A stretch of 64,000 bases of DNA from Halodesulfovibrio spirochaetisodalis (GTDB lineage: Bacteria; Desulfobacterota; Desulfovibrionia; Desulfovibrionales; Desulfovibrionaceae), in contig NZ_JXMS01000007.1 of assembly GCF_001672295.1 (NCBI RefSeq), positions 1 through 64,000 of the forward strand, in the 5' to 3' direction. The notes under the pieces are model-generated. The model was not told the origin of the DNA, made no database searches, and worked only from the letters and a program-made list of their open reading frames with translations. This document shows, one piece after another, positions 1 to 64,000 of this stretch. The first letter of the stretch is position 1. Each line of letters opens with the position of its first letter. Made by a program: the position numbers and the translations under genes.

Positions 1-68
1 ATTATATTTTCTCAATAATAAGCTTCATCTTACTATTTTTTTCACACTACAGCATTAAGTAATACACT

Positions 69-1733
69 ATGAAAAAAAGCAGCATACGTATTCTATTCTC
101 TCTAGTTGTATATTTGCTCGGAATTATTGCTTTCACTACATACGACTATGTAAACAGCAAAACAATTCTACTCAGTACTACAGATGAAAAACTTCAATTT
201 GCTGCATATGCAACTCATGCAATACTTGGGTCTGAATACCAGACAAGCATAAAACAAAAACAACTTGATGCGGCTTCCTACCTTGCCAAATCAAAATCAT
301 TATACAATGCGATACGAAACACAGATGTGGCGTACACGTACACCATGGTTAATAAAAAGGGAAAAGTTCTGTTCACCAGCACCAGTGCTTCTCCACAAGA
401 TATCGTGAACAAAAAGTACGAGGAACACCTTTCTGTGTATAACGATGCCAGTCCTGTTTTGCGACAGGCATTTTCTACAATGAAAATTACATATGAAAAT
501 TATCAGGATGGCGACGGTAGTTTCCGGTCTGTCTTTATCCCCTTCACAGCACCTGATGGAACCCGTTTTGTTTGCGGCGCTGATATCAGAATGAACCTTA
601 TCAACAAGCAGCTAAACAACATTATCTTTATCGGCCTTGCTAAGGGTGCGATTCTGCTGCTTTTGATCACTCCTATCCTATGGGCGCTCTCCTGCCTTTC
701 AAAAGACGAGAAGAAAAATCTTCAGAAAAAAATTGATGAAGGAATGGCGGAGATTAACGACCTGAACACGCAACTGATGGATAAAATGGATGCAGCCAAA
801 CGCAACGAAGCACAAGCATTGCAGGCAAAGCAAAAAGCAGAAGAAGCACAGCTGCAAGCAAAACAAGCTGAAATAACAACTAAAAATAATGTAGCAAATA
901 CGCTTGAAATATCTTCAAAACATATTTCTGAAACGAGCAACAACCTCGTCACTCAAGTTGAACACGTGGCACATGGCGCTGAAACTCAAAGACTACGAAC
1001 CTTAGAAACAGCCACTTCTATGGAACAGATGACAGCAGCGGTTCTGGAAGTATCTTCCAACGCTTCAGCAACAGCAGAAAAAACAGAGCACGCTCAGGCT
1101 GTTGCTCAATCCGGCCTGACCATTGTTGAAGAGGTCATTTCGTCTGTAGGGACAGTGTCTGAGCATGCAAAGGATATGCGTTTCAGTCTTCACGCACTAG
1201 GAGATGAAGCACAAGGAATCAGCGTTGTTATTGATGTGATTAATGACATTGCAGACCAGACAAACTTGCTTGCATTGAACGCTGCAATTGAAGCTGCCCG
1301 TGCAGGCGAAGCTGGTCGAGGATTCTCAGTGGTTGCTGATGAGGTGCGAAAATTGGCCGAAAAGACCGTTGCTGCAACAAAAGAAGTGGAAGCTGCTGTC
1401 AGCTCTATCCAAAAACTTACTGACAACAATATTGACCACATGGATGAGACAAACGAGGTGGTAGCTCGTACCACAAAACTTGCCCGTAACGCAGGCGGGA
1501 CTCTGCAGGACATTGTGAAGCTTGTTACCGACAGTTCTGATCAAGTACGGCAAATCGCCACGGCAAGTGAAGAACAGTCAGAAGCAACAGAGCATATCAA
1601 TAAGGCCGTTGAAGAGATTAATTCAATCTCAACCAATACAGCCGAAGAGATTGCCCAGTCTACAAAGGCAATAACAAAACTTGCTGAGCAGTCTGTCCAT
1701 CTGAACACACTGGTTGAATCACTAAGAACGTAA
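69..1733 (+). CDS. Methyl-accepting chemotaxis protein without an obvious HAMP domain
   Basis: This is a transmembrane chemoreceptor that would signal through CheW/CheA to the flagellar motor. Residues about 8-28 form the first membrane segment, then a periplasmic region of roughly 160 residues, and a second membrane segment at about 186-210. The cytoplasmic half carries the highly conserved hairpin tip ([18 protein letters not shown], followed by [14 protein letters not shown]), which is diagnostic for the family. Between the second membrane segment and the signalling domain lies an Ala/Lys/Gln/Glu-rich coiled coil (about 215-275) rather than a recognisable HAMP module. The start has no strong Shine-Dalgarno site, but the hydrophobic N-terminus begins right after it. 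The gene is monocistronic and is followed by a strong terminator. The ligand is unknown. Confidence 0.93.
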
Positions 1734-1840
1734 CTGTCATATTTTTTCCAAGTAACCTGCCGCCAATTTCGTGTATATAACCTCTCCTTACACAATTGAA
1801 AGGCATTACTTGTACAAGATTGAACGCCTCAATCTTTATA

Positions 1841-1877
1841 ACTGGCGGGTGTAGGGCCCGCCAGTTTTCATTTTTTT
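1841..1877 (+). terminator. Intrinsic terminator of the chemoreceptor gene
   Basis: A perfect 9-bp GC-rich stem (ACTGGCGGG / CCCGCCAGT) with a 7-nt loop is followed by a T-rich tract on the plus strand. It lies about 110 bp after the chemoreceptor stop and before the convergent lipoprotein gene. Confidence 0.88.
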
Positions 1878-1910
1878 AGACCACACCAAGCTGGCTCTTT
1901 ATAGCCTGTG

Positions 1911-2672
1911 CTATTCAAACGTGGTGTCTGGCAATACTTCCGCCTTTCCATCCTGTACAAGAACATCAATACGGTACGTAACCATTGGGTCGCCGTAGTG
2001 ATCAAATGAGAACATCACCTTGTTGTACGGTGAGAGAATAGGAACGTCTTCACCATCGGTCAGGCGCAAATTATGCCCGTCCTGCACATAAATTTCTTCC
2101 TGCACTGCGGCTGCACGTGCTTTGTTAATGACATCATCACGAGTTATTGTAGGCTGAACAGAAGGGTTTAGCGGATATTTTTTTCCATCAAAGCGCATTA
2201 CGTGCTGCACGCCCCTGCTTGTGATAATCAGGTCGTTCCAACCATGTGTTTTTTTCTCTGAGACAAAAACAGGCGTATCCGACACAGTAAATCTGGATAG
2301 TATCTGTCCGCCACTGGAGAAAAGATATGCCGAGCAGCCGCCAGTGCCGCAGAAATATTGATCGCGAATCAATACCATCAGCTCAGATTCCCCGTCTCCG
2401 TTTATATCAGCCTGCCCGTATTTATATGGAGTACGTTCTGTCGGCATGGAAAGCTTCTCCGGCGCAAAAATACGCTGCTCAACTAAAGCAGATACTTCTA
2501 CATCGGTGAACTCCCCATAAAACTGCTCTTCCGGACATGTCGTTTTTTCATCAGTAACTACGTTTCGCTGCCCAAGCAGATCACTATCCACCACTTTACA
2601 GCCGCTTAGTATAAAAAAGACTAAGAAACCAACTGTAATGTATCGTAAGGTATCCCATCTATTCTGCTTCAT
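1911..2672 (-). CDS. Putative lipoprotein of unknown function
   Basis: This 253-residue protein has a basic N-terminus, a hydrophobic stretch and a lipobox ending L-S-G-C. It is therefore probably lipidated and anchored in the outer or inner membrane. The start at 2672 was preferred over an upstream in-frame ATG at 2705 because GGAAG lies 5 nt before it and because the signal peptide then has normal length. The mature part contains a calcium-loop-like segment (DINGDGESEL) and a Cys pair in a CGTGGC context, as in FG-GAP or EF-hand-like secreted proteins. It is transcribed convergently with the chemoreceptor and stands alone. I do not recognise a named family. Confidence 0.8.
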   Translation of the reverse strand: MKQNRWDTLRYITVGFLVFFILSGCKVVDSDLLGQRNVVTDEKTTCPEEQFYGEFTDVEVSALVEQRIFAPEKLSMPTERTPYKYGQADINGDGESELMVLIRDQYFCGTGGCSAYLFSSGGQILSRFTVSDTPVFVSEKKTHGWNDLIITSRGVQHVMRFDGKKYPLNPSVQPTITRDDVINKARAAAVQEEIYVQDGHNLRLTDGEDVPILSPYNKVMFSFDHYGDPMVTYRIDVLVQDGKAEVLPDTTFE

Positions 2673-3067
2673 ACGACTTCCATTATGTCTGTTGTGCAAT
2701 TGCATTTACAACGTAATTCTACAGCTGTTACGCACGCATCATCACTGCAACTGCTTTTCTTTCTTACGTGAAATTCCTACTTCTGCATTCGTTTGTCAAT
2801 GGAGCTGGTACAGCTAACATACTCCTCTGCTCTCCCCTCCTGCCCAACTGTTTCCCAAAAAAAACGCACTCTCCCTGCTTTTGTTTTTTGCTTCGGCAAG
2901 GTAAAGTCATCTGGATGATATAGTGCAGGCAATCATCAGATAGATGACCCCCCCGTACATTACGGCGTCATGCTAATTATCTGTCCGCGTACAGGCAGCT
3001 TTGCGCAGCCTATATCCTGTTGTCTGCAAGAAAGTTTCAGCATTTACTACCAATTGCGGAGAAGATC
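2673..3067. promoter_or_regulatory. Divergent intergenic region with a long stem-loop
   Basis: This is the divergent gap between the lipoprotein and the aminotransferase. The main feature is a stem-loop at 2906-2948: GTCATCT pairs with AGATGAC, and nested GATGAT pairs with ATCATC around a 12-nt loop. A run of seven C residues follows it. It could be a leader structure of the aminotransferase operon. It matches no riboswitch class that I can name, and no small gene with a convincing start is visible. Confidence 0.4.
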
Positions 3068-4228
3068 ATGCTTAACAAAAAAAGATTGTTAGCACCGGGC
3101 CCTACCCCGGTTCCAGAACGTGTCCGTCTCGCATTAGCGCAAGACATGATCCATCACCGCAAGCCTGAGTTCAAAGCCATTATGGCGCAGGTTCAACAGC
3201 GGTTAAAAAAACTGTTCGGCACGACTCAACCTGTTATGCCGCTTGCCTGTTCCGGCACCGGCGTGATGACAGCAGCTGTAACCAACTTGTTTACAGCAGG
3301 TGAAAAAGTCTTAGTTATTGAAGCGGGTAAATTTGGCGAACGCTGGGGCGAAATTTGTGAAGCCAGCAACATTCGCGTTGAAAAGCTTACCCTCGACTGG
3401 GGCAAAGCCGCTAGTGCGGAAGCTGTTGCAAACATGCTGGACATGCATCCAGATTGTACCGGTGTGCTCATCCAGCTATCCGAAACTTCCACCGGAGTGC
3501 TCCACCCTGTTGACGAAATCGCCAGAGTAACAAAAGACCACGATGTTCTGCTGGTGGTGGATGGCATTTCTGCTGTTTCCATTTCCCCGTGCAAAATGGA
3601 CGAATGGGGCATTGACTGCCTGCTTACCGGCTCCCAGAAAGGCCTTATGCTTCCTCCGGGACTCGGACTTATCGCATGCAGTGAGCGCGCATGGAAAAAG
3701 GCTGAATCCGTAACGCCTTCCTGCTTCTATTTTAATCTGCGTGCAGAAAAACAAAAAATTTCACAGGATCAGACCCTGTTTACCACCCCTGTAAGCCTTA
3801 TCGTCGGACTCAACGAAAGCCTTGCAATGTTTGAAGAAACAGGATTTGATACCATTTTTAGAAAGCAATGGGCTTTGACCATGATGGCACGTACCGCTGC
3901 TACGGAAATGGGGCTGGAACTGCTTGCTAAAGATCACTTCACATGGGGTCTTACAAGCGTACTGGTACCGGAAAACGTAGATGCAGGCGAAGTGCTTGAA
4001 TACGCCAAGGAGAATTTCGGAGTCATCCTTGCCGGAGGTCAGGCACACATGAAAGGGCGACTTATCCGCATCGGGCACATGGGCTGGGTTGACTGGGCAG
4101 ACCTTGCTGCCGGCCTGCATGCTTTAGCTGAAGGCTGTAAAGCATGTGGCGGCAACATCAATTCCGGATATCTGGAAAAAGGGTTGCAAGCATATCACAG
4201 TGCATTGAATGCCTCTGACTTATCATAA
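3068..4228 (+). CDS. Class V aminotransferase (alanine-glyoxylate / serine-pyruvate type)
   Basis: This 386-residue PLP-dependent aminotransferase belongs to the alanine-glyoxylate/serine-pyruvate transaminase branch of fold type I. The N-terminus shows the typical LLAPGPTPVPERV substrate-loop motif. The PLP lysine lies in the TGSQKGLMLPPG motif, with the aspartate of VVDGISAVS before it. I chose the start at 3068 because GGAG sits 7 nt upstream; a TTG at 3020 is in frame but has no ribosome site. The gene is 12 nt upstream of a DUF1844 gene and shares an operon with argC. The amino donor cannot be told from sequence; glyoxylate or pyruvate is the likely acceptor by family. Confidence 0.9.
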   Translation: MLNKKRLLAPGPTPVPERVRLALAQDMIHHRKPEFKAIMAQVQQRLKKLFGTTQPVMPLACSGTGVMTAAVTNLFTAGEKVLVIEAGKFGERWGEICEASNIRVEKLTLDWGKAASAEAVANMLDMHPDCTGVLIQLSETSTGVLHPVDEIARVTKDHDVLLVVDGISAVSISPCKMDEWGIDCLLTGSQKGLMLPPGLGLIACSERAWKKAESVTPSCFYFNLRAEKQKISQDQTLFTTPVSLIVGLNESLAMFEETGFDTIFRKQWALTMMARTAATEMGLELLAKDHFTWGLTSVLVPENVDAGEVLEYAKENFGVILAGGQAHMKGRLIRIGHMGWVDWADLAAGLHALAEGCKACGGNINSGYLEKGLQAYHSALNASDLS

Positions 4229-4240
4229 AAGGAGCGCACC

Positions 4241-4516
4241 ATGGCTGATCAAAACGCTGAACATACCGGCATGCCGGAAGTAACGTTCTCGACATTTATT
4301 CTTTCAATCGGTTCTTCCGCGCTGGTTCAACTTGGCGAAGTAGCTGACCCTGAAAGCGGACAGATGGTGGAAAACCTGCTTGCAGCAAAGCACTCCATCG
4401 ACATTCTCTCCATGCTTCAGGAAAAAACAAAGTCCTGCCTTGAAGCAGACGAGAAGCAGCTGCTCGATACCCTGCTCTATGACTTACGTATGAAATACGT
4501 AATGAAAACAAAATAA
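4241..4516 (+). CDS. DUF1844 family protein
   Basis: This 91-residue, mostly helical protein matches the DUF1844 pattern: a central FSTFILSIGSSALVQLGE segment, followed by an amphipathic stretch with regularly spaced Leu and Asp/Lys and ending in a short basic tail. A good ribosome site (AAGGAG) precedes the ATG. It sits between the aminotransferase and argC with gaps of only 12 and 24 nt, so it is cotranscribed with them. No biochemical role is established for the family. It has no signal peptide or membrane segment and should be cytoplasmic. Confidence 0.85.
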   Translation: MADQNAEHTGMPEVTFSTFILSIGSSALVQLGEVADPESGQMVENLLAAKHSIDILSMLQEKTKSCLEADEKQLLDTLLYDLRMKYVMKTK

Positions 4517-4540
4517 CCACCAACGAAAGGTGTGATGCAA

Positions 4541-5593
4541 ATGGCACAGACAAAAGTAGGCTTAGTAGGGGTTACCGGATACACCGGCATGGAACTGATG
4601 CGCCTTTTGCAGAATCATGACCACTTCGAACTTGTGCGTGTTACCTCACGCGCAGAAGCCGGAAAAAAACTTTCCGAAATTTACCCGTTCATGCAAGGCA
4701 TGGACAATGGTGAACTTCCCATCACCGAACCGGATGCAGATGACCTTGCGCAGGCATGCGACCTTGTTTTCCTTGCCGTACCGCACCGTACCGCTATGGA
4801 AATCGCTGCGGTTCTGCTGGAAAAAGGTCTCAAAGTTGTTGACCTGTCCGCAGATTTTCGTCTGCGAAGCAAAGATGAATACGAACACTGGTACGCGTGT
4901 GAACACACCCAGTGCGAGCTGCTCAGTCAGGCCGTCTACGGACTGCCGGAACTGTATGCAGAGTCCATCACGCAGGCACAGCTTATTGCAAACCCGGGAT
5001 GCTACCCTACATCCGCAATCCTCGGCCTGTATCCGGCGCTTAACGAAGATTTCATCCTCAAAAGCGGTATTGTTGTAGACTCCAAGTCCGGCTCCACAGG
5101 CGCAGGCAGAAAGGCAAGCGTGGGAACCCTGTTCTGCGAAGTCTCTGACAATTTCAAAGCATACGGCCTGACTACACACCGTCATACTCCTGAAATTGAA
5201 CAGGAACTTTCCGTTATCGCGCAGGACGACATCACGGTTTCTTTCAATACGCATTTACTGCCGATCAACCGCGGCATCCTGTCCACAATCTACACGACCC
5301 TGTCAAAAGACATGACGCTGGATGACGTACATGCAATCTATGAAGAAGCCTATCGCCTGCATCCGTGGGTTCGTGTACTCCCAACAGGCAAGCTTCCTGA
5401 AACCAAGCATGTACGCGGCACCATGTTCTGCGACATCGGTCTTGTTATAGACAAGCGTACCAACCGCCTCATTATTGTAAGTGCCATCGACAACCTCTGT
5501 CGCGGTGCATCTGGTCAGGCTCTTGCGAACGCAAACCTCATGTGCGGAATCAATATGAACGAAGGCTTACAGCTTGCACCGCTAATGCCGTAG
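4541..5593 (+). CDS. argC: N-acetyl-gamma-glutamyl-phosphate reductase
   Basis: ArgC performs the third step of arginine synthesis, the NADPH-dependent reduction of N-acetylglutamyl phosphate to the semialdehyde. The N-terminus has the dinucleotide-binding signature VGLVGVTGYTGMEL. The catalytic cysteine is Cys154 in ANPGCYPTSA, and the family motif with the catalytic histidine region (THRHTPEIEQEL) follows. At 350 residues the length is normal. Three in-frame starts lie close together (GTG 4532, ATG 4535, ATG 4541); 4541 gives the best spacing to the AAAGG ribosome site. It is the last gene of the aminotransferase-DUF1844-argC operon. No other arg genes are in the window. Confidence 0.95.
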   Translation: MAQTKVGLVGVTGYTGMELMRLLQNHDHFELVRVTSRAEAGKKLSEIYPFMQGMDNGELPITEPDADDLAQACDLVFLAVPHRTAMEIAAVLLEKGLKVVDLSADFRLRSKDEYEHWYACEHTQCELLSQAVYGLPELYAESITQAQLIANPGCYPTSAILGLYPALNEDFILKSGIVVDSKSGSTGAGRKASVGTLFCEVSDNFKAYGLTTHRHTPEIEQELSVIAQDDITVSFNTHLLPINRGILSTIYTTLSKDMTLDDVHAIYEEAYRLHPWVRVLPTGKLPETKHVRGTMFCDIGLVIDKRTNRLIIVSAIDNLCRGASGQALANANLMCGINMNEGLQLAPLMP

Positions 5594-5647
5594 CGATCTG
5601 GGTAGAAGACGTAGAAGGCTGTTGAGAATGTTTTCTCTTTTGTTGTC

Positions 5648-5710
5648 TCCGACGGGCAGGCGGGCGTTGCCCCCTGCACCCCCACAAGGGGACACGTCCC
5701 CTTGACCCCA
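5648..5710 (+). repeat. Degenerate copy of a GC-rich dispersed repeat
   Basis: The segment GGCGGGCG...CCCCTGCACCCC...GGGGAC...GTCCCCTTGACCCC resembles the two repeats near 46.2 and 46.4 kb in order and spacing, with several substitutions. It is not coding: the overlapping open frames are proline/glycine-rich artefacts. Confidence 0.6.
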
Positions 5711-5781
5711 AGTATACGCGACTCCTTCCGTTTCTTTTTTCGTTGGAAGCCGCCAATACGCCACCTTTCTGAGAATAAACT

Positions 5782-5816
5782 AAAGGGTTGGTCTTCAAAT
5801 TGAGACCAACCCTTTT
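5782..5816. terminator. Bidirectional intrinsic terminator between argC and the DUF4344 gene
   Basis: A perfect 13-bp stem (AAAGGGTTGGTCT / AGACCAACCCTTT) with an 8-nt loop has an A-run on one side and a T-run on the other. It can therefore stop transcription from both convergent genes. Confidence 0.85.
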
Positions 5817-5900
5817 ATCGTTAGAGAAAGATAGTAATGCAAAAGCCGCGAGGTTACTCTAATAACGAGCTAGTATCGCATATAAAAGTTTCTAGAGATT

Positions 5901-5953
5901 CTTAAGAACCTCTTGCAAGAGGTTCTTAAGCCGCCGGAGGCAAAAAAAGTTGC
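5901..5953. repeat. 30-bp perfect palindrome joined to a repeat end
   Basis: Positions 5901-5930 form an uninterrupted perfect palindrome of 30 bp, beginning CTTAAGAACC and centred on TTGCAA. It is followed directly by CCGCCGGAGGC and an A-run. That junction is shared with the right end of the GC-rich repeat at 46391-46408. It lies just downstream of the minus-strand DUF4344 gene. Confidence 0.7.
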
Positions 5954-5954
5954 G

Positions 5955-6752
5955 CTAATATGCAGCCTCAGGGCGCCCAAACTGTCGTAACAACCCAGCC
6001 CAGATTTCAACTTTAATTTCAGCTTCGCGAACACATTCGTCAAGACGCTCTTTGGTAAAGTAATGCTCAAGCATTTCTTTTTCCAAATCTTCATCAGGCA
6101 GTACCCCGTACGCCATGCAGTATGTGTCCAATGCTCTGTTGCTGTTTACAACGATATTTCCCAGAAGCACCTCATCTGCGGCCAGCTGTAATTCTTTATC
6201 TTCAAGCAGGTAATAGTCTCCGGCAACAAGCGCCATATCCCTGCCTTCCTGAAAACTATCCAGCAAAGTCAGTACAGCAAAGTCAGTTACCGCAGTCTGC
6301 AAATCATTATTGGTTTTGTAATTAAACACATCAACCAACGCGACGCCCAATTCTCTCAAAATAGTATATGCCAACACAGATCCGCACAGTTCATCTAGTA
6401 CGTTCCCTACCAGATGTCCGGGATACTCCTTATCGAAACGCTTATTGCACTCCACCCAGAATTCATACGGGATATCAACAGTCTTTGTTTTACTGTCATA
6501 ATGCGGAAATGAAACATTACTGTCGGTAAATAAGATTCGTACAGGCTCAGGTAATTGGAGGTTGGTATTCACATAGGATGTTATTTGCTCAACAACCCCT
6601 GAGGCAATAATCGCATCCTTTGCTTTTTGCTGCAGATCGGTATCAGGATCTTCAAATTCATAGGAAAGTACATTTGTCTCTGCAAACACATGAGAGACAG
6701 GCGCCAACAAAGCCAGCACAACCAGTAGTGAACATATCCAATATTGTTTCAT
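5955..6752 (-). CDS. DUF4344-like exported protein with degenerate metallopeptidase site
   Basis: This 265-residue protein has a clean signal peptide (residues 1-24, cleavage after VFA) and a ribosome site containing GGAGG. Its architecture resembles the DUF4344 putative zinc metallopeptidases: an N-terminal beta region with IPYEFW, then a central helix where the family carries HExGH. Here that helix reads ILRELGVALVDVF, so both histidines are replaced (Arg133 and Val137) while Glu134 and Gly136 remain. The expected downstream acidic motif is also altered. It is probably a catalytically inactive, periplasmic or secreted relative. The family assignment rests on pattern recognition only. It is a single gene with its own terminator region. 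Confidence 0.7.
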   Translation of the reverse strand: MKQYWICSLLVVLALLAPVSHVFAETNVLSYEFEDPDTDLQQKAKDAIIASGVVEQITSYVNTNLQLPEPVRILFTDSNVSFPHYDSKTKTVDIPYEFWVECNKRFDKEYPGHLVGNVLDELCGSVLAYTILRELGVALVDVFNYKTNNDLQTAVTDFAVLTLLDSFQEGRDMALVAGDYYLLEDKELQLAADEVLLGNIVVNSNRALDTYCMAYGVLPDEDLEKEMLEHYFTKERLDECVREAEIKVEIWAGLLRQFGRPEAAY

Positions 6753-7337
6753 GGCGCCCTTCCTCCATGCCTGACAGCCCTATAACTTCTGAACCTTTTG
6801 GATACACTACAAAAATCTAGTATTTCATCCTCAGATTCAGCCATTGTATTTTGGTATCGTATTAGAATGCACGGTACCGAACTCTCAGGCAACATGCTTA
6901 TTTTTGCTTATCCATTACCACAGATCTTCTGCTTCTGCACTGTACTATTCAGCATCAGCCAACCAATACACATAATACTTTTTAAAAAAACATTATTGTT
7001 AATTGTTGTGAACAGTTGAAGGCAAGTAAATGGATACGCTAAAAAATGCAACTCATGCTACAAATTTCTAATCGCTTTAGGCACCTAAAACTTCTTTTTT
7101 TTGCTAAATATCACAATCAAAATGAGTAAAAGATCAATTTAATTAAACTTTAATCATTATACCAACATCCATATACTTTGTTCAGGCACATTTCGCTTTG
7201 ATTTTTCTTTTCGCATCAGGAGATGATTATTTTTTCCATTGTAGAATTTTTTTATACATAAGCCTTGTAACACTGTTCTGCTTTTTCTGTGGAAACCACA
7301 ACCACATAGAACAATATACAAACTGGGAGGTTTAGTT
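6753..7337. promoter_or_regulatory. Long AT-rich divergent region with a possible leader peptide and hairpin
   Basis: This 585-bp gap separates the divergent DUF4344 and permease genes. Upstream of the permease, 7223-7261 could encode a 12-residue peptide, MIIFSIVEFFYT, containing three Phe and one Tyr. AGGAG lies directly against its ATG, which is closer than normal. It is followed by a hairpin at 7275-7312 (outer GTTCT/AGAAC, inner TGTGG/CCACA). This layout recalls attenuation leaders of aromatic amino acid genes, but there is no clear terminator T-run. The rest of the gap shows only AT-rich promoter-like sequence. Confidence 0.3.
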
Positions 7338-8513
7338 ATGAACAAGAAGGCATTAAGTGCCGTCTGTATTGTTGCCGGCTCTACCATTGGTGCCGGCATG
7401 TTGGGACTGCCCATGGCGGTGGGTAATCTTGGCTTTACAATGAGCTGCGTACTACTTGTGTTCATGTGGGCACTTGCCCTGTATTCCGGTCTTCTGCTTG
7501 TTGAGGTAGATATGCAGGTTGGCCCCGGATTAAATTTCAACAAGATGGTCAAAAAAGTCTTAGGCTGGCCGGGGCAGATTATCGCTGTACTCAGTCTTGC
7601 ATTTTTACTCTACGCCCTACTTGTTGCGTATATCACGGGCATGGGCAGCATTCTTTCAAACATCCCGCAAGTTGCTGAACACAATATCAGCACCTCCGCC
7701 TGTTCCATGATCTTTGCGTTCACCATGGCGTTCATCGTCTTTTGTGGAACCAAAACCATTCTACGTTTTAATAACACATTCTTTTTGACCATGGTTTTGG
7801 CCATGGCATTTGCGTTCTTCTCACTGCGTACCTCTGTCAACATTGACAACCTGCTGAGTGTTGCCCCGAATTATGATTACCTGCTGGCGAGCCTTCCTAT
7901 TTTATTTGCTGCGTATGGCTACCATTTTTGCATTCCGAGCAGCTGCAAAATTGTAGAAGGAAACAGAACCACTCTTTACTGGGCAATCATCGCCGGCACC
8001 ATTGTTCCCCTTGCATGCTACGCATTATGGTTGTTCCTAGCGCTTGGCAGCGTGCCTATGACACAAATCGATCAAATGGCTGGCAATGTAGACTCTCTTA
8101 TTGCTGCAATTTCCCAAGGCTCAGTTTTTGTGAAAGCTGTGCTGTCCATTTTTGCGTCATTTGCACTTGTTACTTCATTCTTCGGTGTCTCCCTGTCACT
8201 CTATGACCTTGCCAGCGAGACGTTTTCTCTCAAGGAAACTCAGCTGCATCGTATTTTTGCAACCATCGTGGTCTTTGCACCACCAATTCTTGCTTCCTAT
8301 CTTTCCCCTGATAGCTTTATTGCCGCGCTTGCTCATGCTGGAGTCGGATTTGCCGTGCTCTGCCTGTGCCTGCCATGCGCAATGAGCTGGAAGCTACGAA
8401 ACGAGCGCAGCAAAAATAACATTGATGCACCGTATGAAGTTGCCGGAGGAAAATTAAGCATTGCTTTTGCTTCTGCCTGCGGCATTTTTATTATTGTTGC
8501 TGCGTACATTTAG
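7338..8513 (+). CDS. Aromatic amino acid permease (TyrP/Mtr/TnaB type)
   Basis: This inner-membrane transporter of the hydroxy/aromatic amino acid permease family would import tryptophan or tyrosine by proton symport. At 391 residues it has about 11 hydrophobic segments. The first carries the family signature VAGSTIGAGMLGLPMAVGNLGF, part of the substrate-binding region. An excellent GGGAGG ribosome site lies 8 nt upstream. It is monocistronic, between a long AT-rich leader and a strong stem-loop. Specificity (Trp versus Tyr) cannot be assigned from sequence. Confidence 0.9.
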   Translation: MNKKALSAVCIVAGSTIGAGMLGLPMAVGNLGFTMSCVLLVFMWALALYSGLLLVEVDMQVGPGLNFNKMVKKVLGWPGQIIAVLSLAFLLYALLVAYITGMGSILSNIPQVAEHNISTSACSMIFAFTMAFIVFCGTKTILRFNNTFFLTMVLAMAFAFFSLRTSVNIDNLLSVAPNYDYLLASLPILFAAYGYHFCIPSSCKIVEGNRTTLYWAIIAGTIVPLACYALWLFLALGSVPMTQIDQMAGNVDSLIAAISQGSVFVKAVLSIFASFALVTSFFGVSLSLYDLASETFSLKETQLHRIFATIVVFAPPILASYLSPDSFIAALAHAGVGFAVLCLCLPCAMSWKLRNERSKNNIDAPYEVAGGKLSIAFASACGIFIIVAAYI

Positions 8514-8530
8514 CCCCCACAATACGCATA

Positions 8531-8562
8531 AAAAAAGGCGCCCGTTCATAACGGGCGCCAAG
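8531..8562. terminator. Intrinsic terminator, best in the minus direction
   Basis: A perfect 9-bp stem (GGCGCCCGT / ACGGGCGCC) with a 5-nt loop lies 20 nt after the permease stop. On the minus strand it is followed by an uninterrupted T-run, so it can also end transcripts coming from rdgB. On the plus strand the T-run is weak. Confidence 0.75.
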
Positions 8563-8585
8563 GCTTTTACCAAAGCTTTTCAACC

Positions 8586-8735
8586 AGACTGAGACAAGTC
8601 TGTGCAGTGCAAGGCGCAAGAAAAACTCAAGGGCGAAGCATAGTAACCCTATGTGAGTTGTTGACTTTTTCGAAGCAACACAGCAATGCGCGGGGTTGTC
8701 ATCAACCTGGGCGCCCAGTTATAACGGGCGCTTTC
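8586..8735. repeat. Structured intergenic element of nested inverted repeats
   Basis: The gap holds several nested inverted arms. AGACT/AGTCT lies at 8586-8601. GCAGTGC (8604) faces GCAATGC (8683), AACTCA (8624) faces TGAGTT (8654), and CATAG/CTATG closes around TAACC at 8639-8653. An additional GCGCCC/GGGCGC pair lies at 8711-8731. Such a long imperfect stem is typical of a dispersed REP/MITE-like element rather than of a gene. Confidence 0.5.
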
Positions 8736-8760
8736 AAAAAATATATTTACTTACACGTTC

Positions 8761-9390
8761 CTATCGGCCGTGCTCTTTCCAGAATTCATCCCACTGAGAC
8801 AGCAACGCTGCAAGAGCATTCCCCCGATGGGAGCGTTTATTCTTTTCCTCTCTGCTGAGCAAAGCAGAAACTGAGCCGTCATTGGCATCAATAAAGAGCG
8901 GGTCATATCCAAAGCCGTTATCCCCGACCTCTTCTGCACCGATAAACCCTTCCCATGCACCAGATGCAGTTATGCAGTTTCCGGAAGGAGAACAGGCTGA
9001 CATTACACAGCGGAAACGAGCGGTTCTTTTTTCATGCGGCACACCTGCAAGCTCCAGCAGTAATTTTTCATTATTACGCTTGTCGCGGGTTTCTGCCTGC
9101 AAGTTCGGGGTATCATCGCTATAACGGGCAGAATAGACGCCCGGCGCTTTATCCAGTGCATCCACCTCAAGGCCGGAGTCATCAGCAACGGCAACAAGAC
9201 CGGTAAGCTGCGCTACTGTGCGGGCTTTAATGAGGGAGTTTTCTTCGAAAGTCTCTCCGTCTTCTACAATCTCACCAATTTCCGGATATGCATCCAGCCC
9301 TTTTACTGTGAGACCATATTCGCTGAGTGTTTTCTCAAGCTCAGCAATTTTACCTGCATTACGGGTTGCAAGCACAACAATTTTTTCCAT
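8761..9390 (-). CDS. rdgB: XTP/dITP diphosphatase (HAM1/RdgB family)
   Basis: This house-cleaning pyrophosphatase hydrolyses ITP, dITP and XTP to monophosphates, keeping deaminated purines out of nucleic acids. The 209-residue protein starts with the family signature VLATRNAGKIAELEKTL. It continues with ETFEENSLIKA and with VADDSGLEVDAL, which holds the metal-binding and catalytic acids, and PGVYSARY and GFGYDPLF follow. AAGGA lies 8 nt before the ATG. It lies downstream of a histidine kinase gene on the same strand (161-bp gap) and may be partly cotranscribed with it. Confidence 0.95.
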   Translation of the reverse strand: MEKIVVLATRNAGKIAELEKTLSEYGLTVKGLDAYPEIGEIVEDGETFEENSLIKARTVAQLTGLVAVADDSGLEVDALDKAPGVYSARYSDDTPNLQAETRDKRNNEKLLLELAGVPHEKRTARFRCVMSACSPSGNCITASGAWEGFIGAEEVGDNGFGYDPLFIDANDGSVSALLSREEKNKRSHRGNALAALLSQWDEFWKEHGR

Positions 9391-9551
9391 TACACAATCC
9401 TTATTTTCCGCACGTGCTGCGTATGACTAGATCATCCAGATGCTACAACTGATTCATCTGAATTGATTGGTATGCTCTCTCGGACGCTTATCCTAGTAAC
9501 ATATCCATGCGGTCATCAAGCAGAAAAACAGGCACGTTCCCCGTTACTATC

Positions 9552-11105
9552 CTATGGAATATACTCCGGCGTTCCCCCGAAAAACCCTACATTACCTGTT
9601 TCGTCCTCACCCCCCTGAGTGTCCTTTTTATCTACATGAGGAGAAGCAAGAGAAACAGGCGGCAAATAGAAGGCCAGCATGGTGCCTTTATCCGACTTGC
9701 TGCGCAGCTTCACCTTCCCCCCCATGTCTTCGATAATTTTTTTTGTCATAGCCAGTCCCAGTCCAGTGCCTCCGCTTTTGGTACTGAAAAACGGATTAAA
9801 TATCTGGTCACGAATGTCATCCGGAATGCCATGACCGGTATCCACAATGCGTATGATGACCCAGTTATCCGCACTGAGATTTGTTTCAACCTTTAGAGTT
9901 CCCCCTTCCGGCATGGCCTCAAATCCGTTCTTGATTCCATTAATGACACACTGCTTTACCTGATCCGCATTTCCCCTGACTTTTGCGATATCCTCCATCA
10001 GGTTCACAATGACCACTCCTCCCTGTGACTCAAACTTTAATCGAAGCAGCCCCAATGCTTCCGTAACCACCGCATTAACGTCCACTTCACCGTCAGAATC
10101 CTGAGCAGGGCGTGCAAAATTCAAAATAATTTTAAGTATGTTTTCAAGCCGCTCTGATTCATTAAGAATAATCTCAATTTTTTTCTTATCACTCTCATCC
10201 AGACTATTCTGTTTAAGCAGTGCGTTAGCAAAGCCGCCAATGGCAAACAGCGGGTTCCGTATCTCATGCGCCACAAATGCGGACAATTCACCAATGGCGG
10301 CGAGTTTTTCTGTCTGCTGAAGCTTGCGAACCATGAAATAATTTTCGGTTATATCTCGACGGGTCAAAATAACAGAACGGACTGTCCCGTCTCGTTTTAC
10401 AACGGGGTAGGCAGACAGTCCGAAATATTGCAGCTCGCCGTCACTTGTTACTTTGGTGATAACCTGATCTGTCCGGCGAGCAGTATTTATTGACTCAAGC
10501 ACCGCATTACCCGGCTGCTTGGCATAAGGGAGGACATTGTTAATAAGAGTTCCCTGCGTACCTTCAAATTCTTCATCACGTGGTCTATTAAGCACCGCGC
10601 TGTTGGCATCAAGCACAACTCCATTTCTATCCAGCAACCAGAATTCTTCTTCTGCCTGATCGACAAATGTGCTGAACAGTCCTAACCCTCTGTCCAGATT
10701 GCATGCTGTAATCTCCAATGGCTCAGGGTCTACAGCAGTTCTTCTGAAAAGGAGTAAGGATTCGCCACCCACAACTGAGGCTCCAGCGGGAGCACACCTC
10801 TTAACCTTTTCAATATACTCACCTTCTCTGGAAAGATCGAAGACGATGTTGACATCATCTATATTCTCGCATAGCTCCTCTACACTGTCATAGAAATCCA
10901 CGCCGTCAAGGGACATGAGGCCGGGCAATTTTTCGTGCGGTGCGCAGGCAATTGCAAGAACTTTTATCCGCACAACACCGTCCGGCACGTCCGTGGAAAA
11001 CAGGTGCATCAATAATTCACGATACGTATCCCGATACCCGATAGTCGCAACATTCAGCGTTGTGAAAATATCTTTGCCTGTTTCTACATATTGTTTAATT
11101 TTCAC
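9552..11105 (-). CDS. Soluble PAS-containing sensor histidine kinase
   Basis: This 517-residue kinase has no membrane segment. The first about 130 residues contain alternating beta/alpha motifs ending in DVNIVFDLSREGEY and AGASVVGGESLLLF, suggestive of a Rossmann-like ligand domain. A PAS domain follows (about 160-255, FWLLDRNGVVLDANSAV). Next come a dimerisation/phosphoacceptor helix with His280 in FVAHEIRNPLFAIGG and an ATPase domain with N, G1 (DTGHGIP) and G2 (GGTGLGLA) boxes. The start is GTG, with AGGAG 6 nt upstream. No response regulator is adjacent, so it is an orphan kinase. It is divergent from rimO with a 72-bp shared promoter region, and it may read into rdgB. Confidence 0.9.
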   Translation of the reverse strand: MKIKQYVETGKDIFTTLNVATIGYRDTYRELLMHLFSTDVPDGVVRIKVLAIACAPHEKLPGLMSLDGVDFYDSVEELCENIDDVNIVFDLSREGEYIEKVKRCAPAGASVVGGESLLLFRRTAVDPEPLEITACNLDRGLGLFSTFVDQAEEEFWLLDRNGVVLDANSAVLNRPRDEEFEGTQGTLINNVLPYAKQPGNAVLESINTARRTDQVITKVTSDGELQYFGLSAYPVVKRDGTVRSVILTRRDITENYFMVRKLQQTEKLAAIGELSAFVAHEIRNPLFAIGGFANALLKQNSLDESDKKKIEIILNESERLENILKIILNFARPAQDSDGEVDVNAVVTEALGLLRLKFESQGGVVIVNLMEDIAKVRGNADQVKQCVINGIKNGFEAMPEGGTLKVETNLSADNWVIIRIVDTGHGIPDDIRDQIFNPFFSTKSGGTGLGLAMTKKIIEDMGGKVKLRSKSDKGTMLAFYLPPVSLASPHVDKKDTQGGEDETGNVGFFGGTPEYIP

Positions 11106-11177
11106 GTATGGCTCCTATGACAGTGCTGTACACGCAATCATATCAGTCAAAATAGTATATATACCGGAAACAACCCC

Positions 11178-12476
11178 ATGATTAATATTTATTCCATCAG
11201 CCTCGGCTGTCCAAAAAACAGAGTTGATACAGAATGGCTTCTTGGAGCCGTCAGTGAACAGATTACCCCTGTTGAAGCCCCTGAAGATGCAGACCTTGTA
11301 CTCATCAACACATGCGGCTTTATCCAGCCTGCCATTGAAGAATCCGTGCAGACAATCCTTCAGGCTGTTGCTGATGTAGAAGGTATGGGTACGGGAAAGC
11401 GTCCGCTCATCGCTGTTGTGGGCTGCCTTGTTGGCCGATTTGGTGAAAATGATCTTGCTTCTGAAATTCCTGAAGTTGATCTGTGGCTGACCAACACCCA
11501 GATGGAAGAATGGCCGGAAATGATCGCCAAAGCCATGAAGCTTCCACTCATTAAAGAACCGCTTCGTCTCATTTCTACCGGTCCGTCATATGCATATTTA
11601 AAAATAAGTGACGGTTGTAACCACAACTGTGCATTCTGTACTATTCCCTCCATTCGAGGGGACTTGCGCACCACACCTGCTGAAACAGTAGTGCGGGATG
11701 CAAAGCATGCACTTGCGCAGGGAGTGAAAGAACTCATCTTTGTGGCGCAGGATGTGACTGCGTATGGTCGCGAACTGGGATTAAAACATGGATTGCGAGA
11801 ACTTTTAGATAAAATACTTCCATTGGACGGCCTTGAGCGGTTACGCCTCATGTATCTGTACCCTGCTGGTCTTTCCAATGACTTCCTGAAATATTTGCGG
11901 GATGCAGGTGAGCCGTTTGTACCATATTTTGATGTGCCGATTCAGCATGCGCACCCTGATGTACTTTCCCGTATGGGTCGTCCATTTGCACGGAACCCGC
12001 GCGAAGTAATCGACAGAATCCGTAACGTGTTCCCTGAAGCGGCAATACGTACCAGTATTATTGTCGGCTACCCGGGTGAAACAGAAGAGCAATGGGAATA
12101 CCTGCGTGATTTCATTATCGAGACTCGCTTCCATCACCTTGGTGTCTTTGCGTATCAGGCAGAAGAAGGAACGCCTGCTGCTGCCATGGACAACCAGATT
12201 GATGATATTGATAAAGAATGGCGTCGCGATGCCCTTATGGAAATTCAAGGGGACATCAGTGAAGACATTCTGGAACAGTATGAAGGCCAACGCATGAAAG
12301 TGCTTGTTGATAATGAGCATGACGAGTGGCCAGGTCTGCATGTGGGACGCACATGGTTTCAGGCACCGGAAGTGGATGGCATCACATACGTGAGCGGTCC
12401 GGGAGTCGAGCCGGGGGCAATGGTGGAAGCAGAAATTGTGGAAACGCGCGACTACGATTTAGTAGCTCTTGCGTAG
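11178..12476 (+). CDS. rimO: Ribosomal protein S12 methylthiotransferase
   Basis: RimO is a radical-SAM enzyme with two iron-sulfur clusters that methylthiolates an aspartate of ribosomal protein S12. The N-terminal UPF0004 domain begins SLGCPKNRVDTEWLLG and contributes three Cys ligands (SLGC, NTCGF, VVGCLV). The radical-SAM motif is CNHNCAFCTIPSIRG at about 147-161, and a TRAM domain ends the protein. At 432 residues the length is typical. The Cys-containing start and the SDGCNHNCAFC context separate it from MiaB. The ribosome site is weak (GGAA). It is transcribed divergently from the histidine kinase. Confidence 0.95.
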   Translation: MINIYSISLGCPKNRVDTEWLLGAVSEQITPVEAPEDADLVLINTCGFIQPAIEESVQTILQAVADVEGMGTGKRPLIAVVGCLVGRFGENDLASEIPEVDLWLTNTQMEEWPEMIAKAMKLPLIKEPLRLISTGPSYAYLKISDGCNHNCAFCTIPSIRGDLRTTPAETVVRDAKHALAQGVKELIFVAQDVTAYGRELGLKHGLRELLDKILPLDGLERLRLMYLYPAGLSNDFLKYLRDAGEPFVPYFDVPIQHAHPDVLSRMGRPFARNPREVIDRIRNVFPEAAIRTSIIVGYPGETEEQWEYLRDFIIETRFHHLGVFAYQAEEGTPAAAMDNQIDDIDKEWRRDALMEIQGDISEDILEQYEGQRMKVLVDNEHDEWPGLHVGRTWFQAPEVDGITYVSGPGVEPGAMVEAEIVETRDYDLVALA

Positions 12477-12684
12477 AGTGCAAACGCATTTTTGTCGTAT
12501 CGTTTTTCGCAGAACAGAAGCTAGGATACGAAAAACATACAGAAAACAGGATGAGCGCTTTTTCCTAGGGGTAAAATCCTGATATTCACAGCATTTTCTG
12601 TTGAGTTTACAACAGTAATTTGCTAACAGTTCGCATCTCACTTTCCAAGTGGGAAAAATTTTTTTGTTGGTTGGAGGATTCTTT
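12477..12684 (+). promoter_or_regulatory. rpsA leader region
   Basis: The 208-bp leader between rimO and rpsA contains an inverted pair GTATC...GATAC (around 12498-12533). Close to the gene, a short TTTCC/GGAAA hairpin is followed by a seven-T run (12642-12667), which might act as an attenuator. Strong expression of rpsA and possible autogenous control are expected from family knowledge; the structure itself is modest. Confidence 0.3.
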
Positions 12685-14397
12685 ATGGAAACCATGGAAA
12701 ATAACTCACTCGAAGCTGAAATGAGCTTTGAGGCTGCTCTTGAAGATTACCTTAGCTCTGATTTTGGTGAGCTTGATGAAGGTTCAATCGTTAAGGGCGA
12801 AATCGTTCGCGTGGACAATGACTACGTTCTCGTTGACGTAAACTTTAAGTCAGAAGGTCAGATCCCTGCTTCCGAGTTTGCAGACGCAGACGGCGCGGTA
12901 AGCGTTGGCGTAGGGGACAAGGTGGATGTTTTTGTTGTTCGTAAAAACGAAATGGAAGGCACCATCACCCTGTCCTTTGAAAAAGCAAAACGCATGCAGA
13001 TGTTCGACCAGCTCGAAGAAGTTCAGGAAAAGAACTCCGTCGTTACTGGCCGCATCGTTCGCCGCATCAAAGGCGGCTACACTGTCGATCTCGGTGGTAT
13101 TGAAGCATTCCTTCCTGGCTCCCACGTTGATCTGCGCCCAGTGCCAGACATGGACGCACTCGTGAACGAAGAGTTTGAATTCCGTGTACTGAAGATCAAT
13201 CGTCGTCGTAGCAACGTTATCGTTTCCCGTCGTGTACTTCTCGAAGAAGAACGCGATTCCAAACGTTCTGATCTTCTCCTCACTCTCGAGGAAGGCCAGA
13301 TCGTTACCGGTAAAGCGAAAAACATCACCGAATACGGTGTATTCGTTGACCTCGGCGGCCTTGACGGTCTCCTGCACATCACCGACATGTCCTGGAAGCG
13401 TATCCGTCATCCAAAAGAACTGGTACAGCTTGGTCAGGAACTCGAGCTTAAAATTCTCAGCTTCGACAAAGAGAACCAGAAGGTTTCCCTCGGTCTCAAA
13501 CAGCTTGTTGAAGATCCATGGCAGGACATCACTGCTAAATTCCCTGAAGGCCAGCGTCTCAGCGGCAAGGTTACTAACCTCGTTGATTACGGTGCATTCG
13601 TGGAACTCGAGCCAGGTGTTGAAGGTCTCGTACACATTTCCGAAATGTCCTGGACCCGCAAACTCCGTCACCCATCCCAGATGGTACGCGTAGGCGACGA
13701 AGTTGAAGTTGTTATCCTCGGCGTAGACGAAGATAAAAAACGCATCTCCCTCGGCATGAAGCAAGTTAAGCCAAACCCATGGGAAATCGTTGCTGAAAAA
13801 TACCCAGAAGGTACTATCCTCGAAGGTGTTATCAAGAACATCACTGAGTTCGGTATGTTCATCGGTATCGAAGACGGCATTGACGGCCTGATTCACGTAT
13901 CTGACATTTCCTGGACCAAAAAGATCCGTCACCCTAATGAACTCTTCCAGGTTGGCGACACTGTACAGGCTAAAGTTCTTACAGTTGATCAGGACAGCGA
14001 GAAGTTCACCCTTGGTGTTAAACAGCTTTCTGAAGATCCATGGTCTAAAGTTCCTTCCAACTACCCTAACGGTACCATCGTTGAAGGTGTTGTAACTAAC
14101 ATCACTGACTTTGGTCTCTTCGTTGAAGTAGAAGAAGGCATCGAAGGTCTCGTTCACGTTTCTGAAATCTCTCAGAAGAAAGTGAAGTCTCCTTCCGAAA
14201 TGTTCAAAGAAGGCGTAACTATCAAAGCTAAAGTTATCCACGTTAGCGCTGAAGAACGTCGTCTCGGACTTTCCATCAAACAGCTCCAAGAACAAGAAGA
14301 TCGCAAAAAACCTCGTGAATTCCGTTCCGGTGGCTCCGAAGGCGCTCAGCAGACCCTCGGCGATATCTTCAAGCAGCTTGAGGATGCAGGCGAGTAA
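12685..14397 (+). CDS. rpsA: 30S ribosomal protein S1
   Basis: This 570-residue RNA-binding protein helps load mRNA on the 30S subunit. Six consecutive S1 (OB-fold) repeats are visible. They begin near KGEIVRVDNDYVLVDV, GRIVRRIKGGYTVDLGG, GKAKNITEYGVFVDLGG, GKVTNLVDYGAFVELE, GVIKNITEFGMFIGIE and GVVTNITDFGLFVEVE. The later repeats end with the usual GL(V/L)H(I/V)S motif. The start at 12685 has GGAGG 8 nt upstream; a longer frame from 12649 would place a hydrophobic artefact in front. Codon use is strongly biased toward preferred codons, as expected for a highly expressed gene, and this creates a long spurious antisense frame. The 3' end overlaps sppA by 14 nt. Confidence 0.97.
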   Translation: METMENNSLEAEMSFEAALEDYLSSDFGELDEGSIVKGEIVRVDNDYVLVDVNFKSEGQIPASEFADADGAVSVGVGDKVDVFVVRKNEMEGTITLSFEKAKRMQMFDQLEEVQEKNSVVTGRIVRRIKGGYTVDLGGIEAFLPGSHVDLRPVPDMDALVNEEFEFRVLKINRRRSNVIVSRRVLLEEERDSKRSDLLLTLEEGQIVTGKAKNITEYGVFVDLGGLDGLLHITDMSWKRIRHPKELVQLGQELELKILSFDKENQKVSLGLKQLVEDPWQDITAKFPEGQRLSGKVTNLVDYGAFVELEPGVEGLVHISEMSWTRKLRHPSQMVRVGDEVEVVILGVDEDKKRISLGMKQVKPNPWEIVAEKYPEGTILEGVIKNITEFGMFIGIEDGIDGLIHVSDISWTKKIRHPNELFQVGDTVQAKVLTVDQDSEKFTLGVKQLSEDPWSKVPSNYPNGTIVEGVVTNITDFGLFVEVEEGIEGLVHVSEISQKKVKSPSEMFKEGVTIKAKVIHVSAEERRLGLSIKQLQEQEDRKKPREFRSGGSEGAQQTLGDIFKQLEDAGE

Positions 14398-15286
14398 GCT
14401 TAAATTCTCGCAGAAACATCCGTTTCTGTTTGGCATAATGCTAATTATTGCCGCAGTAGCCCTGTTCGCAGGCGCTACTGCGGCTTTACGCGTTTCGAAC
14501 GGCAGTCACATGCCGTACTTTACGCAGGAAAAGTTCGGTGTAATCAACGTAACCGGCTTTATCGGTGATTCCCGAAAAGTTTCCGACTGGGCATACAAAC
14601 TGCGTAAGGATGACTCCATCAAAGGCGTCATCGTCCGCATCAACTCCCCCGGTGGCGGTGTAGCTGCATCACAGGAAATGTACTACGCGATTAAACGCCT
14701 TGCCGAGGTGAAGCCTGTTGTTGTTTCAATGGGCACTGTAGCCGCTTCAGGCGGATACTATATTGCAGCGGCTGGACACAAAATTGTGGCCAACCCTGCC
14801 ACACTCACCGGTTCCATCGGTGTGAAGATGGAACTTCCCAATTTTCAGGGGCTGATGAAAAAAATCGGCGTATCCTACCTATCCCTTACAAGTGGCAAAC
14901 TGAAAGCAGCAGGCAGTCCTTTCCAGTCCATGACGAAAGAAGAACGCGACTACTTTCAGGCTATCATTATGGACATGTACAACCAGTTCATCGACGTAAT
15001 TGTAGAAGGCCGCCACATGAAACGCGAAAAGATTCTTCCATACGCGGACGGCCGCGCCATGACAGGCCAGCAAGCTCTCGACGCCGGTCTGGTGGATATG
15101 CTCGGTGACAGAGAAACCGCCTATATGGAACTTGCCAAGCTCTGTAAGCTTGATGCGCCTCTCCCTCTTGAAGAAGGCCCTAAAAAAGAAACAAGCTTCC
15201 TCAAGGAAGTCCTTTCCTCTGTTCTGGAGCTTTCACCGGTTAACACCGTGCGGGAACAGAACTCTATCCAGCTTCTGTATAATTAA
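14384..15286 (+). CDS. sppA: Signal peptide peptidase SppA
   Basis: SppA is a membrane-anchored serine/lysine-dyad protease that degrades leftover signal peptides. The 300-residue form has one N-terminal membrane anchor (about 13-36) and a single protease domain. It shows the conserved VRINSPGGGVAASQEMY segment, the nucleophile Ser122 in TVAASGGYYIA, and the general base Lys174 in TSGKLKAAGSP. The spacing of 52 residues equals that of characterised short SppA enzymes. The ATG lies inside the end of rpsA (14-nt overlap), with the GAGG of the S1 coding sequence just before it, so translation is probably coupled. Confidence 0.93.
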   Translation: MQASKLKFSQKHPFLFGIMLIIAAVALFAGATAALRVSNGSHMPYFTQEKFGVINVTGFIGDSRKVSDWAYKLRKDDSIKGVIVRINSPGGGVAASQEMYYAIKRLAEVKPVVVSMGTVAASGGYYIAAAGHKIVANPATLTGSIGVKMELPNFQGLMKKIGVSYLSLTSGKLKAAGSPFQSMTKEERDYFQAIIMDMYNQFIDVIVEGRHMKREKILPYADGRAMTGQQALDAGLVDMLGDRETAYMELAKLCKLDAPLPLEEGPKKETSFLKEVLSSVLELSPVNTVREQNSIQLLYN

Positions 15287-15357
15287 GCCTCCGCGCTGGT
15301 CTCTGCCACAGCCTCCATGCTATAAAAGAGAGTCAGACAGACTCTTGGAGGCTTCCT

Positions 15358-16860
15358 ATGAACATCCGCTCCAGCGGCGTATTACTTCACATAACTTCAC
15401 TTCCTTCACGATTCGGCATTGGAGACTTAGGCCCTGCCGCCTATGACTTTGCTGATTTTCTGCGCTCACACGGCCAGCTGTACTGGCAATTTCTCCCTAC
15501 TACTCCCACAACAGGAATCATGGGAAACTCTCCCTATGCAAGCTGGTCTGCCTTTGCCGGTAACCCGCTGCTTATCAGTCCTGAGATGATGGTCGAAGAC
15601 GGCATCATTACATGGGAAGATGTCCGCGACGCTCCCCAAGGCCATGCAGCACACGTTAACTACGGCGCTGTGGAAATCTATAAAGCTCACCTGCTCCGCG
15701 CCGCCTACGCCCGCAAAAAAAAGTCACTCAGCACCTGCCCGCGGTTTTCTGTTTTTAGGGAAAACCATGCGCACTGGCTGCATGACTATGCACGCTTTGT
15801 AACCATCATGGATGAACATCCGAACATGATCTGGAGCCAGTGGCCGGAGCCGCTTAAGCACAGACATGACGATGCACTGCTGCAGTGGGATGCCGAACAC
15901 CGAGATGCCATTGAGTATGAAGAATATGTCCAATATCTGTTCTTTTCCCAGTGGCGCAGGCTACGTGCGTATTGCAATAGAAACGGATTGAACCTTATTG
16001 GCGACATTCCTATTTATGTGACCCATCACAGTGCCGATGTGTGGACATCCCCGCACCTTTTTAAACTGGATAGTAATGGGGAACCGACCCACGTTGGTGG
16101 TGTTCCACCTGACTACTTCAGTTCCACAGGACAACGCTGGGGAAACCCTGTCTTCAACTGGGACGCCATGCGGCAGGATAATTTTGAGTGGTGGGTACGC
16201 CGCATGCGCCATAACATTGCGCTAGTGGATAAGATACGGCTGGATCATTTCCGCGGTTTTGCAGGATACTGGGAGATCCCTGCATCAGAAACAACCGCCA
16301 TCAACGGAAAATGGATTGATGCTCCGGGAATGGAGTTGTTCAGGATTTTTACTCTGCGCTTCGGGGTGCTCCCGATTATCGCAGAGGATCTCGGAGTCAT
16401 AACAGCGGATGTACGTGAACTGAAACAGCAGTTCAACCTGCCGGGAATGAAGATTCTTCAATTCGGATTCGGCGGTGACCTTACACGGAACCCTGATACT
16501 CCGTTCCATCACGAGCATCACTGCGTGCTGTACACCGGTACCCATGACAACTCTACTGTCAAAGGATGGTACGTAACCGAAGCCGGTGATCAGGGAAGAA
16601 ATAACCTGCATGAATTTGTGGGGCAATGCACTGACATGGATAATGTGCACCTTACCTTTATGCGCCTCGCAATGCAGAGTGTTGCCAATACAGCAATCTT
16701 TCCTGTGCAGGATATTATCGGGCTGGACAATTCTGCCCGAATGAACACTCCTTCCACAGCAAACGGCAACTGGGAGTGGCGCATGACAAAAGAACATCTC
16801 CAGCACCCCATGTTCACCCGTCTCTCACAGCTTACTGGCCTATTTGGACGCTGGACATAA
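15358..16860 (+). CDS. malQ: 4-alpha-glucanotransferase (amylomaltase)
   Basis: This cytoplasmic GH77 enzyme transfers maltosyl and longer glucan units between alpha-1,4-glucans. The 500-residue protein has the GH77 fold from its first residues (SSGVLLHITSLPSRFGIGDLG). The catalytic triad is visible as Asp296 (KIRLDHFRGFAGYW), Glu343 (PIIAEDLGVIT) and Asp397 (YTGTHDNSTVKGW). The 250s-type loop PPDYFSSTGQRWGNP is present. A GGAGG site lies 9 nt before the ATG. Its neighbour is a fructose-2,6-bisphosphate enzyme, so the pair points to control of stored polyglucose and glycolysis. Other glycogen genes are outside the window. Confidence 0.95.
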   Translation: MNIRSSGVLLHITSLPSRFGIGDLGPAAYDFADFLRSHGQLYWQFLPTTPTTGIMGNSPYASWSAFAGNPLLISPEMMVEDGIITWEDVRDAPQGHAAHVNYGAVEIYKAHLLRAAYARKKKSLSTCPRFSVFRENHAHWLHDYARFVTIMDEHPNMIWSQWPEPLKHRHDDALLQWDAEHRDAIEYEEYVQYLFFSQWRRLRAYCNRNGLNLIGDIPIYVTHHSADVWTSPHLFKLDSNGEPTHVGGVPPDYFSSTGQRWGNPVFNWDAMRQDNFEWWVRRMRHNIALVDKIRLDHFRGFAGYWEIPASETTAINGKWIDAPGMELFRIFTLRFGVLPIIAEDLGVITADVRELKQQFNLPGMKILQFGFGGDLTRNPDTPFHHEHHCVLYTGTHDNSTVKGWYVTEAGDQGRNNLHEFVGQCTDMDNVHLTFMRLAMQSVANTAIFPVQDIIGLDNSARMNTPSTANGNWEWRMTKEHLQHPMFTRLSQLTGLFGRWT

Positions 16861-16933
16861 CCGCAAGGAAAGGAGAAACTGACCGCGATACTCAAACCGG
16901 CAATGTGCCGGTGCTGCGCATGCCGGAGGAAGA

Positions 16934-18157
16934 ATGCATAAGCTTTACATTGGTATGGTAGGTCTACCTGCTCGCGGAAAAACTACTGTTGCCGCCAAAA
17001 TTTTGGATGGCCTTTCCAAAGAAGGAATCCGTACAGCCATTTTCAATAACGGTGATATCCGCCGTGAACAACTCGGAGTGAAATCTTCCGAGCCGGAATT
17101 CTATTGTCCGACAAATCAGGCAGGCCGAGCCGCCCGCGAGGGGATTGCTGTAACCAATATGAACCGCGCCACAGAGTTCCTGCAAAATGGCGGTAATGTC
17201 GCTATCCTTGACGCTACCAACGTCAGCAGACACCGCAGGCTCACCATTGAACGCATGGCAATCTACCCTATCCTCTGGATTGAATGCGTCAATAATGATG
17301 AAGAACTGGTTGATGCATCTATCCTGCGCAAAACCAAACTTCCCGAATTTTCCAAGCTCTCAGAAAAAGACGCCTGCATGAGCTTTAAAGAGCGCATCAA
17401 ATACTACGAGCATATTTACTCTCCGTTGCTGGATGAAAAAATGTGGGTCGTTGTGGACTCGCTCCATAACCTGATTTTGAACGAAAACGTACCGAGCGGT
17501 GTTCCATTCTATGCGAACATCAGAGACATCCTCGTATCAGACTGGGTACGTAACCTGTATCTCGCCCGCCACGGACAGACTGAATACAACGTAATGGACA
17601 GAATCGGGGGCGACTCGTCATTAACCGAACTCGGGCATCGGCAAGCAAGCTGTCTTGGTGAATATTTAAAAAACTACGACATCAACTATGTGTTCACCAG
17701 CAAGAAGCGCAGGTCAAAACAAACAGCACAGTATGTTGTCGATCAGATGGAAAACTGCACGGTTATTCCGCTTCCCGAATTTGATGAAATCAACGCCGGT
17801 GTATGTGAAGACATGATGTATTCGGAGATTAAAGAAAAATATCCGGAAATTGCTCGTGACCGTTCATACGATAAATACGGCTATATTTACCCTGAAGGGG
17901 AAGGATATGTAACGCTTAAAGAACGCGTGGACAGAGGGTTAAAAAAAGCACTCTTCCTTTCCGGTAACGCGGAGCGCGTCCTTATTGTGGGACATCAGGC
18001 TATCAACAGAATGATCCTCTCTCACTTTCTTTTCAGAAGGCAGGAGGATGTTCCCTACATCCTTGTTCCACAGAACTCTTTGTTCCACATCATCTCGACC
18101 CAGCAAAAAAAACTGTTTGAACTTGTTAAATTCATGGATGCAGATCTTGGTCATTAA
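16934..18157 (+). CDS. Bifunctional 6-phosphofructo-2-kinase / fructose-2,6-bisphosphatase
   Basis: This 407-residue protein has the two-domain layout of the eukaryotic enzyme that makes and destroys fructose-2,6-bisphosphate. The N-terminal kinase has a P-loop at residues 10-17 (GLPARGKT) and the substrate segment NNGDIRREQLG. It also has TNQAGRAAREG and LDATNVSRHRR. The C-terminal histidine phosphatase carries the Arg212-His213-Gly214 motif (LARHGQTEYN), TELGHRQA, the acid-base Glu in FDEINAGVCEDM, and the second catalytic His in VGHQAINR. GGAGGA precedes the ATG. It lies 73 nt after malQ and is probably cotranscribed. Whether both activities are kept in this organism is inference. A strong terminator follows. 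Confidence 0.9.
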   Translation: MHKLYIGMVGLPARGKTTVAAKILDGLSKEGIRTAIFNNGDIRREQLGVKSSEPEFYCPTNQAGRAAREGIAVTNMNRATEFLQNGGNVAILDATNVSRHRRLTIERMAIYPILWIECVNNDEELVDASILRKTKLPEFSKLSEKDACMSFKERIKYYEHIYSPLLDEKMWVVVDSLHNLILNENVPSGVPFYANIRDILVSDWVRNLYLARHGQTEYNVMDRIGGDSSLTELGHRQASCLGEYLKNYDINYVFTSKKRRSKQTAQYVVDQMENCTVIPLPEFDEINAGVCEDMMYSEIKEKYPEIARDRSYDKYGYIYPEGEGYVTLKERVDRGLKKALFLSGNAERVLIVGHQAINRMILSHFLFRRQEDVPYILVPQNSLFHIISTQQKKLFELVKFMDADLGH

Positions 18158-18160
18158 CAA

Positions 18161-18192
18161 AAAAAGGGACTCAAATAAGAGTCCCTTTTTTT
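18161..18192. terminator. Bidirectional-looking intrinsic terminator after the PFK-2 gene
   Basis: The stem AAAAAGGGACTC / GAGTCCCTTTTT with a 6-nt loop and a seven-T tail starts 4 nt after the stop codon. Confidence 0.92.
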
Positions 18193-18497
18193 ACACATTG
18201 CTGCAACCACGCCTCTTAATTACAACAAAATGCACTTCAATTCAGTTCAATCCATTCTTTCATAATATTCTATTACTCAACTAACTGTACAGGGCAATAT
18301 TGTAAACCGCTTTTACAATTACATATACAGGATGATTTCATTGCGATCTTACAATTTTCAATACGCTTCTTTGATTATCTGTCCCACTATGAAAAATTAT
18401 TTTCCAGCTTGAAAATTGCCAAACCATAACTAATTCAGTACATGAATTATTGAACTGCCAGTTCTGAAATCTAACCGTCCTGTTAAATGGATTTTGT
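18193..18497 (+). promoter_or_regulatory. AT-rich upstream region of mutL
   Basis: This stretch is AT-rich and has no open frame with a ribosome site. It should hold the mutL promoter, but no -35/-10 pair stands out clearly enough to place. Confidence 0.3.
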
Positions 18498-20597
18498 ATG
18501 ACTCATAATAGCAATACCAGACGCCATATTAAAGTACTGCCGTCCGACCTGCGCAACCAGATTGCAGCAGGCGAGGTTGTTGAACGCCCTGCTTCCGTCG
18601 TGAAAGAACTTGTGGAAAACAGCATTGACGCAGGTGCTACCCATGTAGACATCACCATAGAAGAAGGCGGACAGACACTTATTTCGGTACGGGATAACGG
18701 GCACGGTATTCCGCAGGACGAACTGGAAATGGCAGTCACCCGTCATGCAACAAGCAAAGTAAGCAACCTGAAGGAACTGATGAGTATCGGAAGCTATGGC
18801 TTCCGTGGAGAAGCACTTCCTTCTATTGCCTCTGTCTCTACATTCACCATTACTTCAGCCCCTGCGCCGGAAGTACCCAATACTCCGTCTGACGCCTTTT
18901 TCATTAAAGTTGAACATGGCAACATTGTCAGTCAGGGACCTGCGGCGCTCCATCAGGGAACTGTGGTTGAAATCAGAGACCTTTTCGCCAATATCCCGGC
19001 ACGTCTTAAATTTTTAAAAACAAAAAATACAGAAACCAAACGCTGTCAGGAAATGCTGTCGCGTCTTGCACTTGCCCGACCGGATGTGGGCTTTACGTTC
19101 ACCAACAATGGTCGTGAAGTCTGGCGGTTCCCGAAAAACCAGACCTTGCGCGACAGACTGGCTATCTTATGGCCACCAGCCATTACAGAAGAACTTCTTT
19201 CCCTTGATTACTCACGCGACGGCTACACCGTACGCGGGCTTACAGGGCACCCGCAAAAAGCGCAGCCCCGCGCTGACCGCATGCTTTTTTGGGTAAATGA
19301 TCGCTCTGTAAATGACAGGCTCATCATGCGCGCCGTCAGAGATGGATACAAAGGCAGACTGTTAAGCAAAGAATATCCGCAAATCGCCCTGTTCCTTGAT
19401 ATGGAACCAACACTTGTGGACGCCAACGTGCACCCTGCCAAAAACGAAGTGCGTTTTCAGGATGAAAACAACGTCTACCTCGCTATCCGCAAAGGTGTGG
19501 AACGTGCTCTGGATGACCTGACCGTATTGGAACAGGTAGAAGCCGGAACTGATCCGTTTTCTGCAAAACCTGCCAAACCGCAACCTGCGGCAACGCAGGC
19601 AACCATGAACCTTGATACTCCGCCGCCCAAACCGGCAGGATTCTGGGGCGCAGCAGACGACAGCAGCGTTATTGGCAGCAGAGCAAACACAACAGCAACC
19701 GGATACGAAACCGAAGTCGTGCCGACCGACGCTACAACAGTCCATGCAGAAGCAGACTCTGCTTCAACGGACTCTGCTGTACTCGCTTCTTCCTATCTGG
19801 CTGAAACAGACCATGCGGCTATGGACGATAGTAATGTTGCCATTGATTTCACTCCGTCACCATCCAAAAGCAATGCACCATATGCACCTGTGATGGAGCT
19901 TGAAGAACCTGCGCCCTACACACCTGAGCAAGGCGATCTGTCCATCAGACCTTCCCATGCTGCACACGATGAGCCGGAAACCGATGTTGAATACGCAGCA
20001 CAGGAGCCTGCGTTCAGTCCATCGCATGACCAGCAGCAAGTCACTGTAGGGGACCTCACCTACCTCGGTCAGCTGGCAGACACCTATCTCATCATCCGCC
20101 AGCGGGATCAGAAGCTTGTCCTGCTGGATCAACATGCTGTGCACGAACGAATTTTATTTGAGCGAATCAAACGTGATGCTTCCCAAGGCCACTCACAACT
20201 CCTCGCCCTTCCCATCAACCTTGCTCTTCATCCTTCAGAAGCAAGCAGACTGCAAGAAATGTGGGGCGACCTCGAAACCATCGGCTTCTCGCTGGATACT
20301 GCTGGCGAAGCAGCCGTTCGCGTAAAGGGTATTCCTACTGCACTGGACACAGCAGAGGCAAAAGATTTTCTGCGCGAGATACTCTCTGGTCAGGTGAGCT
20401 CAATGGAAGAGTTGTGGGCCATGATGTCCTGCAAAAGCGCCATCAAAGCCGGACAGAAACTGACCTCGGACGAGGCTGCCGGTCTCATTGCCCAATGGTT
20501 GAAAACACCGGACAGAACGTACTGCCCGCACGGCCGCCCTGCTGTATTGCAGTTCACCATTGATGATCTGGAAAAGATGTTTAAACGCAAAGGGTAA
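18498..20597 (+). CDS. mutL: DNA mismatch repair protein MutL (endonuclease type)
   Basis: MutL links mismatch recognition by MutS to strand removal. The N-terminal GHL ATPase has RNQIAAGEVVERPASVVKEL with Glu37 and Asn41, then DNGHGI and SYGFRGEALPSIASV. A long Pro/Ala/Asp-rich linker (about 345-510) leads to the C-terminal dimer domain. That domain carries the metal-dependent endonuclease motif DQHAX2EX4E (Asp544-Glu555) and the second motif CPHGRP. The protein is thus the nicking form found in bacteria without MutH. At 699 residues it is slightly long because of the linker. It is monocistronic and followed by a terminator. Confidence 0.96.
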   Translation: MTHNSNTRRHIKVLPSDLRNQIAAGEVVERPASVVKELVENSIDAGATHVDITIEEGGQTLISVRDNGHGIPQDELEMAVTRHATSKVSNLKELMSIGSYGFRGEALPSIASVSTFTITSAPAPEVPNTPSDAFFIKVEHGNIVSQGPAALHQGTVVEIRDLFANIPARLKFLKTKNTETKRCQEMLSRLALARPDVGFTFTNNGREVWRFPKNQTLRDRLAILWPPAITEELLSLDYSRDGYTVRGLTGHPQKAQPRADRMLFWVNDRSVNDRLIMRAVRDGYKGRLLSKEYPQIALFLDMEPTLVDANVHPAKNEVRFQDENNVYLAIRKGVERALDDLTVLEQVEAGTDPFSAKPAKPQPAATQATMNLDTPPPKPAGFWGAADDSSVIGSRANTTATGYETEVVPTDATTVHAEADSASTDSAVLASSYLAETDHAAMDDSNVAIDFTPSPSKSNAPYAPVMELEEPAPYTPEQGDLSIRPSHAAHDEPETDVEYAAQEPAFSPSHDQQQVTVGDLTYLGQLADTYLIIRQRDQKLVLLDQHAVHERILFERIKRDASQGHSQLLALPINLALHPSEASRLQEMWGDLETIGFSLDTAGEAAVRVKGIPTALDTAEAKDFLREILSGQVSSMEELWAMMSCKSAIKAGQKLTSDEAAGLIAQWLKTPDRTYCPHGRPAVLQFTIDDLEKMFKRKG

Positions 20598-20615
20598 CTC
20601 CACTCCCGATAACGT

Positions 20616-20645
20616 AAGGCCAGTCTGTTTCATACTGGCCTTTTT
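20616..20645 (+). terminator. mutL terminator
   Basis: A 9-bp stem (AAGGCCAGT / ACTGGCCTT) with a 9-nt loop and a T-run lies 18 nt after the mutL stop. Confidence 0.9.
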
Positions 20646-20832
20646 GTTTGCCTACCATTGACCCCCCAAAAATAATCATCAAGCAACATGCTATACGCAT
20701 CACAAAATTAGCTTTTACTTTACAGAATGTTAGCCGAACTCGTTAATCAAATCACATCTCTCCAGCCTCTTCTCTACTCTTAACTGCCTGTTACTCTGTT
20801 TAAAATAGCAGATACAACACCACGGAAACGCT

Positions 20833-20884
20833 ATTGTGTGATGGTATTCAATATATTTTGACCAGCAAAGAATACGCACACAAT
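20833..20884 (+). promoter_or_regulatory. Long inverted repeat upstream of the DUF190 gene
   Basis: Two matched arm sets, ATTGTGTG with CACACAAT and inner GTATTC with GAATAC, are separated only by small bulges and face each other across about 20 nt. The structure ends 44 nt before the DUF190 start. It could be a leader RNA element or a protein-binding site. The remainder of the 20646-20928 gap shows no gene. Confidence 0.45.
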
Positions 20885-20928
20885 TTCAGGACACCGTAAC
20901 GCTCAGGTCAGCTCCGACGGAGGCAGTA

Positions 20929-21279
20929 ATGAAGGAATGCACAAAAGTTGAACGACTTACATGTATTGTTGACGAAGATAGAACACACAACGGCGAACCA
21001 TTATATCGCGCTATTGTTAACGCCGCTCAAGAAAATGGAATCGGCGGCGCAACAGTAACACGAGGCATTATGGGGTTTGGTGCCGGAAAACGCATACACC
21101 GTGACCGTCCGCTTGGTCGTAACTCCGACTTGCCGATAGTCATCAGAATCGTAGATGAGAAAGACAAACTCGATGTATTTTCAAAAGATCTCTGCGAAAT
21201 GGTAGAACAGGGTATCATCCTGCGTGAGCCTGTTCACATGTGTCTGGTACGTTGTGGCGGAGAAACAATCAAAGAATAA
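20929..21279 (+). CDS. DUF190 family (PII-like) protein
   Basis: This 116-residue cytoplasmic protein belongs to DUF190, a family with a PII-like ferredoxin fold. The typical pattern is seen: YRAIVNAAQENGIGGATVTRGIMGFG, then DLPIVIRIVDEKDKLDVF and a C-terminal strand VHMCLVR. A GGAGG site lies 5 nt before the ATG. In other bacteria the family often accompanies the CrcB fluoride channel; no crcB is present here. It is a single gene, followed by a strong terminator shared with the convergent hldD. Its ligand is unknown. Confidence 0.87.
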   Translation: MKECTKVERLTCIVDEDRTHNGEPLYRAIVNAAQENGIGGATVTRGIMGFGAGKRIHRDRPLGRNSDLPIVIRIVDEKDKLDVFSKDLCEMVEQGIILREPVHMCLVRCGGETIKE

Positions 21280-21414
21280 GCGACAGATATTCGCAAACAC
21301 CACTTCGTTGCCAAAAAAAATCAGCAACAAACAACGTGTCTGCAATTCAGGCGCGATGCTTTTTGATGGCAGTACACACCTGCCTTTTCATAATGCTCCA
21401 GCAACAGCACAACA

Positions 21415-21447
21415 AAAAAGGGTGAAGACCATTGGTCTTCACCCTTT
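21415..21447. terminator. Bidirectional terminator between DUF190 gene and hldD
   Basis: The stem GGGTGAAGACC / GGTCTTCACCC has a 3-nt loop and is flanked by an A-run on the left and T residues on the right. It serves both converging transcripts. Confidence 0.88.
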
Positions 21448-21499
21448 ATGATTTCTTCTGCAACGGGCAGTTTTTACTCCCAAACAGGAAGCCTGTTGC

Positions 21500-22471
21500 T
21501 TACAGGTACGGGTCTTCCTGTGCAAGGTAGTTCTGCACGTAATCTTTTGCACCCTCTTCAAGAGAACGGAATTTTACAGGACATCCTGCATCCTGAAGGC
21601 GTTTCATTGGTGCTTCAGTAAAGTACTGGTACTTACCACGCAGGATTTCCGGCATCTCAATGTAGCTGATGTTCGGCTCAATATCCATTGCAGCAAATAC
21701 AGAGTTCGCAAGGTCGTTCCATGTGCGTGCTGTGCCGGTACCGAAGTTAAAAATACCGTTTGCCTGCGGGTTCTCAAGGAGCCACCACATAGCATCCACG
21801 CAGTCTTTTACGTATACAAAGTCACGTTTTTGTCCACCGTGCGGGTAATCCGGATGGTAGGACTTAAAGAGCTTCATCTCTTTAGTCTCACCAATCTGAG
21901 AAAACGCTTTGCACACAACACTCATCATGTTGCCTTTATGGTACTCGTTAGGGCCGTACACATTGAAAAATTTAAGGGACGCAATTTTATCAAGACGTCC
22001 GGTACGCTCTGCCCAGAGATCAAAAAGCTGTTTAGAGTATCCGTACATGTTCAACGGCTTCAGCTTATGCATGGTTTCGAGAGAATCCTCAAAACCGAAC
22101 TGACCGTCACCGTACGTCGCTGCAGAACTTGCGTTGATAAAACGCGCATCGTTCATAAGCGCCAGTTCGCACATTGCTTTAGTGTACTGCAGATTGTTTT
22201 CCATGAGGAAGTCTGCATCTTTCTCGGTGGTGGAAGAACAGGCACCCATGTGGATAATTGCGTCAACTTCCCAAGGAAGCTGGTCATGCATTACCATTTC
22301 GAGAAATGTATCGCGATGGACATATTCTTCGTAAGTACGGTTAACAAGGTTCTTCCATTTTTCGGTAGAAGCAAGGTTATCCACCACAATAATATCTGTA
22401 ATGCCCATTTCGTTGAGCTTCCAGATCATAGCGCTGCCGATCATTCCGGCGCCACCAGTAACAATGTACAT
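21500..22471 (-). CDS. hldD: ADP-L-glycero-D-manno-heptose 6-epimerase
   Basis: HldD makes the heptose donor for lipopolysaccharide inner core, so the organism is a Gram-negative with heptose-containing LPS. The 323-residue short-chain dehydrogenase starts with the NAD(P) motif VTGGAGMIGSAMIWKLNEMG. It has the catalytic YxxxK as YGYSKQLFD and the family segments HMGACSSTTEKDADFLMENN and NVYGPNEYHKG. AGGAGG lies 6 nt upstream of the ATG. It is the second gene after the YkgJ-like gene, with only 19 nt between them, so the two are cotranscribed. Confidence 0.95.
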   Translation of the reverse strand: MYIVTGGAGMIGSAMIWKLNEMGITDIIVVDNLASTEKWKNLVNRTYEEYVHRDTFLEMVMHDQLPWEVDAIIHMGACSSTTEKDADFLMENNLQYTKAMCELALMNDARFINASSAATYGDGQFGFEDSLETMHKLKPLNMYGYSKQLFDLWAERTGRLDKIASLKFFNVYGPNEYHKGNMMSVVCKAFSQIGETKEMKLFKSYHPDYPHGGQKRDFVYVKDCVDAMWWLLENPQANGIFNFGTGTARTWNDLANSVFAAMDIEPNISYIEMPEILRGKYQYFTEAPMKRLQDAGCPVKFRSLEEGAKDYVQNYLAQEDPYL

Positions 22472-22490
22472 ACTGTCCTCCTAGCAGGAG

Positions 22491-23168
22491 CTAGCTAGCT
22501 TTTTTCTCGGTAAGATTCTCAAGTTCAGGGCCGTGTTCAGTTTCAACAACGCGCAGGCCGAACATATGCACTGTTTCACCAAGGGTGCGACCGAAAAGAA
22601 ATTCCATTTCTGTTGCAGGCACGCCGGCTTTTTCCATAACAACTTTGCGGAAAGCCATATCAAAACGCACAGCTTCAAGAAACTCTTCTTTAGCAGAAGG
22701 ATCTTCTTTCATGCGCTCAAAAATAGTTCCGAGATACTCATAGCCGCATTTTTCTTCATGCATGCGTACAAGCTCTGCATAGCCGTTATTATCGCCGAGC
22801 ACGTCCAGACGGGTGATACGGTTTTCTTCGTACATCTCCTGAAGTGCATCGGGATTCCAACAGTCCAGCGTTCTACATTCTGCCGGACGGTCATTATAAA
22901 TAAAGCAAAGACGATCTACTACGTTAAAGAAGCAGCATGTCCAGGTACTTGCATTACGACGGGTAATCTTGACGATTTCCTGCTGCAACGGCTCAAGCTG
23001 ACCGGTTACGTTGTTACGTACCAGCTCTCCGCGACGGAATGTCATAAGGTCTTTACGCTGAAAAACCCCTTTTTCGAACAGTTCCAAATCTGCTTTGTGC
23101 AGAGCAGGACCGCCCTTGGCACAGCATGTACCACAGCGGGTACATTCTTTTTGTATTTCCTGACCCAT
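22491..23168 (-). CDS. YkgJ-type cysteine cluster protein
   Basis: This 225-residue cytoplasmic protein matches the zinc- or iron-chelating CxxCxxxCC family. The N-terminal motif is CTRCGTCCAKGGPAL, and a second motif is STWTCCFFNVVDRLCFIYNDRPAECRTLDCW. Eight or more cysteines in this arrangement are typical of a bound metal or Fe-S cluster. AAGGAG lies upstream of the ATG. The gene is just upstream of hldD. No reaction is known for the family. Confidence 0.88.
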   Translation of the reverse strand: MGQEIQKECTRCGTCCAKGGPALHKADLELFEKGVFQRKDLMTFRRGELVRNNVTGQLEPLQQEIVKITRRNASTWTCCFFNVVDRLCFIYNDRPAECRTLDCWNPDALQEMYEENRITRLDVLGDNNGYAELVRMHEEKCGYEYLGTIFERMKEDPSAKEEFLEAVRFDMAFRKVVMEKAGVPATEMEFLFGRTLGETVHMFGLRVVETEHGPELENLTEKKAS

Positions 23169-23204
23169 GTTAGGTCTCCTTATTTTATCTATAGGAAAGT
23201 GCGT

Positions 23205-24572
23205 CTACCCCCGCACCGCTCTGACGGCAAACTGGCATGTCATATCCTGCCAGCCGACAAAGCCCATTGATGCACTCACAAACCATGCCGCCATATACGA
23301 CTTTGTATCGCACGTCCAGAGTGTATCTTGCGCACTATCCAGAAGCTGAGGTATGCAAAACGCTCCCAGCTCAGGTGGTTCCTGAACCAGAGACGATAAT
23401 TCATCTACTGTCGGCAATCGCCAATTATCATAGCCTGCAAATTTTTGCTCATTCAACGACGCTACATACGCATGCGCCTCGTCCCATGTGCAGGCAAACT
23501 CACTGCCGGACTGCTGCCACATTTTACCGGTCGCAGCATCCGTTACAGTTCCATCTCCATTTTCAACCAGATCTGCCATGCCCACACAGTCGGGGCGCCA
23601 TAGCGAATCCAGACCAAAAATTCTCTGTGCTTCATCAAGCCGTGCTTTCACTGGCTCGGTTCTCAGTACCGAAGCATCCGTCGGGCATGGTGGTGTTTCC
23701 GCAAATTCGTCAATAAACCGGCATTCATTATCAACCCTCTCCCGCCATATTTCCACCAGCGCATTAAGGGCTGTGCGCATTTCTTTAGCCGTGGAAAAAC
23801 GTTTTTCAGGGTCAAATGCCATTGCCGTATCAAAAAAAGTATCCCACTCACTATCAAGATCAAGGGAGTACTGGCTGGCTCGCGGAACAACATTGTTTGT
23901 ATACAGAGCTTCGTCCGTAGGCAACACTCCGGTAAGCATCCGGTATAGCATCACTCCTACAGAAAAAATATCTGCTCTGCCGTCAACACTGTCCGGCGCT
24001 GCTTCCTGCTCAGGTGCCGCATAGTATGGAGAGCCGATCCGCTCCCCTTTTGCAGCAGAAGTGGGCTGCACTTCTCCGCGCAAACGAGACAACCCGAAAT
24101 CGATGAGTTTAATCTCATCCAACCCTGTAATCATCAGGTTAAACGGCTTTACGTCTCTGTGTACAATCCCTGCCTGATGCATCCGATACAATGCATCCAG
24201 AGTTTGTGAAGCATAGGAAACAGCCGTGGTAAGCGGAAGTTTCCGTGTAGGTGCTTCCACACGGTAGCTTTCACCGATAACCATTCCAAGATTACGGCAA
24301 AAATATTCCATAATGAAAAACGGCGTGCCGTCTGCTATATCATAGTCCCATATGGCTGCGATATTAGGATGATCAAGTTTTCCCATTATTCGTGCTTCCG
24401 ATTCAAAGCGCGCAATAAGTTCATCCTGCTCAACCAGCATTTCCATCATGTCTGAAGGCTTGAGCACCTTAAGTGCCACAATGCGTCCTGTTACCGGCTG
24501 GCGTGCTTTAAACACAGCGCCCATGCCGCCTCTGCCCAACAGGCCGCACACAGTATAGCGTCCAATTTTCAT
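23205..24572 (-). CDS. Ser/Thr protein kinase with C-terminal DUF1566 domain
   Basis: The first about 290 residues form a Hanks-type kinase. They include the Gly-rich loop LLGRGGMGAVFKAR, catalytic Lys35 in VALKVLKP, His138-Arg139-Asp140 in VHRDVKPFNLMI, DFG in IDFGLSR, and an activation-loop end SPYYAAPEQ. After a linker, the C-terminal about 120 residues have the DUF1566/Lcl pattern (GDGTVTDAATGKMWQQ, TWDEAHAYV, NWRLPTVDELSSLV, FAVRAVRG). There is no membrane segment, unlike PknB-type receptors, so the sensor-like domain would be cytoplasmic. It follows a metallophosphoesterase gene by 14 nt, which suggests a kinase/phosphatase pair. Confidence 0.92.
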   Translation of the reverse strand: MKIGRYTVCGLLGRGGMGAVFKARQPVTGRIVALKVLKPSDMMEMLVEQDELIARFESEARIMGKLDHPNIAAIWDYDIADGTPFFIMEYFCRNLGMVIGESYRVEAPTRKLPLTTAVSYASQTLDALYRMHQAGIVHRDVKPFNLMITGLDEIKLIDFGLSRLRGEVQPTSAAKGERIGSPYYAAPEQEAAPDSVDGRADIFSVGVMLYRMLTGVLPTDEALYTNNVVPRASQYSLDLDSEWDTFFDTAMAFDPEKRFSTAKEMRTALNALVEIWRERVDNECRFIDEFAETPPCPTDASVLRTEPVKARLDEAQRIFGLDSLWRPDCVGMADLVENGDGTVTDAATGKMWQQSGSEFACTWDEAHAYVASLNEQKFAGYDNWRLPTVDELSSLVQEPPELGAFCIPQLLDSAQDTLWTCDTKSYMAAWFVSASMGFVGWQDMTCQFAVRAVRG

Positions 24573-24586
24573 GTCTCTTCCTGTAA

Positions 24587-25321
24587 CTATGGCAGCAAAC
24601 GTCTTGCGTAGCGTTCCGGCAGACCGCGTGCCTTCATTTTTGCGACAGTCTCAGCAGCATCGTAGCGAACACAGCGCACAACTAGCTCATGTGAATCTGT
24701 ATCCCACGCAAGATACTTGGCTCGCGGGTCACCATCACGCGGCTGCCCCACTGCCCCTGCATTCACCATATATCGGCTGGAAAAATCGAGATTGTGTGTC
24801 CCTTCCGGCAGGCCAGACCGCTCCACATGCCCATCAGCTGCCCGTACCAGCCCCAGCTCATGGGTATGACCAAGGAACGCAACCTGCTCGGTAAAACGGG
24901 AAAATTTGAGGAGAACCCGCTCGTCATCCAGCTCCCAAATATATTGAAAAGCAGAACGCGGCGGTAAGCCGTGCACAAACAGTGCACCATGCCGCTGAAT
25001 AACAAGGGGAAGTGAACGAAGGTAGTTCAAAGATTCTTCAGAGAGCATCAATGCTGTTTTATCTACAACCTCAATGGATTGCTTGTTAAAACAGGAGCGG
25101 TACTTACTTCGCCCCACACCGAGTTCATGATTTCCGGCAACAGAAATTATTCCATGTTCCTGAACTGTTTTGACGCATAATTCAGGGTCAGGCCCGTACC
25201 CGACAATATCCCCGAGAGAAATAATCTCGGATACATCAGGGAATTCCCTTTCAATATCGCTCAGGACACTGACAAGTGCTTCATAATTCGCATGGATATC
25301 TGACAGAACTACTATTCGCAT
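24587..25321 (-). CDS. Calcineurin-like metallophosphoesterase
   Basis: This 244-residue protein carries the dinuclear-metal motifs of the metallophosphoesterase fold in order: VLSDIHANYEAL, SLGDIVGYGPD, VAGNHELG, FVHGLPP and FLGHTHELG. It resembles the YfcE/Ap4A-hydrolase-like group. I chose the start at 25321 because the first beta strand (MRIVVLSDIH) begins there; a longer frame to 25435 has no sensible protein sequence. The ribosome site is weak. It lies directly upstream of the Ser/Thr kinase in one operon, so dephosphorylation of proteins or a nucleotide signal is plausible. The true substrate is unknown. Confidence 0.87.
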   Translation of the reverse strand: MRIVVLSDIHANYEALVSVLSDIEREFPDVSEIISLGDIVGYGPDPELCVKTVQEHGIISVAGNHELGVGRSKYRSCFNKQSIEVVDKTALMLSEESLNYLRSLPLVIQRHGALFVHGLPPRSAFQYIWELDDERVLLKFSRFTEQVAFLGHTHELGLVRAADGHVERSGLPEGTHNLDFSSRYMVNAGAVGQPRDGDPRAKYLAWDTDSHELVVRCVRYDAAETVAKMKARGLPERYARRLLP

Positions 25322-25412
25322 TGCCGAAGCATAGCAGGAAGTGATTTTGCTGACAAATTGCCCCGCATTGAACTTACATAGGCACCAGCTTTTCATACGC
25401 AGCCTGCAATAC

Positions 25413-25450
25413 AAAAGCAGATCCCTCTCCGTCACCGAAAAGGGATCTGC
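25413..25450 (-). terminator. Terminator of the TauE/SafE transcript
   Basis: A 10-bp stem (GCAGATCCCT / AGGGATCTGC) with a 14-nt loop is followed on the minus strand by TTTTG. It lies 8 nt beyond the exporter gene stop. Confidence 0.85.
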
Positions 25451-25457
25451 TATGTTT

Positions 25458-26189
25458 TCAAAGCATGTCGTATACTATTTTACAAGCCATCAACAGCATC
25501 GTACACGCAAGAAACGTTCGGATACTGTTTTGCGAAAGGAACCTGTGCATAATGCTGGTTCCGGCGTATCCACCGATAACCGCAAGCCCACCGCAAACAA
25601 CAGCCAGAAAGAGCGAGACATCGCCCATTTGTAGATATGCCATAAAACCGGAAAAGGAGGCCACCGGCACAATCAACGATGTTATGGCTGCAATACGTTT
25701 TGGAGCAAAGTTCATCAGCCCCAGAATCGGCACAACGATCCCACCGCTACCGATACCAAGCAAGCCTGATATGAAACCGGACACACCTCCCCAAAAGAGT
25801 TGCGTACCAGTTCCCATTGCTTCCTTTGTACCGGTCTTCTTTATGCCTATAAGCATCACCAGTCCCGCGAGAGTCAGAAATACTGCAAAGAAGTATAACA
25901 ACACACCCTCTGGCACCACAGTGGAGGCATATGCCCCTGCCGGTGCACTGCACAGTGATGCACCGAGAAGCGGCAACCATTCTCTGACACGGATCTTTCC
26001 ACTTCTGATGTTAACAAAGGAAGCACTGGAAAGCGTAAGGGTATTTATCAACAACCCCAAAGGACGGGCAACGCTCAGTGCCATTCCCAGACTATGCAGC
26101 ACTGGCACAAGAACTGCGGCAGAACCCACACCACCAAGAGCAAACAAAAAGCTCAAAAATAACGTTGCTACAGCCGCAATGAGAAGCAT
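25458..26189 (-). CDS. TauE/SafE family membrane exporter
   Basis: This 243-residue integral membrane protein has about 7-8 hydrophobic segments. The family signature is seen twice: early as FALGGVGSAAVLVPVLHSLGM and again as GLLGIGSGGIVVPILGLM. TauE/SafE proteins move sulfite, sulfoacetate or other organosulfur anions. Only 5 nt separate it from the upstream rhodanese gene, so it is the last gene of that operon. The association with rhodaneses supports a sulfur substrate (inference). Confidence 0.9.
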   Translation of the reverse strand: MLLIAAVATLFLSFLFALGGVGSAAVLVPVLHSLGMALSVARPLGLLINTLTLSSASFVNIRSGKIRVREWLPLLGASLCSAPAGAYASTVVPEGVLLYFFAVFLTLAGLVMLIGIKKTGTKEAMGTGTQLFWGGVSGFISGLLGIGSGGIVVPILGLMNFAPKRIAAITSLIVPVASFSGFMAYLQMGDVSLFLAVVCGGLAVIGGYAGTSIMHRFLSQNSIRTFLACTMLLMACKIVYDML

Positions 26190-26194
26190 ACCTG

Positions 26195-26572
26195 CTACCT
26201 CTGGTTGAAGAGAGGCGTAGGCTTAATCAACGTAGCGATCTGTTCAGTACTTAAGGTAAGCGTCCGCACTTGTGTGAAGCCTTTTGACTTCAAGTAGAAC
26301 CATACCATGGAGGCTCTGAAAACAGAGGAGCAAAACGGAATTATCAATTTGTGGTCAGGCAATTCGCCAATTCTTTCAGGAAGTGCGTGTAGCGGAATAT
26401 GTTTTGCCCAAGGGTACACTGAATACTCTTGTTCTTCGTCTGTCCGCACATCTAAAAAGATCGCATCATCTGAAGCAAGCAGACTGTGAAACTCAGTCTG
26501 GGTAACGCAGTGTGTTCCTTTAGCCAGGTTTTCAAAACTTAATTCTTTCAGCGGGCTGATATTGAAATTCAT
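26195..26572 (-). CDS. Rhodanese-like protein with catalytic cysteine
   Basis: This 125-residue single-domain rhodanese has the conserved DVRT motif (FLDVRTDEEQEY) and the IPLHALPERI segment. Its active-site loop carries Cys81 in IIPFCSSVFRASM. The preceding gene encodes a close paralogue without this cysteine. It sits 48 nt after that gene and 5 nt before the TauE/SafE exporter. Rhodaneses carry sulfane sulfur as a cysteine persulfide; the acceptor here is unknown. Confidence 0.9.
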   Translation of the reverse strand: MNFNISPLKELSFENLAKGTHCVTQTEFHSLLASDDAIFLDVRTDEEQEYSVYPWAKHIPLHALPERIGELPDHKLIIPFCSSVFRASMVWFYLKSKGFTQVRTLTLSTEQIATLIKPTPLFNQR

Positions 26573-26620
26573 AGGTATCTCCGTACAAGTAGATTAGTAG
26601 CGCAAGTTGGTGACAGTCGA

Positions 26621-26998
26621 TCAGGCATTTTTCTTTGCGGCATACAAAGGAGCAGGCTTCAGGAGTGTTGCCAGTTGCTCAGACCCGCCAACCATTGTCT
26701 TTACCATTTCAAATCCAGCCTGCCGTAAGAAGGAAAATCCAACAGTAGATTCAAACGAGGATGAAGCAATCGTGATGATCATTGCATCTCTGGACAGCTC
26801 ATCCACACGATCCGGCAACTCTTCCAGCGGAATGTTCTTCGCAAACGGGTAACTGCACATGTCAGCTTCCTGTCTGGTTCGAACATCCAGCAGTAAGACG
26901 TTGCCATTACCGATTACACGCTGAACAGCTTCCGGAGATGTAGTAAACTCACCGCAGGCAAGAGCCTCAAAATCCATTTCACTCAAAATTGTATCCAT
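26621..26998 (-). CDS. Rhodanese-like protein lacking the catalytic cysteine
   Basis: The 125 residues align over the full length with the downstream rhodanese (LLLDVRTRQEADMCSYPFAKNIPLEELPDRVDEL). In the active-site loop, however, the Cys is replaced by Ala78 (IITIASSSFESTV). It should not form a persulfide there, and is probably a binding or regulatory partner. Both proteins end with the similar sequence ATLLKPAPLY / ATLIKPTPLF, so the pair arose by tandem duplication. It follows the small Cys-rich gene by 53 nt in the MarR-controlled cluster. Confidence 0.88.
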   Translation of the reverse strand: MDTILSEMDFEALACGEFTTSPEAVQRVIGNGNVLLLDVRTRQEADMCSYPFAKNIPLEELPDRVDELSRDAMIITIASSSFESTVGFSFLRQAGFEMVKTMVGGSEQLATLLKPAPLYAAKKNA

Positions 26999-27051
26999 AA
27001 CAAGTTCCTGTTCGTATTTGGTAGTATGAGAATTGCCACAATCTGCAGCCG

Positions 27052-27216
27052 CTACTTGTCCTGCTGAGTTTCTTCTTTTGTTTCCTGCTGTTCTGCTTCA
27101 GCTTCCTGCTCATTTGTTTCCGGCACTTCTTCAATGACGCTTCCGCAACAGCATCCACAGTCAGAACCAGCACCAGTTAACCGTGCCCACAGGCTTTTTT
27201 TCTCTGTTTTATCCAT
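27052..27216 (-). CDS. Small Cys-rich acidic protein (54 residues)
   Basis: This short gene sits between the permease and the rhodanese pair. It has AAGGAG 8 nt before its ATG and a TAG stop. The protein starts MDKTEKKSLWARLTGAG and then carries a dense cysteine motif, CGCCCG (Cys20, Cys22-24), followed by VIEEVPE. It ends in a Glu/Gln-rich tail. The layout resembles small metal-thiolate proteins that accompany DUF318/ArsP permeases, perhaps passing a soft metal or arsenical to the transporter (inference). It has no signal peptide and is cytoplasmic. It lies 31 nt after the permease. Confidence 0.8.
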   Translation of the reverse strand: MDKTEKKSLWARLTGAGSDCGCCCGSVIEEVPETNEQEAEAEQQETKEETQQDK

Positions 27217-27247
27217 AACAATCTCCTTTTATTACATCATATGGTTG

Positions 27248-28144
27248 TTACATCATCATAGTGAAGGTGATCCCTGAAACAACAGCTGTTGAGAAAATGA
27301 CAACAACAATTGCAGCCACCAGACGTTTTTTGAAAATAGACGCCAGCATACTCATTTCAGGAATAGCCATACCGGCACCGCCGATAATCAAAGCAATTAC
27401 TGCCCCGAGTCCCATACCTTTTCCGGCAAGTGCAAGACCGATAGGAATTGCTGTTTCCGCACGGATGTACAATGGGATACCCACGAGCGCTGCAACAGGG
27501 ATTGCAAACGGATTAGTCGGCCCTGCCCAGTCAACAATGAGTTCCTGCGGCATGTACCCGTAAATACCGGCACCAATGGCTACACCGATAAAGAGGTAGA
27601 CAAATACGCGTCTGAAATCACCAAGCGCAGAACTGAATGCTGCTTTGCTTTTGCCCCAGAATGTTGCAGGCACAGCTTCTTCGTTCCCTGCGCAACAACT
27701 CTGCTGAAGGCGTACGTTGCGCACGTAATTTCCGAAACCAAACATATCCAGCAACAAACCGAAGAGAATAGAAGCCGCAAAGGTCACGACACCATAAATG
27801 AGTGCAGCCTTTGCCCCCATTAACGTAGCGATCATGCTTAAAATGATCGGGTTCAGAATCGGGGATGCAATGACAAATGACATAACAGGCCCGAACGGGG
27901 TTCCGGCATTAAGTAAGCCCAATGTCATAGGAATGGTGGAACACGCACAAAACGGAGTAAGTCCACCGACCAGTGCCCCTAAGATATTCCCCCATATTCC
28001 TTTACGGGAAATCCAACCCTTCAGCCGTTCCTGCGGGATGTACATGAGCGCCAAAGCAACAGCAGTACTGATTCCCAAAAACAAAATAGTCAGTTCAACA
28101 CTAATAAATGCAAAATATTCTAAGGTCTTTTGTAGGTTATTCAT
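27248..28144 (-). CDS. DUF318/ArsP-like permease
   Basis: This 298-residue inner-membrane protein has about 8 membrane segments and belongs to the permease family that includes ArsP, an organoarsenical exporter. The signature cysteine motif is GLTPFCACSTIPMTLGLLNAG in the second or third segment, followed by ASPILNPIILSM. A second conserved half contains YIRAETAIPIGLAL and GGAGMAIPEMSML. AGGAGG precedes the ATG. An inverted repeat lies 15 nt upstream of its start and is nearly identical to one before marR. A second, more distant paralogue is at 46.5 kb. Substrate is not determined; soft metals or methylated arsenicals are typical for the family. Confidence 0.88.
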   Translation of the reverse strand: MNNLQKTLEYFAFISVELTILFLGISTAVALALMYIPQERLKGWISRKGIWGNILGALVGGLTPFCACSTIPMTLGLLNAGTPFGPVMSFVIASPILNPIILSMIATLMGAKAALIYGVVTFAASILFGLLLDMFGFGNYVRNVRLQQSCCAGNEEAVPATFWGKSKAAFSSALGDFRRVFVYLFIGVAIGAGIYGYMPQELIVDWAGPTNPFAIPVAALVGIPLYIRAETAIPIGLALAGKGMGLGAVIALIIGGAGMAIPEMSMLASIFKKRLVAAIVVVIFSTAVVSGITFTMMM

Positions 28145-28158
28145 GGCTTCCTCCTAAG

Positions 28159-28173
28159 GTTGACATCGTCAAC
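28159..28173. promoter_or_regulatory. Putative MarR operator before the permease operon
   Basis: GTTGACATCGTCAAC is an inverted repeat with 6-bp arms around ATC. It lies 15-29 nt upstream of the permease ATG and matches 14 of 15 positions of the site upstream of marR. Binding here would block transcription start or elongation of the permease cluster. Confidence 0.7.
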
Positions 28174-28182
28174 TATTATTTC

Positions 28183-28204
28183 AAAAAAAGGGGATACCCC
28201 TTTT
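28183..28204 (-). terminator. marR terminator overlapping its stop codon
   Basis: The stem AAAAGGGG / CCCCTTTT with a 3-nt loop is followed on the minus strand by a seven-T run and overlaps the marR stop codon. marR and the permease operon are therefore likely separate transcripts. Confidence 0.82.
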
Positions 28205-28643
28205 ATTTACCTGCTAACGACACAGCGTTTGCCAGTACATTCAATGCATTCGCTACATTTTCACGGTCTGATGCATCTATATTGGCCAACGCCTTTTCAA
28301 GTCTATCACTTGTACATTCCATTGCGGTCTGCAACAGCGCATACCCAGCTTCAGTCGGCGAGACACAGCAAACTCTGCCATCAGCAGCAGAACGATGCTT
28401 TGTCACCAGATCCTGCTTTTCCAGCCGAGTCACTATTCGTGTTGCTCCGCTCTTGGTAAACCCAAGCAGCTTACCTATTTCCTGCACAGAACAGTCAGGC
28501 GTCATGGCAGTAGTCTTAAGAGCCTGAAACTCCGACAAAGACAAATTGTCACAGCACGCGCCGTTAATCCCTTTGGAACTAAAGTGCCATGCTATTTCCA
28601 ATATACTTTCAACCAATGTAGATGATGCCTGTATGTTCTTCAT
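28203..28643 (-). CDS. MarR family transcriptional regulator
   Basis: This 146-residue protein has the MarR layout: N-terminal dimer helices, a winged helix-turn-helix (SVQEIGKLLGFTKSGATRIVTRLEKQDLV) and a wing with AADGRVCCVSPTEAG. Notable cysteines (Cys-Cys at ACCDNL, DCSV, RVCCVS) could sense a metal, arsenical or sulfur species. The start at 28643 has GGAG 7 nt upstream; an in-frame ATG at 28700 would run back across the putative operator. Twin inverted repeats before this gene and before the permease suggest that it represses both. Family members usually release DNA on ligand or thiol oxidation. Confidence 0.88.
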   Translation of the reverse strand: MKNIQASSTLVESILEIAWHFSSKGINGACCDNLSLSEFQALKTTAMTPDCSVQEIGKLLGFTKSGATRIVTRLEKQDLVTKHRSAADGRVCCVSPTEAGYALLQTAMECTSDRLEKALANIDASDRENVANALNVLANAVSLAGK

Positions 28644-28686
28644 GTTGCTGCTCCATTTCGCTGTGGAATGAAAAGTAAGCACATTA

Positions 28687-28701
28687 GTTGCCATCGTCAA
28701 C
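28687..28701. promoter_or_regulatory. Putative MarR operator before marR
   Basis: GTTGCCATCGTCAAC lies 44-58 nt upstream of the marR ATG and differs at one position from the copy before the permease. On the minus strand it contains TTGACG, which could serve as a -35 element with TACTTT 17 nt downstream; repressor binding would then occlude the promoter. Confidence 0.65.
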
Positions 28702-29011
28702 CATTTTACACAGATTTTTTTGAAACTTCCTTAACCATATATAGCTGATGAATTTAACATGAGAAGATTTGCAACTATCTTTCACTACTGAGAGTCCGTC
28801 TTCTTTACCTTTCAATAACTCTTAATTCCTTAATAGTTACTACCTAACTGCGCTATGTCTTAACAATCTATTCTGACGTATTTTTTTCTCAAAAAACTTT
28901 CAGGATCATTTTGTTTGAAAGTTTAACTAGCTAATTTTATGTAAAGATTTATTTTGAACATCCGAAGATTATATAAAGAAAATCATAAACATTATTCATA
29001 TCGGAGACACC
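28702..29011. other. AT-rich divergent intergenic region
   Basis: About 310 bp of AT-rich sequence lie between marR and the coiled-coil protein gene. I see no open frame with a ribosome site and no strong hairpin. It must hold the promoter for the plus-strand gene. Confidence 0.4.
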
Positions 29012-29494
29012 ATGTCCTTATCATTAGATTCTATAGGCAATAACCGGTTAGGAGTTGCTTCGGAAAAACTTCTTAAAAAAGAACTTGAAAACAAATTTTC
29101 AGAAAACGCTTCTTCGGTAGAAAATGAGTTGAAAGGGGATGCGGTTACCATTTCTGAAAAAGGGCGTGCGTTAGCTAAGAAAATTACTTCACTAGAAGAA
29201 AGTGACGAACAAGCGGGAAAAACTGCGAAAAAAGACGCGAAACAGGTCAAAAAAGAAAGAGCTAGCGAGTCAGGTGGCAATAAGAGCGCGCTTGATAAGC
29301 TGATAGAGACATTGAAAAAGAAAATTAAAGTCGTAGAGCAAGAAATTCAGAGCCTTAAGGGGTCTAATATGCACGAGAAAGCAAAACAAAGCATGCTGAG
29401 TGCAAAGACAGAAGAGTTGACTCTTCTTAATGGGCAACTGCAGTCCGCTATGGCACAAAAGATGAAAGCAGCTCAAGGGGCAGCCAAAGCTTAA
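29012..29494 (+). CDS. Coiled-coil protein of unknown function
   Basis: This 160-residue, very charged (Lys/Glu/Ala) cytoplasmic protein starts after a CGGAG ribosome site. The N-terminal part contains DAVTISEKGRALAKKI, a pattern often seen in flagellar-associated or bacteriocin-immunity-like small hypotheticals. The C-terminal half (about 90-150) is a continuous heptad coiled coil (LDKLIETLKKKIKVVEQEIQSL). It has no signal peptide or cysteines. It is a single gene with its own terminator. I do not recognise a named family. Confidence 0.75.
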   Translation: MSLSLDSIGNNRLGVASEKLLKKELENKFSENASSVENELKGDAVTISEKGRALAKKITSLEESDEQAGKTAKKDAKQVKKERASESGGNKSALDKLIETLKKKIKVVEQEIQSLKGSNMHEKAKQSMLSAKTEELTLLNGQLQSAMAQKMKAAQGAAKA

Positions 29495-29526
29495 GAGGTT
29501 GTCTATATAGCTCATCGATTGATAGC

Positions 29527-29557
29527 AAAAAGTCTCAGATGCCCTGAGACTTTTTTT
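29527..29557 (+). terminator. Terminator after the coiled-coil gene
   Basis: The stem AAAAGTCTCAG / CTGAGACTTTT has a 5-nt loop and a seven-T tail. Confidence 0.92.
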
Positions 29558-29580
29558 GTCTATAGATAGTTTGTTTGGGG

Positions 29581-29712
29581 GAATGGAAGCGAACGAAGCT
29601 AGTTAACTACATCGAGACGTACTACAATCGAAGACAGCAGCATTCGAGCAATGGCTGGTTTTACCCTGCCATTTTTGAGTCTCGCAATGAACAGCATGGC
29701 CTTATCACTTAA
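29581..29712 (+). pseudogene. C-terminal remnant of an IS3-family transposase
   Basis: The open stretch before the TAA at 29710 translates to EWKRTKLVNYIETYYNRRQQ, then HSSNGWFYPAIFESRNEQHG, then LIT. This is the hallmark C-terminal end of IS3-type (IS2/IS150 group) DDE transposases, YIE-YYN-R-HS-NG-P--FE. No start, no DDE residues and no orfA are present, and a stop lies just upstream in frame. It is a decayed fragment about 44 codons long, directly after a terminator. The insertion sequence ends could not be placed. Confidence 0.8.
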
Positions 29713-29850
29713 CTTGAAAACAACATTTTTGATTTAAGATCAGAAAGTTAGATTAAACTTTTTTTGTTATAGGGTCAGATGCCAGTTTAAGATATTTTAT
29801 ATATAAAAACACCCCAGCTTCATTTCGAATCTGAGGTTTGGAACAGTTTG

Positions 29851-29887
29851 AAAGGGTACATGCTTGTAGAGTGCATTTACCCTTTTT
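29851..29887. terminator. Stem-loop downstream of the second chemoreceptor gene
   Basis: The arms AAAGGGTA-ATGC and GCAT-TACCCTTT pair with one bulge and enclose an 11-nt loop. T residues follow on the plus strand. It lies against the stop of the minus-strand chemoreceptor, where the T-run is poorer, so the main direction is uncertain. Confidence 0.5.
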
Positions 29888-29889
29888 AA

Positions 29890-32028
29890 TTATCTTTGCT
29901 GCATTGATTTGACCAAATTCTTCAGTTCGCCTGCATTTCCCACAAGGCCGGAAATGGATGAAGCGCAGATAGAAACGCCGTCCGAGGTACTGACAGCAAT
30001 GCTGTGAACCTCATCCATGGCCTGCCGGATAGTTTCGGAACCGGCGGCCTGTTCTTTACTGAGCAGGGCAATATTCTGTACCTGATGTGTGTTTTCTTCC
30101 ACCAGCTTGAGAATTTCTTCCATGCGCTGGCCGGAATGTTCTGCCAGACGCGAGCTTGCAGTCATTCCTTCCGCCACTTGTCTGGTGGCCTGCACATTAC
30201 TAAGTACATGCTGCTGAATGCCTTCAATGGTATCCTGCACACTTTGAGTGGCGGTAAGGGTTTTAGCTGCCAGCTTACGTACTTCGTCCGCTACTACAGA
30301 AAATCCTTTTCCAGCCTCGCCAGCGCGGGCTGCTTCAATGGCAGCATTCAACGCAAGCAGGTTAATCTGGTCTGCAATATCGAGCACTATTGAAAGTACC
30401 GAGGTAATATTGCCTGTACGTTCCTCAAGAGTCCTCATTGAGTCACTTAGTTCTAAAATTTTATGCTGCTGTACAGTAATGGAGGAAACTGTTTCCATTA
30501 CTTGCTCTGTACTTTTCTGTACCTGTTCCCCTGCGGCGATACTCTGGTCAGAAACATGCTGAGCATTTTCCGCCACAGTCTGAATCATACTGTGAGCATC
30601 CTGTACGTACTGTGCCACATGCGCGCTGCGGTCACGCTGTAGTGTAGCACCGTGACGGATACTGTCGATTTGCTCGGAGAACTGTTCTGTACTGCTGGAA
30701 ATATGCTGTACAATTTCCTGTATCACTTCTGCCGCCTGCACCTTGCCTTGATACAAGGCATCCTCTGTCTCTGAGCGAGCCTGCTCGGCTTCCACCAATG
30801 CATGTTCAGCTTTGAGAGTTTCCTCTTTTGCCTCAGCACTGCGCTCTTCCGATTCCTGAATTTTCCCCTTCAATGTTGTTACCATCGTGCGCAGAGAATC
30901 TGCCAACACACCGGATTCGTCCTTCTGCCGTATGTCCAGAGTTGCGGAAAGATCCCCCCCTGCAACGGAGTGGGCAAACTCTATTCCCTTAAATAACGGA
31001 CTGGTAATATTTCTGGTAAGGGTTATGCCTATAAGCAAGGCCAACAAGAAACCACCGCCGGTACCGTATAGTGATACAGAGTTCAAAACTTGTGCATATT
31101 CAACTGCATCTTCGGTTTGACTAGCCACGGATTGAGAATTCAGTGCCAGCATTTCGGCAATAATCTGCGACGACTTTGCACTCAACTCTTTATCATCCAC
31201 CATAATAAGCGTTGCCATGTTCTGGTAGAGAGCTTCGGCCTTGTCAGCTTCTGCTATAAGTAGGTCTAACTGTTTTCGTAGTGCTGTAGAGGCTTTAATA
31301 ATTTTTACTTCATAAAGAAACGAAGCAGCGTCGGCATCGCCACGACGAATAGCTTGTTTAGCCTCAGCAATCGCGGAATAAAATGCCTTCAGCGGTGATT
31401 CCATATCATCCAAAATTTTCTGGATTGCGGTGTTTTTTGTACTGTGGCTGGCTATCCATGTTCCCAGTTTACTGTTCGCATAGTCATCACCGCCTTTAAA
31501 CTCTATCTCAGACTGGAGCATATTTCCTACATCACCAATAAGCTTGTAGTACTCGCTACGCAGCATCTCCAAATCTCGTTTAAACCGGACAGGCGCCAGA
31601 ATATCAGTAGCCAGCAGCTGCCGTGAAAGAGCCATAAACTGACTATTGATTGCATCACGCTGCCTTCTGTTTTCTTGTAGCAACTGCCACAGTTTCTTTT
31701 CTCTGCCGGAGTGCTCCTGAGCATCGTACTGAGTCCACAGCGTATTAAAACGGTTTTCCAGTGTATCCAAAGTACTGTGGAAGTCTTCTACAGTCTCCGC
31801 TTCCAGCCTCGGTGTCAGCAGAATGCGCTGGATGCTCATAATACGGCCGCTTGTATTTTGTATCTGCATCAATGTTTGTACAGACGGCAATCGCACATCA
31901 GTAATATACCGAAATGATGTGGTAATATTAGAAACCCCAACCCAACCGACACAGCCAGCAACCAAAAGCAGCAGGGCAATAACGGAAAATCCGCCAATGA
32001 GTTTAACGCGGATACTCAAATTTTTCAT
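29890..32028 (-). CDS. Methyl-accepting chemotaxis protein with HAMP domain
   Basis: This 712-residue transmembrane chemoreceptor has a first membrane segment at about 10-31 and a long, mostly helical periplasmic domain of about 290 residues. The second segment is at about 318-340, then comes a HAMP domain (TRNITSPLFKGIEFAHSVAGGDLSATL). A coiled coil and the signalling tip [18 protein letters not shown] follow. GGGAG lies 9 nt upstream. It lies 65 nt downstream of a PhnD-like periplasmic binding protein gene, with which it is probably cotranscribed. The binding protein may present its ligand to this receptor (inference). Confidence 0.94.
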   Translation of the reverse strand: MKNLSIRVKLIGGFSVIALLLLVAGCVGWVGVSNITTSFRYITDVRLPSVQTLMQIQNTSGRIMSIQRILLTPRLEAETVEDFHSTLDTLENRFNTLWTQYDAQEHSGREKKLWQLLQENRRQRDAINSQFMALSRQLLATDILAPVRFKRDLEMLRSEYYKLIGDVGNMLQSEIEFKGGDDYANSKLGTWIASHSTKNTAIQKILDDMESPLKAFYSAIAEAKQAIRRGDADAASFLYEVKIIKASTALRKQLDLLIAEADKAEALYQNMATLIMVDDKELSAKSSQIIAEMLALNSQSVASQTEDAVEYAQVLNSVSLYGTGGGFLLALLIGITLTRNITSPLFKGIEFAHSVAGGDLSATLDIRQKDESGVLADSLRTMVTTLKGKIQESEERSAEAKEETLKAEHALVEAEQARSETEDALYQGKVQAAEVIQEIVQHISSSTEQFSEQIDSIRHGATLQRDRSAHVAQYVQDAHSMIQTVAENAQHVSDQSIAAGEQVQKSTEQVMETVSSITVQQHKILELSDSMRTLEERTGNITSVLSIVLDIADQINLLALNAAIEAARAGEAGKGFSVVADEVRKLAAKTLTATQSVQDTIEGIQQHVLSNVQATRQVAEGMTASSRLAEHSGQRMEEILKLVEENTHQVQNIALLSKEQAAGSETIRQAMDEVHSIAVSTSDGVSICASSISGLVGNAGELKNLVKSMQQR

Positions 32029-32093
32029 AATAAAATACTCCCATTGACGGTCTATAACGTGGTCATGCCCTGCTGCTTGTGTATAACAGGTTG

Positions 32094-32942
32094 CTATTTA
32101 AAGTCTGCTTCAACTTTTTTCATAACAGTGCGCAGACTGTCATAATTACTGTCTTTTGTTGGAGTAATAGCAGTAACGCCTTTTTTGATAGAGCCGAGGA
32201 TGGCACGATCCTTCAGTCCAAGCAGAGCAGTACGTAATTGCTTTGTCTGAGCGGCGTCCATGCCCTTGTGAGCTACAAACAGGAAGTCGTAAATTGGTAA
32301 GGACTTAGCGATGATTTTGATGGAATCCAGATTCTTGTTAGCAACAGCTTCTTTAATACCACCAGCATCATAGCCACCCATAGCAACATACTTAGCAACC
32401 TTATCGTGTTTGCCAAGAAAGTCGTATTTCTCCAATGTGCCAAATACGCCACTATCCATGAGCATTTTGCAAGGAACATAAAAAGAAAGTGTTGACTGTC
32501 GTGAACCAAAGGCAAATTTTTTACCTTTCAGATCCTCGAGAGAATTGATGGCGGAGTTATCTTTGGCGGCAATGATAGCGGCATGGAAAAATGGCTTCCC
32601 TTTGGTTTCTATCCCACCAAGGATATTAAATACACCTGCGCCTTCCGCACCGGATGTGGCAAGTACGTACGGGCTTGGTCCAATGAATCCAAAATCAAAG
32701 TAACCGTTCTGGAATTTTTCAATAGTATCCGCGTAATCTTTACCTGTTTCAAAGGTAATTGTTGTACCAGTTTTCTGTTCAAGATAGGTGAGTAGAGGCT
32801 GAAGCGATTTTTTCACTTTCGAAACTTTACCTACAGCAATAGCACCAAAAACAAGGTTCTTCTTTTTTTGTGCATGTGCTGTTGAGACAGACAAAACCAG
32901 AACAAAAAGTAGCACTGCTGAAACAAGAGCATTGCGAAACAT
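32094..32942 (-). CDS. PhnD-like periplasmic substrate-binding protein
   Basis: This 282-residue protein has a signal peptide (1-24, cleavage after AHA) and the PhnD/phosphate-phosphite-phosphonate binding-protein pattern: FGAIAVGKVSKVKKSLQPLLTYLEQKTG, then YFDFGFIGPSPYVLAT, LEDLKGKKFAFGSRQSTLS and a C-terminal helical cap. TAGGAG precedes the ATG. No ABC permease or ATPase gene is adjacent; instead a chemoreceptor follows. It is therefore more likely a sensory binding protein than a transporter part. The ligand is unknown: oxyanions and phosphonates are typical, but the family is broad. Confidence 0.88.
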   Translation of the reverse strand: MFRNALVSAVLLFVLVLSVSTAHAQKKKNLVFGAIAVGKVSKVKKSLQPLLTYLEQKTGTTITFETGKDYADTIEKFQNGYFDFGFIGPSPYVLATSGAEGAGVFNILGGIETKGKPFFHAAIIAAKDNSAINSLEDLKGKKFAFGSRQSTLSFYVPCKMLMDSGVFGTLEKYDFLGKHDKVAKYVAMGGYDAGGIKEAVANKNLDSIKIIAKSLPIYDFLFVAHKGMDAAQTKQLRTALLGLKDRAILGSIKKGVTAITPTKDSNYDSLRTVMKKVEADFK

Positions 32943-33582
32943 ATTTCTCTCCTAAACATTAAGTTTTACGATAAAGCACCGTAGTATAATATGTACTACA
33001 ATTCATAATGTAAGCATAACTAGACGTAACACTGGATGCTTCAAAAAGGACGTAGTAATAGCAAATCATATGCAATAACTACTTCGCCTAAGTATTACTC
33101 CAGCTGTTACAGCTCCTGTAAAATGCTCGCACCTGCTCATGTGTTATCGACAAGATTCATACAGACCTTAGGATATTTGCCATCAACTATGATATCGGAG
33201 AGCTGAATCGTATTATAGACAATTCAGCTACCGAATCATTCAGACCTTATCTCGCTATCTTCGTCAGAAAGATGTGTTGCATTAAGTGTCTAAAAAAATA
33301 GAGCGAAATATTTCTTTTTTAAGCAAAGAACGATTGTTCTCAATTCTCGAAATAGTACTACAAGAGAAATTTGCCTTTGGGGGAACCGTAAGCTTCTTTA
33401 AAAAAACACAAATCAAAAATAGAGTTTCCTGATCGCTTACTCTTCTTACCTATAACGCATTCCATGCAAACAGCTCCCACCGGCATATATCATCACTGCG
33501 GATTGCACTAAACTCGTAGCTCACGTACCTTGGAACTGGAATCCTCCCTACAAAACCAAATTACTTTTTCCGAGGTAATAGT
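32943..33582. other. 640-bp intergenic region without recognisable genes
   Basis: This is a long AT-rich gap between divergent phnD-like and gnd genes. The only clear structure is a perfect 8-bp inverted pair, AGCTGAAT (33201) and ATTCAGCT (33222). Short open stretches exist around 33130-33300 but lack a ribosome site or a recognisable sequence; they might be decayed coding DNA. Confidence 0.4.
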
Positions 33583-34482
33583 ATGCAAGTTGCAATGATC
33601 GGCCTTGGCCGCATGGGAATGAATATGGCACGCAGGCTCCTTAAGGACGGACATGAAGTGGTTGTTTGGAACCGCTCGCCGGACAAGGTAGCTGCAATGG
33701 TTTCAGAAGGAGCCATCGGCGCGCAATCTATTGAAGAAGCCGTACACAAACTCACTGGCCCTCGTGTTATTTGGAGCATGCTACCTGCGGGTAATGTCAC
33801 CAAACACGCGCTTAAAGAGATTCTCGACGCACTGGAACCGGACGATCTCGTCATTGAGGGAGGCAACTCCTACTGGAAAGACGATCAGGAAAATGCAAAA
33901 CCGTTTGTCGAAAAAGGGTGCGGATACATTGATGCCGGAGTTTCCGGTGGAGTGTGGGGGCTGAAGATAGGCTACTGCACCATGGTTGGCGGTAAAGACC
34001 GCTATGTACGCCGCGCAAAACCAATCTTTGATTCTCTTGCACCACCGCGCGGTTGGAAACATGTGGGTCCTGTCGGAGCTGGCCATTTCGTGAAAATGGT
34101 TCATAACGGTATTGAATACGCCATGATGGAAGCCATTGGTGAAGGGTTTGATCTCATGCGCAACGGCCCGTTCGAACACCTCGATCTTGGCGGCATTGCA
34201 GACCTGTGGGGTCAGGGCAGCGTAGTTCGATGCTGGCTGCTTGAACTGCTGGTTCTTGCCTACGAGCGCGACCCTGATCTTTCCTCAATCAGAGGCTACG
34301 TGGATGATTCCGGTGAAGGCCGCTGGACTGTGCTTAACAGCGTAGAATACGGCGTATCTGCTCCTGTCCTTGCACAATCACTGTTCAAACGCTTTGAATC
34401 CCGTCAGGAAGATGTGTACTCCAACAAGGTGCTGGCAGCACTGCGTAACGAGTTTGGCGGCCATGCCGTGAAAAAAGGATAG
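33583..34482 (+). CDS. gnd: 6-phosphogluconate dehydrogenase, decarboxylating (short form)
   Basis: This enzyme oxidises 6-phosphogluconate to ribulose-5-phosphate and CO2, producing reduced NAD(P). The 299-residue protein is the short bacterial type (GndA/YqeC group) rather than the 470-residue form. It begins with the dinucleotide motif MIGLGRMGMNMARRLL. The substrate-binding signature is GAGVSGGVWGLKIGYCTMVGG-like (DAGVSGGVWG), and catalytic Lys and His lie in GHFVKMVHNGIEYAMM. GAGG precedes the ATG. It is 8 nt upstream of zwf, giving an oxidative pentose phosphate operon. No lactonase gene lies between them. Confidence 0.94.
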   Translation: MQVAMIGLGRMGMNMARRLLKDGHEVVVWNRSPDKVAAMVSEGAIGAQSIEEAVHKLTGPRVIWSMLPAGNVTKHALKEILDALEPDDLVIEGGNSYWKDDQENAKPFVEKGCGYIDAGVSGGVWGLKIGYCTMVGGKDRYVRRAKPIFDSLAPPRGWKHVGPVGAGHFVKMVHNGIEYAMMEAIGEGFDLMRNGPFEHLDLGGIADLWGQGSVVRCWLLELLVLAYERDPDLSSIRGYVDDSGEGRWTVLNSVEYGVSAPVLAQSLFKRFESRQEDVYSNKVLAALRNEFGGHAVKKG

Positions 34483-34490
34483 GTGCACTC

Positions 34491-36095
34491 ATGATGCCTA
34501 ATGTAGAAGCAACTCTTTCTCCTACCTCCGGCTCATGTGAAGAGCGCAGACCGGACGGATGCGGGATTATCATCTTCGGTGCCTCCGGTGACCTTGTTTA
34601 CAGAAAGCTCCTTCCTGCCCTGTATCATCTCTATGCCCGAAATCTGATGCCGGAAAAATTCTACATTCTTGGATTCGCTCGAACAGATATGACTGATGAT
34701 GCATTTCGGGAACGGGCACGCGAAGCACTTGTGGATGCACATGAGCCGGATGCCCCTGAGACTGTCACCAAATTCCTTTCCAAATGTATGTATGTTTCCG
34801 GTGACTATAAGGACCCAGCAGCCTACAAGCGGTTGCAAACAAAAGCCGCCACCTGTGACTGTGATTTTTCGGAAAAAGAAAACAAACTCTTCTATCTTGC
34901 TCTTCCTCCTCAACTGCACCCTTCTGTGGTCAGCCGTCTATCCGAATGTGGCCTTACCGCGGAAGGCGAAAATGCCAGCCCCTGGGCGCGTGTGGTGTTT
35001 GAAAAGCCGTTCGGACACGATCTTAACTCCGCACTGGAGTTGGACAAGCATCTGTCCTCCATGCTCGATCCCTCACAGATTTTCCGCATAGACCATTATC
35101 TCGGTAAAGAGACTGTGCAATCTATTCTGATGCTCCGCTTTGCAAACATTATGTTCGAACCCCTGTGGAGCCAACGGTATATTGATAACATCCAGATTAC
35201 AGTAGCAGAATCAGTAGGTGTAGAGCACAGGGGCGGATATTATGAGTCGGCAGGATGTTTGCGGGACATGTTCCAGAACCATATGCTCCAAATGCTTTCA
35301 CTTGTGACAATGGAGCCCCCCACACGCTTTGAAGCCGAATTTGTACAGGCTGAACGGGTAAAGCTGTTACGGGCAATCCGACCGTGGTCTGAACGCACCC
35401 TCAAGGACAACATTGTCCGCGGACAATACGCAGCAGGTACCGTCCATAATGAAAAAGCAGTCGGGTACCATGATGAAGCAAACATCGCGAAAGACTCCGC
35501 AACTGAAACATTTGTGGGCATGAAACTGTACATCGATAATTGGCGCTGGCAGGGAGTCCCCATCTATATGCGCTCAGGCAAGCGCCTGCATATGCGTGAG
35601 TCCGAAGTTGCGGTCACGTTCAAACGAGTTCCGCACTCCATGTTCGGCTTTGCTTCCCAGCATGAAATGCCGGCCAATATTCTGGTTATGAAGATTCAAC
35701 CGAACGAAGGAGTGGACTTAACCATCCACACAAAACAACCGGGGCCTAAAACATGCATGGCCAGCTTATCCCTGTCCTTCAAGTATGAAGAAGTATTCGG
35801 CATCACTCCGCCGGATGCCTATGAACGACTTCTTCTGGACTGCATGCTCGGCGACCGCACCCTGTTCCTGTCCCGCAAAGGGGTTGAGGCAGCGTGGACA
35901 ATTGTTGATCCGATCCTCAATTTCTGGCGAGATCATCCAGATAAAGCACCACTCCATTCATACGAAGCGGGCTCATGGGGACCACAAGCTTCTGACGATT
36001 TACTCCTGCGCAGCGGGCACCAGTGGCGTAACCCGCCGGATGAACATGGAACGCATTTTAAAAGTTTGGCAAAGCCTCTTATTGTCCGCAAATAA
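34491..36095 (+). CDS. zwf: Glucose-6-phosphate 1-dehydrogenase
   Basis: Zwf catalyses the entry step of the oxidative pentose phosphate pathway. The 534-residue protein has the coenzyme motif FGASGDLVYRKLLPALY and the active-site signature RIDHYLGKETVQ with the catalytic His. RFANIMFEPLWSQRYIDNIQI follows, and later RSGKRLHMRESEVAVTFK. It starts 8 nt after gnd; the ATG is doubled (34491/34494), so the exact first residue is uncertain. A strong terminator follows. The pair would supply NADPH and pentoses from polyglucose or sugars, which fits malQ and PFK-2 elsewhere in the window. Confidence 0.96.
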   Translation: MMPNVEATLSPTSGSCEERRPDGCGIIIFGASGDLVYRKLLPALYHLYARNLMPEKFYILGFARTDMTDDAFRERAREALVDAHEPDAPETVTKFLSKCMYVSGDYKDPAAYKRLQTKAATCDCDFSEKENKLFYLALPPQLHPSVVSRLSECGLTAEGENASPWARVVFEKPFGHDLNSALELDKHLSSMLDPSQIFRIDHYLGKETVQSILMLRFANIMFEPLWSQRYIDNIQITVAESVGVEHRGGYYESAGCLRDMFQNHMLQMLSLVTMEPPTRFEAEFVQAERVKLLRAIRPWSERTLKDNIVRGQYAAGTVHNEKAVGYHDEANIAKDSATETFVGMKLYIDNWRWQGVPIYMRSGKRLHMRESEVAVTFKRVPHSMFGFASQHEMPANILVMKIQPNEGVDLTIHTKQPGPKTCMASLSLSFKYEEVFGITPPDAYERLLLDCMLGDRTLFLSRKGVEAAWTIVDPILNFWRDHPDKAPLHSYEAGSWGPQASDDLLLRSGHQWRNPPDEHGTHFKSLAKPLIVRK

Positions 36096-36117
36096 TCTTT
36101 TCACAATCACGACCTTT

Positions 36118-36157
36118 AGCGGAAATCTTATGGAAGTAAGATTTCCGCTTTTTTTAT
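36118..36157 (+). terminator. gnd-zwf terminator
   Basis: A 13-bp stem (AGCGGAAATCTTA / TAAGATTTCCGCT) with a 6-nt loop runs into eight T residues, 22 nt after zwf. Confidence 0.94.
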
Positions 36158-36258
36158 ATTTTTGGCTTTTTTTTGTTATTTTTAGTATTTTTTTGAACAA
36201 GCAGCACAAATTATTGTCAAATGACAAACTGCAGTCTGTTCGAGACTGACAGCCTCAA

Positions 36259-36282
36259 TACCTTTTGATATGCCAAAAGGTA
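36259..36282 (+). promoter_or_regulatory. Hairpin enclosing the dinG start region
   Basis: TACCTTTTG and CAAAAGGTA form a perfect 9-bp stem with a 6-nt loop. The first possible ATG of the helicase (36270) lies in the loop. The AAAAGG that could act as ribosome site for the second ATG (36282) lies in the stem. Confidence 0.5.
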
Positions 36283-39071
36283 TGTTTCGTCCCTTTACTA
36301 CTCCCATTGAAGATATTGCTATTATCTTCGGGCATGAACGCAGCCTCAGCAACGGTGAAAAACGAATTTACTCCGTTGCTGCCCTACGTATTTCTCAAGA
36401 TGCAACTATCAGCGAATTCACATCGAATATTCGCTCCGGTAAGCTGCGGGCACGAGAATATGCCCATTCGCAAGTCAGCGAAGCAAAGCTAAAAAGTGCA
36501 CCTGACGAAATTACGGTGTCAGGGCACCTACAAGATTTTCTAGAAGGTGTGGATCATATCGTGGGATACGTGCCCAATGGGCATATCATTTCACTTGAAC
36601 CACTCTGCAATAACGAGCGTATTATTGATGCTGCATTGCTTGCAGACTATTTTATGCCGTGGACTGGAGCTGCCACAGCAAAATCTTTATGGGAGTACCT
36701 GCACCAACAGGAACGACAAAAAATCAGCTTTTCTCCGCTGGAAGGTGCCGAACTCTGCGTTGACTTTATGAAGCACCTCTTCGGCACAGTTCTCAACGAT
36801 ACCACATATCCTGCTGCCAGCGCACTGCGCTACTATCTGCGGGCAAGCAACACGCTCTTTGGAACCTTCTGTTGTCACATGCTGGAACATTTTGGAGACT
36901 ATTTCGGCAATTCTCTCATCACGCCGGTAACCAAGCCGGAAACGGCAGACTGGGAACAATTTCTGGATACTGTTCCCAAAAAAGAAAAGACAACCACAGA
37001 GCACGAAGCCTATCAGGAATTACCTGAGGACGACATCCAGCAGCTATTTGAACAGCTCTCTCACAAACGCAAAGGCTACAGTGTACGTCAGCCGCAAGTA
37101 GACTACGCCACCAATATTGCTCACGCCATCAACAGTAACGCGGTCGCGTGCATTGAAGCCGGTACTGGCACAGGGAAAACCCTTGGCTACTTGCTGCCAG
37201 TTATGGAATTTCTCAAACGAAATCCCACACAGCGCGTGGCTATTGCCACCTATACCAAGAGCCTGCAAAAACAACTGTACGGAAACGAACTTGATGCCTG
37301 CCGCGAGCTGTTCGGCCAATATCAGGATATTCCTGTTTCGCTCATTAAAGGCAAATCAAATTACGTTTGCGCACACAAACTCAACGACATTCTCTCCCCT
37401 CTCCTAGACGGCATAGAATTACTCTCGTGGCTGTATTTTGCCAACATCTGCTACCGTTACCGCATTGCAGATTTAGATGACGTAACACCCCGCATACGTG
37501 CCTATTTCGACGAAGGCAGAACTCTGAGTAATATTGCGCAAGAAGTTTCAGCAGGAAGCAGCTGTTTCAGCACACACAAGCGCTGCCCGGGAAATATTGT
37601 CACTGCAGAAGCAGCGCAATCACGACTTGTCATTACCAACCACAATAAGCTGGTGCTCATGGAGAGTGACTCACAACTGAGTAATCTCTTCAAACATTGT
37701 ATTATTGACGAAGCAAACCACTTTGAGGACGCAGTCCGCACAACCCTGAGCCCTGAATTTTCTACATCTGATATTGCATTTTATTGCCGTTACCTACGAG
37801 AGCAATGCCGCAAACTAATTTTGGCACCCTCGACAACCGAAATCGTGGAAAATCAGGCGGAAGCCGTCGTAAGTGAAATCGCATACACAATTACCAAGAT
37901 GGATGCTATGCGGGAGCAGTTCAAGCAGATGAATCAGGCAGCAGCATACGGCGCTGTTCCTGTAACGCCTGTGCACCTCGCATTCACGGATGGTGATGCT
38001 GTTAACGACTTGAAAATTCTCCTGAAGCATCTGGTTCGCATTCACGAACTTTCAGCCTTTTTTGCTGGTAAAAAAGCAGGTGATCTCCCATTAGGATATA
38101 AAGCAATTTCCCGCTGCCGAACCATGCGCACCCTGCTTCAAGATGCCTGCGTCAGCCTTTCCCAAATCCATAAAGGCTTGCATGAAGACGGTACGTGGAA
38201 CTCTGTGCATGTCTTCCCTCGCAACTGGTTACTCTGCGGAGGGCAAGTCTACATGGGAGCCTTTATCCGCGAAACCATCATTAAACAACGTGATACCATT
38301 GTATTCACCTCAGCCACACTGACTCATCAGTCCAGCTTCACGCCCTACAGGCGTTCATTGGGACTTGGTAAGGCTGACATGGTTACATTTCTAGATGAGG
38401 AAGCCTCACCCAAGCCATGCTTCGTTGCTAAAATTGCACCACCGTTTACTCCGGATTACTCTCTTGTGGTTCCTTCTGACGCACCAAGCGGCCTGTACGA
38501 ACATAAAAAACACTGGCTCGACTACACACTCACCGTACTGCCCAAACTTATTGAATATAATTACGGAGCCACTCTTGTTCTCTGTGCAAGCTACGAAGAT
38601 TTAGAAGCACTGAGGAAAAATCTTGAAACATCCTACGACGGTAACTATCCGTTACTGTTCCAAAGAAAGGGTGAGCCTGCCACAGCACTCATCGAAGAAT
38701 TTCGAACAACGAGAGAAAGTGTTTTATTCGGCGTGGAAACATTCTGGCACGGCGTGGATTTCCCAGGAAATACGCTTACGCAGGTTGTCATCACCCGACT
38801 CCCATTTCCAGCACCCAACTCACCTCTTATGGATGCCAGAAAACGGTTCTTACCAGATGGAGTTTTCTGGGAACGATATCGTTATGAAACTGCAATAAAA
38901 TTCAGGCAAGGTACCGGAAGGCTCATCAGACGTGAAACTGATACAGGGCTTGTTGTTGTGCTGGACAACAGACTGCTCAGAAACCAGCGGCTTGCCCCGT
39001 GCCCCGTCATTCAAGGGATGCGAAATATCCCTGAACGCCATAGGGGAAAAGGTTGGAAGAAAGCAGAATAA
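36270..39071 (+). CDS. dinG: DinG/XPD-type ATP-dependent DNA helicase with long N-terminal extension
   Basis: This 933-residue superfamily 2 helicase of the Rad3/XPD/DinG type has Walker A at 296-304 (EAGTGTGKT) and a Walker B-like IIDEANHFEDAV. Late motifs include VETFWHGVDFPGNTLTQVVITRLPFPAPNSPL and FRQGTGRLIRRETDTG. Cysteines in KSNYVCAHKL, FANICYRY and SSCFSTHKRCPGN lie where the Fe-S cluster of this family sits. The first about 270 residues precede the helicase core and are not an exonuclease that I recognise. Two start codons (36270, 36282) lie in a hairpin and neither has a classic ribosome site. Role: repair of stalled or R-loop DNA (family knowledge). Confidence 0.87.
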   Translation: MPKGMFRPFTTPIEDIAIIFGHERSLSNGEKRIYSVAALRISQDATISEFTSNIRSGKLRAREYAHSQVSEAKLKSAPDEITVSGHLQDFLEGVDHIVGYVPNGHIISLEPLCNNERIIDAALLADYFMPWTGAATAKSLWEYLHQQERQKISFSPLEGAELCVDFMKHLFGTVLNDTTYPAASALRYYLRASNTLFGTFCCHMLEHFGDYFGNSLITPVTKPETADWEQFLDTVPKKEKTTTEHEAYQELPEDDIQQLFEQLSHKRKGYSVRQPQVDYATNIAHAINSNAVACIEAGTGTGKTLGYLLPVMEFLKRNPTQRVAIATYTKSLQKQLYGNELDACRELFGQYQDIPVSLIKGKSNYVCAHKLNDILSPLLDGIELLSWLYFANICYRYRIADLDDVTPRIRAYFDEGRTLSNIAQEVSAGSSCFSTHKRCPGNIVTAEAAQSRLVITNHNKLVLMESDSQLSNLFKHCIIDEANHFEDAVRTTLSPEFSTSDIAFYCRYLREQCRKLILAPSTTEIVENQAEAVVSEIAYTITKMDAMREQFKQMNQAAAYGAVPVTPVHLAFTDGDAVNDLKILLKHLVRIHELSAFFAGKKAGDLPLGYKAISRCRTMRTLLQDACVSLSQIHKGLHEDGTWNSVHVFPRNWLLCGGQVYMGAFIRETIIKQRDTIVFTSATLTHQSSFTPYRRSLGLGKADMVTFLDEEASPKPCFVAKIAPPFTPDYSLVVPSDAPSGLYEHKKHWLDYTLTVLPKLIEYNYGATLVLCASYEDLEALRKNLETSYDGNYPLLFQRKGEPATALIEEFRTTRESVLFGVETFWHGVDFPGNTLTQVVITRLPFPAPNSPLMDARKRFLPDGVFWERYRYETAIKFRQGTGRLIRRETDTGLVVVLDNRLLRNQRLAPCPVIQGMRNIPERHRGKGWKKAE

Positions 39072-39149
39072 AGACATGCACGTCCTATTCTCGGGACATG
39101 CCATGTACCTGAACCTGAAGACAACACATTGTAAAAAAGGAAGAAGTAG

Positions 39150-39719
39150 ATGGGAAAAGTGGCAATTCTGCTCACCCAAGGGTTTGCAGATTGGGAATAT
39201 GCCCTGCTGGCAGGAACAGGCGGCTCCTTTTACGGGCAAGATATACAGTTTTTTTCACCTGAGGCTGGCGAGATTCAATCACAAGGTGGTCTTACGGCAT
39301 CAGTTTCAAATGAAGTTTACGAAATCACCGCATGGCAGCCCGATGTAATCGTCATCATCGGAGGTTCCATATGGGTAACAGACGCAGCACCGGATCTTAC
39401 AGTCGTCCTGACTATGCACTATAACCGTGGTGGTATTGTTGCAGGAATCTGCGGAGGTACATTAGCTCTAGCGCGAGCAGGACTCTTGAACAACACACCT
39501 CACACTTCAAATGATCTTGAATTTCTGATGCAAAACGCGCAAGACTACTCCGGTGCCAATCATTTTCAGCAAAGTCCCGTAGCGATAACTGGTGATCGAG
39601 TAATAACCGCAACTGGAACCGCACCTGTTAGCTTTACAGCCGCAATTTTTACATGCCTCGGTTTAGACACCCAAAACGTGCAACAATTTCAAGACATGCT
39701 GGCTGCAGAGCACGGTTAG
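39150..39719 (+). CDS. DJ-1/PfpI family protein
   Basis: This 189-residue cytoplasmic protein has the class I glutamine-amidotransferase-like fold of DJ-1/PfpI. It opens with KVAILLTQGFADWEYALL, containing the conserved Glu16. The nucleophile elbow has Cys101 in GIVAGICGGTLALARAGLL. Its sequence IFTCLGLDT near the C-terminus is typical of the family. AAGGAAG lies before the ATG. Family members act as glyoxalases, proteases or chaperones; the exact activity is open. It is 78 nt downstream of dinG and may share its transcript. Confidence 0.9.
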   Translation: MGKVAILLTQGFADWEYALLAGTGGSFYGQDIQFFSPEAGEIQSQGGLTASVSNEVYEITAWQPDVIVIIGGSIWVTDAAPDLTVVLTMHYNRGGIVAGICGGTLALARAGLLNNTPHTSNDLEFLMQNAQDYSGANHFQQSPVAITGDRVITATGTAPVSFTAAIFTCLGLDTQNVQQFQDMLAAEHG

Positions 39720-39763
39720 TCATTACTCCCATCTTCGTAGTTCCCAACAGTCCTGTGCCTTGC

Positions 39764-39792
39764 AATAAAAAGAAGCCCCGCTATTGCGGGGC
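39764..39792 (-). terminator. Terminator of the small exported protein gene
   Basis: The stem GCCCCGC / GCGGGGC with a 4-nt loop is followed on the minus strand by TTCTTTTTATT, 6 nt beyond the stop of the gene at 39799. Confidence 0.85.
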
Positions 39793-39798
39793 ATAGTG

Positions 39799-40185
39799 CT
39801 ATTCTTTCTCTTTCAGCTGCGGCTTGTCAGATGAGTTCTTACACATATTGTCATATGCGTGAGAAAAAACGTTATTCACATCTTCCATGGAAGACATTCC
39901 TCTCATCTGCCCGGCAAGATATCCATGTAGAAAACCACGTTCGTATGAGAAAACCTTGGCTAAATCCATTTCTGTAGCCTTCGGGTTTTGCTCTTTGAAT
40001 ATTTTCTCACCTTCAGTGAAGTATTGCTTGGCAATCTCATTTTTACGCATCTCAAGAGCAAGATATCCACACTGGATTTTGTTCTTGTAGTTACCGGTAA
40101 GAGGAGCTTCTTTCATTCCTTCAGGAGCCGCTACTGCAACCTGCGCAATAAGCATCAGTCCCAGAGCCAGTACAAGTGCTCTCAT
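39799..40185 (-). CDS. Small exported protein of unknown function
   Basis: This 128-residue protein has a clear signal peptide (MRALVLALGLMLIAQVAVAA). I chose the start at 40185, where AAGGAAG lies 5 nt upstream; the frame continues to 40317 but that extension lacks a ribosome site. The mature part is about 108 residues, mostly helical, with two Cys (IQCGYLAL and DNMCKN) that could form a disulfide in the periplasm, and it ends in a charged KPQLKEKE tail. No family is recognised. It is a single gene, divergent from nrdD. Confidence 0.75.
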   Translation of the reverse strand: MRALVLALGLMLIAQVAVAAPEGMKEAPLTGNYKNKIQCGYLALEMRKNEIAKQYFTEGEKIFKEQNPKATEMDLAKVFSYERGFLHGYLAGQMRGMSSMEDVNNVFSHAYDNMCKNSSDKPQLKEKE

Positions 40186-40552
40186 TTTCTCTTCCTTTTT
40201 ATTATGATTGTATGCTGTGCACACCTTTTCGGGCACGGTTTGCGGTAACAACATGACACAAACTCTTCCGCTCGCCTTGCACTCAAAAGTGATAACAACA
40301 CTTTCTACGCTGAACACTCATTATTTGGAAGTATCTTTGCAATTATTTAGAATAATACATCACTTAAGTATAACCGATTTCCGCGCAACTTTTCGTAACT
40401 CAAGTCACAGTTTGCAGTACTTTTAACATTTTTTTTATGCGTAGGAGAAGCCTATTTTTGAGTAACCAAGCGTGCTAATTCGCACAAGTGCAAAAACGGT
40501 ACATCCAAATTGTGCGTAAAAAAAATACATCAGCTAATTCGGATAATTACAC

Positions 40553-40579
40553 TGTGGATTACGTGTTAATCTATCCACA
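40553..40579. promoter_or_regulatory. Inverted DnaA-box-like 9-mers upstream of nrdD
   Basis: TGTGGATTA (40553) and CTATCCACA (40571) face each other, each with one mismatch to the DnaA consensus TTATCCACA or its complement. The exact 7-bp arms TGTGGAT/ATCCACA are separated by 13 nt. A nested hairpin (GCATCAA/TTGATGC within AAAAAGCAT/ATGCTTTTT) follows at 40579-40616. Confidence 0.35.
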
Positions 40580-40644
40580 AAAAGCATCAACCTACTTGAT
40601 GCATAACATGCTTTTTGTTAGCTCTTTCCCACCCAAAGAAGACT

Positions 40645-40806
40645 CCCTTCAGGAGCCGAAAGGCGCAAAGGAAATCCGGTCGAAAATCCGGTGCGGTCCT
40701 GCCGCTGTAATCTTGCCTGCTTTCCCACAAGCTACCGCCCACACGGTATACCGGCAAGAAAGCCAGCCCCTTCCTGAAGTCAACCGGCACAGAGCGTACT
40801 GCCGGT
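40645..40806 (+). ncRNA. Cobalamin riboswitch upstream of nrdD
   Basis: The leader shows the conserved cobalamin aptamer core: AGCCGAAAGGCGCAAAGGAA, then ATCCGGT-CGAA-AATCCGGT, then GCGGTCCTGCCGCTGTAAT, close to the B12-box consensus. The closing stem P1 pairs CTTCAGGA (40647-40654) with TCCTGAAG (40772-40779). Just after it, ACCGGC (40783-40788) pairs with GCCGGT (40801-40806), a likely expression platform. The aptamer ends about 160 nt before the nrdD start. Adenosyl- or related cobalamin would turn expression off, as in known switches of this class. Confidence 0.9.
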
Positions 40807-40967
40807 ATATATCCAAATAATCCATAACCTGTGCCTGCGTATATTGGGGTTCTGCCGCAATATACACATCCCAGGCTGCAAGATGTCGAATTGCTATCGC
40901 GCGATGCATGCGTTCTTTACGTGTGCTCTTCTTTTGCCATGCACTTTCTATGACGTCCGGAGTTATA

Positions 40968-43040
40968 ATGCCCAAACAGATTCTCAAGCGAGACGGTTGC
41001 ATCGAAACTTGGTCCCTCGAACGAATTGCCCAAGCTATCCTCAAAGCACTCAAAAGCAGTGGCATCAAAGACCCACTTCTTTCCAAACGCCTTGCTCGTA
41101 AGGTAGAAGAAAAACTTGCAAATGTTGAAGCACCTGAGCAAGAGCAAGTACAAGACACAGTACAGCAGGTACTGATGGAAGCCCGCTTGTACGCCGTTGC
41201 TGAACGTTACATTATCTACCGTGAAAAACGTCGTGAAATGCGTACACAGGATCAGGCTTACTTTGACGTATCCAGCATGATCGAAAGCTACCTTGACCGC
41301 AGTGACTGGCGTGTAAATGAAAACTCCAACATGGGTCATTCTTTTCAGGGTCTCATTCTGCATATGGCAGGCTCTGTTCAGGCTCGTTACGTGCTTGAAA
41401 AATATCCAGAAGAAATCCGTCAGGCTCACACTCACGGTTACTTCCATGTTCACGATCTTTCTTTCGGTCTTGCAGGCTACTGCTCAGGCTGGAGCCTTCG
41501 CGATCTCCTGCTTGAAGGTTTCAACCTCGAAGGCCGTTGCTGCTCTGCACCTGCAAAACATTTTGATTCCGCATGCGGACAGATTGTAAACTTCCTTGGA
41601 ACACTGCAGAACGAATGGTCCGGCGCTCAGGCATTCAACAACGTTGATACCTACCTTGCTCCGTTTATCCGCAACGATAATCTCGACTACCCGACTGTAC
41701 GTCAGCAGATCCAGAAGCTTGTATACAACCTGAACACTACCTCCCGCTGGGGCGGCCAAAGCCCGTTCACCAACTTTACGTTTGATATGGTTGTTCCGGC
41801 ACACATTGCTAATGAACCTATCATCATTGGTGGTGCATTCCAGGATACAACCTACGGTGATTACCAGAAAGAAATGGATATGATTAACCGCGCATTCCTC
41901 GAGGTTATGCTCGAAGGCGACGCTGATGGCCGTATCTTCTCTTTCCCGATCCCGACATACAACGTTACCAAAGATTTTGATTGGGATTCTGTTCCAGCCC
42001 AGCTCTTAATGGAACTTACAGCCAAGTATGGTGTTCCGTACTTCCAGAACTTCATCAACTCCGATCTTAATCCGGAAGATGTTCGTTCCATGTGCTGCCG
42101 TTTGCAGATGGATCTTCGCGAAATCCGTAAAAAGACCGGTGGCCTGTTCGGCGCTGGCGACCTCACTGGTTCCATCGGCGTTGTAACTCTGAACTTGCCG
42201 AAACTTGCGTACCTTGCTCACAACGAAGAAGACTTCCTTGATCTTGTTGAAGAATACGCAGAAATGGCTAAAGAATCTCTGGAATTCAAGCGCAAGCTCT
42301 GCCAGCAGAACCTTGAAGCGGGCATGTTCCCGTTCTCACGCCGCTACCTCAAAAACGGCTACAAAGGTCACTTCTCCACCATCGGTCTTATCGGTGGCCA
42401 TGAAGCATGCCTCAACCTGCTCGGCAAAGGTATTGAAACTGAAAGCGGCCTGCGCCTTATGCGCCGTGTTCTCAACCACCTGCGCGCACTTACTGTTCGT
42501 TTCCAAGAAGAAACTGGCAACCTGTACAACCTTGAAGCAACTCCGGGTGAAGGTACCTGCTACCGTCTTGCCAAAACAGACAAAGACCTCTACGCAGACA
42601 TCGTTTCCGCTGGTAATGAAGTACCGTACTACACCAACTCGACTCTGCTTCCAGTAGGTCTTACAGGGGACGTATTCTACGCTCTTGAGCACCAGAACGA
42701 ACTCCAGACCTTGTACAACGGCGGTACCGTATTCCATTCCTTCCTCGGCGAAGCTGTACCGGAACCGGAAAGCGTAAAGAACTTCCTCATCAAAGCAATG
42801 AGCAACACAAAAATTCCTTACATTTCCGTGACCCCTACCTTCTCCATTTGTAAGGAGCACGGCTACATTAATGGTGAACACTTCAATTGTCCGACTTGTG
42901 GCAGCGAAGCAGAAGTGTACACCCGTGTAGTTGGCTACTACCGTCCAGTAAAACGCTGGAACAAAGGTAAACAAGAAGAATATCGCCAACGTCAGGAATA
43001 CGCACTTAGCGCGCTCACTGACTGCTGCTGCGGAAGCTAG
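40968..43040 (+). CDS. nrdD: Anaerobic (class III) ribonucleoside-triphosphate reductase
   Basis: This glycyl-radical enzyme makes deoxyribonucleotides without oxygen or B12. The 690-residue protein starts with an ATP-cone regulatory domain (QILKRDGCIETWSLERIAQAI, residues about 4-90). It has the catalytic barrel with SRWGGQSPFTNFTFD and NSTLLPVG. It ends with a zinc-binding segment (Cys641 and Cys644 in FNCPTCGSEAEVY) and the glycyl radical loop RVVGYYRP (Gly656). The start at 40968 has CCGGAG 5 nt upstream. No nrdG activase gene is adjacent. A cobalamin riboswitch in the leader implies B12-dependent repression. Codon use is that of a highly expressed gene. Confidence 0.95.
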   Translation: MPKQILKRDGCIETWSLERIAQAILKALKSSGIKDPLLSKRLARKVEEKLANVEAPEQEQVQDTVQQVLMEARLYAVAERYIIYREKRREMRTQDQAYFDVSSMIESYLDRSDWRVNENSNMGHSFQGLILHMAGSVQARYVLEKYPEEIRQAHTHGYFHVHDLSFGLAGYCSGWSLRDLLLEGFNLEGRCCSAPAKHFDSACGQIVNFLGTLQNEWSGAQAFNNVDTYLAPFIRNDNLDYPTVRQQIQKLVYNLNTTSRWGGQSPFTNFTFDMVVPAHIANEPIIIGGAFQDTTYGDYQKEMDMINRAFLEVMLEGDADGRIFSFPIPTYNVTKDFDWDSVPAQLLMELTAKYGVPYFQNFINSDLNPEDVRSMCCRLQMDLREIRKKTGGLFGAGDLTGSIGVVTLNLPKLAYLAHNEEDFLDLVEEYAEMAKESLEFKRKLCQQNLEAGMFPFSRRYLKNGYKGHFSTIGLIGGHEACLNLLGKGIETESGLRLMRRVLNHLRALTVRFQEETGNLYNLEATPGEGTCYRLAKTDKDLYADIVSAGNEVPYYTNSTLLPVGLTGDVFYALEHQNELQTLYNGGTVFHSFLGEAVPEPESVKNFLIKAMSNTKIPYISVTPTFSICKEHGYINGEHFNCPTCGSEAEVYTRVVGYYRPVKRWNKGKQEEYRQRQEYALSALTDCCCGS

Positions 43041-43067
43041 TCCGTTTGCAGCCCCTTTATTAGTAAG

Positions 43068-43099
43068 AAAAGCCGTTCTGCGTAAGCAGAACGGCTTTT
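43068..43099. terminator. Bidirectional terminator between nrdD and the UPF0210 gene
   Basis: A perfect 14-bp stem (AAAAGCCGTTCTGC / GCAGAACGGCTTTT) closes on a GTAA tetraloop between two converging genes. Confidence 0.93.
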
Positions 43100-43121
43100 G
43101 TCATTATGGGAAAAGAAAAGG

Positions 43122-44492
43122 CTAGTTTTTTAAGCTATGAATCGGTGCAGGAATACGTCCACCAAGATTAATGAAGGATTCTGCATTACCACCAGGAACG
43201 GCCATAATCTGTGCTTCACCAAGCAAACCACCAAAAGAAACAGTATCTCCCACGCCCTTATCAGGAACAGGAATAATACGTACAGCTGTTGTCTTACTAT
43301 TGATCATACCGATTGCCATTTCATCAGCAATGATGCCGGATAATGTTGCAGCCGATGTATCACCAGGCACAGCCACCATATCAAGGCCTACTGAACAAAC
43401 ACTGGTCATGGCCTCAAGTTTTTCCATGGTCAATGCGCCAGACGCTGCGGCTGCTGCAATGCTTGAATCTTCTGATACCGGAATAAATGCACCGGATAAT
43501 CCGCCAACGTGGGACGACGCAAATGCACCACCCTTTTTCACAGCATCATTCAACATAGCCAAAACAGCTGTTGAACCTGGGGCACCAATGGATGAAAGGC
43601 CAATGGCTTCAAAGATTTCACCCACGGAATCTCCTACCTCCGGTGTCGGTGCCAATGACAGATCAGCCACACCAAACGGTAGACCAAGGCGTTCCGCAAC
43701 CTCTGTACCGATAATTTCACCGACACGGGTCACTTTAAACGCAGTACGCTTAATTACCTCAGCAATATCACCAAGACTCTTGGCACTTCCGCTCTGTACA
43801 GCCCTATCGATAGCTTTTTTCACAACTCCGGGGCCGGAAACACCTACGTTAATAACAGCTTCAGGCTCACCAACTCCAAGATACGCTCCCGCCATAAACG
43901 GTACATCTTGAGGAATATTGGCAAACACAACCAGCTTGGCGCACCCCAGGCCATCTTTATCTGCTGTACGCGCAGCAATGTCCTTAATACGCTGCCCCAT
44001 AAGAGCCACCGCATCCATATTAATGCCGCTTCTGGATGATGCAACGTTAATAGAAGAACATACTCGCTGCGTTACTGCCAAAGCCTCTGGCAAAGAATCA
44101 ATGAGAGCTCGATCGCCCTTAGTCATTCCTTTTTCAACCAACGCACCGAATCCGCCGAGGAAATCAACACCTGCTTCTTGAGCAGCTTCGTCAAGAATCT
44201 TACACGCCTTCACCATCTGCTCAGGCGTATATGAGGCACATACAACCCCCATCGGACTAACGCTGATGCGCTTGTTCACGATAGGAATGCCGTACTTGTC
44301 GCCTACCTCATTACAAGTAGACACAAGTTTTTGTGAATAATGTCTAATTTTGGTGCGGACTCTATCAGCAAACACGTCAAAGTCGTGACTTGCGCAATCG
44401 AAGAGGCTGACACCAAGTGTAACGGTACGAACATCCAAATGCTCGTTTCTGAGCATAGCTAAAGTACTGAGCACTTCGCGATCTGAAAGCAT
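43122..44492 (-). CDS. UPF0210 family protein
   Basis: This 456-residue cytoplasmic protein matches UPF0210 (PFL-like): [19 protein letters not shown], then [34 protein letters not shown] and [42 protein letters not shown] and [21 protein letters not shown] end the protein. AAGGAT precedes the ATG. It is 80 nt downstream of an ACT-domain gene. The same two-gene order (ACT-domain UPF0237 then UPF0210) recurs in many bacteria, so they form a functional unit. The biochemical role is not established. Confidence 0.92.
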
Positions 44493-44572
44493 CTTTTATC
44501 CTTATAAAATAATTTGCTAAACCGTATTGTATGCAGACATGACAATCCTCAACTGATTGTCACGTATTGCAG

Positions 44573-45136
44573 CTACACGGGTTGAACCCTGTGCACCGCT
44601 TCGAAGATATCACTGTGCTGCACACTGACCCGTACCGAAAGCTCTTCAGCCTTGGCATTCAGCGCGTTGCGAAGAGCAGAAAGCTCTACAGCACCAGGAA
44701 CTATAACCTCAAATACAATAAGAGCATGACCATCAGGCTGGTCATCAGGAACAATAGCTTTCAAGTTAGCAATGTTTACATTGTGCTCACCAAGAATACC
44801 TGAAATCGCAGCGACAAGCCCTCTTTGATCAGGACCATCAACGCTGACAACAAAGGATTGTGGATCTTCAGCAGACCAGCTTCTACCGTCATAAAGGCGT
44901 GCTGTAACACTGAGATCAATCTGTCGTTCGGCAAGTCCCTTCACCAGTGATTCTTGCAATGCTTCAATTGTACAACCGTCTGGCATTTCAGCAATAACGA
45001 TTGCAGCAAATTCACTATGCAGAATAGTTTGACTTACCTCATTAATGTTGCACTCCAACCCTGTAAGTAGGCTGGAGACCGCATGTACGACTCCCGGACC
45101 ATCTTTGCCGAGAAATGATACAACTACCTTTTTCAT
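44573..45136 (-). CDS. Two-ACT-domain regulatory protein
   Basis: This 187-residue protein consists of two ACT modules (MKKVVVSFLGKDGPGVVHAVSSLLTG at 1-85, and FVVSVDGPDQRGLVAAISGILGEHNVNIANLKAI at about 95-180). ACT domains bind amino acids at dimer interfaces, so it likely senses an amino acid, as GcvR-like proteins do. The start at 45136 has GGAG 8 nt upstream, better than the ATG at 45154. It is the first gene of the ACT-UPF0210 operon. The upstream 300 bp (45137-45435) contains no visible gene. Confidence 0.88.
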   Translation of the reverse strand: MKKVVVSFLGKDGPGVVHAVSSLLTGLECNINEVSQTILHSEFAAIVIAEMPDGCTIEALQESLVKGLAERQIDLSVTARLYDGRSWSAEDPQSFVVSVDGPDQRGLVAAISGILGEHNVNIANLKAIVPDDQPDGHALIVFEVIVPGAVELSALRNALNAKAEELSVRVSVQHSDIFEAVHRVQPV

Positions 45137-45435
45137 ATTTTGCACTCCAAACATATAGATACCGGAAGCTTGATAGGCTCTTACAATTATGTCAAGCCCT
45201 ACAGATCACCAGTGCCCGCAACTGGCATCCCAAGCAACCGCACCAACATTCTGTACTGATTACTTTTCGTATATTCTGTACCTTCAACTCACTAAAAAAC
45301 AAAGATACAAACATAGTATGCTACGTAAATAGACTCTATTTTATTCAAAATTTAGCAAAAAACTACTAAATTTATACACATAAAATCGCTATCCCGCGCA
45401 GCAGGCACTGCACATAAAAAAACAAAGGATGTTTC

Positions 45436-46131
45436 ATGAAAAAGATAGGGTTGATAGGTGGAATGAGCTGGGAATCTTCCATCGTATATTACAGATTGCT
45501 CAACGAAGGTATTCGTACCCGCTTAGGCGGTCTCCACTCATGCAAAATCCTCATGGAAAGTGTAGACTTTGCCCCGCTGGAAAAAATGATGAGAAAAGGT
45601 GATTGGGAAACAATCAGCACCGAGCTGACACAAGCAGCACTCAACACTGAAGCTGGTGGAGCTGATATACTCCTCATCGGCACAAACACAATGCATATGG
45701 TGGCAGACAACATCCAGAGCGCCCTTGAAATTCCTCTCATTCATATTGCTGACGCCGTGGCGAGCAAAGCAAAAGAACTCAACGTACGTAAGCTAGGACT
45801 GCTCGGAACCGCCTTCACCATGGAACACAATTTTATCAGCAAGCCGCTTTCTGAAAAATACGACCTCGAAGTCATTATTCCAGATGAACAATCCCGAAAA
45901 CTTATTCACACCAGCATTTTTACCGAACTGTGCTGCGGTAAGCTTCTGGATACAACTCGCCAAGCCTTCATCGAAATCATTCAGGAACTTGAAAACAACG
46001 GAGCGGAAGCAATTATCCTCGGCTGCACCGAGATAGCGCTGCTTGTCAAACCAACCGACTATACTCTTCCGCTGATTGATACCGTACAAGCGCATGTTGA
46101 TGCGGCACTTGCTGCGGCAGTTAGTGAATAA
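45436..46131 (+). CDS. Aspartate/glutamate racemase family protein
   Basis: This 231-residue racemase of the Asp/Glu superfamily begins KKIGLIGGMSWESSIVYYRLLN. The first catalytic position is Thr83 (LIGTNTMHMV) and the second Cys198 (IILGCTEIALL). This Thr/Cys pair is characteristic of the YgeA/RacX-like branch with broad amino acid racemase activity, unlike the Cys/Cys MurI enzymes. AAGGATG precedes the ATG. It may supply D-amino acids for the cell wall. It is monocistronic. Confidence 0.9.
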   Translation: MKKIGLIGGMSWESSIVYYRLLNEGIRTRLGGLHSCKILMESVDFAPLEKMMRKGDWETISTELTQAALNTEAGGADILLIGTNTMHMVADNIQSALEIPLIHIADAVASKAKELNVRKLGLLGTAFTMEHNFISKPLSEKYDLEVIIPDEQSRKLIHTSIFTELCCGKLLDTTRQAFIEIIQELENNGAEAIILGCTEIALLVKPTDYTLPLIDTVQAHVDAALAAAVSE

Positions 46132-46156
46132 AAGTCTTTGGGATGAAAGAAATAAG

Positions 46157-46208
46157 GCCTCCGGCGGGCGGGGCTCTGCCCCTGCACCCCGCGAGAGGGA
46201 ATCCCTCT
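46157..46208 (+). repeat. GC-rich repeat, left arm
   Basis: Positions 46157-46192 (starting GCCTCCGGCGGGCGGGGC) are exactly repeated, inverted, at 46367-46402. The arm continues with GAGAGGGA/TCCCTCTC, itself a small hairpin. It starts 25 nt after the racemase stop. Confidence 0.9.
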
Positions 46209-46342
46209 CTACTCCATTTAGGATTATTTTTAATCAGTAACCATCAGTAATCATGATACTTAATAAGCCTACGCATGTAAGTTACTATGTGAAAGAACAA
46301 GCGATATTATTAGCCAATAATAGTTAACAGACAAACCAACCT

Positions 46343-46408
46343 CGCGGTCAAGGGGGCGTCCCCCTTGCGGGGTGCAGGGGCAGAGCCCCGCCCGCCGGAG
46401 GCATAAAA
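46343..46408 (-). repeat. GC-rich repeat, right arm (inverted copy)
   Basis: Its last 36 nt are the perfect inverse of the left arm. The outer part AGGGGG-CGT-CCCCCT forms its own hairpin, and the inner end GCCGGAGGCATAAAAAA resembles the junction next to the 30-bp palindrome at 5931. The 134 bp between the two arms have no gene. Confidence 0.9.
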
Positions 46409-46429
46409 AACAACTAGCGCAAACTCCAA

Positions 46430-46462
46430 AAAAAAAGCCACGCCCAAAAGCGTGACTTTTTA
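46430..46462 (-). terminator. Terminator of the second permease gene
   Basis: The stem CACGC/GCGTG, extended across one mismatch, has a 6-nt loop and is followed on the minus strand by a nine-T run. It lies 22 nt beyond the permease stop. Confidence 0.85.
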
Positions 46463-46483
46463 CTTTCAATAAAGACAGACAGA

Positions 46484-47578
46484 TTAATGACATCCGCAAG
46501 ATGCACCATGCTTCTGTCCACCTCGGCCGACAAATTGCTTCCCAACAAGAATAATCAGGGCGATAGCGGATGCATAAGCAATAATGCCGTGTTGATGTGT
46601 CTCCACATTATTAATCCATTCAAAAACGGACAGACCGAGTTTTGCATACAGCCAGTTTACGGCAAGGCCAAGAATGACTGAGGTCACGGCGATGGAACTT
46701 ACGTAAATGAACGCTACTCGCTTCCCAAGAGTCTGGGCTACAACTGTAATAGTTGCAGCGTTGGTTGCCGGCCCTACAAGCAGGAAAACTAAAGCACCAC
46801 CAGGAGAAAGTCCTTTAAGTGCAAGCGCTGCGGCAATCGGCGTAGACGCAGTTGCACAGACGTACATTGGCACACCAATAACCACCATCAGAATCATACT
46901 GAGCAAGCCGTCCCCAACGTAATCCTGAAAGAACGTTACCGGCAGGAAGGTGGATACCACCGCCGCAATGAGAATGCCGATAAACAGCCACTTTCCGATA
47001 TCCGCCACAAGTTCACCAAAGGCAAACTTCATACCGGTCATAAATTTGTCTTTAAAGCGTTTGCCTGCTGAAGAAGAACAGCAGCCTGAGGTACATTCCT
47101 CTTCTTTCTTCAATGTAGTCGGGGCAAAGTTTAATGGTGTAAACTCTGTCTTACCCGGCTTAGGCTTCTCAGGGAACATATCCACTAGAGTACCAGCCGT
47201 AAGAGCAGAAATAAACGCTGCTACAGGACGGACAATGGTCATAATCGGGTCAAGCAGCGCGTATGTAATAGCAATGGAGTCCACACCTGTTTCCGGTGTG
47301 GAAATCATAAAGGATGTTGTGGCTCCCTTACTTGCACCCTGCTGTCGCAAACCGGCAGCAGCAGGAATTACCCCGCAAGAACAGAGCGGCAACGGTACGC
47401 CGAACATGGACGCCTTAAGCACAGCACCTTTTTTATCGCTACCAAGATGTCGAGCAACGAAATCTTCCGGCAGAAACCCCTTAAGAAGTCCAGCAACGAA
47501 GAACCCGAACAGTACGTATGGAGCAGCTTCGAGCAGAATCTCCCATACTTCTGTAATGTATTGTATAGCAATTTCCAT
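46484..47578 (-). CDS. SO_0444-type DUF318 permease (putative metal efflux)
   Basis: This 364-residue inner-membrane protein has about 8-9 membrane segments. The first half carries the signature FGVPLPLCSCGVIPAAAGLRQQGASKGATTSFM, and the second half contains MYVCATASTPIAAALALKG and VGPATNAATITV. Between the halves is a cytoplasmic loop with a Cys cluster (EECTSGCCSSSAG). The C-terminus ends HGASCGCH. Both could bind soft metal ions. It is a paralogue of the permease at 27.2 kb but closer to the Cu/Zn-efflux-annotated SO_0444 group. GAGG precedes the ATG, and a strong inverted repeat resembling an ArsR/SmtB operator lies 22 nt upstream. Confidence 0.9.
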   Translation of the reverse strand: MEIAIQYITEVWEILLEAAPYVLFGFFVAGLLKGFLPEDFVARHLGSDKKGAVLKASMFGVPLPLCSCGVIPAAAGLRQQGASKGATTSFMISTPETGVDSIAITYALLDPIMTIVRPVAAFISALTAGTLVDMFPEKPKPGKTEFTPLNFAPTTLKKEEECTSGCCSSSAGKRFKDKFMTGMKFAFGELVADIGKWLFIGILIAAVVSTFLPVTFFQDYVGDGLLSMILMVVIGVPMYVCATASTPIAAALALKGLSPGGALVFLLVGPATNAATITVVAQTLGKRVAFIYVSSIAVTSVILGLAVNWLYAKLGLSVFEWINNVETHQHGIIAYASAIALIILVGKQFVGRGGQKHGASCGCH

Positions 47579-47600
47579 AAGTTACCTCTGAAAATTAAAA

Positions 47601-47628
47601 TTACGTATGAATATGTGTTCATACGTAA
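47601..47628. promoter_or_regulatory. ArsR/SmtB-like operator
   Basis: Perfect 11-bp arms TTACGTATGAA and TTCATACGTAA are separated by 6 nt. The core ATGAA-N6-TTCAT matches the 12-2-12 type sites of ArsR/SmtB metalloregulators. It lies 23-50 nt upstream of the DUF318 permease ATG. No arsR-like gene is adjacent, so the regulator would act in trans. Confidence 0.7.
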
Positions 47629-47706
47629 GTAAGACAGAAGCTCCTCACGGTCAAGCAGAGAATCGAAATTGTCCCAATTGCACAACTAACATTCTGAAAA
47701 TAAATA

Positions 47707-47737
47707 AAAAAAGGACATCAAAAATGATGTCCTTTTT
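47707..47737. terminator. Terminator between the lysozyme-like gene and the permease promoter
   Basis: The stem AAGGACATCA / TGATGTCCTT with a 4-nt loop has an A-run on one side and a T-run on the other. It lies 120 nt beyond the stop of the lysozyme-like gene. Confidence 0.85.
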
Positions 47738-47859
47738 GCTAGCTATAATCATAGCAACCCTCCGTCTGATTATTGACAAGAACAGGTTACGCTTGATTGT
47801 AAATCGCTTACAACCAGAAGGTTCGTACCGGTGCGTTAGCACGACCACCTGACAGTATA

Positions 47860-48993
47860 TTAAGCGAGCATTGATAACGCAGCGTTAAGTTCAGCGTCTA
47901 ATCTGTTATGTACACCGGAACGAACAGCCGGAGCAGATGATGTGAATTCGTCACGACGCTGTGCATATACGTTTTTAATAAATGCTTCTTGCATTTCCTG
48001 TGAAAAACCGCCTGTCTCGCTGAAAGCTTTAGCAAAAATCTTTACAGCGCCACGCGGGCCGTGCTGCAAGGAAGTAGAAAGTAATACCTCTTCCATAGCA
48101 GAACTCATAGTACCAATATTCATTTTATCCTGAACAACGCGTGCTACTGGTGCGAAGTAGCGGGAATGCATAAACGCATCCTGCATTTTTTCAAAACGAA
48201 CAGGATCAATATTAGCTACTTCTTTCCAGGCTGTCGGCATTTCGCCAAGTTTGGAGCCTGTATTCACTTCACCAGCTGCCCGCAGGTGCAAGGAAATGTC
48301 AGAAGCGTGCGTATCAAGATACGTCAAAAAATCGTCCATAGTTCCGCGAGCGGATGAGAACTGATATTTACCGTACGAAGTTCCCCCGGTGGTATCGTAC
48401 CCAATAGCAGCAATATTTCCGGTTGCTCCAGACTCAAACATTGTAGCCAATGATCCACGAACGTCATTGTTTACAATAGATTCAATATCTTTTGCTTCTT
48501 CTTTATCTGCATTGCCGCCAAAGGTGTTACCAGAAGACTGAACACCTGCTTCAACCGCTTCAAGAGCAATTTCACGGCTCATCATGCCCTGTAAGTTTAC
48601 AGGAGCACCGGAAGCCTCAGCAGTTTCGAGCTGATTCTTGGCAGCAGCATCTGTCAGCATTTTGAGCGTATTGCCTAATACATTTGGCTCAACTGTCGAA
48701 ATATTGATTAATGTCGCAAGAGAAGAGACATTTCTCAGGTTCATACCTGAGCGTGCAGACTGTTCTGCCCCGAGCAACCCATAGTACGGGTACTGAGTAG
48801 GCAAAGCAGCAACCTGTGAAGGTTGTGTAGATTGCATTGCTTCTGCAATCTGCTGCGGTTCTCTAAGCAAAGCTTCGAAGCGGCTTACGCCGTTATTTTG
48901 CGCACTACCGTATGTGTTAGCTGCGCCAGTGCGTCTTTTTGACTGCTGCAGGGCTCCCTGCACTTGCGTCATCGAGATTTGGGTCACAGACAT
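47860..48993 (-). CDS. Lysozyme/chitosanase-fold-like protein
   Basis: This 377-residue protein has no signal peptide; its N-terminal about 175 residues are low-complexity and Gln/Ser-rich (MSVTQISMTQVQGALQQSK). The C-terminal about 200 residues carry a peptidoglycan-hydrolase-like pattern, with a candidate catalytic Glu in MFESGATGNIAAIGYDTTGG and then TSYGKYQFSSARGTMDDFL. Similar domains occur in phage, type VI-associated and rod/flagellum-associated muramidases. AGGAGG precedes the ATG. The lack of a Sec signal suggests export by another route or intracellular assembly (inference). It is monocistronic. Confidence 0.7.
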   Translation of the reverse strand: MSVTQISMTQVQGALQQSKRRTGAANTYGSAQNNGVSRFEALLREPQQIAEAMQSTQPSQVAALPTQYPYYGLLGAEQSARSGMNLRNVSSLATLINISTVEPNVLGNTLKMLTDAAAKNQLETAEASGAPVNLQGMMSREIALEAVEAGVQSSGNTFGGNADKEEAKDIESIVNNDVRGSLATMFESGATGNIAAIGYDTTGGTSYGKYQFSSARGTMDDFLTYLDTHASDISLHLRAAGEVNTGSKLGEMPTAWKEVANIDPVRFEKMQDAFMHSRYFAPVARVVQDKMNIGTMSSAMEEVLLSTSLQHGPRGAVKIFAKAFSETGGFSQEMQEAFIKNVYAQRRDEFTSSAPAVRSGVHNRLDAELNAALSMLA

Positions 48994-49444
48994 AGTATTC
49001 CTCCTAAAAGCTCCCCCGAGCGTAACAACGTACTCCCGTTATTGAGCAATTACAGTGCCAACTTGTTAGACTCGTTAGATTGCAAGGGCTGGCAGAGAGT
49101 TAGAGTAACCACTCACTTTTGTATTTCAAAAAATTGTCAGTAATTTGAAGATACTTGAAACCTGATATATGCAGTATCACGCAAATAGCCATGAAACTGC
49201 TCCTGTATCATTCACATGTTACGTTCTTATTGTAGGATAAAAACAGAGAGACGCTTTGTTGTAATTTTATATTGATCTTCAGGAAGATATACTGTCGTAT
49301 TCATATTTTAGAAAATCGGCACTTGACGCTGACAGCATTTGCCGTATCTTCCCCTAACGGAAAACGCTTAGCATCTGGTGCACCTATTGTTTTTTAGTGA
49401 TGCCAGTTGCTGCTCTCTAACTAACATCGGAAACAGGACATTCA
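48994..49444. promoter_or_regulatory. Divergent region with a candidate topA promoter
   Basis: The 450-bp gap between the lysozyme-like gene and topA contains TTGACG (49323) and TATCTT (49345) with a 16-nt spacer, a plausible sigma-70 promoter 95 nt before the topA start. Nothing else recognisable is present. Confidence 0.35.
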
Positions 49445-51730
49445 ATGGGAAAAGACCTGATCATTGTGGAATCACCCGCAAAGGTGAAAACAATTAAAAA
49501 GTTCCTTGGCCGTAACTACATGGTTCACGCCAGTGTAGGTCATGTCCGAGATTTGCCCAAAAAAGATCTCGGCGTGGACGAAGAAAAAAACTACAAGCCA
49601 AAGTATCAGATCATTCAGGGTAAACAGAAAGTTGTTTCCACACTGAAAGAGGCAGCTGCTAAAGCAGACCATGTCTTTCTTGCTCCCGACCCCGATCGCG
49701 AGGGAGAAGCAATCGCATGGCATATTGCCGAGATTATCAAAAAAGAAAATCCGAATGCTAAGCGTATCCAGTTCAACGAAATTACAGCCCGTGCTGTTCG
49801 TGAGGCACTCGAGCACCCGAAAGAATTGAACGAAAACCTCTTTGATGCCCAGCAGGCTCGAAGAATTCTCGACCGTCTTGTAGGCTACAAACTTTCTCCC
49901 CTGCTCTGGAATAAAGTGAAACGCGGTATCTCTGCCGGACGTGTTCAGTCTGTTGCACTGCGCCTTATTGTAGAGCGTGAAGAAGAGCGCTACGCATTTA
50001 CACCGGAAGAATACTGGTTGTTCAAAGCAGAAATGGAAGGCGAATTACCGCCACCGTTCAAAGCGACTCTTCACCAGATTGCCGGTAAAAAAGCTGTTGT
50101 TCCTAATGAAGAAGCAGCTATTGCGCTTCAGGAAGCAGTCCTTGCCTCCAAACTGCAGGTAGAAAAAGTAGAAGAGAAAAAACGCAGCCGCCAGCCGCTG
50201 CCGCCGTTTATCACGTCTACTCTCCAGCAGGCAGCAAGTCAGCGCCATGGCTATTCAGCAAAACGTACCATGTCCATTGCACAGCGCCTCTACGAAGGTG
50301 TAGAGCTTGGAGATAAAGGTACCACAGCGCTTATCACATATATGCGTACTGACTCTGTACGCATTGCTGATGATGCACGCGATGCAGCCAAAGAACTCAT
50401 CCTTTCCATGTATGGGGAAGAATACGTTCCTGCCAAGCCGCGCTTTTTTAAAACAAAATCCAGTGCTCAGGACGCTCACGAAGCAATCCGCCCTGTTGAC
50501 GCTTCCATTACACCGGATTCTGTCAAAAATTTACTGCCGCGTGAACAGCACGCTCTATACAGCCTTATCTGGTCACGCTTTATGGCTTCCCAGATGGCAG
50601 CTGCTCAATTCCATGACACTACCGTCACCATTGCCGCCAACCCAAGTGCCGCTACCATCAAGGACGCGGACTCACTTGCAAGCACATGGCGCGTAAAAGG
50701 CGAGCGCATGCTCTTCCCGGGCTTCCTTGCAGTTTCTCCGCAAAAAACCAAGGAAGATTCTGTTGAACTGCCAAAGCTGGAAGCCGGTCAGGATATCCGC
50801 CTGCTGAAGCTTGATAAAGAACAGAAATTTACCCAGCCTCCGGCACGATTCTCAGAGGCGTCTCTTGTACGCGAGATGGAAGAACTCGGCATCGGCCGTC
50901 CTTCCACATATGCAGCCATTATTTCGACACTGCTCGACCGCGGCTACGCACAGCTTGAAGAAAAGAACTTTGTGCCGACCGACCTTGGGCGTGTTGTCTG
51001 TCAGCAGCTTGTTAAGCACTTCTCCACATTAATGGATGTACGCTTTACTGCTCAGATGGAAACCCTGCTTGATAACGTTGCGGAAGGTACACTGAACTGG
51101 ACACAGCTCATGACTGACTTCATGAACGACTTCAATCCTACACTTGAGAAAGCTGCTGAGGAAATGGAGTCCGTAAAACAAGGCCTTGAAACAGACCTTA
51201 CCTGTTCAGAATGTGGCAAGCCGATGATGATCAAATTCGGTAAAGCCGGAACCTTCCTTGCCTGTTCAGGCTACCCTGACTGTAAGAATACTTCGAACTT
51301 TACCCGTGATGAAAACGGAAAAGTGGTACTTGTAGAGCGCCCGAAAGAAGAATTACAGAAAATGGGTGAATGCCCTGATTGCGGCAAGGATCTTGTACTC
51401 AAGCGTACCCGTACAGGCGGTCGATTTATTGCCTGCACCGGCTACCCTGAGTGTAAGCATGCAAAACCGTTCTCTACCGGAATCAAATGCCCTCGTTGTA
51501 ATGAAGGCGAGATTGTAGAAAAATCCTCCCGCTCCGGTAAAATTTTCTACTCATGCAGCAGATACCCTCAGTGTGACTATGCATTGTGGAACTACCCTGT
51601 AGAAGAAGAATGCCCACAGTGTGAGTCTAAGCTGCTCACCATCAAAACTACAAAGGCTCGCGGAAAGCACATTGCATGTCCTGAAAAAACATGTCGCTAC
51701 ACACGCAGTCTTGAAGAAGATTCCGAGTAG
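49445..51730 (+). CDS. topA: DNA topoisomerase I
   Basis: TopA relaxes negative supercoils by single-strand passage. The 761-residue type IA enzyme opens with the Toprim domain (LIIVESPAKVKTIKKFLG, and the acidic triad in APDPDREGEAIAWH). The active-site tyrosine is Tyr299 in ALITYMRTDSVRI. GIGRPSTYAAIISTLLDRGY follows. The C-terminus contains four zinc-ribbon repeats (CSECGKPM..., CPDCGKDL..., CPRCNEGE..., CPQCESKL...), a normal arrangement. AGGAC precedes the ATG. Two tandem terminators follow. Confidence 0.97.
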   Translation: MGKDLIIVESPAKVKTIKKFLGRNYMVHASVGHVRDLPKKDLGVDEEKNYKPKYQIIQGKQKVVSTLKEAAAKADHVFLAPDPDREGEAIAWHIAEIIKKENPNAKRIQFNEITARAVREALEHPKELNENLFDAQQARRILDRLVGYKLSPLLWNKVKRGISAGRVQSVALRLIVEREEERYAFTPEEYWLFKAEMEGELPPPFKATLHQIAGKKAVVPNEEAAIALQEAVLASKLQVEKVEEKKRSRQPLPPFITSTLQQAASQRHGYSAKRTMSIAQRLYEGVELGDKGTTALITYMRTDSVRIADDARDAAKELILSMYGEEYVPAKPRFFKTKSSAQDAHEAIRPVDASITPDSVKNLLPREQHALYSLIWSRFMASQMAAAQFHDTTVTIAANPSAATIKDADSLASTWRVKGERMLFPGFLAVSPQKTKEDSVELPKLEAGQDIRLLKLDKEQKFTQPPARFSEASLVREMEELGIGRPSTYAAIISTLLDRGYAQLEEKNFVPTDLGRVVCQQLVKHFSTLMDVRFTAQMETLLDNVAEGTLNWTQLMTDFMNDFNPTLEKAAEEMESVKQGLETDLTCSECGKPMMIKFGKAGTFLACSGYPDCKNTSNFTRDENGKVVLVERPKEELQKMGECPDCGKDLVLKRTRTGGRFIACTGYPECKHAKPFSTGIKCPRCNEGEIVEKSSRSGKIFYSCSRYPQCDYALWNYPVEEECPQCESKLLTIKTTKARGKHIACPEKTCRYTRSLEEDSE

Positions 51731-51743
51731 TACCAATACCATC

Positions 51744-51786
51744 AAAACAGCCCGATCTGCGTATACAGATCGGGCTGTTTTTTTTA
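51744..51786. terminator. topA terminator
   Basis: A 13-bp stem (ACAGCCCGATCTG / CAGATCGGGCTGT) with a 6-nt loop ends in ten T residues; TTTT is also present in the opposite direction. Confidence 0.95.
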
Positions 51787-51814
51787 TGTACATGCGTCAG
51801 TCTGTGAAACACAC

Positions 51815-51851
51815 AAAAAAAGTCAAACAAGATATCTTGTCTGACTTTTTT
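51815..51851. terminator. Second terminator-like hairpin after topA
   Basis: AAAAAGTCA / TGACTTTTT encloses the palindrome ACAAGATATCTTGT, giving a nearly continuous stem with A and T tails. It can back up the topA terminator and stop transcripts from the convergent YbjQ-like gene. Confidence 0.8.
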
Positions 51852-52013
51852 CATAACGACGAGGCAATCTGTTGCCTGTCATTACCAAAATATTACCTTA
51901 CGGCCTGCTGCATAGAACCTAGGCTAGTTCTCGGAGGGGGAAGAATACACAACAAGCCGCAAGGGTAAACGACGCTGCCAGCAGTGAAGCAACCAGCTGG
52001 AAGCGCACGCTAT

Positions 52014-52355
52014 TTACGCACGTTTGGAACGGTCAAACTGCACAGCAGTACCGTAACAAGAGAAATATTTGCTGCCATCCGGATGGAAAGCGACATTTTC
52101 CTGATATCCGATAATGGCTTGAGCACCTTTGTTGACTGCACGTGCTGTCATACCAAAAAATGCATCATCAGAGTCATACCCGCGACAGGCAACCAGCCCG
52201 AGTACTTTACCGATGTCACGTCCCTCAAGTGCCTCAGTAGTCACTACAGGGAATCGACCGGCAAGAAATAAATCCTTCACACGTTCCATGTTCTCGGTAC
52301 GAGCCTGTTCAGCCTGTGTCGGCTTTTTATCATTTCCACCAAGCAAAAATAACAT
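52014..52355 (-). CDS. YbjQ/UPF0145-like protein
   Basis: This 113-residue cytoplasmic protein resembles the YbjQ (heavy-metal-binding-like) family: VVTTEALEGRDIGKVLGLVACRGYDSDDAFFG, then ARAVNKGAQAIIGYQENVAFHPDGSKYFSCYGTAVQF. The family forms pentamers of unknown function. The N-terminus MLFLLGGNDKKPTQAEQARTENMERV is a short leader helix specific to this protein. AGGAGG lies upstream of the ATG. It is a single gene, convergent with topA and divergent from the hybrid histidine kinase. Confidence 0.82.
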   Translation of the reverse strand: MLFLLGGNDKKPTQAEQARTENMERVKDLFLAGRFPVVTTEALEGRDIGKVLGLVACRGYDSDDAFFGMTARAVNKGAQAIIGYQENVAFHPDGSKYFSCYGTAVQFDRSKRA

Positions 52356-52604
52356 TGTAGTCCTCCTGAATTGGCACCCTATCTATGTGGAACGCCACGT
52401 AATTGTCTTTGCGAAGACATATAGCAAGGAGCTTGCCATTTTTGCATCACACTGTTTTTACATACTTTTCACACTTGCTCGTCAAAAAATCGCCACTGAC
52501 ATAGAGATGACAATTGAGCGAATAAACGGTACAGGGGGACAAGAGGAGTGCTGCAAAATATAATTGGTTCAGCCTCCAACCAACCGCTGCGGGGAACATT
52601 TTTT

Positions 52605-55600
52605 ATGAGTGCACGCTTTTTTCACTTCATATTTCTAACGCTTTTGACTGTTACCTTGACAGCTTCAAGCGCTTTTGCCGCACCTGCCGCTGCTCAGAAA
52701 GAACGCAAAAACATTCTTTACCTGAACTCATACCACAACGGATACGAGTGGTCTGACAATCTGCTCGAAGGTTTTAAAGAGCGAATTGAAGAAAGCCCGT
52801 ACTCTATCATGTTGCAGGTTGAGTACCTTGACTCTAAAAAATTTCCCTACAATCAGGCTGTCCATCACGTAATGGATTTGTTCCGCCGCAAATTTGAAGA
52901 CACCAAGTTTGACCTGATTACCGTTTCCGACAACGACGCCTTTAACTTTATCATCCAATACGGGGACGAACTGTTCCCCGGAGTTCCGGTTGTCTTTGTG
53001 GGTGTAAACGACTTTAAGCCCTCCCAGATTGCTGGTAAGCAAATAACGGGGGTAACTGAAACATTTGACGTTGCTTCAAACATCCGTCTTGCATTAGAAA
53101 TGCACCCCAACCTCAAGCAATTGATTGTTATCGGTGACGAATCTGTCACGGGTAAAGCTATCCGCAAGCAGGTTATTGAAGGCTTGCCGCATATCGACAA
53201 GGGGTTGAAAGTTCAATTCTGGACTGACCTGCCCCACAAAGAGATTATCCGCCGAGTTAAGCAAGTTCCGCGTGACACCTTTTTCTACTTCATCCCGATG
53301 TACCGTGAAATTGACGGACAATTTTACTCCGCGCAGGAACTACTCAAGAAGGTGCATGACAACACCCCTGCACCGCTCTACTCCAACTGGCGCTTCCTTC
53401 TAGGGCACGGTATTCTTGGTGGCAGACTCATTTCTGGTATTACCGATGGCAAACAGGCTGCAGATTTAGGGCTGAAAATCCTCAGCGGCACACCAGCCAG
53501 TGATATTCCGGTCATCTCTCAAAGCGTCTCTCCGTGGGCCTTTGATTACAATGAGCTTAAACGCCTGCACCTCAGCGAGCGCGCCCTGCCGGAACCGGCA
53601 GATATGATTAACGCTCCGAGCAGATTCTATGAACTGAACAAGCAGGTTTTCTGGACAATTATTGTCAGCCTTATTCTGCTCACCATTACACTGGTGCTGC
53701 TGGTCATGAATATTCTAGAAAAAAAATCCGTTGAACAACGAATTAAAGACCAGCTCTCCTTCCTGCGATTGCTTATGGATACCATTCCCATCCCTATCTA
53801 TTCTAAAGATAAGTATGGGCGTTATCAGCAATGCAACACTGCCTTTGAAAAATTCTTCGGCATTGAGCGCGACGACATTTTGAATTGCAATGAATGGGAA
53901 CTTCAGGAATTTGGCCTCTCACAATTGCAGCATCCTGTTGACCATCAGCTGCTGAACAAGCAGGGTGAGTCTGTCTACGAACAGACCATTTCATCCCGCG
54001 AAGGCAGCGTGCATAATATTCTGCTGCATAAGGCAACCAACGTGAATGCCCGTGGTGAAATTGCAGGCATGGTGGGTGTTATTTTTGACTTCACCGACCG
54101 CAAAAAAGCTGAAGACAGCCTGCGTTTTGCGGAAGAAAAATACCGCTCCATCTTTGAAAATTCACCGCTTGGAATTTTCCGTGTCCGCCCTACCGGCGAG
54201 TTTGTTGATGTTAACCCTGCCTTTGCGCGCATGAACGGATACAGTACTCCTGAAGAATTCATGGCGCATGAAGATGATGCGTTAACAGATCTCCTGAAGG
54301 ATGTTGACTTCCATAAAGCACGCGCTAACGAAATTTTGACATTTGAACGCACCCTGCTGCGTCCGGATAATACAACCATTGCAGCCAACCTCTCTGTTCG
54401 CGTTGTGCGTGACAGGTTGAACAACATTGAATTGCTCGAAGGCTTCTCGGAAAACATCACCACCCGTAAACGGGCGGAAAAAGCATTGCGTAATTCCGAA
54501 CGCATGTTGCAGTCTGTCATGGATAACATTCCACAGCTCGTATCATGGAAGAGTAACAGCTTCCGGTACATGGGTAGCAACCGTTCCTTTGACAAGTTCT
54601 TCGGTGTGGAACACGCTCGCGACCTTATCGGTAAAACTGACTCCGAATTCTTGTTCAACAAGCAGGATGCGGCTACCATGCAGCATGCAGAACATATGGT
54701 GCTTACCCATAATATTCCGCAGTTGAAGTCCAAAGAACGTATTACAGACAAAGACGGTAATCTTGTCTGGCTTGAGATCAACCGCCTGCCTCTGCATGGG
54801 GACAAAGGCGAAATTGTCGGTATGCTAACTACTGCTGAGGATATTACACAGCGCATCAACCTTGAGCGCCAGTTGCTTCAGTCTCAGAAAATGGAAGCTA
54901 TCGGTACACTAGCCGGTGGCATTGCACACGACTTCAACAATATTCTTACGTCGATCATCAACTCAATTGAGCTTGCACTTATTGATGTTGATGAAGAAAC
55001 CCTTACCTGCAACGACCTTGCACGAGCGCTTCGTGCTGCCCAGCACGGCAGCAGTCTGGTCAAAAAGATCCTCACGTTCAGCAAACCGTCCGTGGCAGGT
55101 TTCAGGGCAACAGATATTTTAGAGGTAATGAACGAATCCGTGGGACTTGTTTCAGCATCTCTTCCACGAAACATTACAATTGAAACGGAATACCATGTTG
55201 ACCATGCACATACGTTCGGTGACCCGACACAGATGAATCAGGTCATCATGAACATGTGCACCAACTCATTCCAGGCATTGCGCCAGCACGGCGGCACCTT
55301 GCGGTTGGAAGTGGATCAGGAATACTTGAGCAAAGAAAAAGCAAGCCAGTTCAACATTCCTGAGGGTGACTACTTCAAACTGGTTATTGAGGATAACGGC
55401 CCGGGAATCACGTCTGAAATTCAGGACAAGATCTTTGACCCGTTCTTCACGACCAAAGGTAAGACAGAAGGTACCGGACTGGGACTTTCTGTTGTGCTTG
55501 GTATTATTAAAGGTCATGGCGGCGGCGTTGAGGTAAGCAGTATTCCGTTTGTGCGGACTGCTTTCACAATCTATCTCCCGCACATTGACCGTCCGGCAGA

Positions 55601-56009
55601 GATGGTTGAAGAGCAACACCATGACCATATTCTGCAGGGTGAAGGACGCATTCTTTTTGTAGAGGACGATCTTGACCAGCTTGCAACAATCCCCAGAGTT
55701 CTCAGAAACTTAGGATATGAGGTTGACCCTATAGGGGATGCTGCGTTAGCAGCAGATATGGTCAGCGAACGACCTGATACGTGGGATCTTGTCATCACAG
55801 ATTTTGACATGCCAGAGCTGAACGGCCTTGAGCTGGCGCAGCACATAAGCGATTCCGCACCGGAGCTTCCGGTCATCATGGTCTCTGGACGTAATATAGC
55901 TGCCAAAGGTGCAGAAGAAATTCCTTCTGTCAAAACACTTATCAGCAAGCCGTACAACAGTTCCATCATAGCAAAAGCAATTACGTCTGTTCTTCATCCG
56001 GTGCAATAG
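52605..56009 (+). CDS. Hybrid sensor histidine kinase with periplasmic ABC-type sensor domain
   Basis: This 1134-residue kinase has a signal peptide (1-26) and a periplasmic domain of about 320 residues resembling ABC sugar/amino-acid binding proteins (KNILYLNSYHNGYEWSDNLLEG). One membrane segment is at about 348-370. Three PAS domains follow, then a HisKA domain with His775 (GGIAHDFNNILTS), an HATPase domain (DNGPGI, GTGLGLSV) and a receiver domain with Asp1066 (LVITDFDMPELNG). The ATG at 52605 was preferred over a GTG at 52548 because the signal peptide starts there. It lies 49 nt upstream of a sigma-54 response regulator. Order and domain set match the kinase upstream of the lactate oxidation operon in Desulfovibrio (DVU3022-type). 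Confidence 0.93.
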   Translation: MSARFFHFIFLTLLTVTLTASSAFAAPAAAQKERKNILYLNSYHNGYEWSDNLLEGFKERIEESPYSIMLQVEYLDSKKFPYNQAVHHVMDLFRRKFEDTKFDLITVSDNDAFNFIIQYGDELFPGVPVVFVGVNDFKPSQIAGKQITGVTETFDVASNIRLALEMHPNLKQLIVIGDESVTGKAIRKQVIEGLPHIDKGLKVQFWTDLPHKEIIRRVKQVPRDTFFYFIPMYREIDGQFYSAQELLKKVHDNTPAPLYSNWRFLLGHGILGGRLISGITDGKQAADLGLKILSGTPASDIPVISQSVSPWAFDYNELKRLHLSERALPEPADMINAPSRFYELNKQVFWTIIVSLILLTITLVLLVMNILEKKSVEQRIKDQLSFLRLLMDTIPIPIYSKDKYGRYQQCNTAFEKFFGIERDDILNCNEWELQEFGLSQLQHPVDHQLLNKQGESVYEQTISSREGSVHNILLHKATNVNARGEIAGMVGVIFDFTDRKKAEDSLRFAEEKYRSIFENSPLGIFRVRPTGEFVDVNPAFARMNGYSTPEEFMAHEDDALTDLLKDVDFHKARANEILTFERTLLRPDNTTIAANLSVRVVRDRLNNIELLEGFSENITTRKRAEKALRNSERMLQSVMDNIPQLVSWKSNSFRYMGSNRSFDKFFGVEHARDLIGKTDSEFLFNKQDAATMQHAEHMVLTHNIPQLKSKERITDKDGNLVWLEINRLPLHGDKGEIVGMLTTAEDITQRINLERQLLQSQKMEAIGTLAGGIAHDFNNILTSIINSIELALIDVDEETLTCNDLARALRAAQHGSSLVKKILTFSKPSVAGFRATDILEVMNESVGLVSASLPRNITIETEYHVDHAHTFGDPTQMNQVIMNMCTNSFQALRQHGGTLRLEVDQEYLSKEKASQFNIPEGDYFKLVIEDNGPGITSEIQDKIFDPFFTTKGKTEGTGLGLSVVLGIIKGHGGGVEVSSIPFVRTAFTIYLPHIDRPAEMVEEQHHDHILQGEGRILFVEDDLDQLATIPRVLRNLGYEVDPIGDAALAADMVSERPDTWDLVITDFDMPELNGLELAQHISDSAPELPVIMVSGRNIAAKGAEEIPSVKTLISKPYNSSIIAKAITSVLHPVQ

Positions 56010-56058
56010 ACATCAATACCGCCCCGGGGGGGCGTTGACATTTCAACGTTGCGGAAAA

Positions 56059-57504
56059 ATGAGCATGCCCAATATTCTTATTATAGATGATGACAAAACA
56101 ATCTGTGAGACTTTTGAAAGTCTCCTTTCGCGCCTTCAATATGACTGCGCTACCGCGCAGACTATTGCACAGGGCTTTGATCTGCTGCGTGAACATGAAT
56201 TTGACGTGCTCTTCCTTGATGTCCGCCTGCCTGACGGAAACGGGCTGGACTACCTTTCGGACATAGCGCACTTTGACAACCCGCCGGAAGTCATCATTCT
56301 CACTGGTGACGGCGATCCTGCCGGAGCTGAAACTGCTATCCAACGAGGCGTATGGGACTATTTAGTCAAGCCTGCCTCCATTAAAGAGATCACCCAGACG
56401 CTGAAGCGTGTTCTGAAATACCGTCAGGAAAAACTGGATAAAAGCAGTGATGCCAAGCCGCTGGAAATAGCGCACATGGTAGGCTCCAGCTCTGTTATCA
56501 AAAACTGTTTCAGCCTGATGGCGCAAGCAGCTTCCACAGACGCCAATGTTCTCATCACCGGTGAAACCGGTACAGGTAAGGAACTCACCGCCCGTACCAT
56601 CCACGCAAACAGCAAACGCACTGAGGGCGAGTTTGTTGTGGTGGACTGCGCCGCATTAACGGAAACGCTGCTCGAGTCCACCTTGTTCGGTCATAAAAAA
56701 GGTGCCTTTACCGGCGCACAGAACGATAAAGACGGACTGGTTAAACTCGCAGACACTGGTACATTGTTTCTGGACGAAGTGGGAGAAATGCCGCTTACCA
56801 TTCAAAAAGCCTTTCTGCGCTTCCTGCAAGAACGAGTCTTTCGTCCTGTGGGCGGCACTGTGGAAGAGAAAAGTAACTTCCGCCTCATTTCAGCAACGAA
56901 CAGAAATTTAGAAAAAATGGTCGAAAAGGGTGAATTTCGCCGCGACCTGCTTTTCAGACTTAAAACAGTCCATATCGAACTGCCTGCCCTTCGCCTGCGC
57001 AGAGATGACATTCAGCTACTCGCGAAGTTTAAAATAGAAAAACTCTGTAAGCAGTACGGAATACCGGTCAAACATTTCTCAGCAGATTTTTTCCAGATGC
57101 TGGAGAAATACAACTGGCCGGGGAACGTGAGAGAGTTGTTCAACGCACTTGAACAGGCACTCGTGGCATCCGGTTCAGAATCTATTCTGTACGCACGCCA
57201 CCTTCCGTCGGATATTCGCATCAAGATTGCGCAGGCAAACCTTCAACGCGGTGCGGAAAATCAGACAGTTTCAGCAGGCAACCCATTGCCGTCTGAAAAA
57301 TCAGACACCGGCACTGCAGCGCCGATTTCATTTTCCTTTGATAAACTTCCGACGCTGCGCCAATTTAAATCTGATATGGAAAAAAAGTATCTTTTGCAGC
57401 TCATCGAACATCATGGTTCCAACATCCAAGAAATGCTGGAAACTTCGGGGCTATCGCGCTCCCACCTGTATGCGCTGCTCAAAAAGTATAATATCACCTT
57501 ATAA
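56059..57504 (+). CDS. Sigma-54-dependent response regulator (LurR-like)
   Basis: This 482-residue NtrC-type activator has a receiver domain with the phosphoacceptor Asp54 (VLFLDVRLPDG). The AAA+ domain has Walker A (GETGTGKE), the sigma-54 contact loop GAFTGA and Walker B-like TLFLDEVGEM. The C-terminal Fis-type helix-turn-helix reads NIQEMLETSGLSRSHLYALLKKY. The ATG at 56059 was chosen over an upstream TTG at 56035. It is cotranscribed with the hybrid kinase. By synteny with the characterised Desulfovibrio lactate-utilisation regulator it should activate the por-lctP operon downstream from a sigma-54 promoter (inference). Confidence 0.92.
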   Translation: MSMPNILIIDDDKTICETFESLLSRLQYDCATAQTIAQGFDLLREHEFDVLFLDVRLPDGNGLDYLSDIAHFDNPPEVIILTGDGDPAGAETAIQRGVWDYLVKPASIKEITQTLKRVLKYRQEKLDKSSDAKPLEIAHMVGSSSVIKNCFSLMAQAASTDANVLITGETGTGKELTARTIHANSKRTEGEFVVVDCAALTETLLESTLFGHKKGAFTGAQNDKDGLVKLADTGTLFLDEVGEMPLTIQKAFLRFLQERVFRPVGGTVEEKSNFRLISATNRNLEKMVEKGEFRRDLLFRLKTVHIELPALRLRRDDIQLLAKFKIEKLCKQYGIPVKHFSADFFQMLEKYNWPGNVRELFNALEQALVASGSESILYARHLPSDIRIKIAQANLQRGAENQTVSAGNPLPSEKSDTGTAAPISFSFDKLPTLRQFKSDMEKKYLLQLIEHHGSNIQEMLETSGLSRSHLYALLKKYNITL

Positions 57505-61624
<4,120 letters not shown>

Positions 61625-61648
61625 GTCGTAGCTATACTATAAGCTGTT

Positions 61649-61694
61649 AAAGGTTCCCGGTAAGGGAGCGGAAGCCTGAGCCGGGAACCTTTTT
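61649..61694 (+). terminator. Terminator after por
   Basis: A 12-bp stem (AAAGGTTCCCGG / CCGGGAACCTTT) with a 20-nt loop and a five-T run lies 25 nt after por. It would reduce but perhaps not stop transcription into lctP. Confidence 0.85.
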
Positions 61695-61701
61695 ACTCAA
61701 T

Positions 61702-61734
61702 CGTATCCGTTTTAATGGTGGAAAAACGGATACG
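61702..61734 (+). repeat. Perfect stem-loop between por and lctP
   Basis: The arms CGTATCCGTTTT and AAAACGGATACG pair perfectly over 12 bp around a 9-nt loop, immediately after the por terminator and 33 nt before the lctP start. There is no T-run, so it is not a terminator; an RNA-processing or stability element is plausible. Confidence 0.6.
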
Positions 61735-61767
61735 GTTGCTAACAACCTAAATGAGGAGCGTTTTATT

Positions 61768-63453
61768 ATGTTAGCAATGTTTGCTGTACTGCCAATTCTG
61801 GCAGCTCTTATTCTGATGGTAGGCCTTCGCTGGCCTGCAACTAAGGCTATGCCTGTTGCTTGGGCATGTGCTGTTCTCGGTGCGATGGCAGGTTGGGGCC
61901 TTGATGCCGGCTACGTAGCCGCTATGTCCTTCCACGGTCTCATTACAGCAATCTCCGTACTCATCATCGTTTTCGGTGCTATCCTGATTCTGTACACACT
62001 GCAGTACAGTGGTGGTATGGAAACAATTCAGTACGGTATGCAGCAGATCACTGGTGACCGCCGCGTTCAGGCAATCATCATTGGTTTCATGTTCGCTGCA
62101 TTCATTGAAGGTGCTGCAGGCTTCGGTACTCCTGCTGCTCTCGCTGCACCTCTGCTTCTGTCTCTCGGCTTCCCGCCGCTTGCAGCAGCAGTTCTTTGTC
62201 TCGTATTTAACTCTTTCCCTGTAACCTTTGGTGCTGTTGGTACTCCGATTATCCTCGGTCTTAAGTACGTTCGCCCTCTCGTTGACCAGGCTGTTGCAGC
62301 CGGTATCCCAGGCCTCAACTTTGCTTCCGTTGACCAGTTCAACGCAGTAATCGGCCAGTGGGCAACTGTTTACAACACTCCAATGATTTACATCCTTCCT
62401 ATCTTCATGCTCGGTTTCATCACCCGTTACTTCGGTCCTAACCGCAGCTGGAAAGAAGGCTTTGGCGCATGGAAATTCTGTGTATTTGCATCAACCGCGT
62501 TCCTCGTACCTTACCTCGTATTTGCATGGATGATCGGACCTGAGTTCCCATCCCTCATCGGTGGTCTCGTAGGTCTCGGTATCATCATCCTTGGTGCTAA
62601 AAACGGTTTCTGCATGCCTAGCGATCACTTCGACTTCGGTGATTCCGCTAAGTGGGATCCAGAATGGACTGGCGAAATTAAAGGTGGTGGTTCTACCAAC
62701 TTTACTGCTCACATGTCCCAGTTCCGCGCATGGCTCCCATACGTTCTTATCGGTGCAATCCTTGTTGTTACCCGTATTCCTGAACTCGGCCTTAAAGGCA
62801 TGCTCGCTGGCGTATCTCTTGGCTTCGACGCAGGCTTCCTTGGCCACCCAGAAGTTAAGAACTCTATTAAGTACCTCTACCTCCCAGGTACAATCCCATT
62901 CGTTCTTGTTGCTATCATCACAATCGGCCTCCACGGCATGAGCGGTGAAAACACCAAGAAAGCTTGGACTGAAGCTATCGCTAAGATGAAGAACCCTACC
63001 ATCGCTCTCGTATTCGCAGTAGCTCTGGTATCTATCTTCCGTCTTTCCGCGAACAACCCTGCAGGTCTTCCTTCCATGCCTCTGGCACTGGCGGAAGTTG
63101 CAGCTAACATCTTCGGTGGTGCATGGCCAATGTTTGCTTCCTTTGTTGGTGGCCTCGGCGCATTCATCACTGGTTCCAACACCGTATCTGACCTTCTCTT
63201 CGCTGAATTCCAGTGGGGTATGGCAACTCAGCTCGACCTGCCACGTCAGTTGATCGTTGCTGCTCAGGCAGTTGGTGGTGGTATGGGTAACATGGTTTGT
63301 ATCCACAACATCGTTGCAGCTTGTGCTGTAGTAGGTCTCTCCGGTCGTGAAGGCGCCATCCTTCGTCGTACTTCCGGTCCATTCCTCCTCTACGGCATCA
63401 TCGTTGGTATCGTTGTATCAACTTGCATCGTAATGTTCCCAACCCTCTTCTAA
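61768..63453 (+). CDS. lctP: L-lactate permease
   Basis: This 561-residue inner-membrane lactate/proton symporter of the LctP family has about 13 hydrophobic segments. The family features are the N-terminal [21 protein letters not shown] and the conserved [31 protein letters not shown], followed by [19 protein letters not shown]. The C-terminal [17 protein letters not shown] and [18 protein letters not shown] follow. AGGAG lies 9 nt upstream. It sits between por and a GlcD-type dehydrogenase, giving uptake and oxidation of lactate in one locus. Codon bias shows high expression. Tandem terminators follow. Confidence 0.96.
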
Positions 63454-63466
63454 ACGTATACTTGCC

Positions 63467-63499
63467 GGAGACAGCCCTTGCGGCTGTCTCCAGCTTTTT
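63467..63499 (+). terminator. First lctP terminator
   Basis: A 10-bp stem (GGAGACAGCC / GGCTGTCTCC) with a 5-nt loop is followed by AGCTTTTTAG, 14 nt after the lctP stop. Confidence 0.88.
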
Positions 63500-63515
63500 A
63501 GCTAGTGTATTGAAG

Positions 63516-63550
63516 AACGGGGCTGCTGCGGAAGTGTGCCCCGTTTTTTA
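63516..63550 (+). terminator. Second lctP terminator
   Basis: An 8-bp stem (AACGGGGC / GCCCCGTT) with a 14-nt loop runs into six T residues. Two terminators in a row separate lctP from the dehydrogenase gene. Confidence 0.85.
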
Positions 63551-63637
63551 GAGGTTCGGCCAATCTTGTTCGTTGCCGGTTATTAAGAACAGATTGAGTA
63601 CCGATTTTTAGACAACATGATTATTGAGGAGATCTCC

Positions 63638-64000
63638 GTGATTAGTGCGTCCTTAACTAAAGAATTTGAAGCCGTAGTCGGCAAAGAAAACGTATTTACA
63701 TCCGAGCCGGAGCGTCAGGCATACTCTTATGACTCAGCAGTGCTGGACCCTGTAACCCCAGCGCTGGTTGTTCGCCCGACCAATTCCGAAGAATTAGGCA
63801 AAGTTGTAGCGCTTTGTAACGAAAACAACTGTCCGATCACAGTACGCGGTGCTGGCACAAACCTTTCCGGTGGCACCATTCCGGACAAACGTGACGGTAT
63901 TGTTATTCTCACAAACGGCCTGAACAAGATCCTCGAAATTAACGAAGAAGATCTTTACGCTGTTGTTCAGCCGGGTGTTGTAACTGCACAGTTTGCACAG
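63638..64000 (+). CDS. GlcD-type FAD-linked lactate/glycolate dehydrogenase (partial, runs off the window)
   Basis: The first 121 codons are present; the frame is open to the window edge. The FAD-binding (PCMH-type) domain is visible: YSYDSAVLDPVTPALVVRPT, then CPITVRGAGTNLSGGTIP, and AVVQPGVVTAQFAQ. This is the catalytic subunit type (GlcD/Dld) that oxidises D-lactate or glycolate with FAD, usually with an Fe-S partner subunit downstream. The GTG at 63638 has GAGGAG 7 nt upstream; an in-frame ATG at 63617 lacks a ribosome site. Position after lctP matches the Desulfovibrio lactate operon. Confidence 0.93.
   Translation, partial: MISASLTKEFEAVVGKENVFTSEPERQAYSYDSAVLDPVTPALVVRPTNSEELGKVVALCNENNCPITVRGAGTNLSGGTIPDKRDGIVILTNGLNKILEINEEDLYAVVQPGVVTAQFAQ

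Follow-up and report, generated by a model that had tools for sequence, protein, structure and literature searches.

A survey of 535 cobalamin sites sorted their targets into four categories, namely biosynthesis, transport of B12 or its precursors, cobalt transport, and isoenzymes of B12-dependent enzymes (PMC3766115). The closest described relatives of the element analysed here are the B12 elements that Rodionov et al. (2004, PMC545781) reported before nrdDG of Desulfovibrio vulgaris and of Desulfuromonas; they give a precedent for the statement of the initial annotation that riboswitches on B12-independent isoenzymes are known. According to the sections of that paper dealing with reductases, B12 was proposed in 2004 to repress the B12-independent enzyme in favour of NrdJ, and all delta-proteobacteria studied were stated to have NrdJ. 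The locus described below shares with these elements the class III target, the presence of NrdJ in the same genome and the proposed logic. It differs in that the window copy has diverged to a sub-threshold score; the same sections of PMC545781 mention no lost kissing loop, no conserved second hairpin (H2) and no switch before nrdJ.

Corrinoid riboswitches that have been studied are said to depend on a kissing loop between L5 and L13, and corrinoid-activated switches exist (PMC10653944). The P. megaterium metE and A. halodurans cobT switches of that work, with their P13 hairpin and terminator logic, provide a template for the present leader; they require the L5-L13 kissing loop, however, whereas the window leader lacks the partner sequence. 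Atypical switches are also described at metE and ppe2 of M. tuberculosis (PMC11260477): ppe2 has altered junctions and ligand choice, and metE encodes a B12-independent isoenzyme. Unlike the leader studied here, both are reported to have retained a kissing loop, and reading frames upstream contribute to their action. The literature collection searched contained no work on Halodesulfovibrio riboswitches or on a class III reductase of this genus with a cobalamin riboswitch.

The nrdD locus

The window, that is, the whole stretch of 64,000 nucleotides that was analysed, corresponds to contig C57 of a 59-contig, 3.6-Mb Halodesulfovibrio genome that is 99% complete. The gene at 40968 encodes a class III ribonucleotide reductase carrying an ATP cone, identified by profiles NF006126 (1045.7 bits, cut-off 548) and TIGR02487 (549.8 bits), both scores exceeding the cut-offs. 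Its closest titled relative, 99% identical, is the NrdD of a Halodesulfovibrio MAG. No nrdG adjoins the gene, and the next gene (43122-44492) has the opposite orientation. The features of the locus are as follows.

40596-40624, plus strand: promoter-like sequence TTGATG - 17 nt - TAGCTC, recognised by eye against TTGAC..TAGACT/TAAACT before related leaders
40634-40791, plus strand: divergent cobalamin (RF00174) aptamer, a covariance-model match of 28.0 bits, below the cut-off of 31.5
40647-40654, plus strand: 5' strand of P1, pairing with 40772-40779, read from the sequence and lying inside the model match
40697-40701, plus strand: L5, UCCUG (consensus UCCCG, PMC10653944)
40713-40752, plus strand: distal P6 arm, 17% invariant columns, without the L6 motif sought (conservation and motif comparison)
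40761-40770, plus strand: remnant of the B12 box, AGCCAG (40761-40766), followed by a J6/3 that reads CCCC.. where AAGACC is usual, from the model alignment
40772-40779, plus strand: 3' strand of P1, pairing with 40647-40654, read from the sequence
40783-40806, plus strand: hairpin at the P13 position, ACCGGCA/TGCCGGT, its loop not complementary to L5 (folding z -2.89, complement scan)
40828-40875, plus strand: H2, a further conserved hairpin, second after the aptamer, carrying GGTTCTGCC at its apex (40848-40856), folding z -2.11
40906-40936, plus strand: terminator-like hairpin with U-rich tail TCTTCTTTTG (terminator scan, folding z -5.92)
40957-40962, plus strand: Shine-Dalgarno sequence CCGGAG of nrdD, read from the sequence and the leader alignment
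40968-43040, plus strand: nrdD, class III ribonucleotide reductase, 690 aa up to the last codon before the stop (reading frame and profile matches)

A consensus promoter scan missed the promoter-like site at 40596-40624. If this site is used, the RNA would begin just 5' of the aptamer.

A divergent cobalamin aptamer upstream of nrdD

The initial annotation had recognised a cobalamin aptamer in the nrdD leader and proposed a covariance-model search as a check. The outcome was divided: at Rfam gathering scores the whole window gave zero RNA matches, while at a lowered threshold RF00174 matched 40634-40791 over model positions 1-189, that is, over its full length, with 28.0 bits (E = 3.5e-5 in 701 bases searched with all families; E = 4.3e-5 in the whole genome). 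A match to the same family lies directly 5' of nrdD in all ten Halodesulfovibrio genomes, the window's included, with scores of 28, 25.8, 34.5, 29.2, 82, 28.2, 30.7, 34.3, 36.7 and 36 bits for G000 to G009; five of the ten exceed the cut-off. In other genera, RF00174 copies of 97.9-108.1 bits were found just 5' of nrdD in 9/38 titled loci at gathering scores. Since the match recurs at the same place throughout the genus and strong copies precede nrdD in other genera, the sub-threshold score reflects more than chance. Formally, the leader falls short of the curated RF00174 cut-off, gives a significant full-length match and is orthologous to clear members of the family. The presence of an RF00174-family relative before nrdD is therefore confirmed.

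The closing stem of 8 bp was found exactly where it had been placed, 40647-40654 (CTTCAGGA) pairing with 40772-40779 (TCCTGAAG). When the window leader was compared with those of five close relatives, aptamer segments were 82-100% invariant, as against 17% for the distal P6 arm and 47-55% for linkers, a difference arguing that the aptamer RNA is still held by selection. AdoCbl-II (RF01689) was considered as an alternative identity and ruled out, as none of 20 genomes, the window's among them, had a match at E <= 0.001.

With class I cobalamin riboswitches (RF00174) the window leader shares P1, the P3-P5 core, the AGCCAG box and the order of the parts. It differs from them in J6/3 (CCCC.. versus AAGACC), in L5 (UCCUG), in lacking the L6 motif and in lacking a partner for L5; neither the L5-L13 kissing loop nor the purine-rich J6/3 and L6 motif of class I was found. 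Because J6/3, L4, L5 and L6 no longer resemble those of class I, adenosylcobalamin is only the presumptive ligand, and the alteration of J6/3 hints that corrinoid preference may have shifted.

Two states of nrdD leaders

Seventy-three nrdD leaders of the family were gathered, 71 of them with a B12 box; L153 and L207 lack the box (the start of L207 being misplaced) and were left out of the comparison of states. The leaders fell into two groups. Those in state I have J6/3 AARACC or close to it, L5 UCCCG and a CGNGGA loop after P1, with the L6 motif in 27 of 34 thinned rows. Those in state II have a pyrimidine-rich J6/3 and L5 UUCUG, UUCCG or UCCUG, and they lack both CGNGGA and the L6 motif. Among 56 rows remaining after removal of near-duplicates, J6/3 starting with AA and CGNGGA occurred together in 33, AA alone in 1, CGNGGA alone in 0 and neither in 22; the Fisher test on these counts ignores shared ancestry.

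A complement of L5, with at most one bulge, was present within 65 nt after the aptamer in 45/45 state I leaders (expected 13.0) and in 5/24 state II leaders (expected 3.5), these rows including near-duplicates and the control being a plain letter shuffle; L167 and L171, in which the pattern gave no L5, were left out. In the window leader and its five close relatives the count was 0/6, one bulge allowed. Riboswitches at other loci served as a control (43 loci, searched with a narrow pattern): 9 of 12 parsed sites had the complement, with 3.2 expected, and three sites with J6/3 AAGACC and L5 ACCCG or GCCCG lacked it under this pattern.

Nine of the ten Halodesulfovibrio nrdD leaders, the window's included, are in state II; the exception, in G004 (82 bits), is in state I. 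When mapped on the NrdD tree, state II is seen in Halodesulfovibrio, genus g8 (see below) and genus g33 (L151, L160). These genera are not joined, the deep forks lacking resolution, and the fork that places g33 among state I lineages has support of 92/92, short of what was taken as firm. A repeated origin of state II is likely on this pattern. Leader L160 combines a state II J6/3 with an L5 that is still UCCCG and with CGGGA in an open loop, which shows that the J6/3 and kissing-loop features can separate; L203 has a state I J6/3 with L5 UUCCG and no CGNGGA. Against the state II reading, an L5 complement occurs in L126, which precedes nrdJ, and in L127, a state II nrdD leader from G016 that is not among the 24 counted above. 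The new elements here are the derived state itself, the absence of a partner for the kissing loop and the recurrence of this state before reductase genes.

Many state I leaders (L168-L200) have, at a conserved distance of about 30 nt from the ATG, a UCCGC(G) element that could pair with the L13 loop CGCGGA. Its role as a second L13 partner in state I was considered and set aside, most single tests not being significant. Among leaders with a CGAGGA loop, covariation between L13 and UCCGC was seen in L145 and not in L142, L148, L149, L150 or L166. The window leader has neither the UCCGC element nor the matching L13 loop.

Hairpins between the aptamer and the initiation codon

The second hairpin noted earlier (ACCGGC/GCCGGT) exists and comprises 7 bp (40783-40789 with 40800-40806). 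Among the stretches of the window leader folded against shuffled sequences, all picked after the stems were seen, it gave z -2.89, with 1/200 shuffles as stable. Its distance to the nrdD ATG at 40968, put at about 160 nt in the initial annotation, is 161 nt. The suggestion that it could be the expression platform did not hold for a platform of the usual kind: since L5 has no partner in any of the six leaders (the window's and those of its five close relatives), this hairpin is not a normal P13.

Hairpins resembling H2, with varying stems, occur in many leaders. The mean z was -2.11 over 24 leaders, with p <= 0.05 in 15/24, in a test biased towards the motif because the leaders were picked by it (48 of 57 tried, 24 after removal of near-duplicates). 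Further downstream, a terminator scan covering 751 bases on both strands gave four matches, with 0.8 expected, one of them being the hairpin at 40906-40936. This terminator-like hairpin is present in 6/6 of the window leader and its five close relatives, in 0/4 of the other Halodesulfovibrio leaders and in 19/73 nrdD leaders overall. A helix (H3) closing beside the Shine-Dalgarno sequence, attractive by eye across genera, was rejected, since most single-leader tests were not significant and the corresponding window stretch, 40884-40962, folds like shuffled sequence (z 0.03).

Predicted accessibility of the Shine-Dalgarno sequence averaged 0.40 with the aptamer, 0.41 for the platform only and 0.51 when the platform was shortened by its first 60 nt, in 68 leaders; the corresponding values for the window leader were 0.12, 0.25 and 0.23 and gave no clear sign of Shine-Dalgarno hiding. 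An alternative pairing coupling P1 to the terminator-like hairpin was looked for in the leader, and none was found. To that extent the earlier remark that the OFF mechanism is not obvious still stands; it gives way in so far as the terminator-like hairpin just before the Shine-Dalgarno sequence may serve, and the OFF step may thus act on transcription at that point.

Reductases and riboswitches elsewhere in the genome

The genome was searched for the B12-dependent enzyme that the initial annotation had named as a point to check, and one class II nrdJ was found at C33:22957-24633 (728 bits). No cobalamin match lies in the 1,057 bases upstream of it. A second class III pair, nrdG-nrdD (L208; G000 C56:60300-63700), encodes an NrdD 75% identical to that of the window and an NrdG2 of 151.6 bits; in the 700 bases upstream of nrdG there is no cobalamin match. 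The genome gave no match to a class I beta subunit. Since the pair on C56 has no cobalamin match, B12 could not silence class III reduction completely in this way; it would lower one of two class III enzymes. The genome has a second cobalamin riboswitch, on contig C15, which is canonical (92 bits, L5 UCCCG, J6/3 AAGACC) and precedes genes for CbiK and a FecCD-type permease. Because a canonical B12 riboswitch precedes cbiK, B12 switches are in use in this genome.

A cobalamin-type switch before nrdJ in a related genus

Sixteen genomes were examined from the related genus g8, which is probably Maridesulfovibrio and includes the MAG Desulfovibrio sp. Glu_egg_str_bin110. RF00174 matches precede nrdD in 15/16 of them (E <= 0.001; two of the 15 below the cut-off) and precede an NrdJ-like gene in all 11 genomes that have one (L213-L216, L219-L225). 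The NrdJ-like proteins score 390.4-410.3 bits against TIGR02504 (cut-off 399.95), 8/11 above the cut-off. One protein examined, that of G016, matches NrdJ_Z (403.9 bits), has a TSCPD domain and ends in six cysteines, a feature described for class II reductases (PMC5704485). A search for a class I beta subunit in 21 genomes, including all 16 of g8, gave no match. These class II features and the lack of a class I beta subunit make the NrdJ-like enzyme of g8 very probably B12-dependent.

By J6/3, 10/11 of the g8 nrdJ leaders are in state II, the exception being L222 (AACTCC, L5 UGCUG). Against the state II reading, 8/11 of these leaders contain an L5 complement, with 1.8 expected. In minimum-energy folds this complement was mostly paired in 7/8, that of JL220 being mostly unpaired; in four state I leaders folded alongside it lay in an open apical loop. 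One covarying hairpin is common to both kinds of g8 leader, nrdD and nrdJ, with 4 pairs changed on both sides (shuffled mean 1.2; 2/500 shuffles as high). A model of this hairpin matches 16/16 nrdD and 11/11 nrdJ leaders of g8, being built from 13 nrdD and 10 nrdJ rows that are largely the same leaders. Elsewhere in 348 genomes it gave one weak match in G218 and one match in G221; weak matches in other genera (G310, G322, G341; 23.6-27.9 bits) had no NrdD or NrdJ at the loci.

In five of the 16 g8 genomes (G216, G217, G227, G228, G229), all near-complete, no match to NrdJ or NrdB was found. Each encodes two NrdD proteins, and a cobalamin-type switch still precedes nrdD; class III enzymes seem to be their only reductases. 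This differs from the account in PMC545781, where NrdJ is stated for all species studied. The proposal that B12 shuts off NrdD in favour of NrdJ, made in the initial annotation as for D. vulgaris nrdDG (PMC545781), fits the presence of nrdJ in the window's genome. As the switch precedes nrdJ in g8 and 5/16 of its genomes lack that gene, a plain swap of isoenzymes is not a general rule for state II. The interpretation in print for relatives is partly supported for the window.

Interpretation of the nrdD leader

We consider it somewhat probable that this leader still works as an RF00174-type corrinoid riboswitch, though in a derived form, lowering nrdD expression without an L5-L13 kissing loop. 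A corrinoid would bind the aptamer core and steady P1-P3; without the kissing loop, the signal would run through P1 and the hairpins that follow, and expression of nrdD would be lowered, in all likelihood because formation of the terminator-like hairpin (40906-40936) is promoted or the Shine-Dalgarno sequence is hidden. Plentiful corrinoid would then mean less of the window NrdD, with nrdJ and the riboswitch-free nrdG-nrdD pair staying on. The OFF sign is presumed wholly from published precedent (PMC545781; PMC10653944). Counting for such a switch are the full-model match, its occurrence in 10/10 genomes of the genus, selection on the core, class I copies in sister genera, the presence of nrdJ, the canonical switch preceding cbiK and the terminator-like hairpin in 6/6 leaders; counting against it are the score below the cut-off, the missing kissing partner, the patchy terminator, the lack of a coupling pairing, the z of 0.03 and the nrdJ switch of g8.

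The leader might instead belong to the ordinary class I OFF riboswitches for adenosylcobalamin and simply score low, with the usual kissing loop and the hairpin at 40783-40806 as its P13. The position and stem of that hairpin fit P13, leaders in sister genera are class I, and in the window leader and L138 three pairs could form between CAG of the loop CAGAG and CUG within L5. An L5 complement was found in none of the six leaders, however, against 45/45 in state I, and the J6/3 and L6 motif were lost along with the CGNGGA loop; we regard this possibility as improbable. Equally improbable in our view is decay, in which the ligand response has been lost and a structured leader is all that is left. 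The sub-threshold score, the disappearance of the kissing-loop partner and of the J6/3, L4 and L6 features, and a graded loss within Halodesulfovibrio, where G004 still has 82 bits and state I, would all fit a relic. A relic does not readily account for a core that is nearly invariant while the P6 arm is free to vary (window and five close relatives), nor for state II in three genera unjoined in the NrdD tree, deep forks being without resolution there.

The findings in g8 bear on a different possibility, that nrdD is turned ON or that something other than a corrinoid is sensed, state II being a re-specified aptamer tied to ribonucleotide reductases generally. RF00174 before both nrdD (15/16) and nrdJ (11/11) with a covarying hairpin common to both, the count of 0/21 genomes with a class I beta subunit, and the five of 16 g8 genomes that keep a switch before nrdD with no NrdJ match are consistent with it, as is the existence of corrinoid-activated switches (PMC10653944). 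The RF00174 core is still recognisable, though, and nrdJ of the window's genome has no such match in about 1 kb upstream, and we give this reading a low probability as well. A broader conjecture, slightly less doubtful but still unlikely, is that state II forms a separate, reductase-dedicated branch of the cobalamin-type switches, which lacks the standard kissing loop and is coupled instead to other conserved hairpins. Such switches would set the levels of both NrdJ and NrdD in one genus and, in the genus of the window, that of NrdD; ligand choice or sign would have changed, and the outcome would not be a simple swap of isoenzymes.

Returning to the derived corrinoid switch that we favour, the joint change of J6/3, L5 and L13 before one gene in several genera amounts to a natural experiment on the co-evolution of ligand pocket and signal path. 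Because the g8 switch also precedes a B12-dependent enzyme, the reading of reductase B12 switches as a means of swapping to that enzyme is called into question.

Additional observations

A further cobalamin match (L049 4858-5064, 65.6 bits) lies downstream of nrdD in Desulfovibrio sp. UBA6079. In the window, a reading frame of 172 codons (39799-40317, minus strand) adjoins the leader and has no NCBIfam or Pfam match at E <= 0.001. Between this frame and the promoter-like site of the leader lies an inverted repeat, TGTGGAT..ATCCACA (40553-40579), which could be a regulator site, for example for NrdR.
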